Positions 1 to 54,572 of a stretch of 54,572 nucleotides of DNA are shown one piece after another. The notes under the pieces are model-generated. The model ran no database searches. It was not told the origin of the DNA and worked only from the letters and a program-made list of their open reading frames with translations. The stretch is taken from the NCBI GenBank assembly GCA_902538085.1, contig CACBDV010000006.1:1-54572 (forward strand), in the 5' to 3' direction. Origin of the DNA: an uncultured Alphaproteobacteria bacterium. GTDB taxonomy: Bacteria; Pseudomonadota; Alphaproteobacteria; HIMB59. The translations under genes and the position numbers were made by a program. The first letter of the stretch is position 1. The number at the start of each line of letters is the position of its first letter.

Positions 1-1
1 T

Positions 2-1651
2 TCACATTTGTAATTTAGGCTTTATGCCTAAAATTTTTAATCCTTCGTCTAAGACTTTTTGATAATTATGTAATAATTTAATTAGATTAGAGGAAATATT
101 ATTCTCATTATCTAAAAATTTTACTGATGGTTTATTTTTTGAAGAGGACCATAATGTATGGAAATATGAAGACAAACTCTCTAAGTAGTGAGCTATTAAA
201 TGAACTTCTTTTTTTAAATATGCAGATCTTACTACATTATCCCACTCCAATAATTTTTTATATAAGTTTTTTAATTCTGAAGTAATTATAACGGGTGTAT
301 CAACAACTTTATTTACCTTATCTAAAATGGATTGTGTTCTAGCATAAGAATACTGAATATAATAAATAGGATTTTCCTTATTCTCTCTCTTAATTAAATC
401 TATGTCTAAATCCATGTGGGTATCATTTTTTCTATAAGACATAAAATATCTAAAATTATCAATTCCTATTTCATCTATTAAATTTTTTAGTTCAAATATG
501 TTACCCTCTCTTTTTGAAAGTTTTTGTATTTTATTATCGCGTTTTAAATTGACAATTTGACAAAAAACAACTGAAAAATCAATTTTTGGATGTAAAGAAG
601 TTATCGCTGATGACAATCTTTTGAGATATCCTAAATGATCTGCACCCCATATATTTATTAATTTATTAAATCCTCTTTGAAATTTATCTTCATGATAAGC
701 AATATCATTTGCAAAATAAGTGGGAGTGCCATCATTTTTAGTTAATGCTCTATCTTCATCATCTTCAAAAAGAGTTGATTTAAATATTGTTAGCTGATTA
801 TCCTTTAAAGTGCCCGTAAAATCTTTAGGGGCATTTAATTGACCTTCGTATGTTAAATCTTTTTGCTTAAATTTTTCAAGAATTAAAGGGAGATGGCCCT
901 TGTCCATAATGGTTGTTTCATATGAAATTTGATCAAATTTAATCCCTACTGCGCCAAGTGTTTGAAGCGTCTGATTTACAAGATTTTCTATAGCATAATT
1001 TACTATATTTTTTTTCTCATCGGAACTTAGCTTATTATCAAATAATGGTTTGAATTTTTCATAACAGTTCTTTGCTATATCATTAATGTAATCACCTTTG
1101 TAAAATTGTTTTTCACTAAGATTTAGATTATAAGAATGCGAAATCGAATAAAGTATTGAAGATAGAAATTCATTAATTTGATTACCTGTGTTATTTACAT
1201 AATATTCACGAGTTACAGGATGTCCAAAATACTCAAATAAATTAGATAAAATATCCCCAACAACTGCACCTCTTCCATGCGCTAGGTGTAATGGGCCAGT
1301 TGGATTTGCAGATACAAATTCGATATTTACCTTTTCATTTTCTGTAAATTCTTTTTCGTTATTGAATAATTGAGGATTAAAACTTTCGTCCTTTAGAAAA
1401 AAATTTATAAAACCAGGTCCAGCAATTTCTACTTTTTCAAAATTATTTAAATTAATACCCTTTAAAATAATGTCTGCTAATTGATTTGGATTTTTTCCAA
1501 ATATTTTTGAAAATTTTAGAGCAGCATTAGTTGTAAAATCGCCTTTTTTGTCAAAAAGTGTTTCAACTTCAACATCTTCAAAATTAATACTAACGCTCTT
1601 ATCAATTTTAATTAATATTTCAAAAAGAGATTTTTTTAATTTATGTAACAT
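2..1651 (-). CDS. argS: Arginyl-tRNA synthetase
   Basis: Charges tRNA-Arg with arginine in the cytoplasm. The 549-residue protein has the usual length for bacterial ArgS. It shows the N-terminal additional domain, the class I HIGH-type signature as HLAHG (residues 122-126, inside PTGPLHLAHGRG), a KMSKS-type loop seen as KLSKREGN, and a DALR anticodon-binding C-terminus ending LGIKPKLQM. The first ATG overlaps the last 11 bases of the upstream dgt gene, so the two are probably translated together. Stop codon lies at the window edge, so the gene is complete. Family assignment is secure. Confidence 0.97.
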   Translation of the reverse strand: MLHKLKKSLFEILIKIDKSVSINFEDVEVETLFDKKGDFTTNAALKFSKIFGKNPNQLADIILKGINLNNFEKVEIAGPGFINFFLKDESFNPQLFNNEKEFTENEKVNIEFVSANPTGPLHLAHGRGAVVGDILSNLFEYFGHPVTREYYVNNTGNQINEFLSSILYSISHSYNLNLSEKQFYKGDYINDIAKNCYEKFKPLFDNKLSSDEKKNIVNYAIENLVNQTLQTLGAVGIKFDQISYETTIMDKGHLPLILEKFKQKDLTYEGQLNAPKDFTGTLKDNQLTIFKSTLFEDDEDRALTKNDGTPTYFANDIAYHEDKFQRGFNKLINIWGADHLGYLKRLSSAITSLHPKIDFSVVFCQIVNLKRDNKIQKLSKREGNIFELKNLIDEIGIDNFRYFMSYRKNDTHMDLDIDLIKRENKENPIYYIQYSYARTQSILDKVNKVVDTPVIITSELKNLYKKLLEWDNVVRSAYLKKEVHLIAHYLESLSSYFHTLWSSSKNKPSVKFLDNENNISSNLIKLLHNYQKVLDEGLKILGIKPKLQM

Positions 1652-2750
1652 ATTTTTTATAGAAATTTATAGCATACTGATCTGTCATACCACATACATA
1701 ATCGACTATAATTTGTTGCTTATCTGTATCAGATTGTAATTTTTCTTTCCATTTAGATGGAAGCATAGAAGTATCATTATTTAATAATTTTATTATAGAT
1801 ACTAAAATTTTTTCAGCTTGTGTTCTATTTTTATATACAAAATCAGATGTATAAAAAAATTCAAATAGAAAATTTTTAAGAAATTTTACTTTATCTAATA
1901 CTGGAGGACTAAACTTAACCAAAAAATTTGTGTTTATTATAACATCTTCAATTGATCTTATTTGTGAATTATTAGAAAGAGTATTTTCAGTTTCGTTAAG
2001 AAGATCCAAAATTAAGTAGTTCATAATGGACCTTGAAAAGTAATTTCTTGCAATACTTTTATCTAAGTTTGCAATGTATGAAAAATCTATAAAATTAAAT
2101 TGTTCTTTATTTTCAGCTAAACTTGATATTGTCAGAATACCTGATCTTAAAGCGTCATCAAAATCATGAGCTATGTAAGCTATATCATCAGACAAGGATG
2201 CAATTTGAGCCTCTAATGAGGGATTCTTATTTAAATCAAATTTAAAATTTTTTGATAAGTCGTAGTTTCTATTTGTTTCTTGTATTTTTCCATTATGCTT
2301 TATTAAGCCATCTATTGTTTCCCAAGTTAAATTTAAACCATCAAAATTTATATATCTCTTTTCTAATAATGTAATTTGTCTAAAAGATTGATAATTATGG
2401 TTAAAATTTGCATCTAATTCTTGAGTAATTATTTCTTCGCCAACATGACCAAAAGGACTATGACCTAAATCATGAGATAGTGCTATACATTCAGTGAGAT
2501 CTTCATTTAAAGACAATTTTCTACTTATAGATCTTGCTATTTGAGATACCTCAAGAGTATGTGTTAGTCTATTTCTATAATAGTCACCTTTTTCAAACAT
2601 AAATACTTGTGTTTTATCTTTTAGTTTTCTAAAGGCTGTTGAATGATAAATTCTGTCTCTATCTCTCTCGTAAAGTGATCGATGATCATTTATTTCATCG
2701 TAAAGTCTTCCTTTTGAATTTTCTGGTAAAGCTGATAAATTACTGAACAT
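1641..2750 (-). CDS. dgt: Deoxyguanosinetriphosphate triphosphohydrolase-like protein (HD domain)
   Basis: A 369-residue HD-superfamily hydrolase expected to cleave dNTPs to the nucleoside and tripolyphosphate. Metal-binding residues are visible as H64 (RLTHTLEV), H93-D94 (LSHDLGH) and a later HDFDDA segment; the N-terminal ENSKGR and RDRDRIYHSTAFRKLK blocks are typical of the alphaproteobacterial Dgt-like family. I start it at the ATG at 2750. A longer ORF reaches 2795, but that extension (MNFIYSF...) does not resemble the family and would run into the divergent erpA-like gene. With this start the two divergent start codons abut exactly. The gene precedes and overlaps argS. Confidence 0.93.
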   Translation of the reverse strand: MFSNLSALPENSKGRLYDEINDHRSLYERDRDRIYHSTAFRKLKDKTQVFMFEKGDYYRNRLTHTLEVSQIARSISRKLSLNEDLTECIALSHDLGHSPFGHVGEEIITQELDANFNHNYQSFRQITLLEKRYINFDGLNLTWETIDGLIKHNGKIQETNRNYDLSKNFKFDLNKNPSLEAQIASLSDDIAYIAHDFDDALRSGILTISSLAENKEQFNFIDFSYIANLDKSIARNYFSRSIMNYLILDLLNETENTLSNNSQIRSIEDVIINTNFLVKFSPPVLDKVKFLKNFLFEFFYTSDFVYKNRTQAEKILVSIIKLLNNDTSMLPSKWKEKLQSDTDKQQIIVDYVCGMTDQYAINFYKKYVT

Positions 2751-3077
2751 ATGGGAAGTATTAATATAACAGATAAAGCTATAAATAAAATTCAAGAAGT
2801 TCTAAAAGATCAAAATATGAAATATTTTAGAATCAGAGTCAAAGGTGGTGGATGTTCTGGATTCCAGTACGTATTTAAAAGTGAAAATGTAATTAATGAA
2901 ACCAAAGATTACGTATTTAATTTTAAAGATTTACAAATTTTGATCGATAAAAATTCTATGACTTTCATAAGTGAGTCTGAATTAGATTATAAAGATGAAT
3001 TGATAGGTTCTAGTTTCTCTATTTCAAATCCTAATGCTAAAAATTCTTGCGGCTGTGGCACATCATTTAGTGTTTAA
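2751..3077 (+). CDS. erpA: Iron-sulfur cluster insertion protein, HesB/IscA/ErpA family
   Basis: A 108-residue A-type Fe-S carrier that passes clusters to apo-proteins. The three ligand cysteines are present: one in GGGCSGFQY and two in the C-terminal CGCGTSF. Length and motif spacing match ErpA/IscA. The ATG directly abuts the start codon of dgt on the other strand, leaving no intergenic bases. xth follows two bases after its stop. I cannot tell ErpA from IscA by sequence alone; the dgt-argS neighbourhood is usual for ErpA in alphaproteobacteria. Confidence 0.9.
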   Translation: MGSINITDKAINKIQEVLKDQNMKYFRIRVKGGGCSGFQYVFKSENVINETKDYVFNFKDLQILIDKNSMTFISESELDYKDELIGSSFSISNPNAKNSCGCGTSFSV

Positions 3078-3079
3078 TT

Positions 3080-3847
3080 GTGAAAATAATTAGTTGGAAT
3101 GTAAATTCTTTAAGAGCTCGAGAACCACTTATAGAAAAAATAATAAAAACAGAAGCTCCAGATATATTTTGCTTACAAGAACTGAAGATATTAGATAAAG
3201 AATACGTAGAAAATTTTTTTAATCAATTTTCATTGAAAACAGTGGCTGAAACTCAAAAAAGCTATAATGGAGTAAGTGTTTCTTGTAAAAGTAAGATTGT
3301 ATTAAATGAAAATCCCTTAAAAAAGTTAAATATGACACAAGCAAGAAACAATACAGTTATTATAAAAGATAAAAATTTAGCAATCCTCAATTGTTATTTC
3401 CCTAATGGAAATCCTATAGATACAGACAAATTTACAAATAAGCTTGAATGGATGAAATTACTTTATAAAGAAATAGAAATACTTAAAAAAGAATATGAAG
3501 TTTTATTAATGGGAGATTTTAATGTTATTCCAGATGATGAAGATGCTCATGATATTAAAAAATATAAAAATGATGCTCTAGCACAACCTCAATCCAGAAA
3601 AGAATTCTATAAATTAATAAATCTAGATCTAATTGATGTGTTTAAGACTACTCCAAAAAAACAAAGTTATACTTTTTTTGATTATAAAACTTACAAATTT
3701 GGAAAAGAGGAAGGAATAAGAATAGACATCTTTCTTTTATCTCCATTTTTGAAAAGTAAAATAATGAAACTAAAAGTATTAAAAGAATACCGTGATATGG
3801 ATAGACCCTCTGATCATTGCCCTATTCTTATAGATTTAAATATCTGA
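3080..3847 (+). CDS. xth: Exodeoxyribonuclease III / AP endonuclease
   Basis: A 255-residue EEP-fold nuclease for base excision repair, cutting at abasic sites and degrading 3' ends. Visible catalytic blocks are WNVNSLRAR at the N-terminus, CLQELK (metal-binding Glu), LMGDFNV (Asp/Asn pair), RIDIFLLSP and the C-terminal SDHCPI histidine. Translation starts at GTG, two bases after the erpA-like stop, so the two are probably co-transcribed. The 3' end overlaps the convergent ilvD by 12 bases. It belongs to the XthA branch, but the exact substrate preference cannot be read from sequence. Confidence 0.93.
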   Translation: MKIISWNVNSLRAREPLIEKIIKTEAPDIFCLQELKILDKEYVENFFNQFSLKTVAETQKSYNGVSVSCKSKIVLNENPLKKLNMTQARNNTVIIKDKNLAILNCYFPNGNPIDTDKFTNKLEWMKLLYKEIEILKKEYEVLLMGDFNVIPDDEDAHDIKKYKNDALAQPQSRKEFYKLINLDLIDVFKTTPKKQSYTFFDYKTYKFGKEEGIRIDIFLLSPFLKSKIMKLKVLKEYRDMDRPSDHCPILIDLNI

Positions 3848-5548
3848 ATAAGTCTTTTTTTCTAATTTACCACCAGGGTGTGTAACTGCCCCTAGGTTTG
3901 CAGGTCCAACAGTTTTCATGTATTTCCATAAAGTACCTGACATAAACTCTGGTTCTTTATTAACCCATTTAGTTTTTCTATCGGATAACGTTTTTTCGTC
4001 TACATTCAAATTTAGTAAATTTTTCTCTGCATCAATTTCTATTTCATCACCATCTTCAACTAACGCTATAGGTCCACAATCATAAGCCTCTGGGCCTACA
4101 TGGCCGATACAAAAACCTCGTGTACCTCCAGAGAACCTTCCGTCAGTAATTAAAGCTACCTCTTCGCCAAGATCTTGTCCATAAAGGGCACTAGTGGTAG
4201 ATAGCATTTCTCTCATACCTGGCCCTCCTTTTGGACCCTCGTATCTTATAATCACAACATGACCAGGTTTAATTTTACCATTTAAAACAGCGTCTAGAGC
4301 ATGTTCTTCTCTCTCAAAGCAAATTGCCTTTCCTTTGAACTGTAATTTTTTAAGTCCAGCTATTTTTACGATCGCACCATCTGGAGCAAGTGAACCTTTC
4401 AAACCTACCACGCCACCTGTTTTAGTAATTGGGCTACTGACAGGATAAACAACATCTTGATTTTTTGGTAACTCCACATCTTTTACATTTTCAGCTAACG
4501 TTTTTCCAGTAACAGTCATGCATGATCCATCAATCAACCCTCCATCAATGAGTGCTTTAATTAAAACAGGAACGCCACCAACTTCATATAAATCTTTTGC
4601 TACATATTTCCCACCCGGGGCTAAATTACCTATATAAGGTGTTGATTGGAAAATATTACAGACATCTTCCAAGGTAAATTCAATACCAGCTTCATGAGCC
4701 ATAGCAGGTAGATGTAAACCTGCGTTGGTTGATCCACCTGATGCTGAAACAACAACAGCCGCATTTATTAGTGATTGTTTTGTAACAATATCCCTAGGTC
4801 TCAAGTTTTTTTCAATTAATTCCATAACTACTTTTCCACTTTCATAAGCGTATTTATCTCTACTTTCATAAGGAGCTGGTGTCATAGCAGAACCTGGAAG
4901 AGCTAAACCAATAGTCTCTGAAACGCATGCCATGGTATTTGCAGTGAACTGTCCACCACAGGATCCAGCAGATGGACAGGCAACACACTCAATGTCATGG
5001 AGTTCTTGGTCTGAAATCTTTCCTGTTGAATGTTTTCCAACAGCTTCAAAAACATCTACTATAGTAACGTCCTTATCCTTATAAACACCTGGTAATATAG
5101 ATCCACCGTACATAAATACAGACGGTACATTAAGTCTTAGCATTGCCATCATTAATCCTGGCAAAGATTTATCACACCCAGCTAAACCAACTAAGGCATC
5201 ATAACAGTGCCCTCTTACAGAAAGTTCAGTTGAGTCAGCTATAATCTCCCTACTAGTTAAAGAAGATTTCATTCCCTCATGACCCATAGCTATACCATCA
5301 GTAACAGTAATGGTGGTAAATTCTCTTGGTGTACCTTTAGAGTCCCACACACCTTTTTTGGCTGATTGAGCTTGGCGAGAAAGTGAAATATTGCAAGGGG
5401 CAGACTCATTCCATGTGGTTACTACACCTACAAAAGGTTGTTTAATCTGTTCTTCGGTAATACCCATAGCATAATAAAAAGCTCTATGTGGTGCACTTTT
5501 AGGACCTACAGAAACATGTCTACTTGGTAATTTGCTTTTATCAACCAT
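3836..5548 (-). CDS. ilvD: Dihydroxy-acid dehydratase
   Basis: A 570-residue enzyme that dehydrates 2,3-dihydroxy acids to 2-keto acids in valine, isoleucine and pantothenate synthesis. Fe-S cluster cysteines are C52 (SAPCNISL), C125 (AGCDKSLPG) and one in the CPSAGSCGGQF block, the three-cysteine pattern of the IlvD/Edd family. Length is normal. Its ATG shares one base with the stop of valS (TAATG), so translation is likely coupled to valyl-tRNA synthetase. This gives an operon linking valine synthesis to valine charging. Confidence 0.97.
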   Translation of the reverse strand: MVDKSKLPSRHVSVGPKSAPHRAFYYAMGITEEQIKQPFVGVVTTWNESAPCNISLSRQAQSAKKGVWDSKGTPREFTTITVTDGIAMGHEGMKSSLTSREIIADSTELSVRGHCYDALVGLAGCDKSLPGLMMAMLRLNVPSVFMYGGSILPGVYKDKDVTIVDVFEAVGKHSTGKISDQELHDIECVACPSAGSCGGQFTANTMACVSETIGLALPGSAMTPAPYESRDKYAYESGKVVMELIEKNLRPRDIVTKQSLINAAVVVSASGGSTNAGLHLPAMAHEAGIEFTLEDVCNIFQSTPYIGNLAPGGKYVAKDLYEVGGVPVLIKALIDGGLIDGSCMTVTGKTLAENVKDVELPKNQDVVYPVSSPITKTGGVVGLKGSLAPDGAIVKIAGLKKLQFKGKAICFEREEHALDAVLNGKIKPGHVVIIRYEGPKGGPGMREMLSTTSALYGQDLGEEVALITDGRFSGGTRGFCIGHVGPEAYDCGPIALVEDGDEIEIDAEKNLLNLNVDEKTLSDRKTKWVNKEPEFMSGTLWKYMKTVGPANLGAVTHPGGKLEKKTYSDI

Positions 5549-8145
5549 TATTGAATATTCATTAATATACTATCAATTTTAGACAATTCCATATTAATTG
5601 AACTTTGTCTTTCTTTATTTTGATCAATGAGATCTTTTGGAGCTTTTGAAACAAAGTTTTCATTTGATAAATTTTTATCAATTGTATTTTTTTCTTTTTC
5701 CAAAGAGCTTTTATTTTCTTGAAGTTTTTCTTTGATTTTAGATTTATCAATTTGGCTTGTGGAAATTTCGAAATCAAACTCTTTAAAAGGTAAAGTAACA
5801 CTATTATCTTTATGAAACGATGAAAGTTTTTTTCTTGTTAAAAATTCAAATGTTTTTTTATTATCTTCTAAAATTGTTTGAATTAATTGGTTTTTAGAAA
5901 AAATTTCTACAGTATCTTCTTTTTTGATTTCAAAAAGTTTTTCTATTGACCTGTATTCCTCTATAAAATCAATAAATAACTTTGTTTTAGATACATGTTC
6001 ACTCTCCGTTTTTAGATCAACATAGTTCCACTGATGACTCATCAAGATATCTTTATTATTTTTACCCCACAATTTTTCAGTGATAAAAGGAATCACTGGA
6101 TGTAAAAGTTGCAATAAAGAATTAAATATTAAATGAAAAGTTTGTTTGGTTTCATCTCTAAATTGATTGTCATCTAAAAGATTTTTAGAAAGTTCAATAT
6201 ACCAGTCACAAAAAGTATGCCATGTAAAATGATATAGTTGATTAGCTACTTCATGAAAATAGTATTTCTCATAATTTTCTTGAACTTTTTTATATAACTC
6301 TTGAAACTCATTTATAATCCAAATATTAAAAATATGTTTAGGATTAACCTTATCACTATCTGTAAACGGATAAATTCCTTTAAATTCTGCAAACTTATAG
6401 GCATTGGTGATTTTAGTAACAAAGTTTCTATAACCAGCTATACGTTGCTCACTTAACCTTACATCCCTTCCAGGTGTATTTAATGATGTTAAAGTAAAGC
6501 GAAGTGTATCTGCACCATACTTGTCAATTATTTCTAAAGGATCTATGACATTACCTTTTGATTTTGACATTTTTTGACCTTTTTCATCACGAACAAGAGC
6601 ATGAACATAAACAGTTTTAAAAGGTGTATCTGACATAAATTTATTTCCCATCATCATCATGCGAGCAACCCAGAAAAAGATGATATCAAAACCCGTAACT
6701 AGTACAGAATTGGGGTAAAATGTATCTAATGTTTGTTCTTTGTTGGGCCATCCCAATGTAGAGAAAGGCCAAAGAGCTGAGGAGAACCAGGTGTCTAAGA
6801 CGTCTTGATCTCTTTTTAAAATTATTTTATCAGCTTTATAAAAGTCTACAGCTAAATTTTTTGCTTCTTCTTCAGTTTCTGCACAAAATTCTTTTCCATC
6901 AGGACCATACCAAACTGGAATTTGATGTCCCCACCATATTTGTCGAGAAATACACCATGGTCTAATATTTTCCATCCATTGAAAGTATGTTTTCTCCCAG
7001 TTTGAGGGAAAAAATTTTGTATCACCGTCTTTGACAACTTTCATAGCCTGTTTTGCTAACTCTTCAGCATTACAAAACCACTGATGAGTTAAAAAAGGTT
7101 CGACAACAGTGTTCGAGCGATCACCATATGGTATTGTAGTTTTATAATCTTCAATTTTTTCTAAAAAACCATTTTCTTTGAGTAAGTGAACAACTTTTTT
7201 TCTTGCCTCAAATCGATCTAATCCCTGAAATTCTTTAGGACAGTTTTCATTCAATGATCCATCCTCGTTTAAAATATTTAATAATTCTAAGTTGTGCCTT
7301 TTACCGATTTCAAAATCGTTAAAATCGTGTGCTGGGGTAATTTTAACAGCGCCACTTCCCATTTCGGGATCAGAATATTCATCAAATATAAGTGGGATAG
7401 ATTTTGAGGTTAAAGGAATAGTAAAAGTTTCTTTTTTTAATGAAGTATATCTACTGTCATTAGGATTAACTGCTATAGCAACATCACCAAAAATTGTTTC
7501 TGGCCTGACTGTTGCTACAGTTATACTCTCAGAATTAGAGCAAGGATATTTTATATAGTAAATTTGGGTGCTTACATCTGTAGGAACTACTTCTAAATCA
7601 GAAATAGCCGTTTTAAATTTGGTATCCCAGTTAACAAGAGCTTGATCTTTATATATCAAACCCTCTGTATATAATTTAACAAAGACCTTTCTAACTGCAG
7701 ATGATAATCCTTCATCCATCGTAAATCTTTCCCTTGACCAATCACATGAGCTACCAAGCCTTTTTAATTGGTTTATGATTGTGGAACCCGAATATTCTTT
7801 CCACTCCCATATTTTTTCAATGAACTCTTCTCTTGTGAGATCTTTACGATAAATATTTTTCTCAGCTAAGTTTCTTTCTACAACCATTTGTGTCGCTATG
7901 CCTGCATGATCTGTTCCTGGTTGCCATAGAGTATTAAAGCCATTCATACGGTGATATCTTGTTAAAATATCTTGAATAGTGTTATTAAGAGCATGTCCCA
8001 TATGCAGCGACCCTGTTACATTTGGGGGAGGTATACAAATAGAAAAGTTTTTATCAAAATTGTATTTAGGTTTAAAACATTCTTTATCTAACCAAAGCTG
8101 ATAAATTTCATTTTCATATTCTTTTTTATTTTGAAATTCATCCAT
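5548..8145 (-). CDS. valS: Valyl-tRNA synthetase
   Basis: An 865-residue class Ia synthetase. HIGH motif is HMGH (residues 48-51, in PPPNVTGSLHMGHA); the KMSKS loop is KGQKMSKSKGNV near residue 530; the WWGHQIPVWYG and DTWFSSALWPF blocks are characteristic. The editing (CP1) domain lies between. The last about 70 residues form the charged coiled coil typical of ValS. The gene lies three bases after the Pcm-like gene, and a 7-bp inverted repeat covers its start codon. It runs directly into ilvD with a one-base overlap. Confidence 0.97.
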   Translation of the reverse strand: MDEFQNKKEYENEIYQLWLDKECFKPKYNFDKNFSICIPPPNVTGSLHMGHALNNTIQDILTRYHRMNGFNTLWQPGTDHAGIATQMVVERNLAEKNIYRKDLTREEFIEKIWEWKEYSGSTIINQLKRLGSSCDWSRERFTMDEGLSSAVRKVFVKLYTEGLIYKDQALVNWDTKFKTAISDLEVVPTDVSTQIYYIKYPCSNSESITVATVRPETIFGDVAIAVNPNDSRYTSLKKETFTIPLTSKSIPLIFDEYSDPEMGSGAVKITPAHDFNDFEIGKRHNLELLNILNEDGSLNENCPKEFQGLDRFEARKKVVHLLKENGFLEKIEDYKTTIPYGDRSNTVVEPFLTHQWFCNAEELAKQAMKVVKDGDTKFFPSNWEKTYFQWMENIRPWCISRQIWWGHQIPVWYGPDGKEFCAETEEEAKNLAVDFYKADKIILKRDQDVLDTWFSSALWPFSTLGWPNKEQTLDTFYPNSVLVTGFDIIFFWVARMMMMGNKFMSDTPFKTVYVHALVRDEKGQKMSKSKGNVIDPLEIIDKYGADTLRFTLTSLNTPGRDVRLSEQRIAGYRNFVTKITNAYKFAEFKGIYPFTDSDKVNPKHIFNIWIINEFQELYKKVQENYEKYYFHEVANQLYHFTWHTFCDWYIELSKNLLDDNQFRDETKQTFHLIFNSLLQLLHPVIPFITEKLWGKNNKDILMSHQWNYVDLKTESEHVSKTKLFIDFIEEYRSIEKLFEIKKEDTVEIFSKNQLIQTILEDNKKTFEFLTRKKLSSFHKDNSVTLPFKEFDFEISTSQIDKSKIKEKLQENKSSLEKEKNTIDKNLSNENFVSKAPKDLIDQNKERQSSINMELSKIDSILMNIQ

Positions 8146-8163
8146 TTGCTAAAAAACAAATGG
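8142..8163 (-). promoter_or_regulatory. Inverted repeat over the valS start codon
   Basis: CCATTTG (8142-8148) and CAAATGG (8157-8163) form a perfect 7-bp stem around an 8-base loop. In leftward mRNA the stem contains the valS ATG, and the loop holds the stop codon of the upstream Pcm-like gene. No Shine-Dalgarno sequence is evident before valS. It could hold the start closed until a ribosome finishes the upstream gene. With AT-rich DNA and only 7 bp, chance is a real alternative. Confidence 0.35.
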
Positions 8164-8811
8164 TTCGGATTGAACATATCTATAAATATATGAAGAAGAA
8201 GCTTCATCTATAACAAACTTATTCGATTTGCCTCCTACTTTTATATATTTAACAATTTTATGTTTAAAATCTTGGTTATCAATTATACAAACTATTTCTG
8301 CATTATCTGATGCATTTTTAATTATATTTATGGGCTCTTCATCAAGTGAACCATTAATAATAATCTTTTGATATTTTTTAATATTTGGCTTTTTGTTATT
8401 GAAAAATTCTTCTATCGTTAAATCTAATAAAGAGGCATTGAACAAGCCTTCTTTAATACTATCTTTGAAAACTTCAGTCATTTGCATAGAAGACTCTATA
8501 CAGTCAATATTAGAGGAAAATTTATTAATAATAGATGTTGATGTACCAAATCCAGAACCAATTTCTAAAATACTCTCGTCATCAATCTCTCCCAAAGCTT
8601 GTAATAAATGAAATGATGTTAAAGGAGGTAGAATAAAGCGACCATCATCTAAATATATAATTTTATCAGAATAAGCTAAATGTTTATAAGGTTTTGGATA
8701 TAAGTTTTCTCTTGGAAATAATTCAATTTTTTCGATTAAAGACGAGTTTTTAATACGATTAGCTCTTAGTTGATTAAGAACCATATTTGATCTTGCTTGT
8801 TCAAAATTCAT
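8149..8811 (-). CDS. Protein-L-isoaspartate O-methyltransferase-like SAM methyltransferase
   Basis: A 220-residue class I SAM methyltransferase related to Pcm. SAM motif I is LEIGSGFGT (residues 82-90), and the N-terminal half (MNFEQARSNMVLNQLRANR) matches the alphaproteobacterial Pcm-like family usually found beside tolC and valS. The TISQP-like segment that forms the isoaspartate pocket in genuine Pcm is replaced by RFILPPLTS, so repair activity is uncertain. It is first in a leftward unit with valS and ilvD. The tolC and popZ-type genes often placed between it and valS are absent here. Confidence 0.8.
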   Translation of the reverse strand: MNFEQARSNMVLNQLRANRIKNSSLIEKIELFPRENLYPKPYKHLAYSDKIIYLDDGRFILPPLTSFHLLQALGEIDDESILEIGSGFGTSTSIINKFSSNIDCIESSMQMTEVFKDSIKEGLFNASLLDLTIEEFFNNKKPNIKKYQKIIINGSLDEEPINIIKNASDNAEIVCIIDNQDFKHKIVKYIKVGGKSNKFVIDEASSSYIYRYVQSEPFVF

Positions 8812-8893
8812 GATAAAGTTTGATTTATAACAAAATTAATTGTTTTTCATAGATCATATTCGCCTCATATAAAATAATAATGTAAATTAAACT

Positions 8894-9472
8894 ATGAAAT
8901 TTTTTAGTGTTTTTATTTTAATTACCTTTTGTTCATTATCCTATGCTCATCAACCTGTAATAAATGACTCAAACCCTAATAAACCTAATGAAGCGTATCT
9001 AATTGAAAAACCAGAAATATCAAAAGCAATATACTCTAAATTAAATGGTGAACCACATTATTACTTAATAAATTCTGATCAGAAATTTAATTTTTATGTT
9101 GGTATTACTGTTCCAAAAATTGATGATTGTAATACATTTAGAAAGTTCTCATTTAGTATTTTAGAGGGTAAAGATCTTGAGTTAAGTGTTATCGAGGAAG
9201 TTGATGGTCAAAATTTTGAGTGGTGGGAATGGTATGAGCCCTATGGTAAAAAATGGTATTGGATAGGACCACAAATAGGTGAAGATTTTAAAAGTACAGT
9301 AATTTACGAACCAGGTTCATACTACATTAAAGTTTTCAATGAAATTAATATGGGTAATTACGTTCTTGCAACTGGAGATATAGAAAAATTTGGACCTACT
9401 GTTATTGCTAAACTGCCATTAATAATGCCAAAGGTTAATAAATTTTGGGACATTGAACATTGTGTGAAATAA
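8894..9472 (+). CDS. Secreted protein of unknown function
   Basis: I do not recognise this 192-residue protein. The N-terminus (MKFFSVFILITFCSLSYA, cleavage probably after Ala18) is a clear Sec signal peptide, so the mature part should be periplasmic or exported. The mature region is acidic and aromatic-rich in the middle (WWEWYEPYGKKWYWIG). It is followed by a beta-type segment (STVIYEPGSYYIKVFN) that reads like a small beta-sandwich. Two cysteines remain in the mature chain, one near residue 78 and one near the C-terminus, and could form a disulfide. It is transcribed alone, divergently from the Pcm-like gene. Confidence 0.75.
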   Translation: MKFFSVFILITFCSLSYAHQPVINDSNPNKPNEAYLIEKPEISKAIYSKLNGEPHYYLINSDQKFNFYVGITVPKIDDCNTFRKFSFSILEGKDLELSVIEEVDGQNFEWWEWYEPYGKKWYWIGPQIGEDFKSTVIYEPGSYYIKVFNEINMGNYVLATGDIEKFGPTVIAKLPLIMPKVNKFWDIEHCVK

Positions 9473-9556
9473 ATTTTTTCATAATATTCACAAATTAAAA
9501 AATACAAAATCCAATTTATTTGATAATATAGAATCACCTAGAGGATAGGTTTAAGG

Positions 9557-9589
9557 ATGGAGGTTAAAAAGATGAAGCCACCAAAGTAA
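9557..9589 (+). CDS. Candidate micro-ORF MEVKKMKPPK, or MKPPK from the inner start
   Basis: A 10-codon frame opens at ATG 9557. An in-frame ATG at 9572 is preceded by a near-ideal Shine-Dalgarno GGAGG (9559-9563, 8 bases upstream), which is rare in this genome. The stop codon is the first triplet of the hairpin at 9587-9609. The arrangement of strong SD, very short reading frame, then hairpin is what one expects of a leader or tiny peptide. I recognise no family, and it may be coincidence. Confidence 0.3.
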   Translation: MEVKKMKPPK

Positions 9590-9620
9590 GTAATTTAAGA
9601 CATTACTTAACAAAATTTTT
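9587..9620 (+). terminator. Candidate hairpin terminator
   Basis: TAAGTAAT (9587-9594) pairs perfectly with ATTACTTA (9602-9609) across a 7-base loop, followed at 9616-9620 by a run of five T. The stem has low GC, so it is weak by standard models. Its position right after the micro-ORF stop and before the convergent dioxygenase gene suits a rightward terminator. Confidence 0.4.
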
Positions 9621-9737
9621 CTCATTATCTATTGCTTCTTTTACCTTTTAACATAACTAATCTTAATAAATTTTTGTATTTATATTGCTTTAATCTTTGA
9701 ACAACTCTTGAATTTTTTATTTTAATTTTTATTAAAT

Positions 9738-10880
9738 TTAAGGATTTAAATTTTCAATATAATTTAAGCGACCCAAGATTTCATCTCTGTCCATATAATA
9801 ACCTTGAAGGTGCCTTTCTCCAGAATTGGCATCATATTCTTTTCTACCATGTAACACTCTTCGATTATTAAAACTAAAAATATCTCCGGCTTGCATACGA
9901 AAGTTAATTTCAAACCTTTGGTCATGAAGTAAGCTTAAAAGCTTTCTGTATGCTGAGTAAAAATGATCCATTTGATCAGGATGGCAGTCCATAACTCCCA
10001 TGTAAGCAACGCTGAACCTAATATCATTATAATCATTGTTGTGATCGAGAGTTATGATAGGTTTATGCATTACTCTAATTGTATTAGTTGTGTAGTCTCT
10101 ATTTACAAATTTTACAGACGTATTAAGTAGTACGTCATAATCATTTGGGTGATTATTTTTTAAATAATCAATTACCTTAAAACCATCTACAGCAACTGAC
10201 TCACCCCCAGTAGCATTATTTATTAAGCAGTGAAGAAACTGATATCCTGGAGCTATCTCATAATATGGTAAATCAATATGATTTCTTAGACCTGCAGCAG
10301 TATAAGCTGAATTATTAGGGTTAGGTATATCAATGACCTCGAATGGTGTTTTGAAAAAAGTTTCTCGGGTGTGACTTATATTTTTCAGGATATCAAAACC
10401 AGAATTTACATCTGTTGGAGCATTTTTAACAATTGAAATACCAAAAAAATGTAGTTGCTGTAACCACTTTTTTAAACCATCATCACTACTAATTATTTCA
10501 CTGTAATCTATTTGAATATCAGTAAATGTATCTTGCATGGATTTATCCCAAATCCTATATGGTGAAACGTACTCTCGACTGTGTTTTAAAGAATAACAAT
10601 TATGTCTCAACCAATCTCTCTCATAAACACTTTTATGCCCTCCCTCACTCCACTCAATCTCAAGATTACCTTCACTATTTAGAGAGTAATTTTTAGGGTG
10701 AATATCTTCAGATACATCAAGCAAATTAAAAGTTCGTTCACGAGCTGTTGGATGCACTTCAGAAGGACAATTATCTCTCAACCATAAGAAATTATATTTA
10801 CTTTTAAAACCATCACTCCAATCGACCAAAATAGACTTGTTATTTTTATCGATTGTTTTAATTGAAAGATTTTCGCTCAT
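9738..10880 (-). CDS. Gamma-butyrobetaine dioxygenase (TauD/BBOX family)
   Basis: A 380-residue Fe(II)/2-oxoglutarate dioxygenase that would hydroxylate gamma-butyrobetaine to L-carnitine. Residues 1-95 form the DUF971-type N-terminal domain (WLRDNCP, WLRHNC); only part of the usual zinc cysteine set remains (C38, with H43). The TauD domain follows, with iron ligands H201, D203 (NHIDLPYY) and H344 (RVLHGR), and R356 for 2-oxoglutarate. It lies one base downstream of the carnitine dehydrogenase gene, which strongly supports a carnitine role. Trimethyllysine or another trimethylammonium substrate is the main alternative. Confidence 0.85.
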   Translation of the reverse strand: MSENLSIKTIDKNNKSILVDWSDGFKSKYNFLWLRDNCPSEVHPTARERTFNLLDVSEDIHPKNYSLNSEGNLEIEWSEGGHKSVYERDWLRHNCYSLKHSREYVSPYRIWDKSMQDTFTDIQIDYSEIISSDDGLKKWLQQLHFFGISIVKNAPTDVNSGFDILKNISHTRETFFKTPFEVIDIPNPNNSAYTAAGLRNHIDLPYYEIAPGYQFLHCLINNATGGESVAVDGFKVIDYLKNNHPNDYDVLLNTSVKFVNRDYTTNTIRVMHKPIITLDHNNDYNDIRFSVAYMGVMDCHPDQMDHFYSAYRKLLSLLHDQRFEINFRMQAGDIFSFNNRRVLHGRKEYDANSGERHLQGYYMDRDEILGRLNYIENLNP

Positions 10881-10881
10881 A

Positions 10882-11853
10882 TTAAAATTTATTAAATGTT
10901 TTATTCCAATTAGGAAAATTATTTCTTTGATATTTATTCAAAGTTTTCATGATTTCAATCAAAAAAATATCTCTTTGAACCTCTAGATCTTTAATAGTGT
11001 ATTTTCCTGCCTGTTTTTTTGTGCCTGATATCATTAATTTTTTTAGTTTTGCATCAAGTTTTGGCGCCTTTAATTTAGTCCAAGGTAATTTAAGAGCAGG
11101 TCCAAACTGCTCTAACATGTGTTTCATACCAGTTTGCCCTCCTGCAAGATGAAAAGTTAGACAAACACCCATAAAAGACCATCGTAATCCAGGTCCATAA
11201 ACAATCGCATCGTCAACATCTTGAGTCGAAGCAATTCCATCTTTAATTATGTGAAGTGCCTCTCTCCAAAGAGCCTCCTGTAAGCGATCAGATATATAAC
11301 CCTCAATTTCTTTTTTTATAATCAAAGGCTTCATTCCTATTCCCTCGTAAAACTTCTTAGCTCCGGTAATTGTGTTTTTCTTTGTTTGCTTTCCTGATAC
11401 CAACTCGACAAGAGGTAGTAAATACACAGGGTTAAATGGATGTCCTATACAAACTCTTTCTGGATGATTACATAAAGATTGAATTCTTGTAGGCAAAAGT
11501 CCTGATGAACTAGATGCAATGATTATATTTTTTGGCAATAATTTATCTATATCTTTAAGAAGTTTCTTCTTTAATTTTTCATTCTCAGGAGCATTTTCTT
11601 GGACAAAGGTGGTTGAATGAAGAGACTCTCTGAGATCAGAATAAATTTTCAAATTACTAAGTTTTGCATTTTTATTTAAACCTAATCTTTGAAGGCTCTT
11701 TAAAGCTGTTTTGGTATTTGATAATAGTTGCTTTCTTGCCTTAACACTTGGGTCATAAGCATTAACTATTAGACCACATGCTAGCATTCTAGCAGCCCAT
11801 CCAGCGCCAATGACGCCAGCACCGACTATCGTGACAATCTTTTTTTTAATCAA
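10882..11853 (-). CDS. lcdH: L-carnitine dehydrogenase (3-hydroxyacyl-CoA dehydrogenase superfamily)
   Basis: A 323-residue NAD-dependent dehydrogenase predicted to oxidise L-carnitine to 3-dehydrocarnitine. The N-terminal Rossmann motif is VGAGVIGAGWAARML (from about residue 10). The SSSSGLLPT, HPFNPVYLLPLVE and GPGLRWSFMG blocks are typical of the carnitine dehydrogenase branch rather than the fatty-acid enzyme. It is first in a two-gene leftward operon with the dioxygenase. The enzymes that would cleave 3-dehydrocarnitine to betaine are not in this window. Confidence 0.85.
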   Translation of the reverse strand: MIKKKIVTIVGAGVIGAGWAARMLACGLIVNAYDPSVKARKQLLSNTKTALKSLQRLGLNKNAKLSNLKIYSDLRESLHSTTFVQENAPENEKLKKKLLKDIDKLLPKNIIIASSSSGLLPTRIQSLCNHPERVCIGHPFNPVYLLPLVELVSGKQTKKNTITGAKKFYEGIGMKPLIIKKEIEGYISDRLQEALWREALHIIKDGIASTQDVDDAIVYGPGLRWSFMGVCLTFHLAGGQTGMKHMLEQFGPALKLPWTKLKAPKLDAKLKKLMISGTKKQAGKYTIKDLEVQRDIFLIEIMKTLNKYQRNNFPNWNKTFNKF

Positions 11854-11904
11854 CTTTTAAAAATATATTAACTCATAAATATTAAATTATGATATTTTTT
11901 TTGT

Positions 11905-12327
11905 ATGATTATATACATTTGTAAGTTTCTTCATCTTATATCTCTGTTTATTGCTGGAGGAGGAGGTATTGGTAGTGCTGTTATACAATCTATATATAAA
12001 AAAGAAGGTAAAGTTCCCGAGCCTCATTTGGCTAAAGGTTTTAAGGTTTTAGCATTTTTATCTTTATTAGCTATCATCACAATGTGGGTTACTGGAATTA
12101 TTTTGCTATTGGCAATATACGGCTCATTTAATTTAGGTTGGGCTTTTCATATGAAATTATTTGGAGCTAGCTTAATTCTAATAACAGCAATATTTATAAA
12201 TATGCATTTATATGTATCAGCTAGAAAAAGCCTATCCCCCAATCAAAAATATATTAAAAATTCTGGGTCTTTGTCTAGATTAGGCCTGATTCTTGCCATA
12301 GCTGGTGCAATAGGATCTTTTGTCTGA
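11905..12327 (+). CDS. Small integral membrane protein
   Basis: A 140-residue protein with about four predicted membrane helices: residues 5-25 (with an AGGGGIGSA stretch), 47-70, 78-102 and 122-140. A short hydrophilic loop follows helix 1. The overall pattern resembles DUF2269/CopD-like four-helix proteins, but I see no heme or copper ligands that settle it. Two histidines (H10 and one in AFHMKLFGA) could be ligands. It is divergent from carnitine dehydrogenase and 40 bases upstream of the desaturase-like gene, so it may lead that operon. Confidence 0.7.
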   Translation: MIIYICKFLHLISLFIAGGGGIGSAVIQSIYKKEGKVPEPHLAKGFKVLAFLSLLAIITMWVTGIILLLAIYGSFNLGWAFHMKLFGASLILITAIFINMHLYVSARKSLSPNQKYIKNSGSLSRLGLILAIAGAIGSFV

Positions 12328-12367
12328 CCTTGTTTATTTTTTTTTTGTTTATGGTATTTTTTTGTAA

Positions 12368-13360
12368 ATGAAAGTTGACTTAGACAAATGGCATCATTGT
12401 GACGTTGATAAAGAGGAATTTGTAAAGCTTCTTAAGAAGTCGGACTATCAAGGTTTTAAACACATGTTTATTTTCTTTGGGTCTTTAATTGTATTTGGTG
12501 TTTTAGCTTATATGACATGGGGGACTTGGTGGTCTTTATTATTTTTTTTAATTTATGGAAATATATGGAATTGCGCAGATCCTATTTGGCACGAAACTGG
12601 ACATAAAACAGCTTTTAAAACGAACTATTGGAATAACTTTTTTTATCAAATTGGTAGTTATATGAATGGATTTGAACCAGTAAGATGGAGATGGTCTCAT
12701 TTCCGTCATCATGGTTACACTTATTTCGATGATCCTCTTGATTTTGAAATAGCAATTAGAAGACCAACTGATGTTTTTTATTTTTTCAGCTTATTCATAC
12801 CTTTCTTTGACATAATTAATTTTAAAAAAACAACTCAATACGAAACAATTCTTCATGCTTTAGGCAAAAAAACAGAAGTAATGAAACAAGTAATTCCTGA
12901 AAGAGAACATCAAAAATGTATCAACTCTTCAAGATTACATGTTGGTATTTGGATCTTATTAATTTTTATTTCAATTGCTTTTCAGTCTTGGTTACCAGTT
13001 TTATATTTTTTACTCCCAAACTTTTATGGGATAACACTCAAAAGACTTTTTGGATTAACTCAACATACTGGGCTTAAAGATAATATCAAAGATCATAGAT
13101 ATAGTACCAGAACAATGCATTTAAACCCTATCTTCAGTTTTTTATATTGGCAGATGGAATATCATATTGAACACCATATGTTCCCTACTGTACCATCACA
13201 TAATTTGCCTAAACTGCACCAATTAGTTAAAGATCAGATGCCGCCAGCTAAGAGAGGTTTATGGGGAGCATACTCTGAAATCATCCCTACTATTTTAAAA
13301 CAAGCAAAGAACCCTTCATATGAATTACAAGTAGTCGTTCCATCTAATAACAATGGCTAA
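12368..13360 (+). CDS. Fatty-acid desaturase family membrane di-iron enzyme
   Basis: A 330-residue membrane protein with three histidine boxes: HETGH (75-79), HFRHH (111-115) and HIEHH (266-270). An extra QHTG at 232-235 is likely another ligand. Hydrophobic segments at about 32-65, 136-152, 192-210 and 210-225 fit the FADS fold. The family uses oxygen to desaturate or hydroxylate lipids, carotenoids or alkyl chains; the substrate cannot be read here. The last 8 bases overlap the PanB-like gene, and the operon continues into DUF1800 and DUF1501. The context does not suggest ordinary phospholipid desaturation. Confidence 0.85.
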   Translation: MKVDLDKWHHCDVDKEEFVKLLKKSDYQGFKHMFIFFGSLIVFGVLAYMTWGTWWSLLFFLIYGNIWNCADPIWHETGHKTAFKTNYWNNFFYQIGSYMNGFEPVRWRWSHFRHHGYTYFDDPLDFEIAIRRPTDVFYFFSLFIPFFDIINFKKTTQYETILHALGKKTEVMKQVIPEREHQKCINSSRLHVGIWILLIFISIAFQSWLPVLYFLLPNFYGITLKRLFGLTQHTGLKDNIKDHRYSTRTMHLNPIFSFLYWQMEYHIEHHMFPTVPSHNLPKLHQLVKDQMPPAKRGLWGAYSEIIPTILKQAKNPSYELQVVVPSNNNG

Positions 13361-14138
13361 AAGAACTACCGTTTTTGATTTATGGAGTCAAAAAGGGAAA
13401 AAAAAATGGCCTCAAACTCATATAGATACTGCAAAAGAGGCAGAAGCTGCTTATGAAGCAGGAATTGAAATAATTTCCTGTGAGCCCGATCATCATTTCA
13501 AAGATGTAAGAAAAGTTGCTCCAACAGCATTTTTATCTGTTGGTCTTAAACATGGGTTGGTGAGTTCTCCTAAAGAAGCAATAAAAAAAGGTTTTGAGAT
13601 AATGGAAATGGGTGCTGATGCTATTTATTGTTCGCACTCTATTAACTTTATTGAGGCAATGGCAAAGGAAGGAATTCCTATAACAGCTCACGTTGGTTTG
13701 GTGCCTAACCTCTCAACTTGGACTAATTTTAGAGCAGTGGGCAAAACTGCAGAAGAAGCATTAAAAGTCTATCAAAACGTCAAAGATCTTGAAAGCGCAG
13801 GTGCAGCTTGTATAGAAGTAGAAGTAGTCCCTGTTGAATTAGCAGATTATATTACGAAAAATACAAAAATGATTACCATGGGAATGGGCTGTGGAGATGT
13901 TTGTGATACGCAGTATCTTTTTTGTAATGACATACTTGGTACTAATAAAGGTCATTACCCAAGACATGCAAAAAAATATGTAGATATATTATCTAAAGAA
14001 GATGAGTTACAAAAAATAAGGATTGATGGATTTAAAATGTTTGTTAATGATGTTATGAACGGGCAATATCCTGAAGATAAACATTTAATAAAAATGGAAG
14101 AGAAAGAACTAGATAATTTTTTAAATAAAATTAAATAG
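13353..14138 (+). CDS. PanB-like (ketopantoate hydroxymethyltransferase superfamily) protein with altered active site
   Basis: A 261-residue TIM-barrel protein whose second half follows PanB clearly: AHVGLVPN corresponds to GHLGLTPQ, EVVPVELADYI to ECVPVELAKRI, and GMGCGDVCDTQYLFCNDILG to the GIGAG..TDGQ region. The first half diverges. The metal-binding GDSLG and ADLPF segments of PanB have become CEPDHHF and LSVGLKHG, and the catalytic-site Lys (VKIEGG) is replaced by IYCSHS. It is unlikely to make ketopantoate; a related aldol or lyase reaction on another keto acid is more plausible. It overlaps the desaturase gene by 8 bases and sits one base before DUF1800. Confidence 0.75.
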   Translation: MAKRTTVFDLWSQKGKKKWPQTHIDTAKEAEAAYEAGIEIISCEPDHHFKDVRKVAPTAFLSVGLKHGLVSSPKEAIKKGFEIMEMGADAIYCSHSINFIEAMAKEGIPITAHVGLVPNLSTWTNFRAVGKTAEEALKVYQNVKDLESAGAACIEVEVVPVELADYITKNTKMITMGMGCGDVCDTQYLFCNDILGTNKGHYPRHAKKYVDILSKEDELQKIRIDGFKMFVNDVMNGQYPEDKHLIKMEEKELDNFLNKIK

Positions 14139-14139
14139 G

Positions 14140-15597
14140 ATGAAAAAAAACTTTTTCAGAAAAGTTGCTTTTGGTTTAAGTCCCAATGAAAAAATAAACG
14201 AAGATCCCTTAAATTGGGCTAAACAACAATTTGATACTGTGCCAAAATTTGTTTGGGAAAAAAAACTTCCTAATCTTGAAGAACAACAAGACAGATATGG
14301 CAAATGGGTTTATGAAGACCGTGAAGTTTTAAGAGAAAAATATAAAAATGACCGACTAGCTTATGAAAAAGAAAAAGATAATCTAAGAGTAATTACAGGA
14401 GAGAAATTTTTTGAGCCATTAGAGTTATCTGTGAGACATTCTACGGCCCTAGCTTCAAACTCACCAGCTTTTGAAAGAATGTGGCATTTTTGGGGTAACT
14501 TTTTTGCGATTAGTGAAAAGGATTTTTTAGCAAGTTTTTCTACAGGTGTTTATCAGCGAGAGATTATTCGACCTAATATGGTGAATACTTTTGAAGATTT
14601 AGTTTATTCAGTGACTACATCATGGTGCATGCTTCATCACCTTGATAACGCAGAGAATATTGGACCTAACTCAATAGAAGGTTTGAGGGAAAATTCAGAT
14701 AGTGATAATGAAAATGTAGGTCTCAATGAAAATCATGCAAGAGAACTACTAGAACTCCATACACTCTCACCTGAAGGGAAATACTCTCAAAAAGATGTAA
14801 TCGAGATGGCAAAGGTTATGACAGGTTGGCGACACTTATGGAATAATAAAAAATTAGAGGCAGGTCCTATTAAATTTCAACCTGAATATCATGAACAAGG
14901 ACCATATAAAATTTTAGGAAAAATTTACGACATCAAAGACTTTAATACTGTTAATCAAGGAAAAGAGTTAGGAATAGTGATTAAAGATCTAGCTAACCAC
15001 CCAGCTACTATTAGGCATGTAGCAAGAAAGCTATGCCAGCATTATATTTGTGATGAACCAACAGAGGAAATGATTGCAAGTATTGTTAAAAAATGGAAAC
15101 AAAATGATGGCAATTTAATTGAAGTTCACAAATCAACTATGGAGGCAGTATTTGATTATGGTTCAAATTATCAAAAATTTTCAATGCCAGAATTATGGCT
15201 TTTACAAAACTCAAGGATGTTAGGACTAAATTATATTTATTTGTTTCCCAAAGGTTTTGAGTTTAATGGATCTAGACCAAGTAGAAGTCATAGGCTGGTT
15301 AAGGATATACTGTGGGAAATTGGTCATCCCATTTATCGAGCTAAACAACCTAATGGTTTTATTGATCTTGAGGATGAATGGCTGTCACCTGAGTTAATTA
15401 TTCGTAGACTAGCAGCTGCTAGAAGATTTGCTGACATCACCAAATCTAATGTAATCTATGATCAGGATTATTTTTTAAATGTAATTGAAAAGAATTTTGA
15501 TCAACCAGAAAATTTACTTAATTTAATGAAAGATCCAGTATTTTATGCTGATCGGTTTGCTATTTTTGCAAATAGTCCCGAGGTAATGAGAGTATGA
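14140..15597 (+). CDS. DUF1800 family protein
   Basis: A 485-residue protein of the DUF1800 family, normally encoded next to a DUF1501 protein, as here. The conserved blocks are visible: MWHFWGNFFA, RPNMVNTFEDL, the GLNENHARELLELHTL segment, DVIEMAKVMTGWR and the C-terminal VARKLCQHYI. No signal peptide is obvious at the N-terminus, which is unusual since many relatives are exported. Function in the family is unknown. The stop overlaps the DUF1501 start by four bases (ATGA). Confidence 0.88.
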   Translation: MKKNFFRKVAFGLSPNEKINEDPLNWAKQQFDTVPKFVWEKKLPNLEEQQDRYGKWVYEDREVLREKYKNDRLAYEKEKDNLRVITGEKFFEPLELSVRHSTALASNSPAFERMWHFWGNFFAISEKDFLASFSTGVYQREIIRPNMVNTFEDLVYSVTTSWCMLHHLDNAENIGPNSIEGLRENSDSDNENVGLNENHARELLELHTLSPEGKYSQKDVIEMAKVMTGWRHLWNNKKLEAGPIKFQPEYHEQGPYKILGKIYDIKDFNTVNQGKELGIVIKDLANHPATIRHVARKLCQHYICDEPTEEMIASIVKKWKQNDGNLIEVHKSTMEAVFDYGSNYQKFSMPELWLLQNSRMLGLNYIYLFPKGFEFNGSRPSRSHRLVKDILWEIGHPIYRAKQPNGFIDLEDEWLSPELIIRRLAAARRFADITKSNVIYDQDYFLNVIEKNFDQPENLLNLMKDPVFYADRFAIFANSPEVMRV

Positions 15598-16742
15598 ATT
15601 GTACTAGAAGAAGTTTTTTAAAAGGTAGTTTAGCAACTATTTTCTTTTCAAATTTTAATATTCCACTTTATGGGTCTATTCCAAATACTAAAAAAAATCT
15701 TGTAATTATAAGTCTTAGAGGTGGAATGGACGGTTTAACTGCTGTGCCAGTTAATGACATCCTTATCAACAAATACAGATCTGATTTAATTTTAAACAAT
15801 AAATTAAAACTTAATTCAGATTTTTCTTTGCATCCTAAATTAAAAACACTTCATAATTTATGGTCTCAAAATTTAGCAGCCGTAATTCATGCAACAAATG
15901 TGCCCTATACAGGAAGATCTCATTTTGATGGACAAAATATAATGGAAACAGGTGCCTTAAAAGCTTACACCAAAAAAACAGGTTGGCTAGGAAGGGGAAT
16001 GAAATCATCAGGTCTATATGGTTCAAGTCTCGCCTTAAGTTTACCAATGCCACTTTTACTGAGAGGTGTTGAGGGAAATAACAATTATTTTCCTACTTGG
16101 ATGCACCTTCCAAAAAGAGAGGTTATTGAAAGAATAACAAGAGCCTATGATGGGATTGAGCATGACAAACTGCAGGAGGTTTACAATGTAATAATGAATA
16201 GACCTCTTACTATGCAAGGTGGTGATGAAACTCTAGATAGCCTATCAAAAAGAACAGCTAAAATTTTAAAAGATCCTCTTGGTCCAAAAGTGGCTGTTTT
16301 CGATATCGAGGGCTTTGATACACATACAGCTCAAGGGACGGACAATGGTGAACATGCAGATAATCTTCATGATATAGATTTAATTATTAAAAACCTCCAT
16401 ACTGGTATGGGAAGTGATTTTAATAATACATTAATTTTAACGCTCACAGAATTTGGAAGAACAGTAGAACAAAATGGTGGAAACGGAACAGAACATGGTT
16501 ATGGTTCAGCTATTTTAATGGCAGGAGGGCTATTGAAAAAATCTCAAGTTTTTACAGATTGGCCAGGTTTAAAAAAAAATAGTTTATTTGAAGGAAGAGA
16601 TCTTAACAGTACTATTGATGCCAGATCAATATATGCTTCTGCTATGTCAAGTGTATTTGATACTGATTTTGAAAAAATAAAAAGAGAAGTTTTTTGGGAA
16701 CAAAATATAAAAAATTACTCTGAAAATTTATTCAAATCATAA
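15594..16742 (+). CDS. DUF1501 family protein with Tat signal
   Basis: A 382-residue protein of the DUF1501 (sulfatase/alkaline phosphatase-like fold) family. A twin-arginine signal is plain (CTRRSFLKG, residues 3-11, then a hydrophobic stretch), so it is probably exported folded to the periplasm. The blocks ISLRGGMDGLTAVP, HFDGQNIMETG, DIEGFDTHTAQG and LTEFGRTVEQNG match the family and include likely metal-binding Asp/His. Export as a partner of the DUF1800 protein is inferred from the four-base overlap. The gene converges with the glutamine-synthetase-like gene, one base away. Confidence 0.9.
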   Translation: MNCTRRSFLKGSLATIFFSNFNIPLYGSIPNTKKNLVIISLRGGMDGLTAVPVNDILINKYRSDLILNNKLKLNSDFSLHPKLKTLHNLWSQNLAAVIHATNVPYTGRSHFDGQNIMETGALKAYTKKTGWLGRGMKSSGLYGSSLALSLPMPLLLRGVEGNNNYFPTWMHLPKREVIERITRAYDGIEHDKLQEVYNVIMNRPLTMQGGDETLDSLSKRTAKILKDPLGPKVAVFDIEGFDTHTAQGTDNGEHADNLHDIDLIIKNLHTGMGSDFNNTLILTLTEFGRTVEQNGGNGTEHGYGSAILMAGGLLKKSQVFTDWPGLKKNSLFEGRDLNSTIDARSIYASAMSSVFDTDFEKIKREVFWEQNIKNYSENLFKS

Positions 16743-16743
16743 G

Positions 16744-18129
16744 TTAAATTGAGTCTAAATATAATTCAATATCCAACTCAGTAACAGCACTTGCAACTTT
16801 ATTATACTCCATCTCCTTTATAGCGATAAAAGCTTTATGGAGTTCAGATCCTAAAGTTTCTTTTAAGAATAATGATTTTTTAGATAAATTAATTGATGAG
16901 TTCCAATCTGTTGGTATTTTATTCTTACTAGATGATTTTTTTAAATATGAATTACCAGTAGTCTGTTTGTCAGCATTTATTTTATTAGTTAATCCTTTTT
17001 TAATTGCTGAAACAACCGTTAATGCAACTAAATATGGATTTGCATCTACACCAGAAACTCTGTGTTCAATTCTTCTATTATGAGAGTTGCTGGTGGGTAT
17101 TCTAAAAGCCACAGATCTATTATCTATACCCCAATTGGGTCTAGTGGGAGCATAAGAGCCTAATACAAATCTTCTCCAACTATTTGCATTTGGAGCAAAT
17201 ATTAACATACTCTCACCCATATATTTTGAGAGTCCTCCAAGAGCATAATTAAGTTTCTTGCTAATTTTTTCTTTGTTCTTCTCAGCAAATATATTTTTGC
17301 CTTTTTTGTCATACAATGAAATATGAAAGTGCATACCAGAACCAGTTATATTCTCCATCGGTTTTGCCATAAAGCATGCTGTCACACCATGCGCTCTTGC
17401 TTGTGCTCTAATAATTCTCTTTAATCTTAAAATATCATCAGCTGCTTTCAATAATGAGCTTTGATGTTTAAGAGTAAGTTCATATTGACCAGGTGCGTAT
17501 TCTGAAATAATAGTTTCGGCATCTACTTTTGCAAGTTTTGTGGCTTTATATATATCATCTATTAGTGGCATCATACCATGAAGGTGATCAACTGAGTAAA
17601 CATCTGTTTTTTTAATTGAAGCTTTTTTTCCAATTATAGATTTTGCTGGCTTAAGTTTTCCATACTCATCCAGTTCATTTGAAACCAGAAAGAATTCTAA
17701 TTCAAATGCTCCAAAACAAGAGATACCATCTTTTTTTAATTCTAGTATTTTATTTTCCAAAACATTTCGTGGGTCAGTTAATAGTTTATTACCATCAATA
17801 TCATACATGTTCATGAATAACTCACCTCTTGGTGGTTTGCTGTTATGCAATAACTTAAGTGATGATGGTATAGGCCAAGCTTTTATATCACCATCGCCTT
17901 GCTCTAAAATCAATCCTGTTTCAGGTGTATCCTCACCAGTAATATCCATTCCAAGTAATGAAAGAGGAAATTGCCTACCTGACTTATACAAATTTAATAA
18001 CTCATTTCTTCTAATGATTTTTCCACGACCTACACCATTGCAATCATGCATTACAATATCGAATGATTTTACTTGTGGATTTCTCTTCAGAAAATTTTGT
18101 GCTTCAGATAAATAATTTTTAGTTTTCAT
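16744..18129 (-). CDS. Glutamine synthetase family ligase (gamma-glutamylpolyamine synthetase type)
   Basis: A 461-residue GS-fold ATP-dependent ligase. Family blocks are CFGAFELEFFL (metal Glu), SEYAPGQYELTL, GSGMHFHISLYD (ammonia/amine pocket and His) and NSWRRFVLGSYAPTRPNWG (ATP/glutamate Arg). It belongs to the PuuA/GlnA3-like branch that joins glutamate to an amine rather than housekeeping GlnA: the C-terminus lacks the adenylylation loop and the N-terminus has a degenerate beta-grasp (DIVMHDCNGVGRGK). The amine is unknown. It stands alone, divergent from the GST gene by 39 bases. Confidence 0.82.
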   Translation of the reverse strand: MKTKNYLSEAQNFLKRNPQVKSFDIVMHDCNGVGRGKIIRRNELLNLYKSGRQFPLSLLGMDITGEDTPETGLILEQGDGDIKAWPIPSSLKLLHNSKPPRGELFMNMYDIDGNKLLTDPRNVLENKILELKKDGISCFGAFELEFFLVSNELDEYGKLKPAKSIIGKKASIKKTDVYSVDHLHGMMPLIDDIYKATKLAKVDAETIISEYAPGQYELTLKHQSSLLKAADDILRLKRIIRAQARAHGVTACFMAKPMENITGSGMHFHISLYDKKGKNIFAEKNKEKISKKLNYALGGLSKYMGESMLIFAPNANSWRRFVLGSYAPTRPNWGIDNRSVAFRIPTSNSHNRRIEHRVSGVDANPYLVALTVVSAIKKGLTNKINADKQTTGNSYLKKSSSKNKIPTDWNSSINLSKKSLFLKETLGSELHKAFIAIKEMEYNKVASAVTELDIELYLDSI

Positions 18130-18168
18130 GACAAATATTTATAATATAAAAATATTAATATAAACTTT

Positions 18169-18867
18169 ATGTCTAAACTACAGTTAATCTATTTCAATCT
18201 TAGAGCTTTGTGTGAGGCTCCAAGGATGATGCTACATACTGCGGGTATCGAATATTCATATGAAATGGCATGGGATTATTTTAAAAAACCATGGGGTGAT
18301 GTCAAAAAAGAGGTGATTTTTCATAAATTACCTTTGCTTGTTATAGATGAGAAAATTGAAATATGGCAAAGCAATACTATCTCAAGATATATAGCTAAAC
18401 TTACAAACAATATCCCCAATAATGAGGAAATGGTAGCATATGCTGACTCTATATTTGAGTCTGCCCATGATTTATTTTTTCCTTTAAATCCAACAATAAA
18501 TGTTTGGGTTGGTGAAATGCACTTAAAGAATAAAAAAAATCTTTTAGATGAAATTTTACCCAAAGCTTTTACAAATTTTGAAAAGTTACTAAGTAAATAT
18601 GAAGGTAATTTTTTTTTAGGAGAAAGAGCATTTTATTGTGACTTTAATGTTTATCATCATGTTTCACTAGCATTGCTATTAGATGATAAAATTTTAGATA
18701 ACTTTCCAAAGTTAAAAAAATTTATGAGCGATTTTGAAAAGATTCAAGGTATTTTAGATTATCTGGAGTCAAGACCTAAACTTATTGGAATTGGTACTTG
18801 GCCAAAAGTAGTAATTGATGGTATAGAATACACATCTGGCACTAATCCCGATTACAAATATCAATAA
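18169..18867 (+). CDS. Glutathione S-transferase family protein
   Basis: A 232-residue protein with an N-terminal thioredoxin-like domain (LQLIYFNLRALCEAPRMML), a HKLPLLVID cis-Pro loop and WQSNTISRYIAKL for the glutathione gamma-glutamyl group. A helical C-terminal domain (about 90-210) follows. The NLRALCEAPR start resembles sigma-class GSTs, where Tyr8 of YFN would be catalytic. The C-terminal tail includes an extra TWPKVVIDGIEY strand. tRNA-Cys follows 21 bases downstream in the same direction. Confidence 0.88.
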   Translation: MSKLQLIYFNLRALCEAPRMMLHTAGIEYSYEMAWDYFKKPWGDVKKEVIFHKLPLLVIDEKIEIWQSNTISRYIAKLTNNIPNNEEMVAYADSIFESAHDLFFPLNPTINVWVGEMHLKNKKNLLDEILPKAFTNFEKLLSKYEGNFFLGERAFYCDFNVYHHVSLALLLDDKILDNFPKLKKFMSDFEKIQGILDYLESRPKLIGIGTWPKVVIDGIEYTSGTNPDYKYQ

Positions 18868-18888
18868 AAGTGTTATGCTAAGTTTTAT

Positions 18889-18962
18889 GGCCCGCTGGCA
18901 GATTGGTTATGCAGAGGACTGCAAATCCTTGTAGCTCGGTTCGATTCCGGGGTGGGCCTCCA
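18889..18962 (+). tRNA. tRNA-Cys (GCA)
   Basis: A complete cloverleaf. The acceptor arm GGCCCGC pairs with GTGGGCC, the anticodon GCA lies at 18921-18923 in the loop CTGCAAA, and GGTTCGATTCC forms the T arm. The discriminator is T (18959), as expected for cysteine, and CCA is encoded at 18960-18962. Its 3' end touches the stop codon of the convergent creatininase-family gene at 18963. Confidence 0.96.
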
Positions 18963-19721
18963 CTACTTCATTTCATCAATTATTTTTTTTAAAGTTCTTG
19001 ATGTAAGATCTAGAATTCTTTTTCCTTTATCTGCAGAGGATTTTGTAGGATTGCCAATTATACCTGTCTTGGATAAATCTTTTGTATTCCAAGCTCTTTT
19101 AATTGTTCTTTCATAAGAAATTATTTTTTTAGATTTAAAGTCAGATGAGAGTTTGTTTCTTTTAATTTTATTTAATTTTATCAATTCTGGATAAAGGTGG
19201 AGCATTATTGATGTTTCAAATTCACCTCCATGATATCCATAAAGTAATTCCTTTTTTGGAATAATTTTTTCAAAACCTTTAAATAAAAAATAATGTGCCT
19301 TAACAATATCGACAGCTTTATATCTACTTATAATTTCTTTAGCAGCTATATCTAAGTGACTAATTTGTCCGCCATGACTATTTAAAAAGATAAATTTTTT
19401 ATATCTACGAATACATAACTCACCAACTATGCTGATAATATAATCAATATAATTTGTAGACTTCGAAGATAGAGTGCCCTCAAAGTTATTATGCTCACTC
19501 GCTGAACCTATAGAGATATTTGGTAGAATTAAATATTTATTAAGTTTGGGATATTTCTTAACAAAAGTATTTAAAATTCCATCTAATATCAATTTATCAG
19601 TACCTGATGGAAGGTGTTCTCCATGTTGTTCTACAGATGAAAATGGGAGAATAAGTATTTTATTTTTACCTAATTTACTAATATCTGCTGATGTTAAATC
19701 GGACCAAAACTTTGATAGCAT
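18963..19721 (-). CDS. Creatininase-family amidohydrolase
   Basis: A 252-residue member of the creatininase superfamily, which also contains the FAPy deformylase ArfB and MftE. Metal-ligand blocks are EQHGEHLPSGTD (E31, H33, D42), LNSHGG (H116) and HGGEFETS (from H164). The usual Glu just after the SHGG His is not obvious. Given the GTP cyclohydrolase II and RibD homologues in the same cluster, deformylation of a formamidopyrimidine (the ArfB reaction) is the most attractive role, but this is inference. It is divergent from the BchC-like gene by 29 bases and ends flush against tRNA-Cys. Confidence 0.85.
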   Translation of the reverse strand: MLSKFWSDLTSADISKLGKNKILILPFSSVEQHGEHLPSGTDKLILDGILNTFVKKYPKLNKYLILPNISIGSASEHNNFEGTLSSKSTNYIDYIISIVGELCIRRYKKFIFLNSHGGQISHLDIAAKEIISRYKAVDIVKAHYFLFKGFEKIIPKKELLYGYHGGEFETSIMLHLYPELIKLNKIKRNKLSSDFKSKKIISYERTIKRAWNTKDLSKTGIIGNPTKSSADKGKRILDLTSRTLKKIIDEMK

Positions 19722-19750
19722 AAGTGATATTTAACATTTATATAATTATT

Positions 19751-20713
19751 ATGGAAACTTATTCTCTATGGCTTAAGAATGAAAATAAACCAATTATTAA
19801 GAAAAAAATACTAAGCTATAAAAAAAATTCTAAAACTGTTCTTGTAAAAACTCTTTATTCAGGAATTAGTAAGGGTACTGAGAGATTAGTAGCATCTGGT
19901 AATATTAGCAAAGATCAGTTCGATATAATGAAATCTCCTTTTCAAGAGGGATCTTTTTCTTTTCCAATTAAATACGGTTACATTAATGTTGGTAAAATAG
20001 TTGAAGGCCCAAAAAAATATTTAAATAAAAATACATTCTGCCTTTACCCTCATCAGTCACTATTTAAGATTGATATAAATAATGTGAATATTTTAAAAGG
20101 TAGTGGTGATATTCGAAAATATTTACTAACAGCAAATATGGAAACAGCTATTAATATCTTTTGGGATACCCAAGCAAAATTAAATAACAAAATATTGATA
20201 ATAGGGATGGGCTCTGTTGGTATTTTAACTGCATACTATTATAAATTACTAAAATTTAAAAATGTCTTTATTACTGACATAAATATTAAAAAGAAGAAAT
20301 TTGCTAATATTTTAGGACTAAAATTTATTAATTTTAAAAAAATTAAAGATTTAGATGTTATAATTAATACAACATCTAATTATGATGTATTAAACCAATC
20401 ACTAAAAAAATTAAATTTAGAGGGAAAATTTATTGAGGCTAGTTGGTATGGAAATAGAAAAGGTCATATAAATTTAGGAGGTAATTTTCACTCAAAGAGA
20501 TTAAAAATTATTGGTTCTCAAGTTTCAAATATTCCAGAATATTTATCAAAAAAATATGATTATAAAAAGAGATTGAATTTAGCAATTAATGCTTTATCTA
20601 ATAACCAACTTCTTAAATTAATAAACACTGAAAGTGACTTTAAGGATCTAGAGAAAGATTATATTTCAATATTAAATAATCCAGAAAGCGTAATGCATGC
20701 TATAAAGTATTAA
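19751..20713 (+). CDS. MDR-superfamily dehydrogenase, BchC-like, lacking catalytic zinc
   Basis: About 320 residues from the ATG at 19751. A longer ORF begins at 19724, but its extra residues (MIFNIYIII) look like translated spacer. The SGISKGTERL motif (37-46) is characteristic of the zinc-less BchC-type medium-chain dehydrogenases, and the Rossmann turn is IIGMGSVG (near 155). No GHE-type zinc ligands are seen. It is first in the four-gene rightward unit with PTPS-like, glycosyltransferase and methyltransferase genes. A bacteriochlorophyll role is unlikely since no other bch gene is present; oxidation of a sugar or side-chain hydroxyl is more likely. Confidence 0.82.
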   Translation: METYSLWLKNENKPIIKKKILSYKKNSKTVLVKTLYSGISKGTERLVASGNISKDQFDIMKSPFQEGSFSFPIKYGYINVGKIVEGPKKYLNKNTFCLYPHQSLFKIDINNVNILKGSGDIRKYLLTANMETAINIFWDTQAKLNNKILIIGMGSVGILTAYYYKLLKFKNVFITDINIKKKKFANILGLKFINFKKIKDLDVIINTTSNYDVLNQSLKKLNLEGKFIEASWYGNRKGHINLGGNFHSKRLKIIGSQVSNIPEYLSKKYDYKKRLNLAINALSNNQLLKLINTESDFKDLEKDYISILNNPESVMHAIKY

Positions 20714-20714
20714 A

Positions 20715-21122
20715 ATGTATTCAATTACTGTTCGAAATAATATTTTAATTGCTCATTCTCTCCCGGGTGAGGTTTTTGGACCAGCACAAAATATGCATGG
20801 AGCGACCTACATAGTTGACGCTGAGTTTTATGCAAAAGAGATTAATAAATATAACATTATTATGGATCTCGGGGTTGTAACAGAAATTCTCTCCGACGTA
20901 TTAAAATTTTATAGTTATAAAAATTTAGACGAAGTTGAAGAGTTTAAAAATATAATTACCTCTACGGAATTTCTTGCTAAAGATATTTTTGATAGAATAT
21001 GCGATAAATTACAAAAAGATTACTTAGAAGATTTTAACAAGTTGCATAAAATTAAAATTATTTTAACTGAGTCAAATGTAGCTTGGGCTTCTTATGAACA
21101 AGAGATCAGTAATACACAATAA
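20715..21122 (+). CDS. 6-pyruvoyl-tetrahydropterin synthase / QueD-like protein with altered active site
   Basis: A 135-residue T-fold protein. The zinc His in IAHS (H14) and the first His of the HGH motif (H28) remain, but the motif reads MHGATY, so the second zinc His is Ala30. The catalytic Cys, normally four residues before that motif, is Ala24 (GPAQNMHG). The pterin-anchoring Glu (LTES, E119) is kept. This suggests binding of a pterin-like ring without standard PTPS or QueD chemistry. It is one base after the dehydrogenase gene, and its 3' end overlaps the glycosyltransferase gene by 29 bases. Confidence 0.85.
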   Translation: MYSITVRNNILIAHSLPGEVFGPAQNMHGATYIVDAEFYAKEINKYNIIMDLGVVTEILSDVLKFYSYKNLDEVEEFKNIITSTEFLAKDIFDRICDKLQKDYLEDFNKLHKIKIILTESNVAWASYEQEISNTQ

Positions 21123-22137
21123 ATCTTATTATTTTATTTATCCGGGTAATATTAATACAAAAACAGGCGGTTACATTTATGAAAAAAATATATTAAAAAG
21201 AGCAAAAAAAATTAAATTTAATTTAAATGCTATCAAACTTGCTAACAGCTTTCCCTTTCCTAAAGAAAATGACTTAAAAAATCTAAAAAAAACTTTAGAA
21301 AAATTACCTGATAATTCAGTTCTAATTTTTGACGGATTAGTTTTTGAGTGTATTGATAGTATAATTAACTATTTAGATAGATTTGTAGTAATAGCTCTTA
21401 TACACCACCCTCTTTATCTAGAATTTAATGGTAATCAAAGTCAATTTTTTCTTAAGAACGCTAAAAAATTATATAAGAAAACGAAAAAAATAATTGTAAC
21501 TTCAAATGATACAAAACAACTAATTTTTGAAAAATTTAAAATTAATAAGCGAAAAATTCAAGTTGTAGAGCCTGGAATAGAAAAATTAAAAAAATATAAA
21601 TTAAAAAGGGATAAAAATATAAATTTACTATCTGTGGGAAGTATTATTGAGAGAAAAAATTATCATTATCTGTTAAACGAATTAAGATACATGGATAAAA
21701 TAAAATTAAATATTGTAGGAGATATAACTAGAGAGAGTAAATACTATAATAGATTACTAAAAATTATAAGTAATTATAGATTAAGTAAAAAAGTTAAGTT
21801 TCATAGTAATGTATCGACTAATTTATTATCAAAACTATATTCTAAGTGTGACTTCTATGTATCAGTAAGCAAATATGAAGGTTTTGGTATGTCACTTGCT
21901 AATGCCCTTCAACTCAAAAAAATGATTATTGCATATAAAACTAAAACAATTATGAGTACTCTAAAAAAGGATGGAATTATCTACTTAAATAATTTCAAAG
22001 AAAAAAGTTTATCAAAATTAATTACTAAAAATGCATTTAATTCAGATTTATCAAAAAAATTATCACAAAATAAGAGAAAATTTTTAACACCAATACAATC
22101 TGGGGATCTTTTTATCAAGATAATAAAAGATGCATAA
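21094..22137 (+). CDS. GT4-family glycosyltransferase
   Basis: A 347-residue GT-B fold enzyme. The N-terminal YFIYPGNINTKTGGYIYEKN holds the glycine-rich acceptor loop. VEPGIEK, SVGSIIERKNYHYLL and the C-terminal KYEGFGMSLANALQ (E-x7-E nucleotide-sugar region) are typical GT4 signatures. The start at 21094 makes a 29-base overlap with the PTPS-like gene; it is the only ATG giving an intact first strand. It probably attaches a sugar to the pterin-like product of the cluster. The next gene overlaps by 8 bases. Confidence 0.87.
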   Translation: MNKRSVIHNKSYYFIYPGNINTKTGGYIYEKNILKRAKKIKFNLNAIKLANSFPFPKENDLKNLKKTLEKLPDNSVLIFDGLVFECIDSIINYLDRFVVIALIHHPLYLEFNGNQSQFFLKNAKKLYKKTKKIIVTSNDTKQLIFEKFKINKRKIQVVEPGIEKLKKYKLKRDKNINLLSVGSIIERKNYHYLLNELRYMDKIKLNIVGDITRESKYYNRLLKIISNYRLSKKVKFHSNVSTNLLSKLYSKCDFYVSVSKYEGFGMSLANALQLKKMIIAYKTKTIMSTLKKDGIIYLNNFKEKSLSKLITKNAFNSDLSKKLSQNKRKFLTPIQSGDLFIKIIKDA

Positions 22138-22918
22138 ATTTAATAATGATTGGCTATTTCTTCGTGAGAAAATTGATAAAGTTTCAAGAAATAAAAAAAT
22201 TATAGAAAAAATTAATAAATATTTTCAAGACTACAAAATATTGTCTATCGCTGATTTAGGTTGTGGAACAGGTTCCAACTATAGATATTTGTCCCCTAAA
22301 CTTAAAAAAAGGCAATCATGGGATATGATAGACATATCATTTGAGTCAATTAAAGAATTTAAGAAAAAAACAAATAATAAGAATAAAATTATAAATATAA
22401 ATTATAAAAAATTTGATTTAATCAAAAATATAAAAAGTTTTAAATTCGAAAAATACGATATTATTACAGGATCTGCGTATTTAGATATAATGCCAAAAAA
22501 TTGGTATATAGAATTTAAAAAACAAAATCTAAATACAAAAGTTATATATTTTTCGATTAATTATGATGGATTTTTTAAATTCCACCCAAAACATAATGAT
22601 GATCAATACGTTTTAAATCTATTTAATAAAGATCAGGAGTCAGATAAAGGTATTGGGCAAAAAGCAGTTGGTAAAAACTGTAGTCAAATAATTAATAAAT
22701 TGTTTTCTAAGTCACACAAAACATTTGTTTTTGACTCGAGTTGGGATGTATCAAAGAATAAAAAATTTCAAAATATGTTTTTAGATTTTTGTGAAAATGT
22801 ACTTGAAAAAAATAAGATATCATTAGATAGGTGGTTAGATTTTAGAAGGGAAAATATTAAAAAAAATAAATCAAAATTTTTTCTAAGAAATAAAGATTTT
22901 TTAGCTTTAAAACTCTAA
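22130..22918 (+). CDS. Class I SAM-dependent methyltransferase
   Basis: A 262-residue methyltransferase. Motif I is IADLGCGTGSNYRYL (from about residue 40), followed by the acidic SWDMIDIS strand and a DIITGSAYLDIMP motif IV region. The N-terminal WLFLREKIDKVSRNK is a distinctive lead-in that I associate with methyltransferases found next to this glycosyltransferase type. Last of the rightward four-gene unit, it overlaps the glycosyltransferase by 8 bases and the convergent RibD-like gene by 12. Probably methylates the cluster product or its sugar. Confidence 0.85.
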   Translation: MHKFNNDWLFLREKIDKVSRNKKIIEKINKYFQDYKILSIADLGCGTGSNYRYLSPKLKKRQSWDMIDISFESIKEFKKKTNNKNKIININYKKFDLIKNIKSFKFEKYDIITGSAYLDIMPKNWYIEFKKQNLNTKVIYFSINYDGFFKFHPKHNDDQYVLNLFNKDQESDKGIGQKAVGKNCSQIINKLFSKSHKTFVFDSSWDVSKNKKFQNMFLDFCENVLEKNKISLDRWLDFRRENIKKNKSKFFLRNKDFLALKL

Positions 22919-23737
22919 GCTTACTATCATTTCTTCGCCAAATTTATAAATTTTATTTTTTGTTCTAATAACTTTTTTTAAATTTGTTATAGGTTTTATA
23001 TTTATAGAATTAATACCAGAACCAATAATTGTAGGTGCAATTATAAATTGCATAATATCTAATAATTTATTCTCAAGAAATTTAGATATAGTTTTAGAAC
23101 CACCTTCTACTAATACGAACTTAAAACCTAAATTATTTATATGTTTGTATATAAGATTTGTGAAATTTCTTTCAGGTAATTTATAAATTTGTGTATTATT
23201 TAAATTCTTTTTAATATTAGAGTGTGTGAATATGATATTTGAAAAACCATCTTTAAATATTTGATAGTTATTTGTTAATTTTAGTGACGGATCTATAATT
23301 ATCCTCTGAGGATTTGAGCCCTTAATTGCTCTTGTAGTGAGCAAGGGATTATCTTTTTTTATTGTATTTACACCAACTATAACTGCATCACACACTGAAC
23401 GAAGACTATGAAGGTATGAAATACTATTTTTATCATTAATGTAATGAGAATTGCCGTTTAAAAGTGCAATTTTACCGTCTAAGCTTTGTCCAATTTGACC
23501 GATATAAAATTTTTTTTTTATCATCAATATTGGTAACAAAATTTGTGCTATTTCATTTATTTTTTTTTCAATCTTACAATTAAAATTAACGCCATTTTTA
23601 TCAATTAAAATATGATTGGTTTTAGAATGTTGACTAAGTACAAACGATTTGTTAATTAAATCAATTCTTAAGATATTTGATTTTTTTTGTTTTTTTACAA
23701 ATTCAAATAGTGAAGAAATATTATGCTTTGTTATCAT
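22907..23737 (-). CDS. RibD reductase-domain protein without deaminase domain
   Basis: A 276-residue protein. Residues about 77-276 match the RibD C-terminal reductase: QSLDGKIA, YLHSLRSVCDAVIVGVNTI, KDNPLLTTR, NPQRIIIDP and LVEGGSKTISKFL. The zinc deaminase domain of full RibD is absent; in its place are about 75 residues with no motif I recognise. It would reduce a ribosylamino-pyrimidine (or pterin) with NADPH. The deaminase loss argues against housekeeping riboflavin synthesis. It is divergent from the GTP cyclohydrolase II-like gene by 41 bases. Confidence 0.87.
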   Translation of the reverse strand: MITKHNISSLFEFVKKQKKSNILRIDLINKSFVLSQHSKTNHILIDKNGVNFNCKIEKKINEIAQILLPILMIKKKFYIGQIGQSLDGKIALLNGNSHYINDKNSISYLHSLRSVCDAVIVGVNTIKKDNPLLTTRAIKGSNPQRIIIDPSLKLTNNYQIFKDGFSNIIFTHSNIKKNLNNTQIYKLPERNFTNLIYKHINNLGFKFVLVEGGSKTISKFLENKLLDIMQFIIAPTIIGSGINSINIKPITNLKKVIRTKNKIYKFGEEMIVSLEF

Positions 23738-23778
23738 TTTTCATCTGTATCAAGTACTATTGAGTATATATATAGTCT
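23738..23778. promoter_or_regulatory. Divergent promoter region of ribD-like and ribA-like genes
   Basis: The 41 bases between the two divergent start codons are the only non-coding sequence available to start both genes. They hold a TATATATATAG run usable as a -10 element in either direction. A shared control point is plausible; no operator or riboswitch such as the FMN element fits in this space. Confidence 0.35.
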
Positions 23779-24897
23779 ATGAGTTTAAAATCAAATTTTG
23801 GCACATTTATTGATAGAGCTATCAATGAGCTTAGAACCGGAAGACCAATAGTTATTAAAGAAAATAAAAATTATTGGATGTTCTTTAATATTGAACATTC
23901 GGACAATAAAATTCTAAATCAATTCAATCAATACCTACAAAAAGACAAATATCTTTTAATTACAAAACAAAAAGCAAAATCAATATTTGAAAATAAAGTA
24001 TCAACAAATATTTATTTAAAAATAAATGAAAAAATATCAAACAAATCTTTATTAAGTTTATTCATTAACCCTTTATCTGATCAAAATAAAATATTATTTA
24101 AAGATGAGCCTTATATCAAAAGTAAAGACTTCCATAATGTCTGTTTAGATATAGCCAAAAATGCGAAGGTAATACCGTCACTTGTATTTAAAAAAATTAA
24201 TTCTAAATACTATAAAAATATTGATAATCTAATATTACAACTTGGTCTATTAAGATTTAACCATAAAGAGTTAAAAAATCAGAATAAATTTATAACTAAT
24301 AGTATCAGATTAGTTTCAAGTGCAAATGTGCCCTTACCAAATGTTGCATCTACTACTTTTAATATTTTTAAGTCATATATTGGTGCTAGAAGACATATCG
24401 CGATCATAATTAAACCAAAAAATTTAAAACAACCAACAAATCTTAGAATTCACTCAGCTTGTTTTACTGGGGATATATTTCACTCTAGAAAATGCGATTG
24501 CGGAGAACAATTAAATAACTCTTTAAACTATATGGTTAAAAATAAAGGAGGTATTATCCTTTATTTAGATCAAGAAGGGAGAGGTATAGGGTTAGCCAAT
24601 AAAATGAGGGCATATTCTCTTCAGTCAAAAGGCTTGGATACTATTGATGCTGATCACAACATAGGTTTTTTAGATGATGAAAGAGATTTTAATATTGCCG
24701 CTAAGATACTTAAGTTATTAAAAGTAAATAAAGTCAATATTATCACAAATAATTTTACAAAAGTCTCTTCTCTTAAAAAAGCTGGTATTAAAATTGCCAA
24801 GCAAATAAATACAAAACCTACAATTAACAAATTTAATAAGAATTATTTTAAAACAAGAGTAAAAAAAACAGGTTACGGTTTTAAAAATTTAGACTAA
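23779..24897 (+). CDS. GTP cyclohydrolase II with degenerate RibB-like N-terminal domain
   Basis: A 372-residue protein. Residues about 170-372 are a GTP cyclohydrolase II domain with intact zinc cysteines C228, C239 and C241 (HSACFTGDIFHSRKCDCGEQL region) and DQEGRGIGL (264-272). The N-terminal 160 residues align in outline with DHBP synthase (RAINELRTGRPIVI), but the acidic DDEDRENEGD metal site is gone, so that activity is probably lost. It would open GTP to a pyrimidine with formate loss. Retention of only the GCH2 half fits a dedicated pathway rather than riboflavin synthesis. Confidence 0.88.
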   Translation: MSLKSNFGTFIDRAINELRTGRPIVIKENKNYWMFFNIEHSDNKILNQFNQYLQKDKYLLITKQKAKSIFENKVSTNIYLKINEKISNKSLLSLFINPLSDQNKILFKDEPYIKSKDFHNVCLDIAKNAKVIPSLVFKKINSKYYKNIDNLILQLGLLRFNHKELKNQNKFITNSIRLVSSANVPLPNVASTTFNIFKSYIGARRHIAIIIKPKNLKQPTNLRIHSACFTGDIFHSRKCDCGEQLNNSLNYMVKNKGGIILYLDQEGRGIGLANKMRAYSLQSKGLDTIDADHNIGFLDDERDFNIAAKILKLLKVNKVNIITNNFTKVSSLKKAGIKIAKQINTKPTINKFNKNYFKTRVKKTGYGFKNLD

Positions 24898-24900
24898 ATT

Positions 24901-25140
24901 TTAGTCAAAGTCTCCTCGTTCTAATCTATCTTCGTATTCATTGGAGGACTCGGAAATAGTATTAAGCTGTTTTTTAGTCATAATTTTTAGAGTTTTTTTT
25001 ATAGCAAGTTGGTAAGTATGTAACTTTTCAACAATATTTCTTTCGCTGGTGTTTCTCATCATTTGACTTAGGGCTCTATTTAGCTCAGTAAGTCTGCCTA
25101 ACAGCGTATTATCATCATTATTATCATCATCGTAATACAT
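24901..25140 (-). CDS. Small protein of unknown function
   Basis: A 79-residue soluble protein that I do not recognise. It opens with an acidic, Asp/Asn-rich tail (MYYDDDNNDDN), followed by a mostly helical middle (LLGRLTELNRALSQMM) and a basic KKTLKIMTKKQ segment, and ends acidic. The pattern could be a helical hairpin or coiled coil. It converges with the GTP cyclohydrolase II-like gene, three bases apart. Its length and codon use are like those of its neighbours, so it is probably real, but there is no functional clue. Confidence 0.6.
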   Translation of the reverse strand: MYYDDDNNDDNTLLGRLTELNRALSQMMRNTSERNIVEKLHTYQLAIKKTLKIMTKKQLNTISESSNEYEDRLERGDFD

Positions 25141-25184
25141 TATTTAATATTATAATAATTTTGGAGATCATAAATAAAATAATT

Positions 25185-25216
25185 AAATAAATCGCTTAAC
25201 GATTTATTTTTTTTTT
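25185..25216. terminator. Hairpin terminator, possibly bidirectional
   Basis: AAATAAATCG (25185-25194) pairs perfectly with CGATTTATTT (25200-25209) across a 5-base loop, a 10-bp stem. On the plus strand it runs into a tract of ten T (25207-25216). On the minus strand the downstream side is also T-rich. It overlaps the stop of the 33-residue ORF and would end the leftward CMD-gene transcript. Confidence 0.6.
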
Positions 25217-25305
25217 CTATAAAATAATAATCCAATTATAATTATCCCAATACCTATAATCATTAGAAGTTCACCTGCATTCCAAAACCATATTAAGAAT
25301 TCCAT
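25204..25305 (-). CDS. 33-residue single-pass membrane protein
   Basis: The frame from ATG 25305 encodes MEFLIWFWNAGELLM, an Ile/Gly-rich helix of about 14 residues, then LLFYRKKK. It reads as one membrane helix with a positive C-terminal (inside) tail. It begins four bases after the stop of the CMD-family gene, in the same direction, and ends inside a strong hairpin terminator, which suits the last gene of an operon. I do not recognise the family. Confidence 0.5.
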   Translation of the reverse strand: MEFLIWFWNAGELLMIIGIGIIIIGLLFYRKKK

Positions 25306-25309
25306 TGAG

Positions 25310-25717
25310 TTATTTTTCTATGTCTTCATCAAATATTTCATCTATTGGCACTTGTATACTATTGACCAGTTGATTTGTTTTTGCTGCAAGAGCTACAATA
25401 TTTAAAAATTCTGAATGTTCGTCTTCAGTCATCCCAAGTTTTTTTGCTGCAGCTGTGTGTGAATGTGTGCAATACGAGCAATTATTTGTTATAGAAACTG
25501 CCATATAAATCATTTCTTTAGTTTTATTTGGAATTATGGTTTGTTTAACCATTAAATCTTTAACATCACTCCAAACATTTTTTAGTAATTGAGGGTCGAA
25601 TGCTAAATATTTCCAAAAATTACCTATATAAGTTGTGTTTCTTGATTGTTTAATATCTTCATAGACTTCCTTTATAATTGGATGATTATCATCATCAGTT
25701 ATTTTAATTGTGCTCAC
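25310..25717 (-). CDS. Carboxymuconolactone decarboxylase / AhpD-like protein
   Basis: A 135-residue CMD-fold protein with the redox motif CSYC (C80, C83) and the following His (H87, in CTHSHTAAAKKLG), as in AhpD-type alkylhydroperoxidases. This pattern indicates peroxidase or disulfide chemistry rather than lactone decarboxylation. The all-helical context (NKTKEMIYMAVSITN) is typical. A possible 33-residue membrane protein follows in the same unit. The gene is divergent from the MFS permease by 62 bases. Confidence 0.85.
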   Translation of the reverse strand: MSTIKITDDDNHPIIKEVYEDIKQSRNTTYIGNFWKYLAFDPQLLKNVWSDVKDLMVKQTIIPNKTKEMIYMAVSITNNCSYCTHSHTAAAKKLGMTEDEHSEFLNIVALAAKTNQLVNSIQVPIDEIFDEDIEK

Positions 25718-25779
25718 CAGTCGTCCCTTTCTTTATTATAATTGATATATAGTCATTAAATCATAATATCCCTCTTGTT

Positions 25780-26973
25780 TTGATTAATTTTATAAATAAA
25801 AATTCAAATTTATTAATATTTGGCTTTCTAATAGCATTCGCATCAGGATTTGGACAAACATTTTTTATTTCTCTTTTTAGTGAAGATTTTAGAGAAACAT
25901 TTAACTTAAGTAATACTCAATTTGGTAGTCTGTATTCAATAGCTACAATTTTAAGTGCGTTAACTATTATATGGGCTGGCAAACTTATAGATACGGTCTC
26001 TCTTAAAAAATATACTTTAGCAATTGTATTAGGTCTTTCGATAACATGTTTTTTTGCAAGTATTGTGTTTAATGTAATTCTTCTTTTTTTTGTAATTTAT
26101 TTTTTAAGACTTTTCGGACAAGGGCTTATGGGACACACTTCTAGAACGACCATGGCAAGATACTTTAAAGCTAATAGAGGAAAAGCATTAGCAATATCTG
26201 GATTTGGTTTTTCTTTTGGTGAGATGATCTATCCATTTGTAGTAGTAATTTTAATATTAACTTTTGGCTGGAGAATTACCTGGTTTAGTTCATCTGTATT
26301 TATAATAATATTTTTTGGAGTATTTTTATACTACCTATTAAATAAAAATAATTTTAAAAGTGAAACTGGGTTTGAGAATGAAGGTATACAAAATTCATTT
26401 TCATGGAGAAGAAGAGATGTCTTAACAGATCTTAAATTTTATCTTTATTTACCTCTTACATTATTTATGTCATTTACAGTAACTGGTTTTTTATTTCATC
26501 AAGTTTTTATTGGGCAATTAAATAATTGGACAATGTTAGATATTGCACAAAGTTTTATTTTTTATGCAATCTGTGGAATTGGTGGTTCATTAGTTTCTGG
26601 TTTGTTAGTCGATAAATTTTCTGGTAGGAGTGTAATCACATTTCACTTAATTCCCATGGCTTTAATATTTATTGTGATGTTATTTTCAAATCATATATTT
26701 GTATTATATCTTTACATGGCAGGTCTTGGATTATCAAATGGCTTTACTGAAAATATGTCTAATTCTTTGTGGGCAGAAATGTATGGAGTCAAAAACCTAG
26801 GTGCAATAAGGGCCCTTTTAACATTTTTTGGTGTTTTGGCCTCAGCAGCCTCCCCTTTCTTATATGGATTGATATTGGATGAGACAAATTCGATAAACAC
26901 CTTGATTTATATGAGCCTTGCCTTAATAATTATTTTTTCTTCTATGAGCTTTATAGGTAATAAAATTAAATAA
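25780..26973 (+). CDS. Major facilitator superfamily permease
   Basis: A 397-residue permease with about 12 membrane helices in two halves of six, separated by a charged loop (FENEGIQNSFSWRRRD, about 204-219). The first helix starts by residue 12, so the TTG at 25780 is the plausible start; no ATG precedes helix 1. The loop between helices 2 and 3 carries WAGKLIDTVSLKK, an MFS motif A variant, and the second half repeats it as GLLVDKFSGRS. The substrate is unknown. The gene converges with the exonuclease gene and overlaps it by 8 bases. Confidence 0.85.
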   Translation: MINFINKNSNLLIFGFLIAFASGFGQTFFISLFSEDFRETFNLSNTQFGSLYSIATILSALTIIWAGKLIDTVSLKKYTLAIVLGLSITCFFASIVFNVILLFFVIYFLRLFGQGLMGHTSRTTMARYFKANRGKALAISGFGFSFGEMIYPFVVVILILTFGWRITWFSSSVFIIIFFGVFLYYLLNKNNFKSETGFENEGIQNSFSWRRRDVLTDLKFYLYLPLTLFMSFTVTGFLFHQVFIGQLNNWTMLDIAQSFIFYAICGIGGSLVSGLLVDKFSGRSVITFHLIPMALIFIVMLFSNHIFVLYLYMAGLGLSNGFTENMSNSLWAEMYGVKNLGAIRALLTFFGVLASAASPFLYGLILDETNSINTLIYMSLALIIIFSSMSFIGNKIK

Positions 26974-27466
26974 AATAACCTTTTTTAAAAGCCTCAATAG
27001 CTATCAAAGCACATCCTTTAGCATCTGATAATGCATCGTGATGATTTAATGGAATTCTTAAATTTTTACATACTGTATTTAGTTTATTGTTTTCAAATTC
27101 CCAATATTTTCTTGCGATTGCAACAGTATCTTTAAATTCTTGTTTAGGTAGGTCGATATTATAAAAATAACAACATGAGTGCAGGACAGACCGATCAAAA
27201 GGAGCATTATGTGCGAAAAAGTAATCAACAGCTGATAATTCACTCTTAATTTGGCGCCACACTTTATCAAATGTTTTAGCTTTCTTTAACATATCCCACG
27301 TTAAACCATGAATATCTGTAAAATGAACTTCAGGTTTAGGTGGTCTTATTAAATGGGAGACTTTTTTTATAATTTTAGTTTTATTAAATATTACATATCC
27401 TATAGCACATGCTGATGTTCTCTCACTTGTAGCTGTTTCAAAATCTATGGCTGCAAATAATTGCAT
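26966..27466 (-). CDS. DEDDh 3'-5' exonuclease (DNA polymerase III epsilon-like)
   Basis: A 166-residue exonuclease-domain protein. Catalytic acids D8 and E10 (AIDFETA), HNAPFDR (Asp of Exo II) and HHDALSDA (Exo III His and Asp) are all present. It is a stand-alone domain, shorter than DnaQ, and lacks the polymerase-binding C-terminus, so it is more likely an accessory exonuclease than the replicative proofreader. The ATG shares one base with the stop of the upstream acyl-CoA ligase gene. Confidence 0.88.
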   Translation of the reverse strand: MQLFAAIDFETATSERTSACAIGYVIFNKTKIIKKVSHLIRPPKPEVHFTDIHGLTWDMLKKAKTFDKVWRQIKSELSAVDYFFAHNAPFDRSVLHSCCYFYNIDLPKQEFKDTVAIARKYWEFENNKLNTVCKNLRIPLNHHDALSDAKGCALIAIEAFKKGYFI

Positions 27467-29172
27467 TAAAATAATTGATCAATTTGATTTTGATATTTTT
27501 TTTGTACTTCATGTCTCCTAACTTTCATTGTGGGAGTCATTAGGTTATTTTCAATACTAAAAGGCTCATCAATAAAGATAAACTTTTTTATTTTTTCTGG
27601 TTGAGTTAAGTCTTTATTTACTTCATCAATATATCTTTGAATATCTTCATCACTAGATTTACTCTCTGAGTTTAATACTAATAATGCTGCAATATAATTC
27701 TTTTGTTCACCAAAGACACAGGCTTGTTCTATCTCAGGAGATAAAGTTAATAGATTTTCAATCTTAGATGGTGCAATATTATCACCTCCTAGAGAAACAA
27801 TTATATCCTTTTTACGATCTGTAATTTTAAGATAATTGTCCTCATCAAATTCACCAATATCCCCCGTATGGAGCCAACCATCTTTTATTGTTTGCTTAGT
27901 AGCTTCTTTATTATTCCAATAGCCCAGCATAAGGTTCTCCCCTTTAACTAATATTTCACCATCTTCTGCTAATTTAACTTCAACTCCAGGAAATATAGGA
28001 CCAACTGTATCAACTTTTACTTTATTTAATAAATTGCAGCTTACAACTGGTGAGGTTTCTGTTAAGCCATAACCTTGTAAAGTCTTTAAACCAAGGGCAT
28101 TAAGCGCCTCCCCTACTTGACTATCAAGAGGTCCTCCACCTGATATAAAAGCCTCTAATCTGCCACCAAAATTATTTTTTACTTTTTTTCTGACTAATGT
28201 ATCTAATATTAGGTTAATTATATTTTCACTAAAACTTAATTTAATATTTTTAAATTTTTTTGTTCCTAGCTGGATAGTCTTATTAAATAAATTTTGTTTA
28301 AAATTAGACTGATTTTTCAGATTAATCTTCATTTTTGCATGGAGATTATTATAAAATCTTGGAACAGCAGTCATTATATGAGGTTGTGCAATTTTTACTG
28401 TAGGCAGAAGTGTTTCAATACTTTTATTATAAAATACTTTTGCTTCTAAAATAATCTGAACAAATTGAACTGCATGTTCATATGAATGAGATAAAGGTAA
28501 CCAAGTAAGAAAGGTTAAATCTGGACTCTTTATAGTTTTAAGAAGTTCATACGCTCCTTCACAATTACTTAATATACCCCCATGACTTAAAATAACACCT
28601 TTCGGTAATCCTTGCGTACCTGACGTGTAAATAATGCAAGCTGGATCTGTACGCTTAATTTCTTTAATTTTTTCTCTGTTATTATCATTATTGTCATCTG
28701 TTAAGTCATTTAAAAATACTAAATTTAAAATTGAATTATTTTCAAAATAATCAAAACATAAAATAAATTTGAAATTATATTTAACTTTTTCGCTGGCAGT
28801 TAAAATAGTCTGAAGTAAATTTTTATTTGAAACTATTAAACCAACAGGCTGAGAGTCATTTAAAATATGCTCAAAATCTCTTGATGTATAAGTTGTATAG
28901 TTGGGGACACAAATAAGTTTATTAGACATTATAGCGATATCAGAGGCCATCCATTCAGGTCTATTTTCTGAAACCAATAAAACTCTCTCTAATTCACCTA
29001 AATATTTGTTTGCTAAAAAATTGTGTATTTTCTTTGTTAGATTTTTTGTCTCTAACCAGCTCATTGAGACAACTTGATTGTTTGAGTCGAGTTTTAGTAA
29101 GTGTTGATTATTTTCGTTCTTATCTGCTTGAAAATAAAATAGTTCTGGAAGATTATTAAATTTATTCATCAT
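27466..29172 (-). CDS. Long-chain fatty acid-CoA ligase family (AMP-forming)
   Basis: A 568-residue ANL-superfamily adenylating enzyme. The P-loop is IIYTSGTQGLPKGVILSH, with TWLPLSHSYEH, GGGPLDSQVGEAL, LQGYGLTETSPVVS and the hinge GWLHTGDIGEFDE...ITDRKKDII. The pattern is of FadD15/FACL-type ligases that activate long-chain fatty acids. No membrane anchor is evident. It overlaps an alpha/beta hydrolase by 11 bases upstream and touches the exonuclease downstream. The hydrolase pairing suggests lipid turnover, but that is inference. Confidence 0.88.
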   Translation of the reverse strand: MMNKFNNLPELFYFQADKNENNQHLLKLDSNNQVVSMSWLETKNLTKKIHNFLANKYLGELERVLLVSENRPEWMASDIAIMSNKLICVPNYTTYTSRDFEHILNDSQPVGLIVSNKNLLQTILTASEKVKYNFKFILCFDYFENNSILNLVFLNDLTDDNNDNNREKIKEIKRTDPACIIYTSGTQGLPKGVILSHGGILSNCEGAYELLKTIKSPDLTFLTWLPLSHSYEHAVQFVQIILEAKVFYNKSIETLLPTVKIAQPHIMTAVPRFYNNLHAKMKINLKNQSNFKQNLFNKTIQLGTKKFKNIKLSFSENIINLILDTLVRKKVKNNFGGRLEAFISGGGPLDSQVGEALNALGLKTLQGYGLTETSPVVSCNLLNKVKVDTVGPIFPGVEVKLAEDGEILVKGENLMLGYWNNKEATKQTIKDGWLHTGDIGEFDEDNYLKITDRKKDIIVSLGGDNIAPSKIENLLTLSPEIEQACVFGEQKNYIAALLVLNSESKSSDEDIQRYIDEVNKDLTQPEKIKKFIFIDEPFSIENNLMTPTMKVRRHEVQKKYQNQIDQLF

Positions 29173-29980
29173 TAATTATAGTTTCATAAAACTCATCCAT
29201 CCTATTCATTAAACTTTCATCATAAGTTACTAAATGTTCATTCTCATCAACGAAATAACTGCTTTTAGGTGAATTTGCTAATTTATATATTTTTTCACCC
29301 ATTCTAAATGGAACAATATCATCCCCTGTGGCGTGCATTATAAATATAGGGGAAATAACGTTTTTAATCTTTTTATCACTTAAATACTTATCTTTAAGCA
29401 TGATTGAAACAGGAAGGTATGGATAATGAAATTTTGCAGCATCAATCATTGAAGTAAATGGCGCCTCCAGAATTAGACCCTTAAAATTATTATTTTGGGC
29501 TATTTCTATACTAACAGCAGTTCCTAAAGATTCTCCATAAATAATGATGTCCTTTTTAGAAATATTTTTTTCTTCAAGCCATTTTATTGCACTTCTAGCG
29601 TCATCATATAAACCATCCTCAGTAGGTTCACCATCATTACCGCTATATGATCTCCAAGAAATAAGTAAAATATTTTGGTCATATTTTGATAGCTTGTTAA
29701 TTTTATAAAATCTATTTTCAATAGGACCAGCATTACCGTGAAACATTAGTAATGTAGTTTTAGTATTAGATGGATGTTTATAAAAAATTGACCTTAATTT
29801 TATATTTGAGCTATTTTCAATAAATACTTGTTCCGCAGGAATGATTAGTAATTCATCATCATAATTATCAATTTGAGGGACATAAAGAAGAGATCTTTGT
29901 TTTGTATAAACATAAAAGATAATTAAAAGGTATATAAATAGTAATATTAAGATAATTTTGATTGTTAATGAGTAATTCAT
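29162..29980 (-). CDS. Membrane-anchored alpha/beta hydrolase (BEM46/ABHD13-like)
   Basis: A 272-residue hydrolase with one N-terminal membrane helix (about residues 6-25), then a catalytic domain. MFHGNAGPIENR is the oxyanion region, YGESLGTA contains the nucleophile Ser, HATGDDIVPF the Asp and ENEHLVTY the His. That is a full triad. The family is of uncertain substrate, often esters or lipids. It overlaps the GFA-family gene by four bases and the acyl-CoA ligase gene by 11. Confidence 0.85.
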   Translation of the reverse strand: MNYSLTIKIILILLFIYLLIIFYVYTKQRSLLYVPQIDNYDDELLIIPAEQVFIENSSNIKLRSIFYKHPSNTKTTLLMFHGNAGPIENRFYKINKLSKYDQNILLISWRSYSGNDGEPTEDGLYDDARSAIKWLEEKNISKKDIIIYGESLGTAVSIEIAQNNNFKGLILEAPFTSMIDAAKFHYPYLPVSIMLKDKYLSDKKIKNVISPIFIMHATGDDIVPFRMGEKIYKLANSPKSSYFVDENEHLVTYDESLMNRMDEFYETIINDE

Positions 29981-30399
29981 TTAATTCTGTAAATAAACTT
30001 ATCAAAATATCCATGGGCAGATTGAGGAAATTTTTTTAATTTAGAAAAATTAATTTTCGATTTTTTATATTTGTAAAAAATATGGCCGATAGAAGGTATA
30101 TTTTTATTTAAGGTACCTGTTGATATTGAGATATAATCATCTGAAAATTTTTTTTGAAAAAATAATGAACTTCCACAAATTGAACAAAAACCTCTTTTAT
30201 AATGTTTACTAGAAACAAACCATTTTAAAGTTTTTTTACTTTTAAAATTTAGATTTTCTTTTTTTACTTTTGTATAAGAACTAAATTCAGCATTTGAAGC
30301 CTGGCACATCTGGCAATGGCAAAAAACTGAGTATCTACATTCATTTTTAATCTCAAAGGAAATTTTCTTGCAAAGACACGAGCCTTTAATTTTTTTCAT
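29977..30399 (-). CDS. GFA/CENP-V family zinc protein
   Basis: A 140-residue protein of the glutathione-dependent formaldehyde-activating (GFA, CENP-V/GFA) family. Zinc cysteines appear as GSCLC (C8, C10), FCHCQMC (C27, C29, C32) and GFCSICGSSLFF. The fold is well supported. Enzyme activity on S-hydroxymethyl-glutathione is disputed for much of this family, so I would not assign formaldehyde metabolism. It overlaps both neighbours by four bases. Confidence 0.87.
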   Translation of the reverse strand: MKKIKGSCLCKKISFEIKNECRYSVFCHCQMCQASNAEFSSYTKVKKENLNFKSKKTLKWFVSSKHYKRGFCSICGSSLFFQKKFSDDYISISTGTLNKNIPSIGHIFYKYKKSKINFSKLKKFPQSAHGYFDKFIYRIK

Positions 30400-30653
30400 T
30401 TATTCATCATTTTGTGCTTTGCTAAAGATATTCCGTTTTTTATTTTAAAATTATATGACTCCTCAAATGATGATAATTGCCAACCAGAAAGTCTATTTTT
30501 TAACTCGGAAATATTATTTATTTTCCATTCATTTGTCGTATTTTCGTCTTTCCATATCGCTTTTTCTTCAGAAGTTCTAGCACAGCCATAACAATATCCG
30601 GTAGATGGATCTGTTTTGCATATTGATATACAAGGTGAAATAATTTTTTCCAT
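30396..30653 (-). CDS. DUF1289 family cysteine protein
   Basis: An 85-residue protein with the DUF1289 pattern at its N-terminus: ISPCISICKTDPSTGYCYGCARTSEE, four cysteines likely to bind a metal or Fe-S cluster, followed by the conserved tryptophans IWKD and GWQ. The function of the family is not known. It is first in a leftward run through GFA, hydrolase, ligase and exonuclease genes, all joined by overlaps, so the five are probably one transcript. Confidence 0.82.
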   Translation of the reverse strand: MEKIISPCISICKTDPSTGYCYGCARTSEEKAIWKDENTTNEWKINNISELKNRLSGWQLSSFEESYNFKIKNGISLAKHKMMNK

Positions 30654-30762
30654 TAAAACATTATATCCAAATAAACCCTAATATCATTGAAAATTATTTT
30701 TAAAATTGAATTAAAAAATGCTAATTGAAAAATTAAAAAATTATTGTAGTTTGATGCAACGT

Positions 30763-30837
30763 TCCGCAGTAGCTCAGCGGTAGAGCATTCGGCTGTTAAC
30801 CGACAGGTCGTAGGTTCGAATCCTACCTGCGGAGCCA
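30763..30837 (+). tRNA. tRNA-Asn (GTT)
   Basis: A complete cloverleaf. TCCGCAG pairs with CTGCGGA, the anticodon GTT is at 30795-30797 in CTGTTAA, and the T arm is TAGGTTCGAATCCTA. The discriminator is G (30834), as expected for Asn, and CCA is encoded at 30835-30837. The EamA permease ATG follows only seven bases later, so its mRNA is probably released by tRNA 3' processing. Confidence 0.97.
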
Positions 30838-30844
30838 GTTTCTT

Positions 30845-31756
30845 ATGAACTCCAAACATTTCTTATCTACTTTATGTCTCATAGTAGCTTCAATAATTTG
30901 GGGTACTGCATTTGTGGCTCAAACTACAGGAATGGAATTTATTGGTCCACTAACTTTTACAAATATGCGTTTTTTAATTGGTGGAATAATAGTTTTACCT
31001 TTTGCTGTTTATGAAATAAATAAAATTAAAAATCTTAAAAATAAAAAAAAATTTATATTCGTAGTTCTTTTAACTGGTTTAAGTTTGTTATTAGGAACTT
31101 ACCTTCAACAATACGCTTTACAGTATACTAAAGTAGGAAATGCAGCTTTCTTAACTATATTATATGTTCCATTTGTTCCTATAATTTCGAGATTATTTTT
31201 AAAAAAGAAAATACACTGGAGTATTTGGCTATCCGTATCAATATGTCTCGTAGGGTCTTATTACTTAACTCTTGAAAATAGTTTTGAAGCACAATTTGCT
31301 GATATACTTGTAATTGTATGTGCTTTATTTTTTGCAATACATTGCATCTTAATTGATGAATACTTTGAAATTATAAATGCACCATTTACCTTAGCATCAT
31401 CTCAATTTCTATTATGTTTTTTTTATAGTTTGCCATTTATATTCATTTTTGAAAATCCTACTATTGACGGGATATCAAAAGAAATCTTTGAGCTTTTATA
31501 TGTAGGTGTAATGTCAAGTGGGATTGCTTATACTCTACAAGTTTTTGGTCAAAGGTATGTAAAACCCTCTACAGCAGCAATTACATTTTCTCTTGAAGGT
31601 GTATTTGGTTCGTTAGCAGCTTGGGTTATTCTTTCTCAGTTTTTGACAAATGTTCAGATTTTTGGTTGTTTTTTAATACTTATTGGTGTGCTCGTAGCAC
31701 AACTTTTACCCTTAATTAACAAAGAAGCAGCCTTAAATAGGTTTTATAGTGAGTAA
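30845..31756 (+). CDS. EamA/DMT-superfamily permease
   Basis: A 303-residue protein with about ten membrane helices in two EamA repeats. The first starts LIVASIIWGTAFVAQ with the typical WG, the second contains ALFFAIHCILIDEY and the ending SLEGVFGSLAAWVIL. The family exports or imports amino acids, nucleosides or other metabolites; substrate unknown. The start lies seven bases after tRNA-Asn, giving no room for an independent promoter. Confidence 0.87.
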   Translation: MNSKHFLSTLCLIVASIIWGTAFVAQTTGMEFIGPLTFTNMRFLIGGIIVLPFAVYEINKIKNLKNKKKFIFVVLLTGLSLLLGTYLQQYALQYTKVGNAAFLTILYVPFVPIISRLFLKKKIHWSIWLSVSICLVGSYYLTLENSFEAQFADILVIVCALFFAIHCILIDEYFEIINAPFTLASSQFLLCFFYSLPFIFIFENPTIDGISKEIFELLYVGVMSSGIAYTLQVFGQRYVKPSTAAITFSLEGVFGSLAAWVILSQFLTNVQIFGCFLILIGVLVAQLLPLINKEAALNRFYSE

Positions 31757-31800
31757 ATAACTCTACTTTTTGTCTAACAAATACAATAAAATTCTTCATT

Positions 31801-33162
31801 ATGAGTGAGGATAGTAAATTTTTTTTGAAAGACAGTGATGTGCCAAAACAGTGGTACAACCTGGGAGCGGATTTAAAAGAGCCTATGAGCCCACCCTTAA
31901 ATCCAGGAACAAAACAGCCAATAGGTCCAGATGACTTAGCACCTTTATTTCCAATGGAATTAATAATGCAAGAAGTTACCCAAGAGAGATATATCGATAT
32001 ACCGGGACCAGTATTAGAGGCTTACAGTCGTTGGAGATCTACGCCACTGGTAAGGGCTAGAGCTTTAGAGAAAGCATTGGATACTCCAGCCAGAATTTAT
32101 TACAAATACGAAGGAGCCAGTCCATCAGGGAGTCACAAACCAAACACTGCATTAGCTCAGGCTTTTTATAATAAAGAAGCTGGTGTAAAAAAAATAGCAA
32201 CTGAGACCGGTGCAGGTCAATGGGGAACAGCATTAAGTTATGCTGGAGCCGTATTTGGAATAGAGATAAAAGTATTCATGGTAAGAGTGAGCTATGATCA
32301 AAAACCTTACAGAAGAGCTATAATTGAAAGTTACGGTGGTAGTGTTGTAGCTAGCCCATCAAATGAAACAAATTCAGGTAGAGCCATACTTGAAAAGGAT
32401 CCTAATAGTTCAGGTTCACTTGGTATAGCAATATCAGAGGCTGCAGAAGTTGCTGCTACAAATGATGATACAAAATATGCATTAGGTAGTGTGCTCAATC
32501 ATGTTTTAATGCATCAATCCATTATTGGGCAAGAAGCACTACTACAAATGGAAATGGCTAATGATTATCCTGATATTGTTATTGGTTGTACTGGTGGAGG
32601 AAGTAATTTCTCAGGTTTATGTAATCCTTTTTTAGGCAAAAAATTCAGAGGAGAACAAGATGTTCATGCTATTGCAGTTGAACCATCTTCTTGTCCTTCT
32701 TTAACAAAAGGTAAGTATTCCTATGACTTTGGTGACACTCTAAAATCTGCACCATTGTTAAAGATGCATACTTTAGGTTCTGATTTTATGCCATCACCTA
32801 CTCATGTAGGTGGGCTAAGATATCATGGAATGTCTCCAATGCTATCGCACTTGGTTCATAATGGTCATATGGAACCTCGAGCTTATGGTCAAAAAGAGTG
32901 CCTAGAAGCTGGTATACAATTTGCCAGAACTGAGGGCATCATGCCTGCACCTGAGGCTACTCACGCCATTAAAGGTGCTGTTGATGAAGCTCTAAAGTGT
33001 AAAGCCGAGGGTAAATCAAAAGCTATTTTGTTCAATCTTTGTGGGCATGGTCATTTTGATATGCAAGCATATATGGACTATTTTTCAGGCAATCTTGCTG
33101 AAGACAAATTTGATACTCAAGCTTTTGAAGAGTCTATGGCATCAATACCTGCTGTAAATTAA
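31801..33162 (+). CDS. trpB: Tryptophan synthase beta chain, TrpB2 type
   Basis: A 453-residue PLP enzyme longer than ordinary TrpB. The Schiff-base lysine is K113 in PSGSHKPN, the phosphate-binding loop is GCTGGGSNFSG, and the C-terminal end retains NLCGHGHFD. The N-terminal extension (about 65 residues, with PLNPGTKQPIGPDDL) marks the TrpB2 subclass, which often acts without TrpA. No trpA lies beside it. It may make tryptophan from free indole, or deaminate serine. It stands alone after the EamA gene. Confidence 0.88.
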   Translation: MSEDSKFFLKDSDVPKQWYNLGADLKEPMSPPLNPGTKQPIGPDDLAPLFPMELIMQEVTQERYIDIPGPVLEAYSRWRSTPLVRARALEKALDTPARIYYKYEGASPSGSHKPNTALAQAFYNKEAGVKKIATETGAGQWGTALSYAGAVFGIEIKVFMVRVSYDQKPYRRAIIESYGGSVVASPSNETNSGRAILEKDPNSSGSLGIAISEAAEVAATNDDTKYALGSVLNHVLMHQSIIGQEALLQMEMANDYPDIVIGCTGGGSNFSGLCNPFLGKKFRGEQDVHAIAVEPSSCPSLTKGKYSYDFGDTLKSAPLLKMHTLGSDFMPSPTHVGGLRYHGMSPMLSHLVHNGHMEPRAYGQKECLEAGIQFARTEGIMPAPEATHAIKGAVDEALKCKAEGKSKAILFNLCGHGHFDMQAYMDYFSGNLAEDKFDTQAFEESMASIPAVN

Positions 33163-34433
33163 TTTACATTAGGTAAATCATCAAAATTTGATGTGTATGC
33201 GGGACTTAAGTTTTGTCGTCTAGTTATGTAAAACTTTTCGTAGTTTTCTTTGGCAACACAAATAGTCCCGCTTCCGTATCTGTTATTTAGATTATCAAAT
33301 ACCTTATTTACCCTAATCTTTTTTAAAATACTCTCTTCTGATTGATGAAAAAATAAATCTCTATTGTATTCTCCCTCTGGAGTTAAGTCTGAGAGTAAAA
33401 CACCTGCTTTTTTATATTTAATTTCTGGTCGATAAATAGATTTTAGCGCCTTTATAGCAAATTTAATCGTCTCAAATAAGTCATTTGATGGAGATATAAA
33501 ATCAAAAGTCCTAGCTGCATGGTATTGTTTGTTATTGTTGTTAAATTTATTTGAACGAATAAATGTAGTAATTTTTTTTGCCTGCAAACCATCAGATCTA
33601 ATCTTTTCTGAGGCTTTAGTAGCATAAGATATTATTCTTTTCTCTAAATCATGGAAGCTTGTTACATAACTTTCGAAAGATCTTGATACTCGACATTGTT
33701 TTTTTGGTTCAGATCTCTCCACTATAGGTATGCATATTTCACCATGTAGTTCTCTATAGGTTCTCTCTCCCACTACTCCTAAGTGTTGCCTAACCCACCT
33801 TGGGTCTGTTTTGTATAGATCGTATGCAGTGTAGATGCTATTTTTTTGAAGAAATTTCTCTATTCTAGCTCCTATTCCCCAAATATCACCCACTCCTAAT
33901 ACCTTTAGGGATATTTCTATTTGTTTTTGATTTATAATTTCCACTACTTGGGATCCCAGTTCATCTTTTTTAGCTAAATGGTTTGCTACTTTTGATAAGG
34001 TTTTATTATTAGCTATTCCTATACTTACAGGTATACCTACCCACTTCCTTATTATTTTTTTTATCCCTTCTGCTCTTGAAACAAAACTTCTCTCTGAATA
34101 TTTATTTAATATTAAAAAAGCTTCATCTATAGAATAAACTTCCAATCTATCACAATTCTCCTTTAATACTCCCATTACCCTAGATGAGATATTTCCATAT
34201 AAACTGTAATTTGATGAAAATACATATACTGGATTTTTTTTTATTATTTGTTTTATCTCAAAGAAAGGCACTCCCATTTTAATTCCTAATTTCTTAGCTT
34301 CAGAACTTCTAGCTATTACACATCCATCATTGTTTGATAGAACTACAATAGGTTTTTTACTTAAATCAGGTTTAAAGATAGTCTCACATGAGGCATAAAA
34401 TGAATTACAATCTACTAGGGCTACTATATTCAT
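33159..34433 (-). CDS. umuC: DNA polymerase V catalytic subunit UmuC
   Basis: A 424-residue Y-family translesion polymerase. Active-site acids are D8 (VALVDCNSFYASCE) and the D-E pair of SIDEAFL; the helix-hairpin-helix region is LGVGDIWGIGARIEKFL, and a little-finger domain follows. I start it at ATG 34433, sharing one base with the umuD stop (TAATG); a longer ORF to 34475 would overlap umuD. It is co-transcribed with umuD under a LexA-type operator. The 3' end overlaps trpB2 by four bases. Confidence 0.94.
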   Translation of the reverse strand: MNIVALVDCNSFYASCETIFKPDLSKKPIVVLSNNDGCVIARSSEAKKLGIKMGVPFFEIKQIIKKNPVYVFSSNYSLYGNISSRVMGVLKENCDRLEVYSIDEAFLILNKYSERSFVSRAEGIKKIIRKWVGIPVSIGIANNKTLSKVANHLAKKDELGSQVVEIINQKQIEISLKVLGVGDIWGIGARIEKFLQKNSIYTAYDLYKTDPRWVRQHLGVVGERTYRELHGEICIPIVERSEPKKQCRVSRSFESYVTSFHDLEKRIISYATKASEKIRSDGLQAKKITTFIRSNKFNNNNKQYHAARTFDFISPSNDLFETIKFAIKALKSIYRPEIKYKKAGVLLSDLTPEGEYNRDLFFHQSEESILKKIRVNKVFDNLNNRYGSGTICVAKENYEKFYITRRQNLSPAYTSNFDDLPNVN

Positions 34434-34870
34434 TATTTGATAAATTGACGAATAGCGCTGGTAACAACTCCCCATATCTCTAATTCTGCATACTCTGATA
34501 TTAATATATTTTTATACAATGGGTTCTCAGCTTTTAGAATGGCAGAACCATCTGTCTTGATAACTAGTTTTTTGACAGTTAAATTTCCCTCGAATATAGC
34601 TATTACTATATCTCTGCTTTTAGCTTCTAAGCTCCTATCCACAACCAATATGTCACCGTCATTAATTCCAGCATCTACCATGGAGTCACCACTAGCTCTC
34701 ATTAAAAAAGTTGATAAGTGATTTTTGATCAGTAGTTCTGATAAACTTAGATTATTTTCTATATAATCATCAGCTGGGGATGGAAATCCAGCTGAAATCT
34801 TAGACAAAATATAAGGCACTGACTCAAGATTGTTATTTTTATCGGTCTTTAGTGGGATATTTTTGTTCAT
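34433..34870 (-). CDS. umuD: DNA polymerase V accessory subunit UmuD
   Basis: A 145-residue protein with a self-cleavage site at A27-G28 (SAGFPSPADDY), catalytic Ser63 (ASGDSM) and Lys100 (TVKKL). The 37-residue Ser-Lys spacing matches UmuD/LexA peptidases. RecA-stimulated cleavage would activate it for mutagenic repair. A GTTC-N7-GTTC direct repeat covers its start codon. It is first in the leftward umuDC operon. Confidence 0.94.
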   Translation of the reverse strand: MNKNIPLKTDKNNNLESVPYILSKISAGFPSPADDYIENNLSLSELLIKNHLSTFLMRASGDSMVDAGINDGDILVVDRSLEAKSRDIVIAIFEGNLTVKKLVIKTDGSAILKAENPLYKNILISEYAELEIWGVVTSAIRQFIK

Positions 34871-34879
34871 ATTTTGTTC
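34865..34879 (-). promoter_or_regulatory. LexA (SOS) box of umuDC, alphaproteobacterial type
   Basis: GTTC-ATATTTT-GTTC on the plus strand, that is GAAC-N7-GAAC reading into umuD. This is the direct-repeat operator known for alphaproteobacterial LexA, rather than the palindromic CTGT-type box. The proximal half-site contains the ATG-AAC start codons of umuD, so bound LexA would block transcript start or elongation. TATAAA (34881-34886) and TATGAT (34891-34896) on the minus strand could serve as -10 elements. Confidence 0.8.
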
Positions 34880-34935
34880 TTTTATAAACTATCATAGACC
34901 TGAAATAAATAAAAAAATTTTTAAAGTAAAACTAA

Positions 34936-35208
34936 TTATTCATCGCTATGCGAATTTATTTTTTGATTAACAATAGCAAGTTGCTCGCATAAAGACTTCG
35001 TGTGAGAGATAAATACATATAAAACCAAATAAAGAGATATAAAAATCAATATAAAATCAAGATTGATTAAATTAGGTGTTTTTAAAAAAATCTTGTTGAT
35101 AAGGATTGAACCTATGAAACTTGTAACAAAAGGTGCTAATCTTGAAAAAATAAGGAAATTACGAATTAGTATATTCCTTTGATTGTATAAATTTGTGTTA
35201 TCTTCCAT
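34936..35208 (-). CDS. Small membrane protein of unknown function
   Basis: A 90-residue protein with two likely membrane helices (about residues 18-40 and 48-68), separated by a short polar turn (LKTPNLINLD). A C-terminal soluble helix (SLCEQLAIVNQKINSHSDE) looks amphipathic. I recognise no family. It is divergent from the MOSC gene by 30 bases, and no partner is suggested by position; umuD begins on the same strand 65 bases downstream. Confidence 0.6.
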   Translation of the reverse strand: MEDNTNLYNQRNILIRNFLIFSRLAPFVTSFIGSILINKIFLKTPNLINLDFILIFISLYLVLYVFISHTKSLCEQLAIVNQKINSHSDE

Positions 35209-35238
35209 AAATATAAACTAAAGTAAATATATTCGAAA

Positions 35239-35685
35239 ATGGCCAAAATTAAAGCAATCAATATTAGCAATCTTGATGGAGAAAATACTTTTTACATAAA
35301 TCATGCAATTTTGCACAGAAATAAAGGTATAGTAAATGATAGATATTATGAAAATTTTAAAGAAAATTATGAACAAGTTACTTTAATAGAGTCTGAAAAA
35401 ATTGATGACTTCAATAAAAAAATCAACCATAAATTAAAATATAAAGATTTTAGAAGAAATATTATAACGTCGGGTATTAATCTGAATAATACTTTGAATA
35501 AAAAAATACAAATTAATAATGTAATTTTGAAAGTACATCAATTATGCCAACCATGTAAATATCTTCAGGATAAATTGGGAGTAGAAAGTTTAGTCAAACT
35601 TTTAGTGAATAAAAGTGGGGTGCATGCTGAAATATTAAGGTCTGGTGAAATATCTACTTATAGTCAAATAAAGATATTTAAATAA
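35239..35685 (+). CDS. MOSC-domain protein
   Basis: A 148-residue protein with the MOSC (molybdenum cofactor sulfurase C-terminal) pattern: QVTLIESEKI, FRRNIITSGINLNNTL and the LKVHQLCQPCKYLQ segment, where C103 or C106 is the likely sulfur-carrying cysteine. Stand-alone MOSC proteins such as YiiM relatives act in Moco-linked reduction of N-hydroxylated bases; whether this one binds Moco is unknown. It converges with the AsmA-like gene with no gap. Confidence 0.83.
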   Translation: MAKIKAINISNLDGENTFYINHAILHRNKGIVNDRYYENFKENYEQVTLIESEKIDDFNKKINHKLKYKDFRRNIITSGINLNNTLNKKIQINNVILKVHQLCQPCKYLQDKLGVESLVKLLVNKSGVHAEILRSGEISTYSQIKIFK

Positions 35686-36717
35686 CTACTCCCAAATATC
35701 AAAAAAGTTTCTTGTCTTGCCTGGAGTTAATATTGATAAAGGATTAAATATAAAATCTGTTTTATTACCATTCTTTTTTACCTTAAAATCTGCAGCCAAA
35801 AGACTTTCCTCAACATTTTTACCAAATAGCTCACTTAAAAAAGGTACATTTTTAAAGTTTTTTTCAAATAAATATAAAGGTCCGTAGGTACCATTTACTG
35901 ATGCTATCTTTTCTGAGGGATTTGCCTCACCTTTAAAAGAAAAAGCAACTGTGCCTCCTAGCATTATCGCATGATCAAAAGAAAATATTTTACCTCTTTT
36001 CTGAACGGGAACTTCTAGGTAATTGAATTCATCTTGGCTGTTTTGTAATACTGAAAAAATATCAAGCATTCTTGAAGTAAGAAGTAAATTATAAAATTTT
36101 GAATTTTTATCGATACTGAAATCTTTAACTTTAATGTTGATATCGTAATCATTAAATTTTTTAAATGTTCCTTTACCAATTAATGCTCCACCTTTCATAT
36201 TTTTAGAAATTTTTTGGGCATAAAAAAATTGTCCAGCATTTTTAGAGAATAAATAAATTTGTTTACCACCATCTAATTGAGGAAGAATTGAAAATTCGAA
36301 TTCTTTTTTACTGTCATAAAACATCATAGACTCAAAACCTTGGTCATAGATAAAATTTAATTTATTAGAAAAAAGGGAATATTCATCAGATATTGTCATT
36401 TCAGATATTTCCCAATTAAAATTTATTTTCTTGCTTAATTTTTTGTTTTTTTGAGGTTTGGGAAATATTTTTTTGAAGTTATCAAATGAAATCTTATCAG
36501 TATTTAAAAGAATATAAATTTCATTATTATGGTAATTAATTATTCCAAAATTTCTTTGTCCATCAATATTAAAATCAAATTTAATCTCTTTTAATAGATT
36601 ATCATCAAAATCAAGTTCTAATAAATTATTTTTATTCTGGAAACTAAAATCATATGCATATAAATTAAAATATATAAAAAAGAAAATTGATATTTTTAAT
36701 AAGAAAATTTTATACAT
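35686..36717 (-). CDS. AsmA-like C-terminal-domain protein, short form
   Basis: A 343-residue protein with an N-terminal signal or anchor (IFLLKISIFFFIYFNLYA). The last 150 residues match the end of the large AsmA/YhdP-like proteins: KVKDFSID, LLLTSRMLDIFSVL, the VPFLSELFG block and FIFNPLSILTPG just before the C-terminus. Relatives are often about 1000 residues, so this is a reduced version carrying little of the long groove. A role in lipid transport or envelope assembly is inferred from family. It overlaps prfB by eight bases. Confidence 0.65.
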   Translation of the reverse strand: MYKIFLLKISIFFFIYFNLYAYDFSFQNKNNLLELDFDDNLLKEIKFDFNIDGQRNFGIINYHNNEIYILLNTDKISFDNFKKIFPKPQKNKKLSKKINFNWEISEMTISDEYSLFSNKLNFIYDQGFESMMFYDSKKEFEFSILPQLDGGKQIYLFSKNAGQFFYAQKISKNMKGGALIGKGTFKKFNDYDINIKVKDFSIDKNSKFYNLLLTSRMLDIFSVLQNSQDEFNYLEVPVQKRGKIFSFDHAIMLGGTVAFSFKGEANPSEKIASVNGTYGPLYLFEKNFKNVPFLSELFGKNVEESLLAADFKVKKNGNKTDFIFNPLSILTPGKTRNFFDIWE

Positions 36718-37802
36718 CTATTAAACTTGACTCTAAAAAATCGAATATTTCTCCATCTAAAACATTTTCAGCTTTTGATGTCTGATAATTAGTTCTAAGA
36801 TCTTTTACCATTTTATAGGGATGAAGAACGTAAGATCTTATTTGATTACCCCATCCTATTTGTTTTTTATTATTTGCTTCCTTTTTTTTTTCTTCGTTTT
36901 TTTTGTCTAATTCTATCTCATATATTCTAGATTTTAACATCTTCATAGCAGTATCTCTATTTCGATGTTGTGATCGTTCACTTTGACTTTGCACAACAAT
37001 ATTATATTTCAAATGAGTTATTCTTACTGCACTATCAGTAGTATTAATGTGTTGACCACCTGCTCCTGATGCCCTAAATGTATCAATTCTCAAATCTTTA
37101 TTATTAATATCAATTTCAATATCTTTATCTATTTCAGGGTATACCCAGACACTTGAAAAACTTGTATGTCTTCTTTTATTGGAGTCAAAAGGAGAGATTC
37201 TTACTAATCTATGGATACCAGACTCGTTTTTTAAATAACCATAACTTTTAAAGCCTGCAATATTCATAGAAACACTCTTAACTCCAGCTTCTTCTCCTCT
37301 TTGATAATCTATAATTTTATATTGATAGTCATTTTTTTCTGCAAAACGTTGATACATTCTAGACAACATTTCTGCCCAGTCTTGACTTTCTGTGCCTCCA
37401 GCTCCAGCATGTATTTCTACAAATGCATTACAATCATCAGTTTCTTTGTTAAGAAGAGATTTAATTTTTATTTTTTCACATTGTCTTTTTAATTCTTTGA
37501 TTTTCTCTACTAATTCATTGATTTCTTTGTCATTCAAAGAGTCAAAAATTTCAATAAATTCTTTAAATTCTATGAATTGTTTTAATACAAAATCAAAGTC
37601 ATTAATTACGTTAGTATTCTGTTTTAATTTTTCTTGAGACTTATTAATTAGATTAATATCACTCCAATTTTCTGGATTAGTAATTATTTTGTTTAAGTTG
37701 TCAATATCCTGAATAGTTTTTTCGTAGTCAAAGACTCCTCCTTGTCATATTGATAAGAGAGTCTATTTCCTTAACCAAATTTAATAACTCATATTTATCC
37801 AT
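36710..37802 (-). CDS. prfB: Peptide chain release factor 2, with programmed +1 frameshift
   Basis: Terminates translation at UGA and UAA. The SPF anticodon-like motif (RISPFDS) and the GGQ loop (GAGGQHINTT) are present. The gene starts at 37802, sharing one base with the pbp1A stop. Frame zero runs 24 codons and meets a TGA at 37728-37730. The context CTT-TGA-C (37727-37733) follows AGGAGG (37737-37742) with the same 3-base spacing as in E. coli. A +1 slip to GAC (37727-37729) continues to 36710, giving about 363 residues, the usual RF2 length. Without the shift only residues from 37537 or the first 24 codons would be called. Confidence 0.95.
37727..37742 (-). promoter_or_regulatory. prfB programmed frameshift site
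   Basis: AGG-AGG-AGT-CTT-TGA-C in leftward mRNA. The internal Shine-Dalgarno AGGAGG stimulates +1 slippage on CUU at the UGA, so low RF2 raises RF2 synthesis. The whole element is as canonical as the E. coli one, although strong SD sequences are rare elsewhere in this window. Confidence 0.93.
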
Positions 37803-40093
37803 TAATTTATTCCACCAATACTCTCAATTTTGTTTATATTTTCCAATATATCTAATTGCTCCTTTGTAAAATAATCAATAATTGTATTTTGTCCATCAGA
37901 AATCTCTCCAGTGTCTTTATCTACTTTTTTAACAATTAAATCACTAGGTACTACAAATTTATCATTAAAATTTTTATTATTTATGAGATAATTCTCGATT
38001 ATGGTTTTAAAAATAGGTAAAGCAACAGAAGATCCTGTTTCTCTGTATCCTATTGATCTAGGAGTATCATAACCAACATAGACTCCTATAACATATCTAG
38101 GAGTTAATCCAAAAAACCATAAATCTTTACTTTCATTTGTAGTGCCTGTTTTACCTGCTAGTGGATAATCAATTTTATTTAATGATTTACCAGTACCTCT
38201 TTCAATAGCTCCTTCAAGTATATTTAAAATTTGAAAAGAAGTTTGAGAGGATATTACTTTTTCTTCTTGTGACTCAATAGTTGGAACTCTATATGACCTA
38301 TCATCAATTGAAAAGGAACAATAATTACATTTGAAGTATTCATTATTTATAATTAATTCACCTTCATTTGAGACAACTTTTTTAATTATTGATGGCTCAA
38401 CTATGTAACCACCATTTAAAAAGATTGAATAAGATTTAGCCAAATTTAGAAGATTATTTTCTACTGCTCCAAGAAGAGTCGAGTAAACATCAGTGGTATT
38501 ACTCTTATTGTAAAAATTTATTTTGTATAAAAAATCGTTAACAGAATTTAATCCCAAATCTAGACCTATTTTTAAAGTTACTAAGTTATTTGAGGTCTCT
38601 AAGGCTCTTCTAAATGTTAATTCTCCATATGATTTATTAGAGTAATTTTTAGGTACCCATACTGGAAGATCATTTCCCTGATCTAATAGAATATTAGAGT
38701 CTAGTATTTTAGTATTTGGTAAGAATTTTTTTGTTTCTAGTGCATGTGCATATATAAAAGGTTTTATTGAAGATCCAGGTTGTCTATATGCTTGCGTTGC
38801 TCTATTAAAATTACTAACTTGATAATTAACACCTCCAACCATAGAAACTATATCTCCATTAAAAGGATCCATTATGATTACTGATCCATTAATTTTGTGT
38901 AACTGAACCGCATAAAAAGTTTCATTAATATTTGAAATAAATATATATTCACCTACGTTTAGATATTTATGAGGTGGATCTTTTTGAGGTCCATACAAAT
39001 TATCATCGACATCTAAATAAACTATTTCATCAGAATTAATTATTGATAATTCAGTAAAATTTTCGTTTTTACTAATTACCTTAGCTATATGCCAATGATC
39101 ATTCTTAAATTTCAGTATATCATCTAAATTTTTAAAATTTCCTGTCCAGTTTTGATATTTTTTCTCAAATAATGCCAAATTATCAATCAAAGATTTTTCT
39201 GATATTTTTTGAAGACTTTGATCAATAGTTGACTGAATGTAAAAGGCATTTTCATTAAATGAATTTGAATTCAAATAATTTAGTATAAAGTCAGTTTTAT
39301 AATCCGAATTATATTTTTTATTGTTTCTTTCAATAAGTTCTATTTCTAAGTTTGAGTAAAAAATATATTGATCATAAGTAATGAATTTATTTAATTCCAT
39401 TTGTTTCAGGACATAATTTCTTCTATCTAGGGCCCTATTGTAATTTTTTTTGGGATCATAATTATTTGGGCCTTTTGGCAAGGCGGCTAGATATGCATAT
39501 TCATGTATATCCAAGTCAAATATTGATTTATTAAAATAATTAAATGAAGCTGAAGCAACTCCGTAAGAACGTCTTCCAAAATAAATTTCATTTAGATATA
39601 ATTCTATTATAAATTCTTTTGAATAGTCTTGTTCTATTCTAAGTGATAAAATTAATTCTTTAATCTTTCTTGATATAGTTTGGTCCCTATTGAGCAAAAT
39701 ATTTTTAACTAATTGTTGCGTAATTGTAGAAGCTCCAACATAATTATTATTGCTTTTGGAATATATATTTTTTAAATTTATTATAAACGCGTTTAATATT
39801 CCTTTAATATCAAAACCTTGATGTATGAAAAAGGTTTTATCCTCTGCTGATATAATTGCATTTATCATATTTTTGGGTATATCTTTATAATCCAAGTAAA
39901 ACCTATCTCTATTACCAACATGATACATAAGATCATATTTATCATCATAAATTTTTGTTATTTCATTTGGAAAATATTTAGATATATTGTGATCAGGCAA
40001 ATCTTGTTGAATATTCCATAAATAAAGAATTGTTATGGATATGCCTAATACAAAGAGTATGAAAATGTACTGTAAATATTTAAAAAGTTTCAT
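37802..40093 (-). CDS. mrcA: Penicillin-binding protein 1A (class A bifunctional)
   Basis: A 763-residue peptidoglycan synthase. An N-terminal membrane helix (about 8-28) is followed by the GT51 transglycosylase (EDKTFFIHQGFD, GASTITQQLVKN, EIYFGRRSYGVA). The transpeptidase then shows PGSSIKPF (SxxK), a SNN segment and KTGTTNE. It builds and cross-links glycan strands at the inner membrane. It lies upstream of prfB with a one-base overlap, and is divergent from the RNase E/G gene; this order is usual in alphaproteobacteria, though an amidase gene often found here is absent. Confidence 0.95.
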   Translation of the reverse strand: MKLFKYLQYIFILFVLGISITILYLWNIQQDLPDHNISKYFPNEITKIYDDKYDLMYHVGNRDRFYLDYKDIPKNMINAIISAEDKTFFIHQGFDIKGILNAFIINLKNIYSKSNNNYVGASTITQQLVKNILLNRDQTISRKIKELILSLRIEQDYSKEFIIELYLNEIYFGRRSYGVASASFNYFNKSIFDLDIHEYAYLAALPKGPNNYDPKKNYNRALDRRNYVLKQMELNKFITYDQYIFYSNLEIELIERNNKKYNSDYKTDFILNYLNSNSFNENAFYIQSTIDQSLQKISEKSLIDNLALFEKKYQNWTGNFKNLDDILKFKNDHWHIAKVISKNENFTELSIINSDEIVYLDVDDNLYGPQKDPPHKYLNVGEYIFISNINETFYAVQLHKINGSVIIMDPFNGDIVSMVGGVNYQVSNFNRATQAYRQPGSSIKPFIYAHALETKKFLPNTKILDSNILLDQGNDLPVWVPKNYSNKSYGELTFRRALETSNNLVTLKIGLDLGLNSVNDFLYKINFYNKSNTTDVYSTLLGAVENNLLNLAKSYSIFLNGGYIVEPSIIKKVVSNEGELIINNEYFKCNYCSFSIDDRSYRVPTIESQEEKVISSQTSFQILNILEGAIERGTGKSLNKIDYPLAGKTGTTNESKDLWFFGLTPRYVIGVYVGYDTPRSIGYRETGSSVALPIFKTIIENYLINNKNFNDKFVVPSDLIVKKVDKDTGEISDGQNTIIDYFTKEQLDILENINKIESIGGIN

Positions 40094-40144
40094 TTTACTA
40101 AATAACCAAATAATTAATTTATTATATCAAAAGGATTTAAACAA

Positions 40145-41791
40145 ATGTCTAAAAGAATTTTTATTGATGGTAGCATCAATAGCGAATTATGTATCATTGC
40201 AGCTGACGGGCAAGAAATCAACTATTTTGACTACTCAGATGATTTAGCAACTAACAAAAAAAATAATATTTATCTTGGAACTGTGTCTAGAGTAGAGCCT
40301 TCTCTACAAGCGGCATTTATAGAATTTGGCTCAGAAAAGAAAGCTTTTTTACCATTTGATGAGATACATCCTAGTTACTTTAAAATACCTCATAATGAAA
40401 AAATTTTAGTAAATGAAAGTGAAAAAAATGTTGAAATTGATGACGATAAGCAAAATAAAAAAAACTTCTTATCATTTTATAGAAAATACAAAATTCAAGA
40501 TGTAATTAAAAAAGATCAAGTACTCTTAATTCAAATAGTTAAAGAAGAAAGAGGCACGAAAGGTGCAGCGATAACTACGTTTATATCATTACCTGGTAGA
40601 TACAGTGTGCTGTTACCCAATAACTCAACCACAGGTGGTGTATCAAAAAAAATTTCTAATCCTCTCGATAGAAAAAGATTAAAAAAACTACATGATAATT
40701 TCAATTTACCCGATGGTATGTCTCTAATAATCAGAACAAATGCTATATCTGCTGAAGACGACGATATTATTGCGGATTTTAATTATTTAAAAAAACTATG
40801 GACTAAAATTAGAGATGATACATTAAAATCAAAAGCCCCCGTATTAATTACAGAACTAGATACACCAATAATAAAAGTAGCTAGAGATTTTAACCAAAGA
40901 AAAATAGAGGAAATTATTTTTACTGATTTAAAAACTATGAAGTTATATAAAAAATTAGAAAAGGATTTCAGTGTAAAATCAAATAAAAAAATAATACATT
41001 ATAAAGATAAACTTCCTCTTTTTGAGAGTTATGGTATTAAAAATCCTATAAATACTTTTACAGAAGAAAATATTTATTTAAAGTCAGGTGGATATTTAGT
41101 TATAAACCCAACTGAAGCTCTTACTAGTATTGATATAAATTCTGGGCGAGCAACATCAGAAAAAAATATTGAGATTACAGCTTTAAATACAAATTTAGAG
41201 GCAAGTGAAGAAATTTTTAAACAAATACAATTAAGAAATATAGCTGGATTAATTGTTATTGACTTTATTGATATGAATATTACTGCGAATAATTTAAAAG
41301 TAGAAAGAAAAATTAAAGAATTGTTTTATAGAGATAGATCAAGAGTTCAAGTAACTAAAATTTCACAGTTTGGCTTAATGGAGATATCTAGACAAAGAAT
41401 AGGACAAAGCATTTATGAAACGTTTTACAATAAGTGTGATTGCTGCGATGGTGGAGGTTTTAAAAAAACTAAATCAATTATAATATATGACATTATATCA
41501 AAGATTAAAGGAATAAATGCAATTGATAATAAAGATGATGTTGAGATTAATATTGATAGTAATTTTTATGAACAATACTCTAAAGAAATAGATAAAAAAT
41601 TAAAATTAATTAAATTGTCTTTTAAGGTAAATTTCACAAAAAAGTCTATACCCAAGAACATATTTGAAATTGATCAAGAGTTACTTAATAAAATTAAAAA
41701 TAACTCTAGGGAAATAATTGAAAAAAATAAGATCGAAACCTTGAGTCATGAAAAGTCATATAGAAGAAAAATAAAAAAAAAAATTAATTGA
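40145..41791 (+). CDS. rne: Ribonuclease E/G
   Basis: A 548-residue endoribonuclease for mRNA decay and RNA processing. An S1-type RNA-binding domain (NIYLGTVSRVEPSLQAAFI) comes first, then the catalytic aspartates of TSIDINSG and VIDFIDM, and the Zn-link cysteines in KCDCCDGGG. The long acidic/basic scaffold tail of most alphaproteobacterial RNase E (often 900 or more residues) is missing; the chain ends in a lysine-rich KIKKKIN. It is thus close to RNase G in size. It overlaps the M48 protease gene by four bases. Confidence 0.9.
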   Translation: MSKRIFIDGSINSELCIIAADGQEINYFDYSDDLATNKKNNIYLGTVSRVEPSLQAAFIEFGSEKKAFLPFDEIHPSYFKIPHNEKILVNESEKNVEIDDDKQNKKNFLSFYRKYKIQDVIKKDQVLLIQIVKEERGTKGAAITTFISLPGRYSVLLPNNSTTGGVSKKISNPLDRKRLKKLHDNFNLPDGMSLIIRTNAISAEDDDIIADFNYLKKLWTKIRDDTLKSKAPVLITELDTPIIKVARDFNQRKIEEIIFTDLKTMKLYKKLEKDFSVKSNKKIIHYKDKLPLFESYGIKNPINTFTEENIYLKSGGYLVINPTEALTSIDINSGRATSEKNIEITALNTNLEASEEIFKQIQLRNIAGLIVIDFIDMNITANNLKVERKIKELFYRDRSRVQVTKISQFGLMEISRQRIGQSIYETFYNKCDCCDGGGFKKTKSIIIYDIISKIKGINAIDNKDDVEINIDSNFYEQYSKEIDKKLKLIKLSFKVNFTKKSIPKNIFEIDQELLNKIKNNSREIIEKNKIETLSHEKSYRRKIKKKIN

Positions 41792-42936
41792 AAATTAATT
41801 TTCTGATTAACCTTACTATTTTTTTTACTTTAAATCTAAATATTTTACATAGTTATGAAATTATTAGAGATCCTATATTTGAAAACTATTTTAAAGATAT
41901 AAGTAAAGATTTAAAACTTAATGAAAAGAATGTTTATTTAATCAAAAATATTTCTGCTAATGCCTTTGTCATTGATGATAATATTTATTTTACGACAGGT
42001 TTATTAAATATAATCAATAATGAAGATACACTTAAAGCTATATATCTGCATGAATACGGGCATGTAATAAAAAATCATTTCCAAGATAAAAAAATAAATT
42101 TACATAGATTTAAGAATAAAAGTGTTATTTATAGTTTATTTTCAGTAGGTTTAGCAGCTGTTGCTGGTAGTACTGACTTTGGAATAAGTTCAATTATTAC
42201 TTTAAATTCAAACCTTATAAATGAAATTTCTAAACACTCAATCAATCTTGAGATAGAAGCAGATAATTTTATGATTGATCAAATAAAAATAAATAAGTTA
42301 AATACCTCAGAATTAGTATTATTTTTAAATAAAACAAAAGATCCAAATTATAAATACTTTAGAACACACCCAAAAAGTATTGATAGAATTAATAATTTAA
42401 AAAAATTAAGTTTTTTAGGTTTAGCTAATTCTGATAAATTCAATTGGTTAAAATCAAAATACTCAAAAAATTCAAATAACAAACAATACAATAATTTTTT
42501 TATAAATCTCGAAAAAGGAATTTTTAATCCAGATAAATCATTAATTAATATTGATGAACACATAATAGAGTATGAAGCTTATAAAAAAGGTCTCCTCTTA
42601 AAAAATTGGGATTTAGGTTTTCAAAATTTGTTATTAATTAATGATAATTCTTTTTTAAAACTAGAATATATGAATTACTTATTAGATAATAATTTAATAG
42701 ATAAATACATTATTTTGGATGATTTAAAATATGATAAAAAAATCATGAATGAATATTTTTATTATTATGTATATGGTAAATACTACAATAAGGTAGGTTT
42801 AGATAGCCTTTCAAATTTTCATTTTTGTCAGTTTTATAATTCAATAAATTCACAAAATAAAGCTGATTTTTTTTGTAAAAAATATGATATTAAAGACATC
42901 CCAACATTAGACAAATCTTATGCCATATTTAAATAG
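41788..42936 (+). CDS. M48-family metalloprotease (BepA-like)
   Basis: A 382-residue protease with a signal peptide (about 1-22, ending ILHSYE). The zinc motif is HEYGH (H88, E89, H92) with the third ligand Glu in LEIEADNF. The C-terminal half is a helical repeat region of TPR type (HFCQFYNS, KKYDIKD), as in BepA/LoiP relatives that handle outer-membrane protein assembly. Translation begins at TTG, four bases inside the RNase gene (TTGA). It overlaps dCTP deaminase by 17 bases. Confidence 0.85.
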   Translation: MKINFLINLTIFFTLNLNILHSYEIIRDPIFENYFKDISKDLKLNEKNVYLIKNISANAFVIDDNIYFTTGLLNIINNEDTLKAIYLHEYGHVIKNHFQDKKINLHRFKNKSVIYSLFSVGLAAVAGSTDFGISSIITLNSNLINEISKHSINLEIEADNFMIDQIKINKLNTSELVLFLNKTKDPNYKYFRTHPKSIDRINNLKKLSFLGLANSDKFNWLKSKYSKNSNNKQYNNFFINLEKGIFNPDKSLINIDEHIIEYEAYKKGLLLKNWDLGFQNLLLINDNSFLKLEYMNYLLDNNLIDKYIILDDLKYDKKIMNEYFYYYVYGKYYNKVGLDSLSNFHFCQFYNSINSQNKADFFCKKYDIKDIPTLDKSYAIFK

Positions 42937-43912
42937 AGAAGATATTTTAACACTTATAAAAAATAAAAAAATTTACTCTAATAAAATTATAAATAAAAAT
43001 CAGATACAACCAGCTTCACTTGATTTAACGTTATCTGATAAATGTTATAGAATTAAAGCGTCATTCATTCCTAACAATATTAAAATTTCAAAGGTCATAG
43101 ATGAGTTATCACTAACAAAAATAGATCTAAGTAAAAACACACTTTTAGAAAAAAATTGTATTTACCTGTGTGAATTAAACGAAAAATTAGATTTACCAAA
43201 AGATATTATGGGAAAATCAAATCCTAAAAGTACAACTGGCAGATTAGATATATTCACTAGAGTAATTACTGAAAACGGCAGAGAGTATGACTTAATAAAT
43301 TATAAATATAAAGGAAAACTATATTTAGAAATTATACCTCAATCTTTTAGTATCATCATAAAAAAAAATACTTCCTTGAACCAAATAAGATTTTTTAAAG
43401 GCTCAAATATAGAAAATAAAATTAAACAAATTAATATATCTGTTTCAATCAATAAAAAACAAATTACTGCATACAAAGCAAAAAAAATAACATCAGCAAT
43501 AGATTTAAATAAGATAAACTTTTATAGATCAGATAAATATTGGGAAAAGATTATAACTAAGGATAATTATTTTATAATTGAAAGAAATGAGTTTTATATT
43601 CTTCGATCTAAAGAGTCGATAATTGTTAAAAATGATCAAGCTGCAGAATTGGAACCCTTTAAAGATAGTTTTGGAAATTTCAGAGTACACTATGCTGGTT
43701 TTTTTGATCCTGGGTTTGGCAATAATAAATCAGGTACACCGGCAGTGCTTGAACTACGTGCTTATGATACACCTTTTATAATAAGAGATGGTCAATTGGT
43801 AGGTCAATTAAATTATTATAAAATTGATGAATTAAAGAAAAAAAGTTATGGAGTTACAATTAAATCTAATTACTTTAATCAAAATTTAAAGTTAGCAAAA
43901 CAATTTAAATAG
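42920..43912 (+). CDS. dcd: dCTP deaminase, long alphaproteobacterial form
   Basis: A 330-residue enzyme that deaminates dCTP to dUTP for thymidylate supply. The first DCD lobe has QIQPASLDLTL and MGKSNPKSTTGRLD with VITENGREYD. A second, duplicated lobe carries HYAGFFDPGFG...AVLELRAYDTPF and GQLVGQLNYYK. The two-lobed form of about 330-370 residues is typical of alphaproteobacteria, unlike the 190-residue E. coli enzyme. It overlaps the M48 gene by 17 bases and precedes accB by 50. Confidence 0.9.
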   Translation: MPYLNREDILTLIKNKKIYSNKIINKNQIQPASLDLTLSDKCYRIKASFIPNNIKISKVIDELSLTKIDLSKNTLLEKNCIYLCELNEKLDLPKDIMGKSNPKSTTGRLDIFTRVITENGREYDLINYKYKGKLYLEIIPQSFSIIIKKNTSLNQIRFFKGSNIENKIKQINISVSINKKQITAYKAKKITSAIDLNKINFYRSDKYWEKIITKDNYFIIERNEFYILRSKESIIVKNDQAAELEPFKDSFGNFRVHYAGFFDPGFGNNKSGTPAVLELRAYDTPFIIRDGQLVGQLNYYKIDELKKKSYGVTIKSNYFNQNLKLAKQFK

Positions 43913-43962
43913 TAAGTTTATATAAGAGTTTAATTTTATTATCTATCAGGTATATTAATATA

Positions 43963-44400
43963 ATGATAGACAAAAAGATTAATGAAACAATTGACGCCTT
44001 AATAAAAAAAATCAAAGAAAACAATTTAGGCTCAATTAAATTATCAAATAAAACAAATACTATTGAAATAACAAATAACTTTATCAGCCATAGTTCTAAT
44101 CTCAATGTCCAAAGTGATTTACCTAAAACAAATCAGAGCATAAATAATAAAGATAACAGCAACAATTTCATAAGCATAGATAGCCCTATGGTAGGTATCA
44201 TCTACTTAACACCCAAACCTAGTTCTCCTCCATTTGCTAAAAAAGGGCAAAAAATAAAAAAAGGTGATACGATTTGTTTAATTGAAGCGATGAAGACTTT
44301 TAATGAAATTAAATCTGAAAGGGATTGCACAATTAAAACAGTTATGGTCAAAAATGGTGAAGCTGTTGAATTTGGTCAGCCTCTCTTTGAAATATTGTAA
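43963..44400 (+). CDS. accB: Biotin carboxyl carrier protein of acetyl-CoA carboxylase
   Basis: A 145-residue BCCP. The biotin site is K111 in LIEAMKTFNEI. The domain begins at SPMVGIIY and has the SPPFAKKGQKIKKGD thumb-like segment. A flexible Asn/Ser-rich linker (about 43-70) joins it to the N-terminal helix. It carries carboxybiotin from AccC to the carboxyltransferase, the first step of fatty-acid synthesis. accC begins immediately after its stop codon. Confidence 0.96.
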   Translation: MIDKKINETIDALIKKIKENNLGSIKLSNKTNTIEITNNFISHSSNLNVQSDLPKTNQSINNKDNSNNFISIDSPMVGIIYLTPKPSSPPFAKKGQKIKKGDTICLIEAMKTFNEIKSERDCTIKTVMVKNGEAVEFGQPLFEIL

Positions 44401-45744
44401 TTGTTTAAAAAAATATTAATAGCAAATAGAGGCGAAATTGCTGTTCGTGTTATACGTGCATGTAAAGAATTAAATATCAAAACAGTAGCTATTCACTCTA
44501 ATGTGGATACAGAGGCAATGCATGTAAAACTTGCTGATGAGAGTATCTGTGTAGGAAGTGCACTGCCTAATGGAAGCTATTTAAACATACCGAGTATAAT
44601 TAGTGCCATTGATATCACAGGGGCTGATGCAGTTCATCCAGGTTATGGTTTTTTAAGTGAGAATGATAAATTTTCGAAAATATTAAATTCGCACAAAGTT
44701 AAATTCATAGGTCCAAGTTCTAATTCTATTTTAGAATTAGGCAATAAAAGTAATGCATTAAAATTAGCAGCAAATTATGGATTACCTATTTTAGGTGATA
44801 AAAATTCAAAAAATATTGAAAATACAAGCGAGGCTCTAAAAAAGGCTCATGAAATTGGTTTACCTATAGTTATTAAAGCTGCATATGGTGGTGGCGGTAA
44901 AGGTATGAGGGTTTTTAACAATAAAAGTGATATAGATAAGTTTTTTTCTCAATTAAAAGCAGAAGCAAAAAATTATTTTGGTGATGACACAATGTATGCA
45001 GAAAAATTTTTAACTAACGCAAAACATATTGAATTTCAAGTAATATCTGACCCAAAAAATAACTTTGCAGAAATAATAGGTCAAAGAGATTGTTCAGTAC
45101 AACGCAAAAATCAAAAAATTATTGAAGAAATACCCTCTGATTTTGTAAAAATAAATAATTTAAAAAAAATAGAAAAAAACATTAAAGATTTACTTCTTAA
45201 AAATAAATACGAAGGTTTAGGCACTTTAGAATTTTTATATCAGGACAATGAAGTTTTTTTTATAGAAATGAATACAAGATTGCAAGTTGAACACCCAGTA
45301 ACTGAAGAAGCCTTTGATATTGATTTAGTAAAATATCAAATAATGGTTGCTGCAGGATATAAATTAGATTTGACTAATTTAATAAAAAGAAATCATACAA
45401 TTGAATGCAGAATAAATGCAGAAAACGCTAAAGATTTTTCGCCTAGCCCTGGAACAATAAACTTTATAAATGTACCTGGCGGCAGAGGAGTTAGAGTCGA
45501 TACTGCCTTGTACACAAATTATAAAGTTAATCCTCACTATGATAGTCTAGTATTAAAAATAATATCAAAAGGCAAAGATAGAAATGAAGCAATATCAATT
45601 ATGAAAAGATCTTTGGACGAAATTATTATTGATGGTATAGATACAAATATTAAATTACACAAATGGATTTTAAACCAAAAAGATTTCAAGGATGGTAAAT
45701 ATAATACAAATTGGCTAGAGAAAAATATTTCTAATTTTAATTAA
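44401..45744 (+). CDS. accC: Biotin carboxylase subunit of acetyl-CoA carboxylase
   Basis: A 447-residue ATP-grasp enzyme that carboxylates the biotin of AccB. The N-terminal KILIANRGEIAVRVIRAC, the glycine loop AAYGGGGKGMRV, EMNTRLQVEHPVTE (metal and bicarbonate residues) and PSPGTINFINVPGG are all intact. It starts at TTG with no gap after accB, so translation is almost certainly coupled. It converges with the DUF2155 gene, overlapping by four bases. Confidence 0.97.
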   Translation: MFKKILIANRGEIAVRVIRACKELNIKTVAIHSNVDTEAMHVKLADESICVGSALPNGSYLNIPSIISAIDITGADAVHPGYGFLSENDKFSKILNSHKVKFIGPSSNSILELGNKSNALKLAANYGLPILGDKNSKNIENTSEALKKAHEIGLPIVIKAAYGGGGKGMRVFNNKSDIDKFFSQLKAEAKNYFGDDTMYAEKFLTNAKHIEFQVISDPKNNFAEIIGQRDCSVQRKNQKIIEEIPSDFVKINNLKKIEKNIKDLLLKNKYEGLGTLEFLYQDNEVFFIEMNTRLQVEHPVTEEAFDIDLVKYQIMVAAGYKLDLTNLIKRNHTIECRINAENAKDFSPSPGTINFINVPGGRGVRVDTALYTNYKVNPHYDSLVLKIISKGKDRNEAISIMKRSLDEIIIDGIDTNIKLHKWILNQKDFKDGKYNTNWLEKNISNFN

Positions 45745-46082
45745 CAATTAATTAATGATATTTCATAAATTTTATTGGAATACAGATTTAATTCATCAGT
45801 ATATTTAAAAAACCAACCAATAAATGTATTATCATTTTGAGAAATCTTTATTAAAGCGGCAGTGTCAGAATACTTATCAAATTCAATATTTTTACAAGAC
45901 ACTAATTCAAAAGATAAATTTCTAAATTGGTAAGTCTTTGAAAATTCAAGTGCATATTTTGATGATGAAGATTTATCTAAAATTAATAATCTTATACTAT
46001 TAATTTCAGTTGCTTGTAATTGATGAAAAAAAATACTATTTAAAAATAAAATTATTAATAATTTCTTCCAAAGATACTGCAT
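45741..46082 (-). CDS. DUF2155 family secreted protein
   Basis: A 113-residue protein from the ATG at 46082, where a signal peptide begins (LWKKLLIILFLNSIFF, cleaved near LQA). A longer ORF to 46127 lacks a sensible signal. The C-terminal pattern (SCKNIEF, DTAALIKIS, FIGWFFKYTDELN and a final ISLINC) follows DUF2155, including both cysteines. Function is unknown, but the family usually sits with mlaD and NDUFA12 genes, as here. It overlaps the second MlaD gene by 47 bases. Confidence 0.78.
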   Translation of the reverse strand: MQYLWKKLLIILFLNSIFFHQLQATEINSIRLLILDKSSSSKYALEFSKTYQFRNLSFELVSCKNIEFDKYSDTAALIKISQNDNTFIGWFFKYTDELNLYSNKIYEISLINC

Positions 46083-46476
46083 CAATATTATTAACTGAGT
46101 AATCATTATTTTTGAGCATTCCCTCACTATTTCCTAATTGAATTTCAATATACGACGATCCGATAAATCCATTATTTGCTATTTTAAATATAGAGTCATC
46201 AGGAATATTAATACTTTTGTTGATAGATGATGTGATTATAGCCATGTATGATACCTGATCTAATTTTATATTTAATACCTCACCTACTTTTACTCCATTA
46301 ATTTTAACATCATTACCTATAGTCATGTTGCCTATATCAAAATAACTAGAGTTAATTTGCAAAGTCTCAATCTTATTTAGAAGATTTATTTTAGATGAGT
46401 AATAGAAAATACTTATTACTGATAAAATTAATATTAATAATCCAAGAACAAATTCTATATTTATCTTTTTATTCAT
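46036..46476 (-). CDS. MlaD-domain protein (second of two)
   Basis: A 146-residue MCE/MlaD protein. One N-terminal membrane helix (about 8-27) anchors a periplasmic MCE domain with YFDIGNMTIGNDVKINGVKVG and SYIEIQLGNSEGM. MlaD proteins form hexameric lipid channels on the periplasmic side of an ABC transporter. It overlaps the preceding MlaD gene by 8 bases; similarity between the two is only moderate, so an old duplication is likely. No mlaE or mlaF is in the window. Confidence 0.82.
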   Translation of the reverse strand: MNKKINIEFVLGLLILILSVISIFYYSSKINLLNKIETLQINSSYFDIGNMTIGNDVKINGVKVGEVLNIKLDQVSYMAIITSSINKSINIPDDSIFKIANNGFIGSSYIEIQLGNSEGMLKNNDYSVNNIDAVSLEEIINNFIFK

Positions 46477-46930
46477 TTAACTCATTTAAATATCTTAAAA
46501 ATGTATCAACTGAATATGAGTCTTGAGTTTGATTAAACACATAATTTGAATTTGATTTATCAAAAAAATCTCCAAATCCTGGTTCGATAGCCAGAGCTTT
46601 TTTTCCAAAAATACCATTGGTTTTGATTTTTAAAATTGAGTCATTAGGAATATTATAATCCTTATCAATAAAACCGTTAATTATAACTCCATCAGATGAT
46701 ATTGTAATTTTACTAACAACTCCTATTTTTACACCAGCTATTTGAACTTCAGAATTTTTATTAATGCCTTCAATATAATTAAATTTAGCTACAAATGGTA
46801 TTGAGGTTTTATGGTTAGTATTTTTAAAAATATAAAAAAAAATAATTAAGGAGAAAAGAAAAATAATACCAATTTTAAAATGATTTTTTGGATCAATTGA
46901 GTCTATTTCTTTTATTATTTTGGTTGCCAA
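46469..46930 (-). CDS. mlaD: MlaD-domain protein (first of two)
   Basis: A 153-residue MCE/MlaD protein. It has a membrane helix at about 19-36 and an MCE domain with FNYIEGINKNSEVQIAGVKIG, ILKIKTNGIFGKKALAIEPG, ending in a DTFLRYLNELNE helix. It would carry phospholipid across the periplasm. The start overlaps the NDUFA12 gene by 16 bases. Next to NDUFA12 and DUF2155, this is the usual alphaproteobacterial mlaD position; the tandem second copy is the novelty. Confidence 0.83.
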   Translation of the reverse strand: MATKIIKEIDSIDPKNHFKIGIIFLFSLIIFFYIFKNTNHKTSIPFVAKFNYIEGINKNSEVQIAGVKIGVVSKITISSDGVIINGFIDKDYNIPNDSILKIKTNGIFGKKALAIEPGFGDFFDKSNSNYVFNQTQDSYSVDTFLRYLNELNE

Positions 46931-47223
46931 CTATTATAACCCTTATCATTTGTGTCTTTATGTTTTACAGAATGTTTTTGGACTCTTTTTTTGACCAAAC
47001 TTTCCTGATTACTTTTCTCAACATCAAAGGTAAATATTTCATCAGATGTATTATGTAACCAGTTATGAAACTGTGTTGGTAATGAGTCAGGTCCAAAACC
47101 AGATGCATAAACTACCCATCTTTTAGAGGAATTATTTTTATCATGATAGTATTTATTACCTAGCGAATCCTGATGAACAAGATTACCATTAAAAAAAGAA
47201 TATAATTTAAAACCTAAAGACAT
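46915..47223 (-). CDS. NDUFA12-type NADH:ubiquinone oxidoreductase subunit
   Basis: A 102-residue homologue of the mitochondrial complex I accessory subunit NDUFA12 (B17.2). Visible pattern: LVHQDSLGNKYYHDK, SSKRWVVYASG, SLPTQFHNWLHNT. This subunit is found in alphaproteobacterial complex I, which helps place the organism. It is first in the leftward NDUFA12-mlaD-mlaD-DUF2155 unit, 27 bases from the divergent D,D-carboxypeptidase gene. The nuo operon itself is elsewhere. Confidence 0.86.
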   Translation of the reverse strand: MSLGFKLYSFFNGNLVHQDSLGNKYYHDKNNSSKRWVVYASGFGPDSLPTQFHNWLHNTSDEIFTFDVEKSNQESLVKKRVQKHSVKHKDTNDKGYNSWQPK

Positions 47224-47250
47224 GAATTATTATAACAAATTAATAATATT

Positions 47251-48315
47251 ATGAGAATAATACTTATTACACTTATTTTAACTGTCAATTTATCACATCC
47301 ATTATTTGCAAAAATTGCAAGTGTAATAGGCAATCCAATCTCTCAAGAAATATATTTTGAGGTTAATAAGGAAACAAAAAATTATCCAGCATCACTTACT
47401 AAAATTATGACACTATACATTTTATTTGATGAACTAAGGTTAAAAAATATTAACATCAATGATCATATTTACTTTTCTAAACATGCAACTTATCAACAGC
47501 CCTCTAAGTTAGGTGTATCAGAAAAGGATTTCATCACTGTAGATGAATTAATTGACTCATTAATAATAAAATCAGCAAATGATGCAGCTGTTGCAATAGC
47601 TGAAAAAATATCTGGTACTGAAAAAAAATTTGTCCTTAAAATGAATAATTATGCAAAGAAATTGAATTTAGAAAACACGAATTTTGCAAATCCTCATGGC
47701 CTCCCCAACAGAGCTAATTTATCGACTGCTTATGACATGTTTAAATTAAGTTCTAGAATAATTATTGATTTTCCTGAGCACTTACATCGATTTAAAAAAA
47801 CAAAAGCTAAAATCAAAGATAAAAGTTATACAACTCATAATACATTATTAAAAAAGTATGATCATTATATTGGTTTAAAAACTGGTTATACAAGAAAATC
47901 TGGTTTTCAGATATCACTATTATCAGTTAATGACGATAAATATTTACTAGGTATATATTTTGGAGGAAATTCCGCTAAAGAAAGGAACAATAAAATTAAT
48001 TTTCTTATGAATAAATATAGAAATAAAGATACATCCAAAAATGAAGAAACTAAAAAATTAACTGTTAAAAATGAAACAAAAAATATAAATAATTATACAA
48101 TCCAGACATCCTCTTTCAAAAAGATTAGTAAATCAAAGATGCATATTACATTACTTAAAAATAAAATAAAAATACTTAGAAATTTTGAGCATCAAATTAA
48201 AAAAAATGGTAGATATTTTATAAGTTATATTAATGTTGATGATCAAAAGACAGCAAAAAACTTATGTAATGAAATTAAATTATATAAATTAGACTGTTTG
48301 ATTAAAGCTAGTTAA
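47251..48315 (+). CDS. D-alanyl-D-alanine carboxypeptidase (S11) with SPOR domain
   Basis: A 354-residue periplasmic enzyme trimming the terminal D-Ala of peptidoglycan stem peptides. Signal peptide cleaves after LFA20. Catalytic SxxK is S48-K51 (PASLTKIMT), with IKSANDAA and GLKTGYTRKSG for the second and third motifs. The C-terminal about 75 residues (NYTIQTSSFKKI to LDCLIKAS) look like a SPOR domain that binds denuded glycan at the septum. Such DacA-SPOR fusions are known in alphaproteobacteria. Its 3' end overlaps the phosphohexomutase gene by 27 bases. Confidence 0.9.
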   Translation: MRIILITLILTVNLSHPLFAKIASVIGNPISQEIYFEVNKETKNYPASLTKIMTLYILFDELRLKNININDHIYFSKHATYQQPSKLGVSEKDFITVDELIDSLIIKSANDAAVAIAEKISGTEKKFVLKMNNYAKKLNLENTNFANPHGLPNRANLSTAYDMFKLSSRIIIDFPEHLHRFKKTKAKIKDKSYTTHNTLLKKYDHYIGLKTGYTRKSGFQISLLSVNDDKYLLGIYFGGNSAKERNNKINFLMNKYRNKDTSKNEETKKLTVKNETKNINNYTIQTSSFKKISKSKMHITLLKNKIKILRNFEHQIKKNGRYFISYINVDDQKTAKNLCNEIKLYKLDCLIKAS

Positions 48316-49683
48316 TTCTTTTATGTCCAATGAATATGACTCAAGTATTGATATTAATTTAATTAATTCTTCTTTAAATTTATCTTTAACAAAGTGTTCA
48401 AGTCTAAATACTATACAATTTTGAGTATTTGAAGCTCTTAGGAGAAACCAAAAATTTTCAGTTTCCAGTCTTACACCATCAATTGTAATTAATTTGGCTG
48501 AACTATCGTAGTGTCTAGGAATATCCTTTACTATTTTATCTAAAAGACTAAATTTAATTTTTTCATCACAATATAATTTTATCTCAGGTGTAGAGGATGA
48601 TTTCATATAAACACTCGTTAATTCATTTAATGTTTTTTTTGTATTATTAAGTATCTTAATTAATTTCAAAGAGGCATAAATGGCATCATCATATCCATAA
48701 TATTTATAGTTATAAAAAATATGCCCACTCATTTCTCCTGCTATATCTGCATTTTTTAAAGATATCATCTCTTTGATTAAAGAATGTCCAGTTTTTGACA
48801 TATGAATGTCAACACCATGATTTTTAAGTGTATCAAAAAGTATTTTACTACATTTTACGTCAGCTATAGCGACTAAATCTTTTTTTTCTTTTGTAAGATC
48901 AAGAGACAAAAGTAAAAATATGATATCTGAGTAAATTAATTCTCCTTTATTGTCCAAAATTCCAATTCGATCGCCATCACCATCGAAAGCAATACCCAAG
49001 TCAAATTGTTTTTCTTTAATATAGTTTGATATCTGAGTAATATTTTTCCTTATTGTTGGGTCGGGATGATGATTTGGAAAATTACCATCTATACTTCTAT
49101 TCAAAATAATATTAGTTCCTTTTACAGAATTAATAATTTTATGAATTATTGGTGCAATGGCTCCATTTCCTGGATCCCAAACTATTTTAAGTTTATCTAG
49201 ATGATTAAATTGTGAAATAATTTCTTCTGTATAAGGAGTAATTACATCTTTAAATGTTAATTTACCCAATGTTGAGGATAATGAAGCATCATCTAAATCG
49301 TTTAGAGATTTTATCTTTTCTCCAAAAAAGGGTTTATTATTTATAATTATTTTTAATCCATTATATTCTTTTGGATTATGAGAACCTGTAATCATTATTA
49401 AGTTAGGAATATCCAGTTTTTTTGTAGCATAATAGCTCACTGGAGTTGGTATTAATGAAATATCTACTACATCAACACCATGTCTTCTGAAAGTATCAAT
49501 AAGTTTATTTTTAATTTCTAAAGAAGATAATCTTCCATCATGACCTATAATAATTTTAGGAGTATTAATATTTGAAATTATATTTGAGATTTTTTTTGCA
49601 ATATTTTCTACATCCTCTAATTTTAATGATCTTTGGTAAATACCCCTAATATCATATTCTCTAAGTATTTCAGCGTTGATCAT
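48289..49683 (-). CDS. Phosphomannomutase/phosphoglucomutase
   Basis: A 464-residue alpha-D-phosphohexomutase. The phosphoserine loop is TGSHNPKEYNG, the metal loop is DGDGDRIGIL, the sugar loop is GEMSGHIFY and the phosphate-binding C-terminal segment is RASNTQNC. It converts mannose- or glucose-6-phosphate to the 1-phosphate for surface polysaccharide. The residue pattern and length match the AlgC/ManB branch. It is nine bases downstream of mgtE. Confidence 0.9.
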   Translation of the reverse strand: MINAEILREYDIRGIYQRSLKLEDVENIAKKISNIISNINTPKIIIGHDGRLSSLEIKNKLIDTFRRHGVDVVDISLIPTPVSYYATKKLDIPNLIMITGSHNPKEYNGLKIIINNKPFFGEKIKSLNDLDDASLSSTLGKLTFKDVITPYTEEIISQFNHLDKLKIVWDPGNGAIAPIIHKIINSVKGTNIILNRSIDGNFPNHHPDPTIRKNITQISNYIKEKQFDLGIAFDGDGDRIGILDNKGELIYSDIIFLLLSLDLTKEKKDLVAIADVKCSKILFDTLKNHGVDIHMSKTGHSLIKEMISLKNADIAGEMSGHIFYNYKYYGYDDAIYASLKLIKILNNTKKTLNELTSVYMKSSSTPEIKLYCDEKIKFSLLDKIVKDIPRHYDSSAKLITIDGVRLETENFWFLLRASNTQNCIVFRLEHFVKDKFKEELIKLISILESYSLDIKELTSFNQTV

Positions 49684-49692
49684 CGAAATAAA

Positions 49693-50991
49693 CTATAAAT
49701 TTAATATGTAAGTTGCAATTGATAAAAATGACAGAAATCCAAATACATCTGTAAATGTTGTAAGTACAATACCAGAGGCTAAAGCTGGATCTATTTTCAT
49801 TTTATTAATTGTTATTGGGATAATTATGCCTACCAAACAAGCAAAACCTAAATTTATTAAAATGGCAAAAGATATCGCAAATGCTAATACAAGACTATCA
49901 AACCAATAATAAGCTATTAATCCCATTATTAAAGAAAGTGCAAAACCATTGATACTTCCTATTAAAAATTCTTTTACAACCAATTTAATATAGTTTGAAT
50001 TGTTAATATCTTTTGTGGCAATAGCTCTTACGTATATGGTCATAGCTTGCGTGCCTGCATTACCACCCATTGAAGCTACTATAGGCATCAAGACTGCAAT
50101 CGCTATCATTTGCTGTAATTGGTCTGAATATATATCTATAACAAGAGATGCTAATATAGCTGTCAATAAATTTAACCCTAACCATATAAATCTTGAAGTG
50201 GCAGATGTAAAAGCACCTTTATAAAAGTCATTTACAAACAAACCTCCCAACTTTCTCATATCATTCTCTGACTCTTCGTGATCAATTTCAACAACGTCAT
50301 CAACTGTCATGATACCTATCATTTTATTATCTAAATTTACTACAGGTGCCGAAACCAAGCCATACTGTCGAAAGGTGTAGGCGATATCTTCAATTTTTTC
50401 ATCAAATTTAATAATATGTATGTCTTTATAAATAATATCTTTTAATTTTTTTGATCTCTTTGATCTTAAAACTCTACCTGAGGGGATATATCCAATAGGA
50501 ATGTTTTGATCATCAACAATAAATATATTATAAAAATCTTTAGGTCCTCTTCGAGAATTCCTTAACTGATCAATTAATTCACCAACTGTTAAATTAGATT
50601 TAATCGAAAGATAGTCTCTATTCATAAGCCTACCAGCAGAATTTTCATCATACTGTAAACTTTCCTCAATTCTTTCTCTTTGCTGAGATCCAAGCTTGGA
50701 AAGTATTTGAACTAATTCTTTAGTTTCAAAGTCACCAAGGATTTCAACCGCATCATCTAAATCTAAGTATTTAATTAAATTAACTAATTGTTTATTTGGA
50801 ATCATATGCAAAATATCGTCACGCGTTTCTTCTCGTAAATAAGCAATAAAATCTGGGTGAAAGTTTTTAGTATTAGTTCTTAGTATAGACGACTGTATTT
50901 CGTATGGGAGGCTTTCAATACTATCTGCTTGATCTGCAGAATGAAGAGATTTTATTGACTCAATATATTCTTTTTTATTAAATTTTTGCAT
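49693..50991 (-). CDS. mgtE: Magnesium transporter MgtE
   Basis: A 432-residue Mg2+ channel/transporter. The N-terminal superhelical domain (HSADQADSIESLP, EILGDFETKELVQILSKL) precedes two CBS domains (about 135-255) and five membrane helices. The signature PIVASMGGNAGTQAMT lies on helix 2 of the pore. The N domain and CBS pair sense cytosolic Mg2+. It begins 14 bases after the 3' end of tRNA-Leu in the same direction, leaving no room for a promoter. Confidence 0.93.
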   Translation of the reverse strand: MQKFNKKEYIESIKSLHSADQADSIESLPYEIQSSILRTNTKNFHPDFIAYLREETRDDILHMIPNKQLVNLIKYLDLDDAVEILGDFETKELVQILSKLGSQQRERIEESLQYDENSAGRLMNRDYLSIKSNLTVGELIDQLRNSRRGPKDFYNIFIVDDQNIPIGYIPSGRVLRSKRSKKLKDIIYKDIHIIKFDEKIEDIAYTFRQYGLVSAPVVNLDNKMIGIMTVDDVVEIDHEESENDMRKLGGLFVNDFYKGAFTSATSRFIWLGLNLLTAILASLVIDIYSDQLQQMIAIAVLMPIVASMGGNAGTQAMTIYVRAIATKDINNSNYIKLVVKEFLIGSINGFALSLIMGLIAYYWFDSLVLAFAISFAILINLGFACLVGIIIPITINKMKIDPALASGIVLTTFTDVFGFLSFLSIATYILNL

Positions 50992-51005
50992 TTATATTAT
51001 AAATA

Positions 51006-51093
51006 TGGTGCGGACGAGAAGACTTGAACTTCCACAGGATATGATCCCACAGCGACCTCAACGCTGCGCGTCTACCATTTCCGCCACGTCCGC
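51006..51093 (-). tRNA. tRNA-Leu (GAG)
   Basis: Reading leftward, GCGGACG pairs with CGTCCGC. The anticodon GAG (51057-51059) lies in the loop TTGAGGT, a long variable arm (GTGGGATCATATCCTGTGG region) identifies a class II tRNA, and the T arm is AAGTTCAAGTCTT. Discriminator A at 51009 and CCA encoded at 51006-51008. It decodes CUC/CUU. mgtE follows 14 bases on. Confidence 0.95.
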
Positions 51094-51117
51094 AATTAAT
51101 AGATTAATTAATAAAGA

Positions 51118-51744
51118 ATGATTGAAATAAAACAACTAAAAGGGCAAAAAAAATATCAAGAAGTTACAAAATTAATGAATAAACATATTCAAAAAATGTC
51201 TGAAAATATAAAAGAAGAGGAAATATGGTTCTTAGAACATCAAAATGTCTTTACTGCAGGAAGCTCTACTCCTAAAGAATTTAAAATAGATAAAATAAAT
51301 AAGATCCCAGTAATTAAAGTTAATAGAGGTGGTAAAATCACTTTTCATGGCCCCGGCCAATTAGTAATTTATCCTTTAATTAATTTAAAAAAGAGAAAAA
51401 AGAATATTATAGATTACATAAATTCATTAGAAGACATATGTATAAAAGCATTCAAAAGAAATGATATTAAACTTTTTAGAAAAAAAGAAAAAAATAGAGG
51501 TTTGTGGGTTGAAAATAATAATGAATTAAAAAAAATAATATTTATTGGTCTAAGATACTCTAAAGGCATCATTCATCATGGTTTATCAATTAATTTTGAT
51601 CTTGATTTAGATAATTTTCAAAAAATCAATCCTTGTGGTCTTAATTCCAAAGATATAAGTAGCTTAAAAGAACTAAAAATAAATTATAATAAAGGAAAAA
51701 TATATCAAGATCTTAAAGAAGAATTTATGAAAGTATTTTATTAG
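51118..51744 (+). CDS. lipB: Octanoyltransferase LipB
   Basis: A 208-residue enzyme that moves octanoyl from ACP to lipoyl domains of 2-oxoacid dehydrogenases. Signature blocks are VNRGGKITFHGPGQLVIYP, a KKIIFIGLR strand with the catalytic-region lysine, HHGLSINFD and INPCGL with the nucleophile cysteine. Length is normal. It starts 24 bases from the divergent tRNA-Leu. Its 3' end overlaps the convergent RluC-like gene by 20 bases. Confidence 0.93.
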   Translation: MIEIKQLKGQKKYQEVTKLMNKHIQKMSENIKEEEIWFLEHQNVFTAGSSTPKEFKIDKINKIPVIKVNRGGKITFHGPGQLVIYPLINLKKRKKNIIDYINSLEDICIKAFKRNDIKLFRKKEKNRGLWVENNNELKKIIFIGLRYSKGIIHHGLSINFDLDLDNFQKINPCGLNSKDISSLKELKINYNKGKIYQDLKEEFMKVFY

Positions 51745-52537
51745 GGTTTATTTTAAATTTATAAAATTTACCATCTAGTTTAAAAATAATTTTATAAGAA
51801 CAAAGAAGAAGTTTATTAAATTTATTGCCAGAAAACTTTTTATCACCAATTATAGGATTTTTATTAAGATAGAATTGAAGTCTGATTTGATGTTTTTTTC
51901 CTGTAAATAATTTAATCAAATAACAATTTTCATGATTAATTAATTGAATTTTTCTGTAAGCTAGTTTTAATTCCTTCTTATCAGAATTATAGTTAATCAA
52001 AGTATCAGTATTTTTATTAAATTTATTATTAGTTACTGAAATATAGAATTTTTTGATTTGATTATTTAAAAATAGAGATGAGATTTTACTAGCAGTAATT
52101 CTATTTTTTGCAAAAAGCATGAGACCTGAAGTATCTTTATCTAATCTGTGAACTATATATAATTTATGTTTGATTACATTTTCATATATATCTTTTAATG
52201 AAATAAATACTTTAGATCCTCTTTGAACAGAGTATCCATCAATTTTGTTAATAACTATAAAATCATCGTTTTGAAATATTATATGATCTTTAAAAATCTT
52301 TTTTTTATCTTTATTTAGTTTAATAGTATTTGATAACTCATTATTGATCTCAAATTTATAATATATATATATAACATCACCTTTTATTAATGGCGAATTA
52401 GCTTTAGATTTTTTGTTATTAATTTTTATTTTGTATTTTCTAATTAATCTTTGTAACAAAGATAAAGGTATAGACTCAAAATATTGAAATAAAAACTTAT
52501 CTAATCTTTTATAACTTTGATCTATCTTAATTTGCAA
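51725..52537 (-). CDS. rluC: RluA/RluC-family rRNA pseudouridine synthase
   Basis: A 270-residue enzyme. An S4 RNA-binding domain (RLDKFLFQYFESI to KGDVIYIYY) precedes the catalytic domain with YIVHRLDKDTSGLMLFAKN, where the Asp is the nucleophile. GKKHQIRLQFYL and the GDKKFSG ending are typical. By position after fluC, this is probably the RluC-type enzyme for 23S rRNA, but specificity cannot be proved from sequence. It overlaps fluC by 11 bases. Confidence 0.88.
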   Translation of the reverse strand: MQIKIDQSYKRLDKFLFQYFESIPLSLLQRLIRKYKIKINNKKSKANSPLIKGDVIYIYYKFEINNELSNTIKLNKDKKKIFKDHIIFQNDDFIVINKIDGYSVQRGSKVFISLKDIYENVIKHKLYIVHRLDKDTSGLMLFAKNRITASKISSLFLNNQIKKFYISVTNNKFNKNTDTLINYNSDKKELKLAYRKIQLINHENCYLIKLFTGKKHQIRLQFYLNKNPIIGDKKFSGNKFNKLLLCSYKIIFKLDGKFYKFKINPNKILS

Positions 52538-52883
52538 ATCTAAGACTAATCATATGAAATAAATAAAAGAAAATAAAAGATATAAAAATGTTAAAAGAAA
52601 AATATATTAATGCTTTGATAAAAGATTTATCCGATACTAATGAAAATAGCTCCATATTAAAGGAAGATAAAGTGGTAAAACTTCCAAAAAAACCGACATA
52701 TACAAAAATATATAATGCGCCATTAAATTTATTTAAAAAATAACCTGCCATAGCAGATCCTATAATATTCACTAATATTGTTCCTGTGGGTAGCCCTAGA
52801 AAAGTGAAGTTTAAAATAGTGAAGAGGTAACGAAGGCTTGATCCTAATATAGCGCCTATCACGAGCGCTAAATAAGATGACAT
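52527..52883 (-). CDS. crcB: Fluoride exporter FluC/CrcB
   Basis: A 118-residue four-helix membrane channel that works as a dual-topology dimer. Signatures are AILGSSLRYLF near the N-terminus, the pore segment TILVNIIGSAMAG, and GFFGSFTTLSSF with the Phe/Thr residues that line the fluoride path. No fluoride riboswitch is seen; it begins six bases after rplQ. Usually other genes (a DegP-type protease and rarA) lie between rplQ and crcB in related genomes, as far as I recall. Confidence 0.9.
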   Translation of the reverse strand: MSSYLALVIGAILGSSLRYLFTILNFTFLGLPTGTILVNIIGSAMAGYFLNKFNGALYIFVYVGFFGSFTTLSSFNMELFSLVSDKSFIKALIYFSFNIFISFIFFYLFHMISLRFAN

Positions 52884-52889
52884 AGATTT

Positions 52890-53246
52890 TTATTTAACGA
52901 ACTGAATAATACTTGTGTGAGCAAAATCGCCAAATCTGTTGCCTTTTTTAATAATGCGAGTGTATCCACCATTTCTATTTTTTTGCTCTTTAGAAATTTC
53001 AGAAAATAATTTTTGACAAGCTTCCTTATTATTAAAAAGCTTGGCTAATATATATTTTCTATTACTTAAGTTATCATTTTTAGCTTTTGTAACTAATTTC
53101 TCAATAAAAGGTCTAAGCTCTTTTGCTTTTTCAGTAGTTGTAGTAATAGTCTCGTGCTTGATGAGACTAATAGATAAGTTTTTTAACAAAGCTAATCTAT
53201 GCGAAGAAGTTCTATTTAACTTTCGTTGTTTAAGTCCGTGTTTCAT
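52890..53246 (-). CDS. rplQ: 50S ribosomal protein L17
   Basis: A 118-residue ribosomal protein. The N-terminus is [20 protein letters not shown], with RNGGYTRIIKKGNRFGDFA near the end, both diagnostic for L17. The start shares one base with the stop of rpoA (TAATG). It follows rpsK-rpoA in the standard bacterial order. Confidence 0.98.
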   Translation of the reverse strand: MKHGLKQRKLNRTSSHRLALLKNLSISLIKHETITTTTEKAKELRPFIEKLVTKAKNDNLSNRKYILAKLFNNKEACQKLFSEISKEQKNRNGGYTRIIKKGNRFGDFAHTSIIQFVK

Positions 53247-54274
53247 TATACTTTAAAAGGATCTTCGTATTTTTTTGATAACTCTTCTATATTTTCTGGC
53301 GGCCAGCCGGGTAAATCCATACCCATGCTGAGACTCATTGAAGATAGAACCTCTTTTATCTCATCAAGGGATTTCCTACCAAAATTAGGTGTTCTTAGCA
53401 TTTCTCCTTCAGTTTTTTGAACTAAATCACCAATATAAAAAATATTGTCATTTTTTAAACAGTTTGCTGATCTGACTGAAAGTTCTAGCTCATCAACCTT
53501 CTTGAGTAAGTTCTTATTAAACTGCGGTTCATTTGATGATTGTAGTTTCTTTCTTTCATCTTCTGTAGGCTCTTCAAAATTGATAAAGGGCTTAAGTTGA
53601 TCTTGAAGAATTCTTGCGGCTAAAGCAGCAGCGTCGTCTGGGGACACGGTTCCGTTAGTTTCAATATCTAAGATAAGTTTATCAAACTCAGTATCTTGGC
53701 CAATACGAGAATTTTCTACATTAAATGAGACACGTTTAACGGGACTGTAAGTTGCATCAAGCATAATTTGTCCGACACTTTTGTTTTCATTATCTTTATT
53801 TTTTTCTGCAGATATGTAACCTTTGTTTACATCTAAGAATATTTCTAAGTTTACTTCTCTATTAGAGTCAACATTCATAATTACAGCTTCTTTATCAATG
53901 ATTTCTACTTCTGGGTTTTCTTCAAAATCTGAGGAAAGAACTTCTTTTGGACCTTTTATATTTAGGCTTAATTTTTGAGAATGATTACTTTTGGAATTAA
54001 AAGTAACATTTTTAAGGTTCATAATGATGTCGGTCACATCCTCTCTCACACCCTCAATGGTTGAAAATTCATGAAGCACACCATTAATTTTTATTGACGA
54101 TATAGCTGTGCCTTGTAATGAAGATAAAAGCACTCTTCTAAGGGCGTTACCTAATGTGGTGCCGAAACCTTTTTCCAAAGGTTCAATGACAACCGTTCCA
54201 AATTTCTTATTATCACTTATTTTATAATCAACTTTGTTTGGTTTGACCAAAGTTATCCAATTATTCTCTATCAA
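53246..54274 (-). CDS. rpoA: RNA polymerase alpha subunit
   Basis: A 342-residue subunit. The N-terminal dimerisation domain has [32 protein letters not shown] and [20 protein letters not shown]; a linker and C-terminal domain ([36 protein letters not shown]) follow. The CTD binds UP elements and activators. Located between rpsK and rplQ as usual. Confidence 0.98.
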
Positions 54275-54296
54275 TTTTAACTCCTATAAATTTAGT

Positions 54297-54572
54297 TTAT
54301 ACTCTTCGTTTCTTTTTAGGTCTGCATCCGTTATGTGGAAGCGGTGTGACGTCTTTAATATTGTTAATAATAAACCCTATGTTTTGTAGAGCTCTTAAAG
54401 CAGACTCTCTACCAGATCCGGGGCCCTTCATGAGAACATCAAGTTTTCTCAAACCAACATCATATGCTTTTTTTCCAGCTGCATCAGTGGCGATTTGTGC
54501 AGCATAGGGGGTAGATTTCTTAGAACCCCTGAAACCCATCGAACCACTTGAGGACCAAGATACAGCATTTCC
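54297..54572 (-). CDS. rpsK: 30S ribosomal protein S11 (5' end cut by the window)
   Basis: The last 91 codons of S11. The frame is open to the window edge: upstream of an internal Met at 54539 it encodes [11 protein letters not shown], followed by [15 protein letters not shown], which is the S11 signature. The end is [10 protein letters not shown]. About 40 N-terminal residues should lie beyond base 54572. An internal start at 54539 would truncate a ribosomal protein and is rejected. rpoA begins 22 bases downstream. Confidence 0.96.

Follow-up and report, generated by a model that had tools for sequence, protein, structure and literature searches.

What kind of product would call for an enzyme that opens GTP, a riboflavin-type reductase, a protein of the PTPS fold, a glycosyltransferase and a methyltransferase, all encoded side by side? 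The question is raised by seven genes in the window, that is, the whole 54,572-nucleotide stretch of DNA analysed here, from an uncultured, small-genome alphaproteobacterium of the HIMB59 lineage. Open reading frames and domain searches recovered all seven adjacent genes at the positions and with the domains that the initial annotation had given them (Table 1). They are contiguous and divided between the two strands, with the creatininase and RibD-type genes on the minus strand, so that the set is not a single operon. We propose, with somewhat more confidence than doubt, that these genes represent a reduced, conserved pathway that shares the opening step of riboflavin synthesis and then departs from it. 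Its product is probably derived from GTP via a riboflavin intermediate, sugar-bearing and methylated; we infer this product, and every chemical step towards it, from gene content, conservation, co-occurrence and residue states.

Table 1 Genes of the seven-gene locus, with window coordinates and domain evidence.
Gene product	Position	Strand	Evidence
Creatininase-family amidohydrolase	18963-19721	-	PF02633, E 1.7e-52, 178.7 bits
Zinc-less medium-chain dehydrogenase, BchC-like (core gene)	19724-20713	+	ADH_zinc_N and bchC, below cut-off; MDR fold
PTPS-fold protein, SCO6650 (PDB 3d7j) family (core gene)	20715-21122	+	PF01242, E 6e-21
GT4-type glycosyltransferase (core gene)	21094-22137	+	PF00534, E 6e-23, 81.8 bits
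SAM-dependent methyltransferase (core gene)	22130-22918	+	PF13649, E 1e-7, 32.8 bits
RibD-type reductase without deaminase domain	22907-23737	-	PF01872, E 1.4e-28, 100.5 bits
GTP cyclohydrolase II (GCH2)	23779-24897	+	PF00925, E 9e-48, 162.4 bits

Recurrence of the gene set across phyla

The seven genes had been read as parts of one dedicated pathway, a claim to be checked by searching other genomes for them together. Among 385 sampled genomes of the window's class, the PTPS-like gene and the dehydrogenase gene were confined to one identical set of 45, and a core of dehydrogenase, PTPS-like, glycosyltransferase and methyltransferase genes was complete in 105 of 114 distinct loci, so that the anticipated co-occurrence was indeed seen. 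The clustering recurs across Proteobacteria, Actinobacteria and Acidobacteria; the same genes coming together again in several phyla indicates a grouping beyond chance, and bears out a dedicated, conserved set with a GTP-opening enzyme, a glycosyltransferase and a methyltransferase. Of 116 cluster loci, counted over the fetched flanks, beyond which genes would be missed, 114 carry the glycosyltransferase, 108 the methyltransferase, 79 the RibD-type reductase (a version also known from Halomonas and Variovorax), 65 GCH2 and 48 the creatininase; one further fetched locus, L169, was left out. A reductase, a GCH2 or both lay in 101 of the 114 distinct loci, both together in 42, and all seven families in 21. 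Eleven loci, none of them at a contig edge, have glycosyltransferase and methyltransferase fused into a single open reading frame. Protein distances were correlated between cluster genes (r 0.54–0.98, exceeding 0.8 in 31 of 36 pairs), which fits inheritance as one set but would also result from vertical descent by itself. The correlation was lowest for the reductase against the four core proteins (r 0.54–0.73).

Relatives of the PTPS-like gene numbered at least 586 in a pattern scan that took a single genome for each species, and the best 80 belong to Alpha-, Beta- and Gammaproteobacteria, Actinobacteria and Acidobacteria. A full-text literature search, with most subscription papers outside its reach, found no paper describing the cluster. 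Neighbouring genes of the window were rejected as cluster partners, GST occurring in one of 40 fetched loci (L070) and glutamine synthetase matches in three (L063, L064 and L070). A role in anti-phage defence was also discarded, the sole match being a weak one of the methyltransferase to mads_2 (28.8 bits).

Many other carriers hold additional genes at the locus. A CDP-alcohol phosphatidyltransferase is found in 79 of the 116 cluster loci and a YbhN-type flippase in 57, which hints at a membrane-linked product; YceI, sulfatase-like and MdoH genes also recur near the core. The window genome encodes three members of the CDP-alcohol phosphatidyltransferase family. Against the cluster-type model, which gives at least 98.8 bits for the enzymes in cluster loci, two of the three score 19.9 and 25.4 bits and the other does not reach E 10. 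YbhN was not found in this genome, which is 86% complete, making absences provisional. The window genome thus shows neither cluster partner, and its seven genes are what is kept here of a bigger cluster that elsewhere includes membrane-lipid-type genes. Osmoregulated periplasmic glucan was rejected as a general target: MdoH was detected in 17 of 116 loci (above 650 bits), none actinobacterial, with one further match at 91 bits (locus L139), and no MdoG was found in the window genome.

These envelope-type neighbours, and the many loci in which the core four stay together where GCH2 or the reductase is absent, could be explained if the core made a sugar or lipid of the envelope that has no connection with GTP, the nearby GCH2 and reductase serving just to boost its flavin supply. 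Since each of these two enzymes is missing from many loci, the core could use another substrate. However, at least one of them is present in 101 of the 114 loci, the reductase lacks the deaminase that riboflavin needs, and the PTPS-like family keeps the pocket glutamate of its fold in all 23 rows examined (see below). We therefore consider a GTP-unrelated envelope product unlikely, and continue with the reading of a pathway that leaves riboflavin synthesis at its first step.

Residue states of the dehydrogenase and the PTPS-like protein

The predicted AlphaFold model of the dehydrogenase (mean pLDDT 91) matched medium-chain alcohol dehydrogenases of the PDB in Foldseek, confirming the MDR fold, but the zinc ligands of the zinc enzymes are not there: no cysteine is invariant in an alignment of 21 rows. 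Its ADH_zinc_N match falls below the cut-off (21.2 vs 31.8 bits), as does its best NCBIfam match, to bchC (52 vs 291 bits).

The PTPS-like protein belongs to the family of SCO6650, PDB 3d7j (phmmer E 1.3e-34; profile E 3.5e-60). PDB matches to RecA constructs were judged spurious (best E 7e-10, with no stretch passing alone). Following known PTPS/QueD residue roles, from which we take the zinc histidines, the catalytic cysteine and the Asp-His pair to be assigned, the family has lost much of the active site across 23 rows. Two zinc histidines are kept and the third is alanine in all 23, the catalytic cysteine is alanine in all 23, the catalytic histidine is replaced by tyrosine, phenylalanine or leucine in all 23, and the catalytic aspartate survives in two. 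The pocket glutamate typical of this fold, by contrast, is retained in every one of the 23 rows. The family therefore departs from PTPS and QueD in all three features, namely the full set of zinc histidines, the catalytic cysteine and the Asp-His pair, and a QueD or queuosine role was rejected on the loss of the catalytic residues, even as database records call this marker gene '6-carboxytetrahydropterin synthase' and add a queuosine note.

The retained fold and glutamate would also suit a route through pterins that starts from GTP cyclohydrolase I. Here the PTPS-like protein and the dehydrogenase would work on substrates of the dihydroneopterin type, and the RibD-type protein, whose RibD_C domain shares ancestry with the fold of dihydrofolate reductase, would reduce dihydropterins. 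That pterin glycosides are known in cyanobacteria also speaks for this possibility. Against it stand the lost catalytic cysteine and histidine, and the identity of the co-localised GTP enzyme, which is GCH2 in 65 of 116 loci by a search directed at GCH2 alone. On balance a cyclohydrolase I origin is improbable, and we retain the branch from riboflavin synthesis through GCH2.

GTP cyclohydrolase II, its partners and riboflavin supply

In the window GCH2 protein, residues ~182–343 form an intact GCH2 domain, with zinc cysteines 228, 239 and 241 and tyrosine 279 at the switch position. It aligns with E. coli GCH2 (2bz0, E 1.3e-40), with which these cysteines and the QEGRG and DERD regions are conserved, and shows invariant columns in a 13-row alignment, as expected of a GCH2 family member; among curated models it exceeds the cut-off of NF001591 (216 vs 148 bits) and stays below that of TIGR00505 (183.5 vs 205.85 bits). 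Residues ~1–175 align with the RibB half of the genome's RibBA (hhalign whole-protein probability 93.9, 16% identity). This half gave no PF00926 match and lacks the DRENEGD loop and HTEAAVD motif, which we take to be functional RibB motifs and which the live-looking RibB half of RibBA has. It thus appears dead, as had been suspected, and the protein is not a bifunctional RibBA with an active RibB half.

A separate riboflavin operon lies on another contig (C5) and encodes RibD with deaminase and reductase domains, RibE, RibB and RibH, RibE and RibH being named by eye. The GCH2 half of its RibBA is degenerate and has lost the zinc cysteines, which leaves the window protein as the sole intact GCH2 detected in the 86%-complete genome; likewise, a hit table gave the window-type enzyme as the only intact one in five of six cluster-bearing genomes of the genus at completeness of at least 92%. 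The window GCH2 is therefore probably shared, also feeding riboflavin. The initial annotation had set the locus apart from riboflavin synthesis, an idea that it would have given up if ribA and ribD here were the organism's only riboflavin genes and complemented riboflavin auxotrophs. The first part of this seems to apply to ribA, where the window gene appears to be the sole intact copy, but not to ribD. As it had noted, ribE, ribH and the RibD deaminase are all missing from the seven genes, and a riboflavin operon was rejected as an identity for the set, given the operon elsewhere. The sole intact GCH2 might suggest that the locus does no more than start riboflavin synthesis, among unrelated neighbours. 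This is very improbable in view of the separate operon, of genus g2 in the same order, where 13 of the 15 genomes with the PTPS-like gene have a separate RibA of ~198 aa, and of a gene set conserved across phyla.

The reductase has no deaminase match in domain searches, in agreement with the earlier reading. Its nearest PDB entries are RibD/ArfC-type reductases, and it scores 83.9 bits with the ArfC model TIGR01508 (cut-off 186.45). The creatininase gave no NCBIfam ArfB match at E 0.001 and scores below the MftE cut-off (102.7 vs 172 bits), and a relative in locus L104 reached 25.8 bits with the ArfB model (cut-off 180); we regard it as a candidate formamide hydrolase whose role may be ArfB-like. 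In Actinobacteria, the creatininase is present in all 24 loci in which the GCH2 switch residue is methionine or histidine and in none of the 10 in which it is tyrosine, an agreement across few lineages that would be expected if the creatininase deformylates FAPy. Outside Actinobacteria, the creatininase lies in the locus of 20 of 30 readable tyrosine-type GCH2s, which a deformylase role does not explain. The reductase was not found in 21 of 22 methionine-type actinobacterial loci by profile, also at a lax threshold. A PNPOx-like gene was rejected as its general substitute there, occurring in 6 of 38 loci.

Proposed pathway and related systems

In the proposed pathway, GCH2 would open the ring of GTP to give 2,5-diamino-6-ribosylamino-pyrimidinone phosphate (APy). 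Since the enzyme retains the switch tyrosine, its predicted product is APy and not FAPy, which still carries the formyl group; in FAPy-forming GCH2s this tyrosine is replaced by methionine. Where a Streptomyces-type GCH2 stops at FAPy, the creatininase would take off the formyl group. The RibD-type reductase may then convert the ribosyl to a ribityl chain with the ring not deaminated, in the archaeal and fungal order, which would divert the compound from riboflavin. Betaproteobacterial loci, with the reductase in 11 of 12 and GCH2 in two of 12, are as expected if the riboflavin pathway can supply APy. The resulting ribityl-diaminopyrimidine would be the substrate of the dehydrogenase and of the PTPS-fold protein with its remodelled active site, which may yield an 8-substituted pterin; a sugar and a methyl group would then be added in turn by the glycosyltransferase and methyltransferase. 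In many other carriers the product may additionally be joined to a lipid by the phosphatidyltransferase and moved across the membrane by the YbhN-type flippase.

The proposed scheme resembles the archaeal riboflavin/F420 front end (ArfA, ArfB and ArfC), which combines GTP opening, a creatininase-family hydrolase and a deaminase-free reductase, and in which deformylation is followed by reduction ahead of deamination. The window set has candidates for all three functions; in contrast to the archaeal system, GCH2 replaces GCH III, a dehydrogenase, PTPS-like protein, glycosyltransferase and methyltransferase lie alongside, and the window proteins fall below the ArfB and ArfC cut-offs. With the bacterial riboflavin operon (ribD-ribE-ribBA-ribH) the set has in common the GCH2 step, probably to APy, but not RibE, RibH or the deaminase. 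Toxoflavin and deazapurine (toyocamycin/huimycin-type) clusters make GTP-derived heterocycles with a cyclohydrolase and methyl or sugar additions. By general description, the likeness to the window lies in such a heterocycle and its decoration; a domain search found no QueE/QueC-like domain among the seven genes, and to our knowledge the dehydrogenase–PTPS-like pair is no part of those clusters.

SCO6655 of Streptomyces coelicolor is reportedly a GCH2 paralogue that forms FAPy, and the SCO6650/SCO6655 system uses the same PTPS-like family as the window. Our comparison covers PDB 3d7j and Streptomyces loci other than the S. coelicolor cluster: 21 Streptomyces loci combine a methionine-switch GCH2, the creatininase and core genes. 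The window differs in a GCH2 that keeps tyrosine and has a dead RibB half, in having a RibD-type reductase, and in lacking the phosphatidyltransferase and the flippase. Of two papers, one cites the S. coelicolor GCH2 study (PMC3509567) and the other lists SCO6655 expression under riboflavin metabolism as anticorrelated (-0.61) with predicted flux (PMC2853524).

A further, tentative reading that we hold to be doubtful is that the full cluster makes a membrane-anchored, glycosylated and methylated ribityl-pyrimidine or 8-ribityl-pterin, with the phosphatidyltransferase joining the ribityl phosphate to a lipid and the YbhN-type protein flipping it. The product would then work in the envelope, either in redox reactions or as a head group. 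YceI and cytochrome b561 would join it now and then, periplasmic glucans might be where it is attached, and the window's clade would keep the soluble part only.

The phosphatidyltransferase and flippase partners, the pairing of creatininase and switch residue in Actinobacteria and the residue losses of the PTPS-like family are new here. The cluster offers a natural case in which product switching by GCH2 is paired with the gain of a hydrolase. If the product is indeed a new GTP-derived compound, lipid-linked or soluble, a common bacterial metabolite would have been overlooked, perhaps through the '6-carboxytetrahydropterin synthase' label of a marker gene that lacks the catalytic residues of that enzyme.

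Gene content and conservation of the cluster

The window is contig C6 of a genome of 1.25 Mb in 29 contigs that is 86% complete, and the seven ORFs delimited in it by the initial annotation were confirmed exactly in their coordinates. Pfam searches bore out the creatininase, PTPS, GT4-type glycosyltransferase (GT), SAM methyltransferase (MT), stand-alone RibD_C and GTP cyclohydrolase II (GCH2) domains claimed for them; the dehydrogenase, of medium-chain fold yet with no cysteine invariant, gave a sub-threshold ADH_zinc_N match only.

Coordinates of the gene set and of a dehydrogenase match spanning a stop codon
Feature	Genome and contig	Positions	Remark
Seven-gene cluster	window, C6	18963-24897	creatininase and RibD-type gene on minus strand
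Dehydrogenase match, L046 (same order)	G037, C3	51895-52872	crosses one in-frame TAA; possibly a start-site effect, possibly a broken gene

With the window genome included in each count, the PTPS-like gene was detected in 37 of the 60 near relatives (10 of the 17 high-quality ones), in 45 of 385 genomes of the class and in 27 of 398 sampled from the phylum. The proposed check on co-occurrence was carried out by searching the same 385 class genomes with the dehydrogenase, which returned the identical 45; the two genes adjoin in all of these except G093, where they lie on separate contigs, and G290, where they are divergent and approximately 1.7 kb apart.

Scanning GTDB genomes with the PTPS-like alignment gave at least 586 confirmed relatives, and we profiled 116 loci (36 from the class sample and the best 80 of the at least 586 relatives), located via the PTPS-like gene, whose presence in them is by construction. 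Two of the pairs coincide in position, which reduces the set to 114 distinct loci, and the comparison loci L066, L067, L069 and L082 were left out of the counts. The core four (dehydrogenase, PTPS-like, GT and MT) are complete in 105/114 distinct loci, a RibD-type reductase and/or GCH2 occurs in 101 (both in 42), creatininase in 48, and all seven families together in 21, where missing hits may be under-detection, because the profiles were built from alphaproteobacterial cluster proteins and several loci are truncated at contig ends. Of the 115 loci bearing both the dehydrogenase and the PTPS-like gene, 114 have them close together and in the same orientation. GT and MT form one ORF in 11 loci, ten from Halomonas, Vreelandella, Halovibrio or Marinobacter and one from a Burkholderiales bacterium, excluding two such cases that reach a contig end (L113, L144).

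Larger clusters and plasmid-borne copies

Outside the window's clade, a frequent gene order is CDP-alcohol phosphatidyltransferase, dehydrogenase, PTPS-like, GT, MT, YbhN-type flippase, RibD-type reductase, GCH2 and creatininase, with the two additional families assigned by Pfam on example proteins (PF01066 and PF03706, respectively). All nine families are found in 15 loci, and other neighbours are less regular.

Neighbouring families in the profiled loci
Family	All loci	Actinobacterial	Gamma	Beta	Class-sample alpha
CDP-alcohol phosphatidyltransferase	79/116	33/38	18/23	10/12	12/36
YbhN-type flippase	57/116	37/38	17/23	1/12	0/36
YceI (less regular)	24/116
Sulfatase-like membrane protein (less regular)	21/116
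FkbM methyltransferase (less regular)	20/116
MdoH, >650 bits (less regular)	17/116
Cytochrome b561 (less regular)	9/116

With no PF03706 match in the window genome, and no phosphatidyltransferase there scoring near the cluster type, its cluster appears to be a reduced form.

YceI or cytochrome b561 genes were noted in L058, L081 and others, and the two occur together in two loci; in E. coli, genes of these two types are neighbours. An MdoH-type (glucan glucosyltransferase) gene recurs near the cluster in Proteobacteria, with a match immediately upstream of the dehydrogenase in L052, L053, L054, L063, L064 and L065, and also in L104 and other Halomonas-type loci.

Of 20 matching records, five, all annotated plasmids, were examined. 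Parts of the gene set are annotated on plasmids of Candidatus Thiodictyon syntrophicum, Rhizobium sp. SL42, Rhodobacteraceae SC52 and Palleronia. Around the PTPS-like gene of a Streptomyces anthocyanicus plasmid (NZ_CP109229.1, L170), which is of the SCO6650 type, no other cluster genes are annotated; it lies beside a MEKHLA-domain gene and cupin-domain genes. On the SC52 and Palleronia plasmids (L173, L174), MT directly follows the PTPS-like gene and a ribokinase/PfkB-type sugar kinase gene is nearby; apart from one weak, distant hit, no such kinase turned up around the cluster elsewhere. The Palleronia plasmid also has genes of inositol-monophosphatase and GT4 type upstream.

GCH2 and riboflavin supply

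The RibB half of the window's GCH2 protein, described as dead-looking, indeed contains neither the DRENEGD loop nor the HTEAAVD motif and has no Pfam RibB domain, while this N-terminal half can be aligned to the RibB half of the same genome's RibBA. In its intact GCH2 domain, Cys 228, 239 and 241 and Tyr 279 match E. coli 2bz0 by alignment and do not vary among 13 cluster GCH2s. A riboflavin operon on contig C5 encodes RibD and RibBA, both domain-scanned, together with RibE, RibH and NusB, named by eye. Its RibD has deaminase and reductase domains; its RibBA has a strong RibB domain (262.8 bits) and a weak GCH2 half (58.9 bits) without the zinc cysteines. The two proteins thus show complementary decay, live-looking RibB with degenerate GCH2 on C5 and intact GCH2 with dead RibB in the window. 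As these are the only two GCH2 matches in this 86%-complete genome, no intact copy was found besides that of the window. The possibility, raised as fatal to a dedicated pathway, that the cluster's ribA and ribD are the sole riboflavin genes therefore falls for ribD, which is present on C5, and seemingly holds for ribA.

Judged by hit-table score, five of six PTPS-like-bearing genomes of the genus that are at least 92% complete (G004, G016, G017, G019, G023, G028) have only the cluster GCH2 and a low-scoring one; G023 has a second intact GCH2 in addition to the cluster copy. G029, of the same genus, has no PTPS-like match; it carries a different, intact GCH2 together with another of low score. 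In g2, another genus of the same order, 15 genomes have the PTPS-like gene, and 13 of them encode a separate RibA of approximately 198 aa. Hence, riboflavin synthesis in the window's genus probably draws on the cluster GCH2 as well, whereas the g2 enzyme appears to be a dedicated paralogue.

Residue patterns and proposed pathway

The PTPS-like proteins match SCO6650 from Streptomyces coelicolor, whose structure is PDB 3d7j. At the positions with known roles in PTPS, all 23 aligned rows have Ala at one zinc His and at the catalytic Cys, and Tyr, Phe or Leu at the catalytic His, with the adjacent Asp kept in 2/23; every row (23/23) retains the pocket Glu and two of the zinc His. The SCO6650 structure study reportedly found no zinc and no PTPS activity.

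At the GCH2 switch position (279 in the window protein), Tyr predicts the product 2,5-diamino-6-ribosylamino-pyrimidinone phosphate (APy); SCO6655 reportedly yields its formylated counterpart, FAPy, because Tyr is replaced by Met. The 34 actinobacterial loci with GCH2 have Met (22), His (2) or Tyr (10), and creatininase accompanies 24/24 Met/His-type and 0/10 Tyr-type loci, an agreement that is suggestive rather than proof, since the lineages are few (mainly Streptomyces versus Micromonosporaceae). Outside Actinobacteria, all 30 readable cluster GCH2s have Tyr and creatininase is still present in 20 of those loci, which argues against a simple deformylase reading there, window included.

Betaproteobacterial loci have the reductase in 11/12 and GCH2 in only 2/12, a pattern that fits a branch point at APy. 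Of the 22 Met-type actinobacterial loci, 21 gave no profile hit for a RibD-type reductase, even at a lax threshold, and the reductase shows the weakest protein-distance correlation with the core genes (r 0.54-0.73), both arguing against a fixed reductase role. Six Streptomyces loci showing no RibD-type reductase carry a PNPOx-like split-barrel gene (L114, L122, L136, L147, L157 and L120, where it follows GCH2), which could stand in.

We infer the pathway chemistry as a whole: GTP would be converted to APy and reduced to a ribityl-diaminopyrimidine, on which the dehydrogenase and PTPS-fold protein would perform oxidation and ring work before a sugar and methyl group are added. A membrane-anchored product would be a bold reading.

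A table in PMC2853524 lists, under riboflavin metabolism in S. coelicolor, SCO6655 expression as anticorrelated with predicted flux (-0.61), and likewise SCO2687 (-0.52); the former agrees weakly with a function that lies outside riboflavin. A full-text literature search, covering few subscription papers, found no paper describing the cluster. The S. coelicolor genes had already been noticed in two earlier papers, one of them cited in PMC3509567. Several points appear to be new: the cluster's breadth, the lipid-type genes that accompany it, the GT-MT fusion, the agreement between creatininase and switch residue, and the probable sharing with riboflavin in the window's genus. We file the pathway among those branching from riboflavin intermediates.
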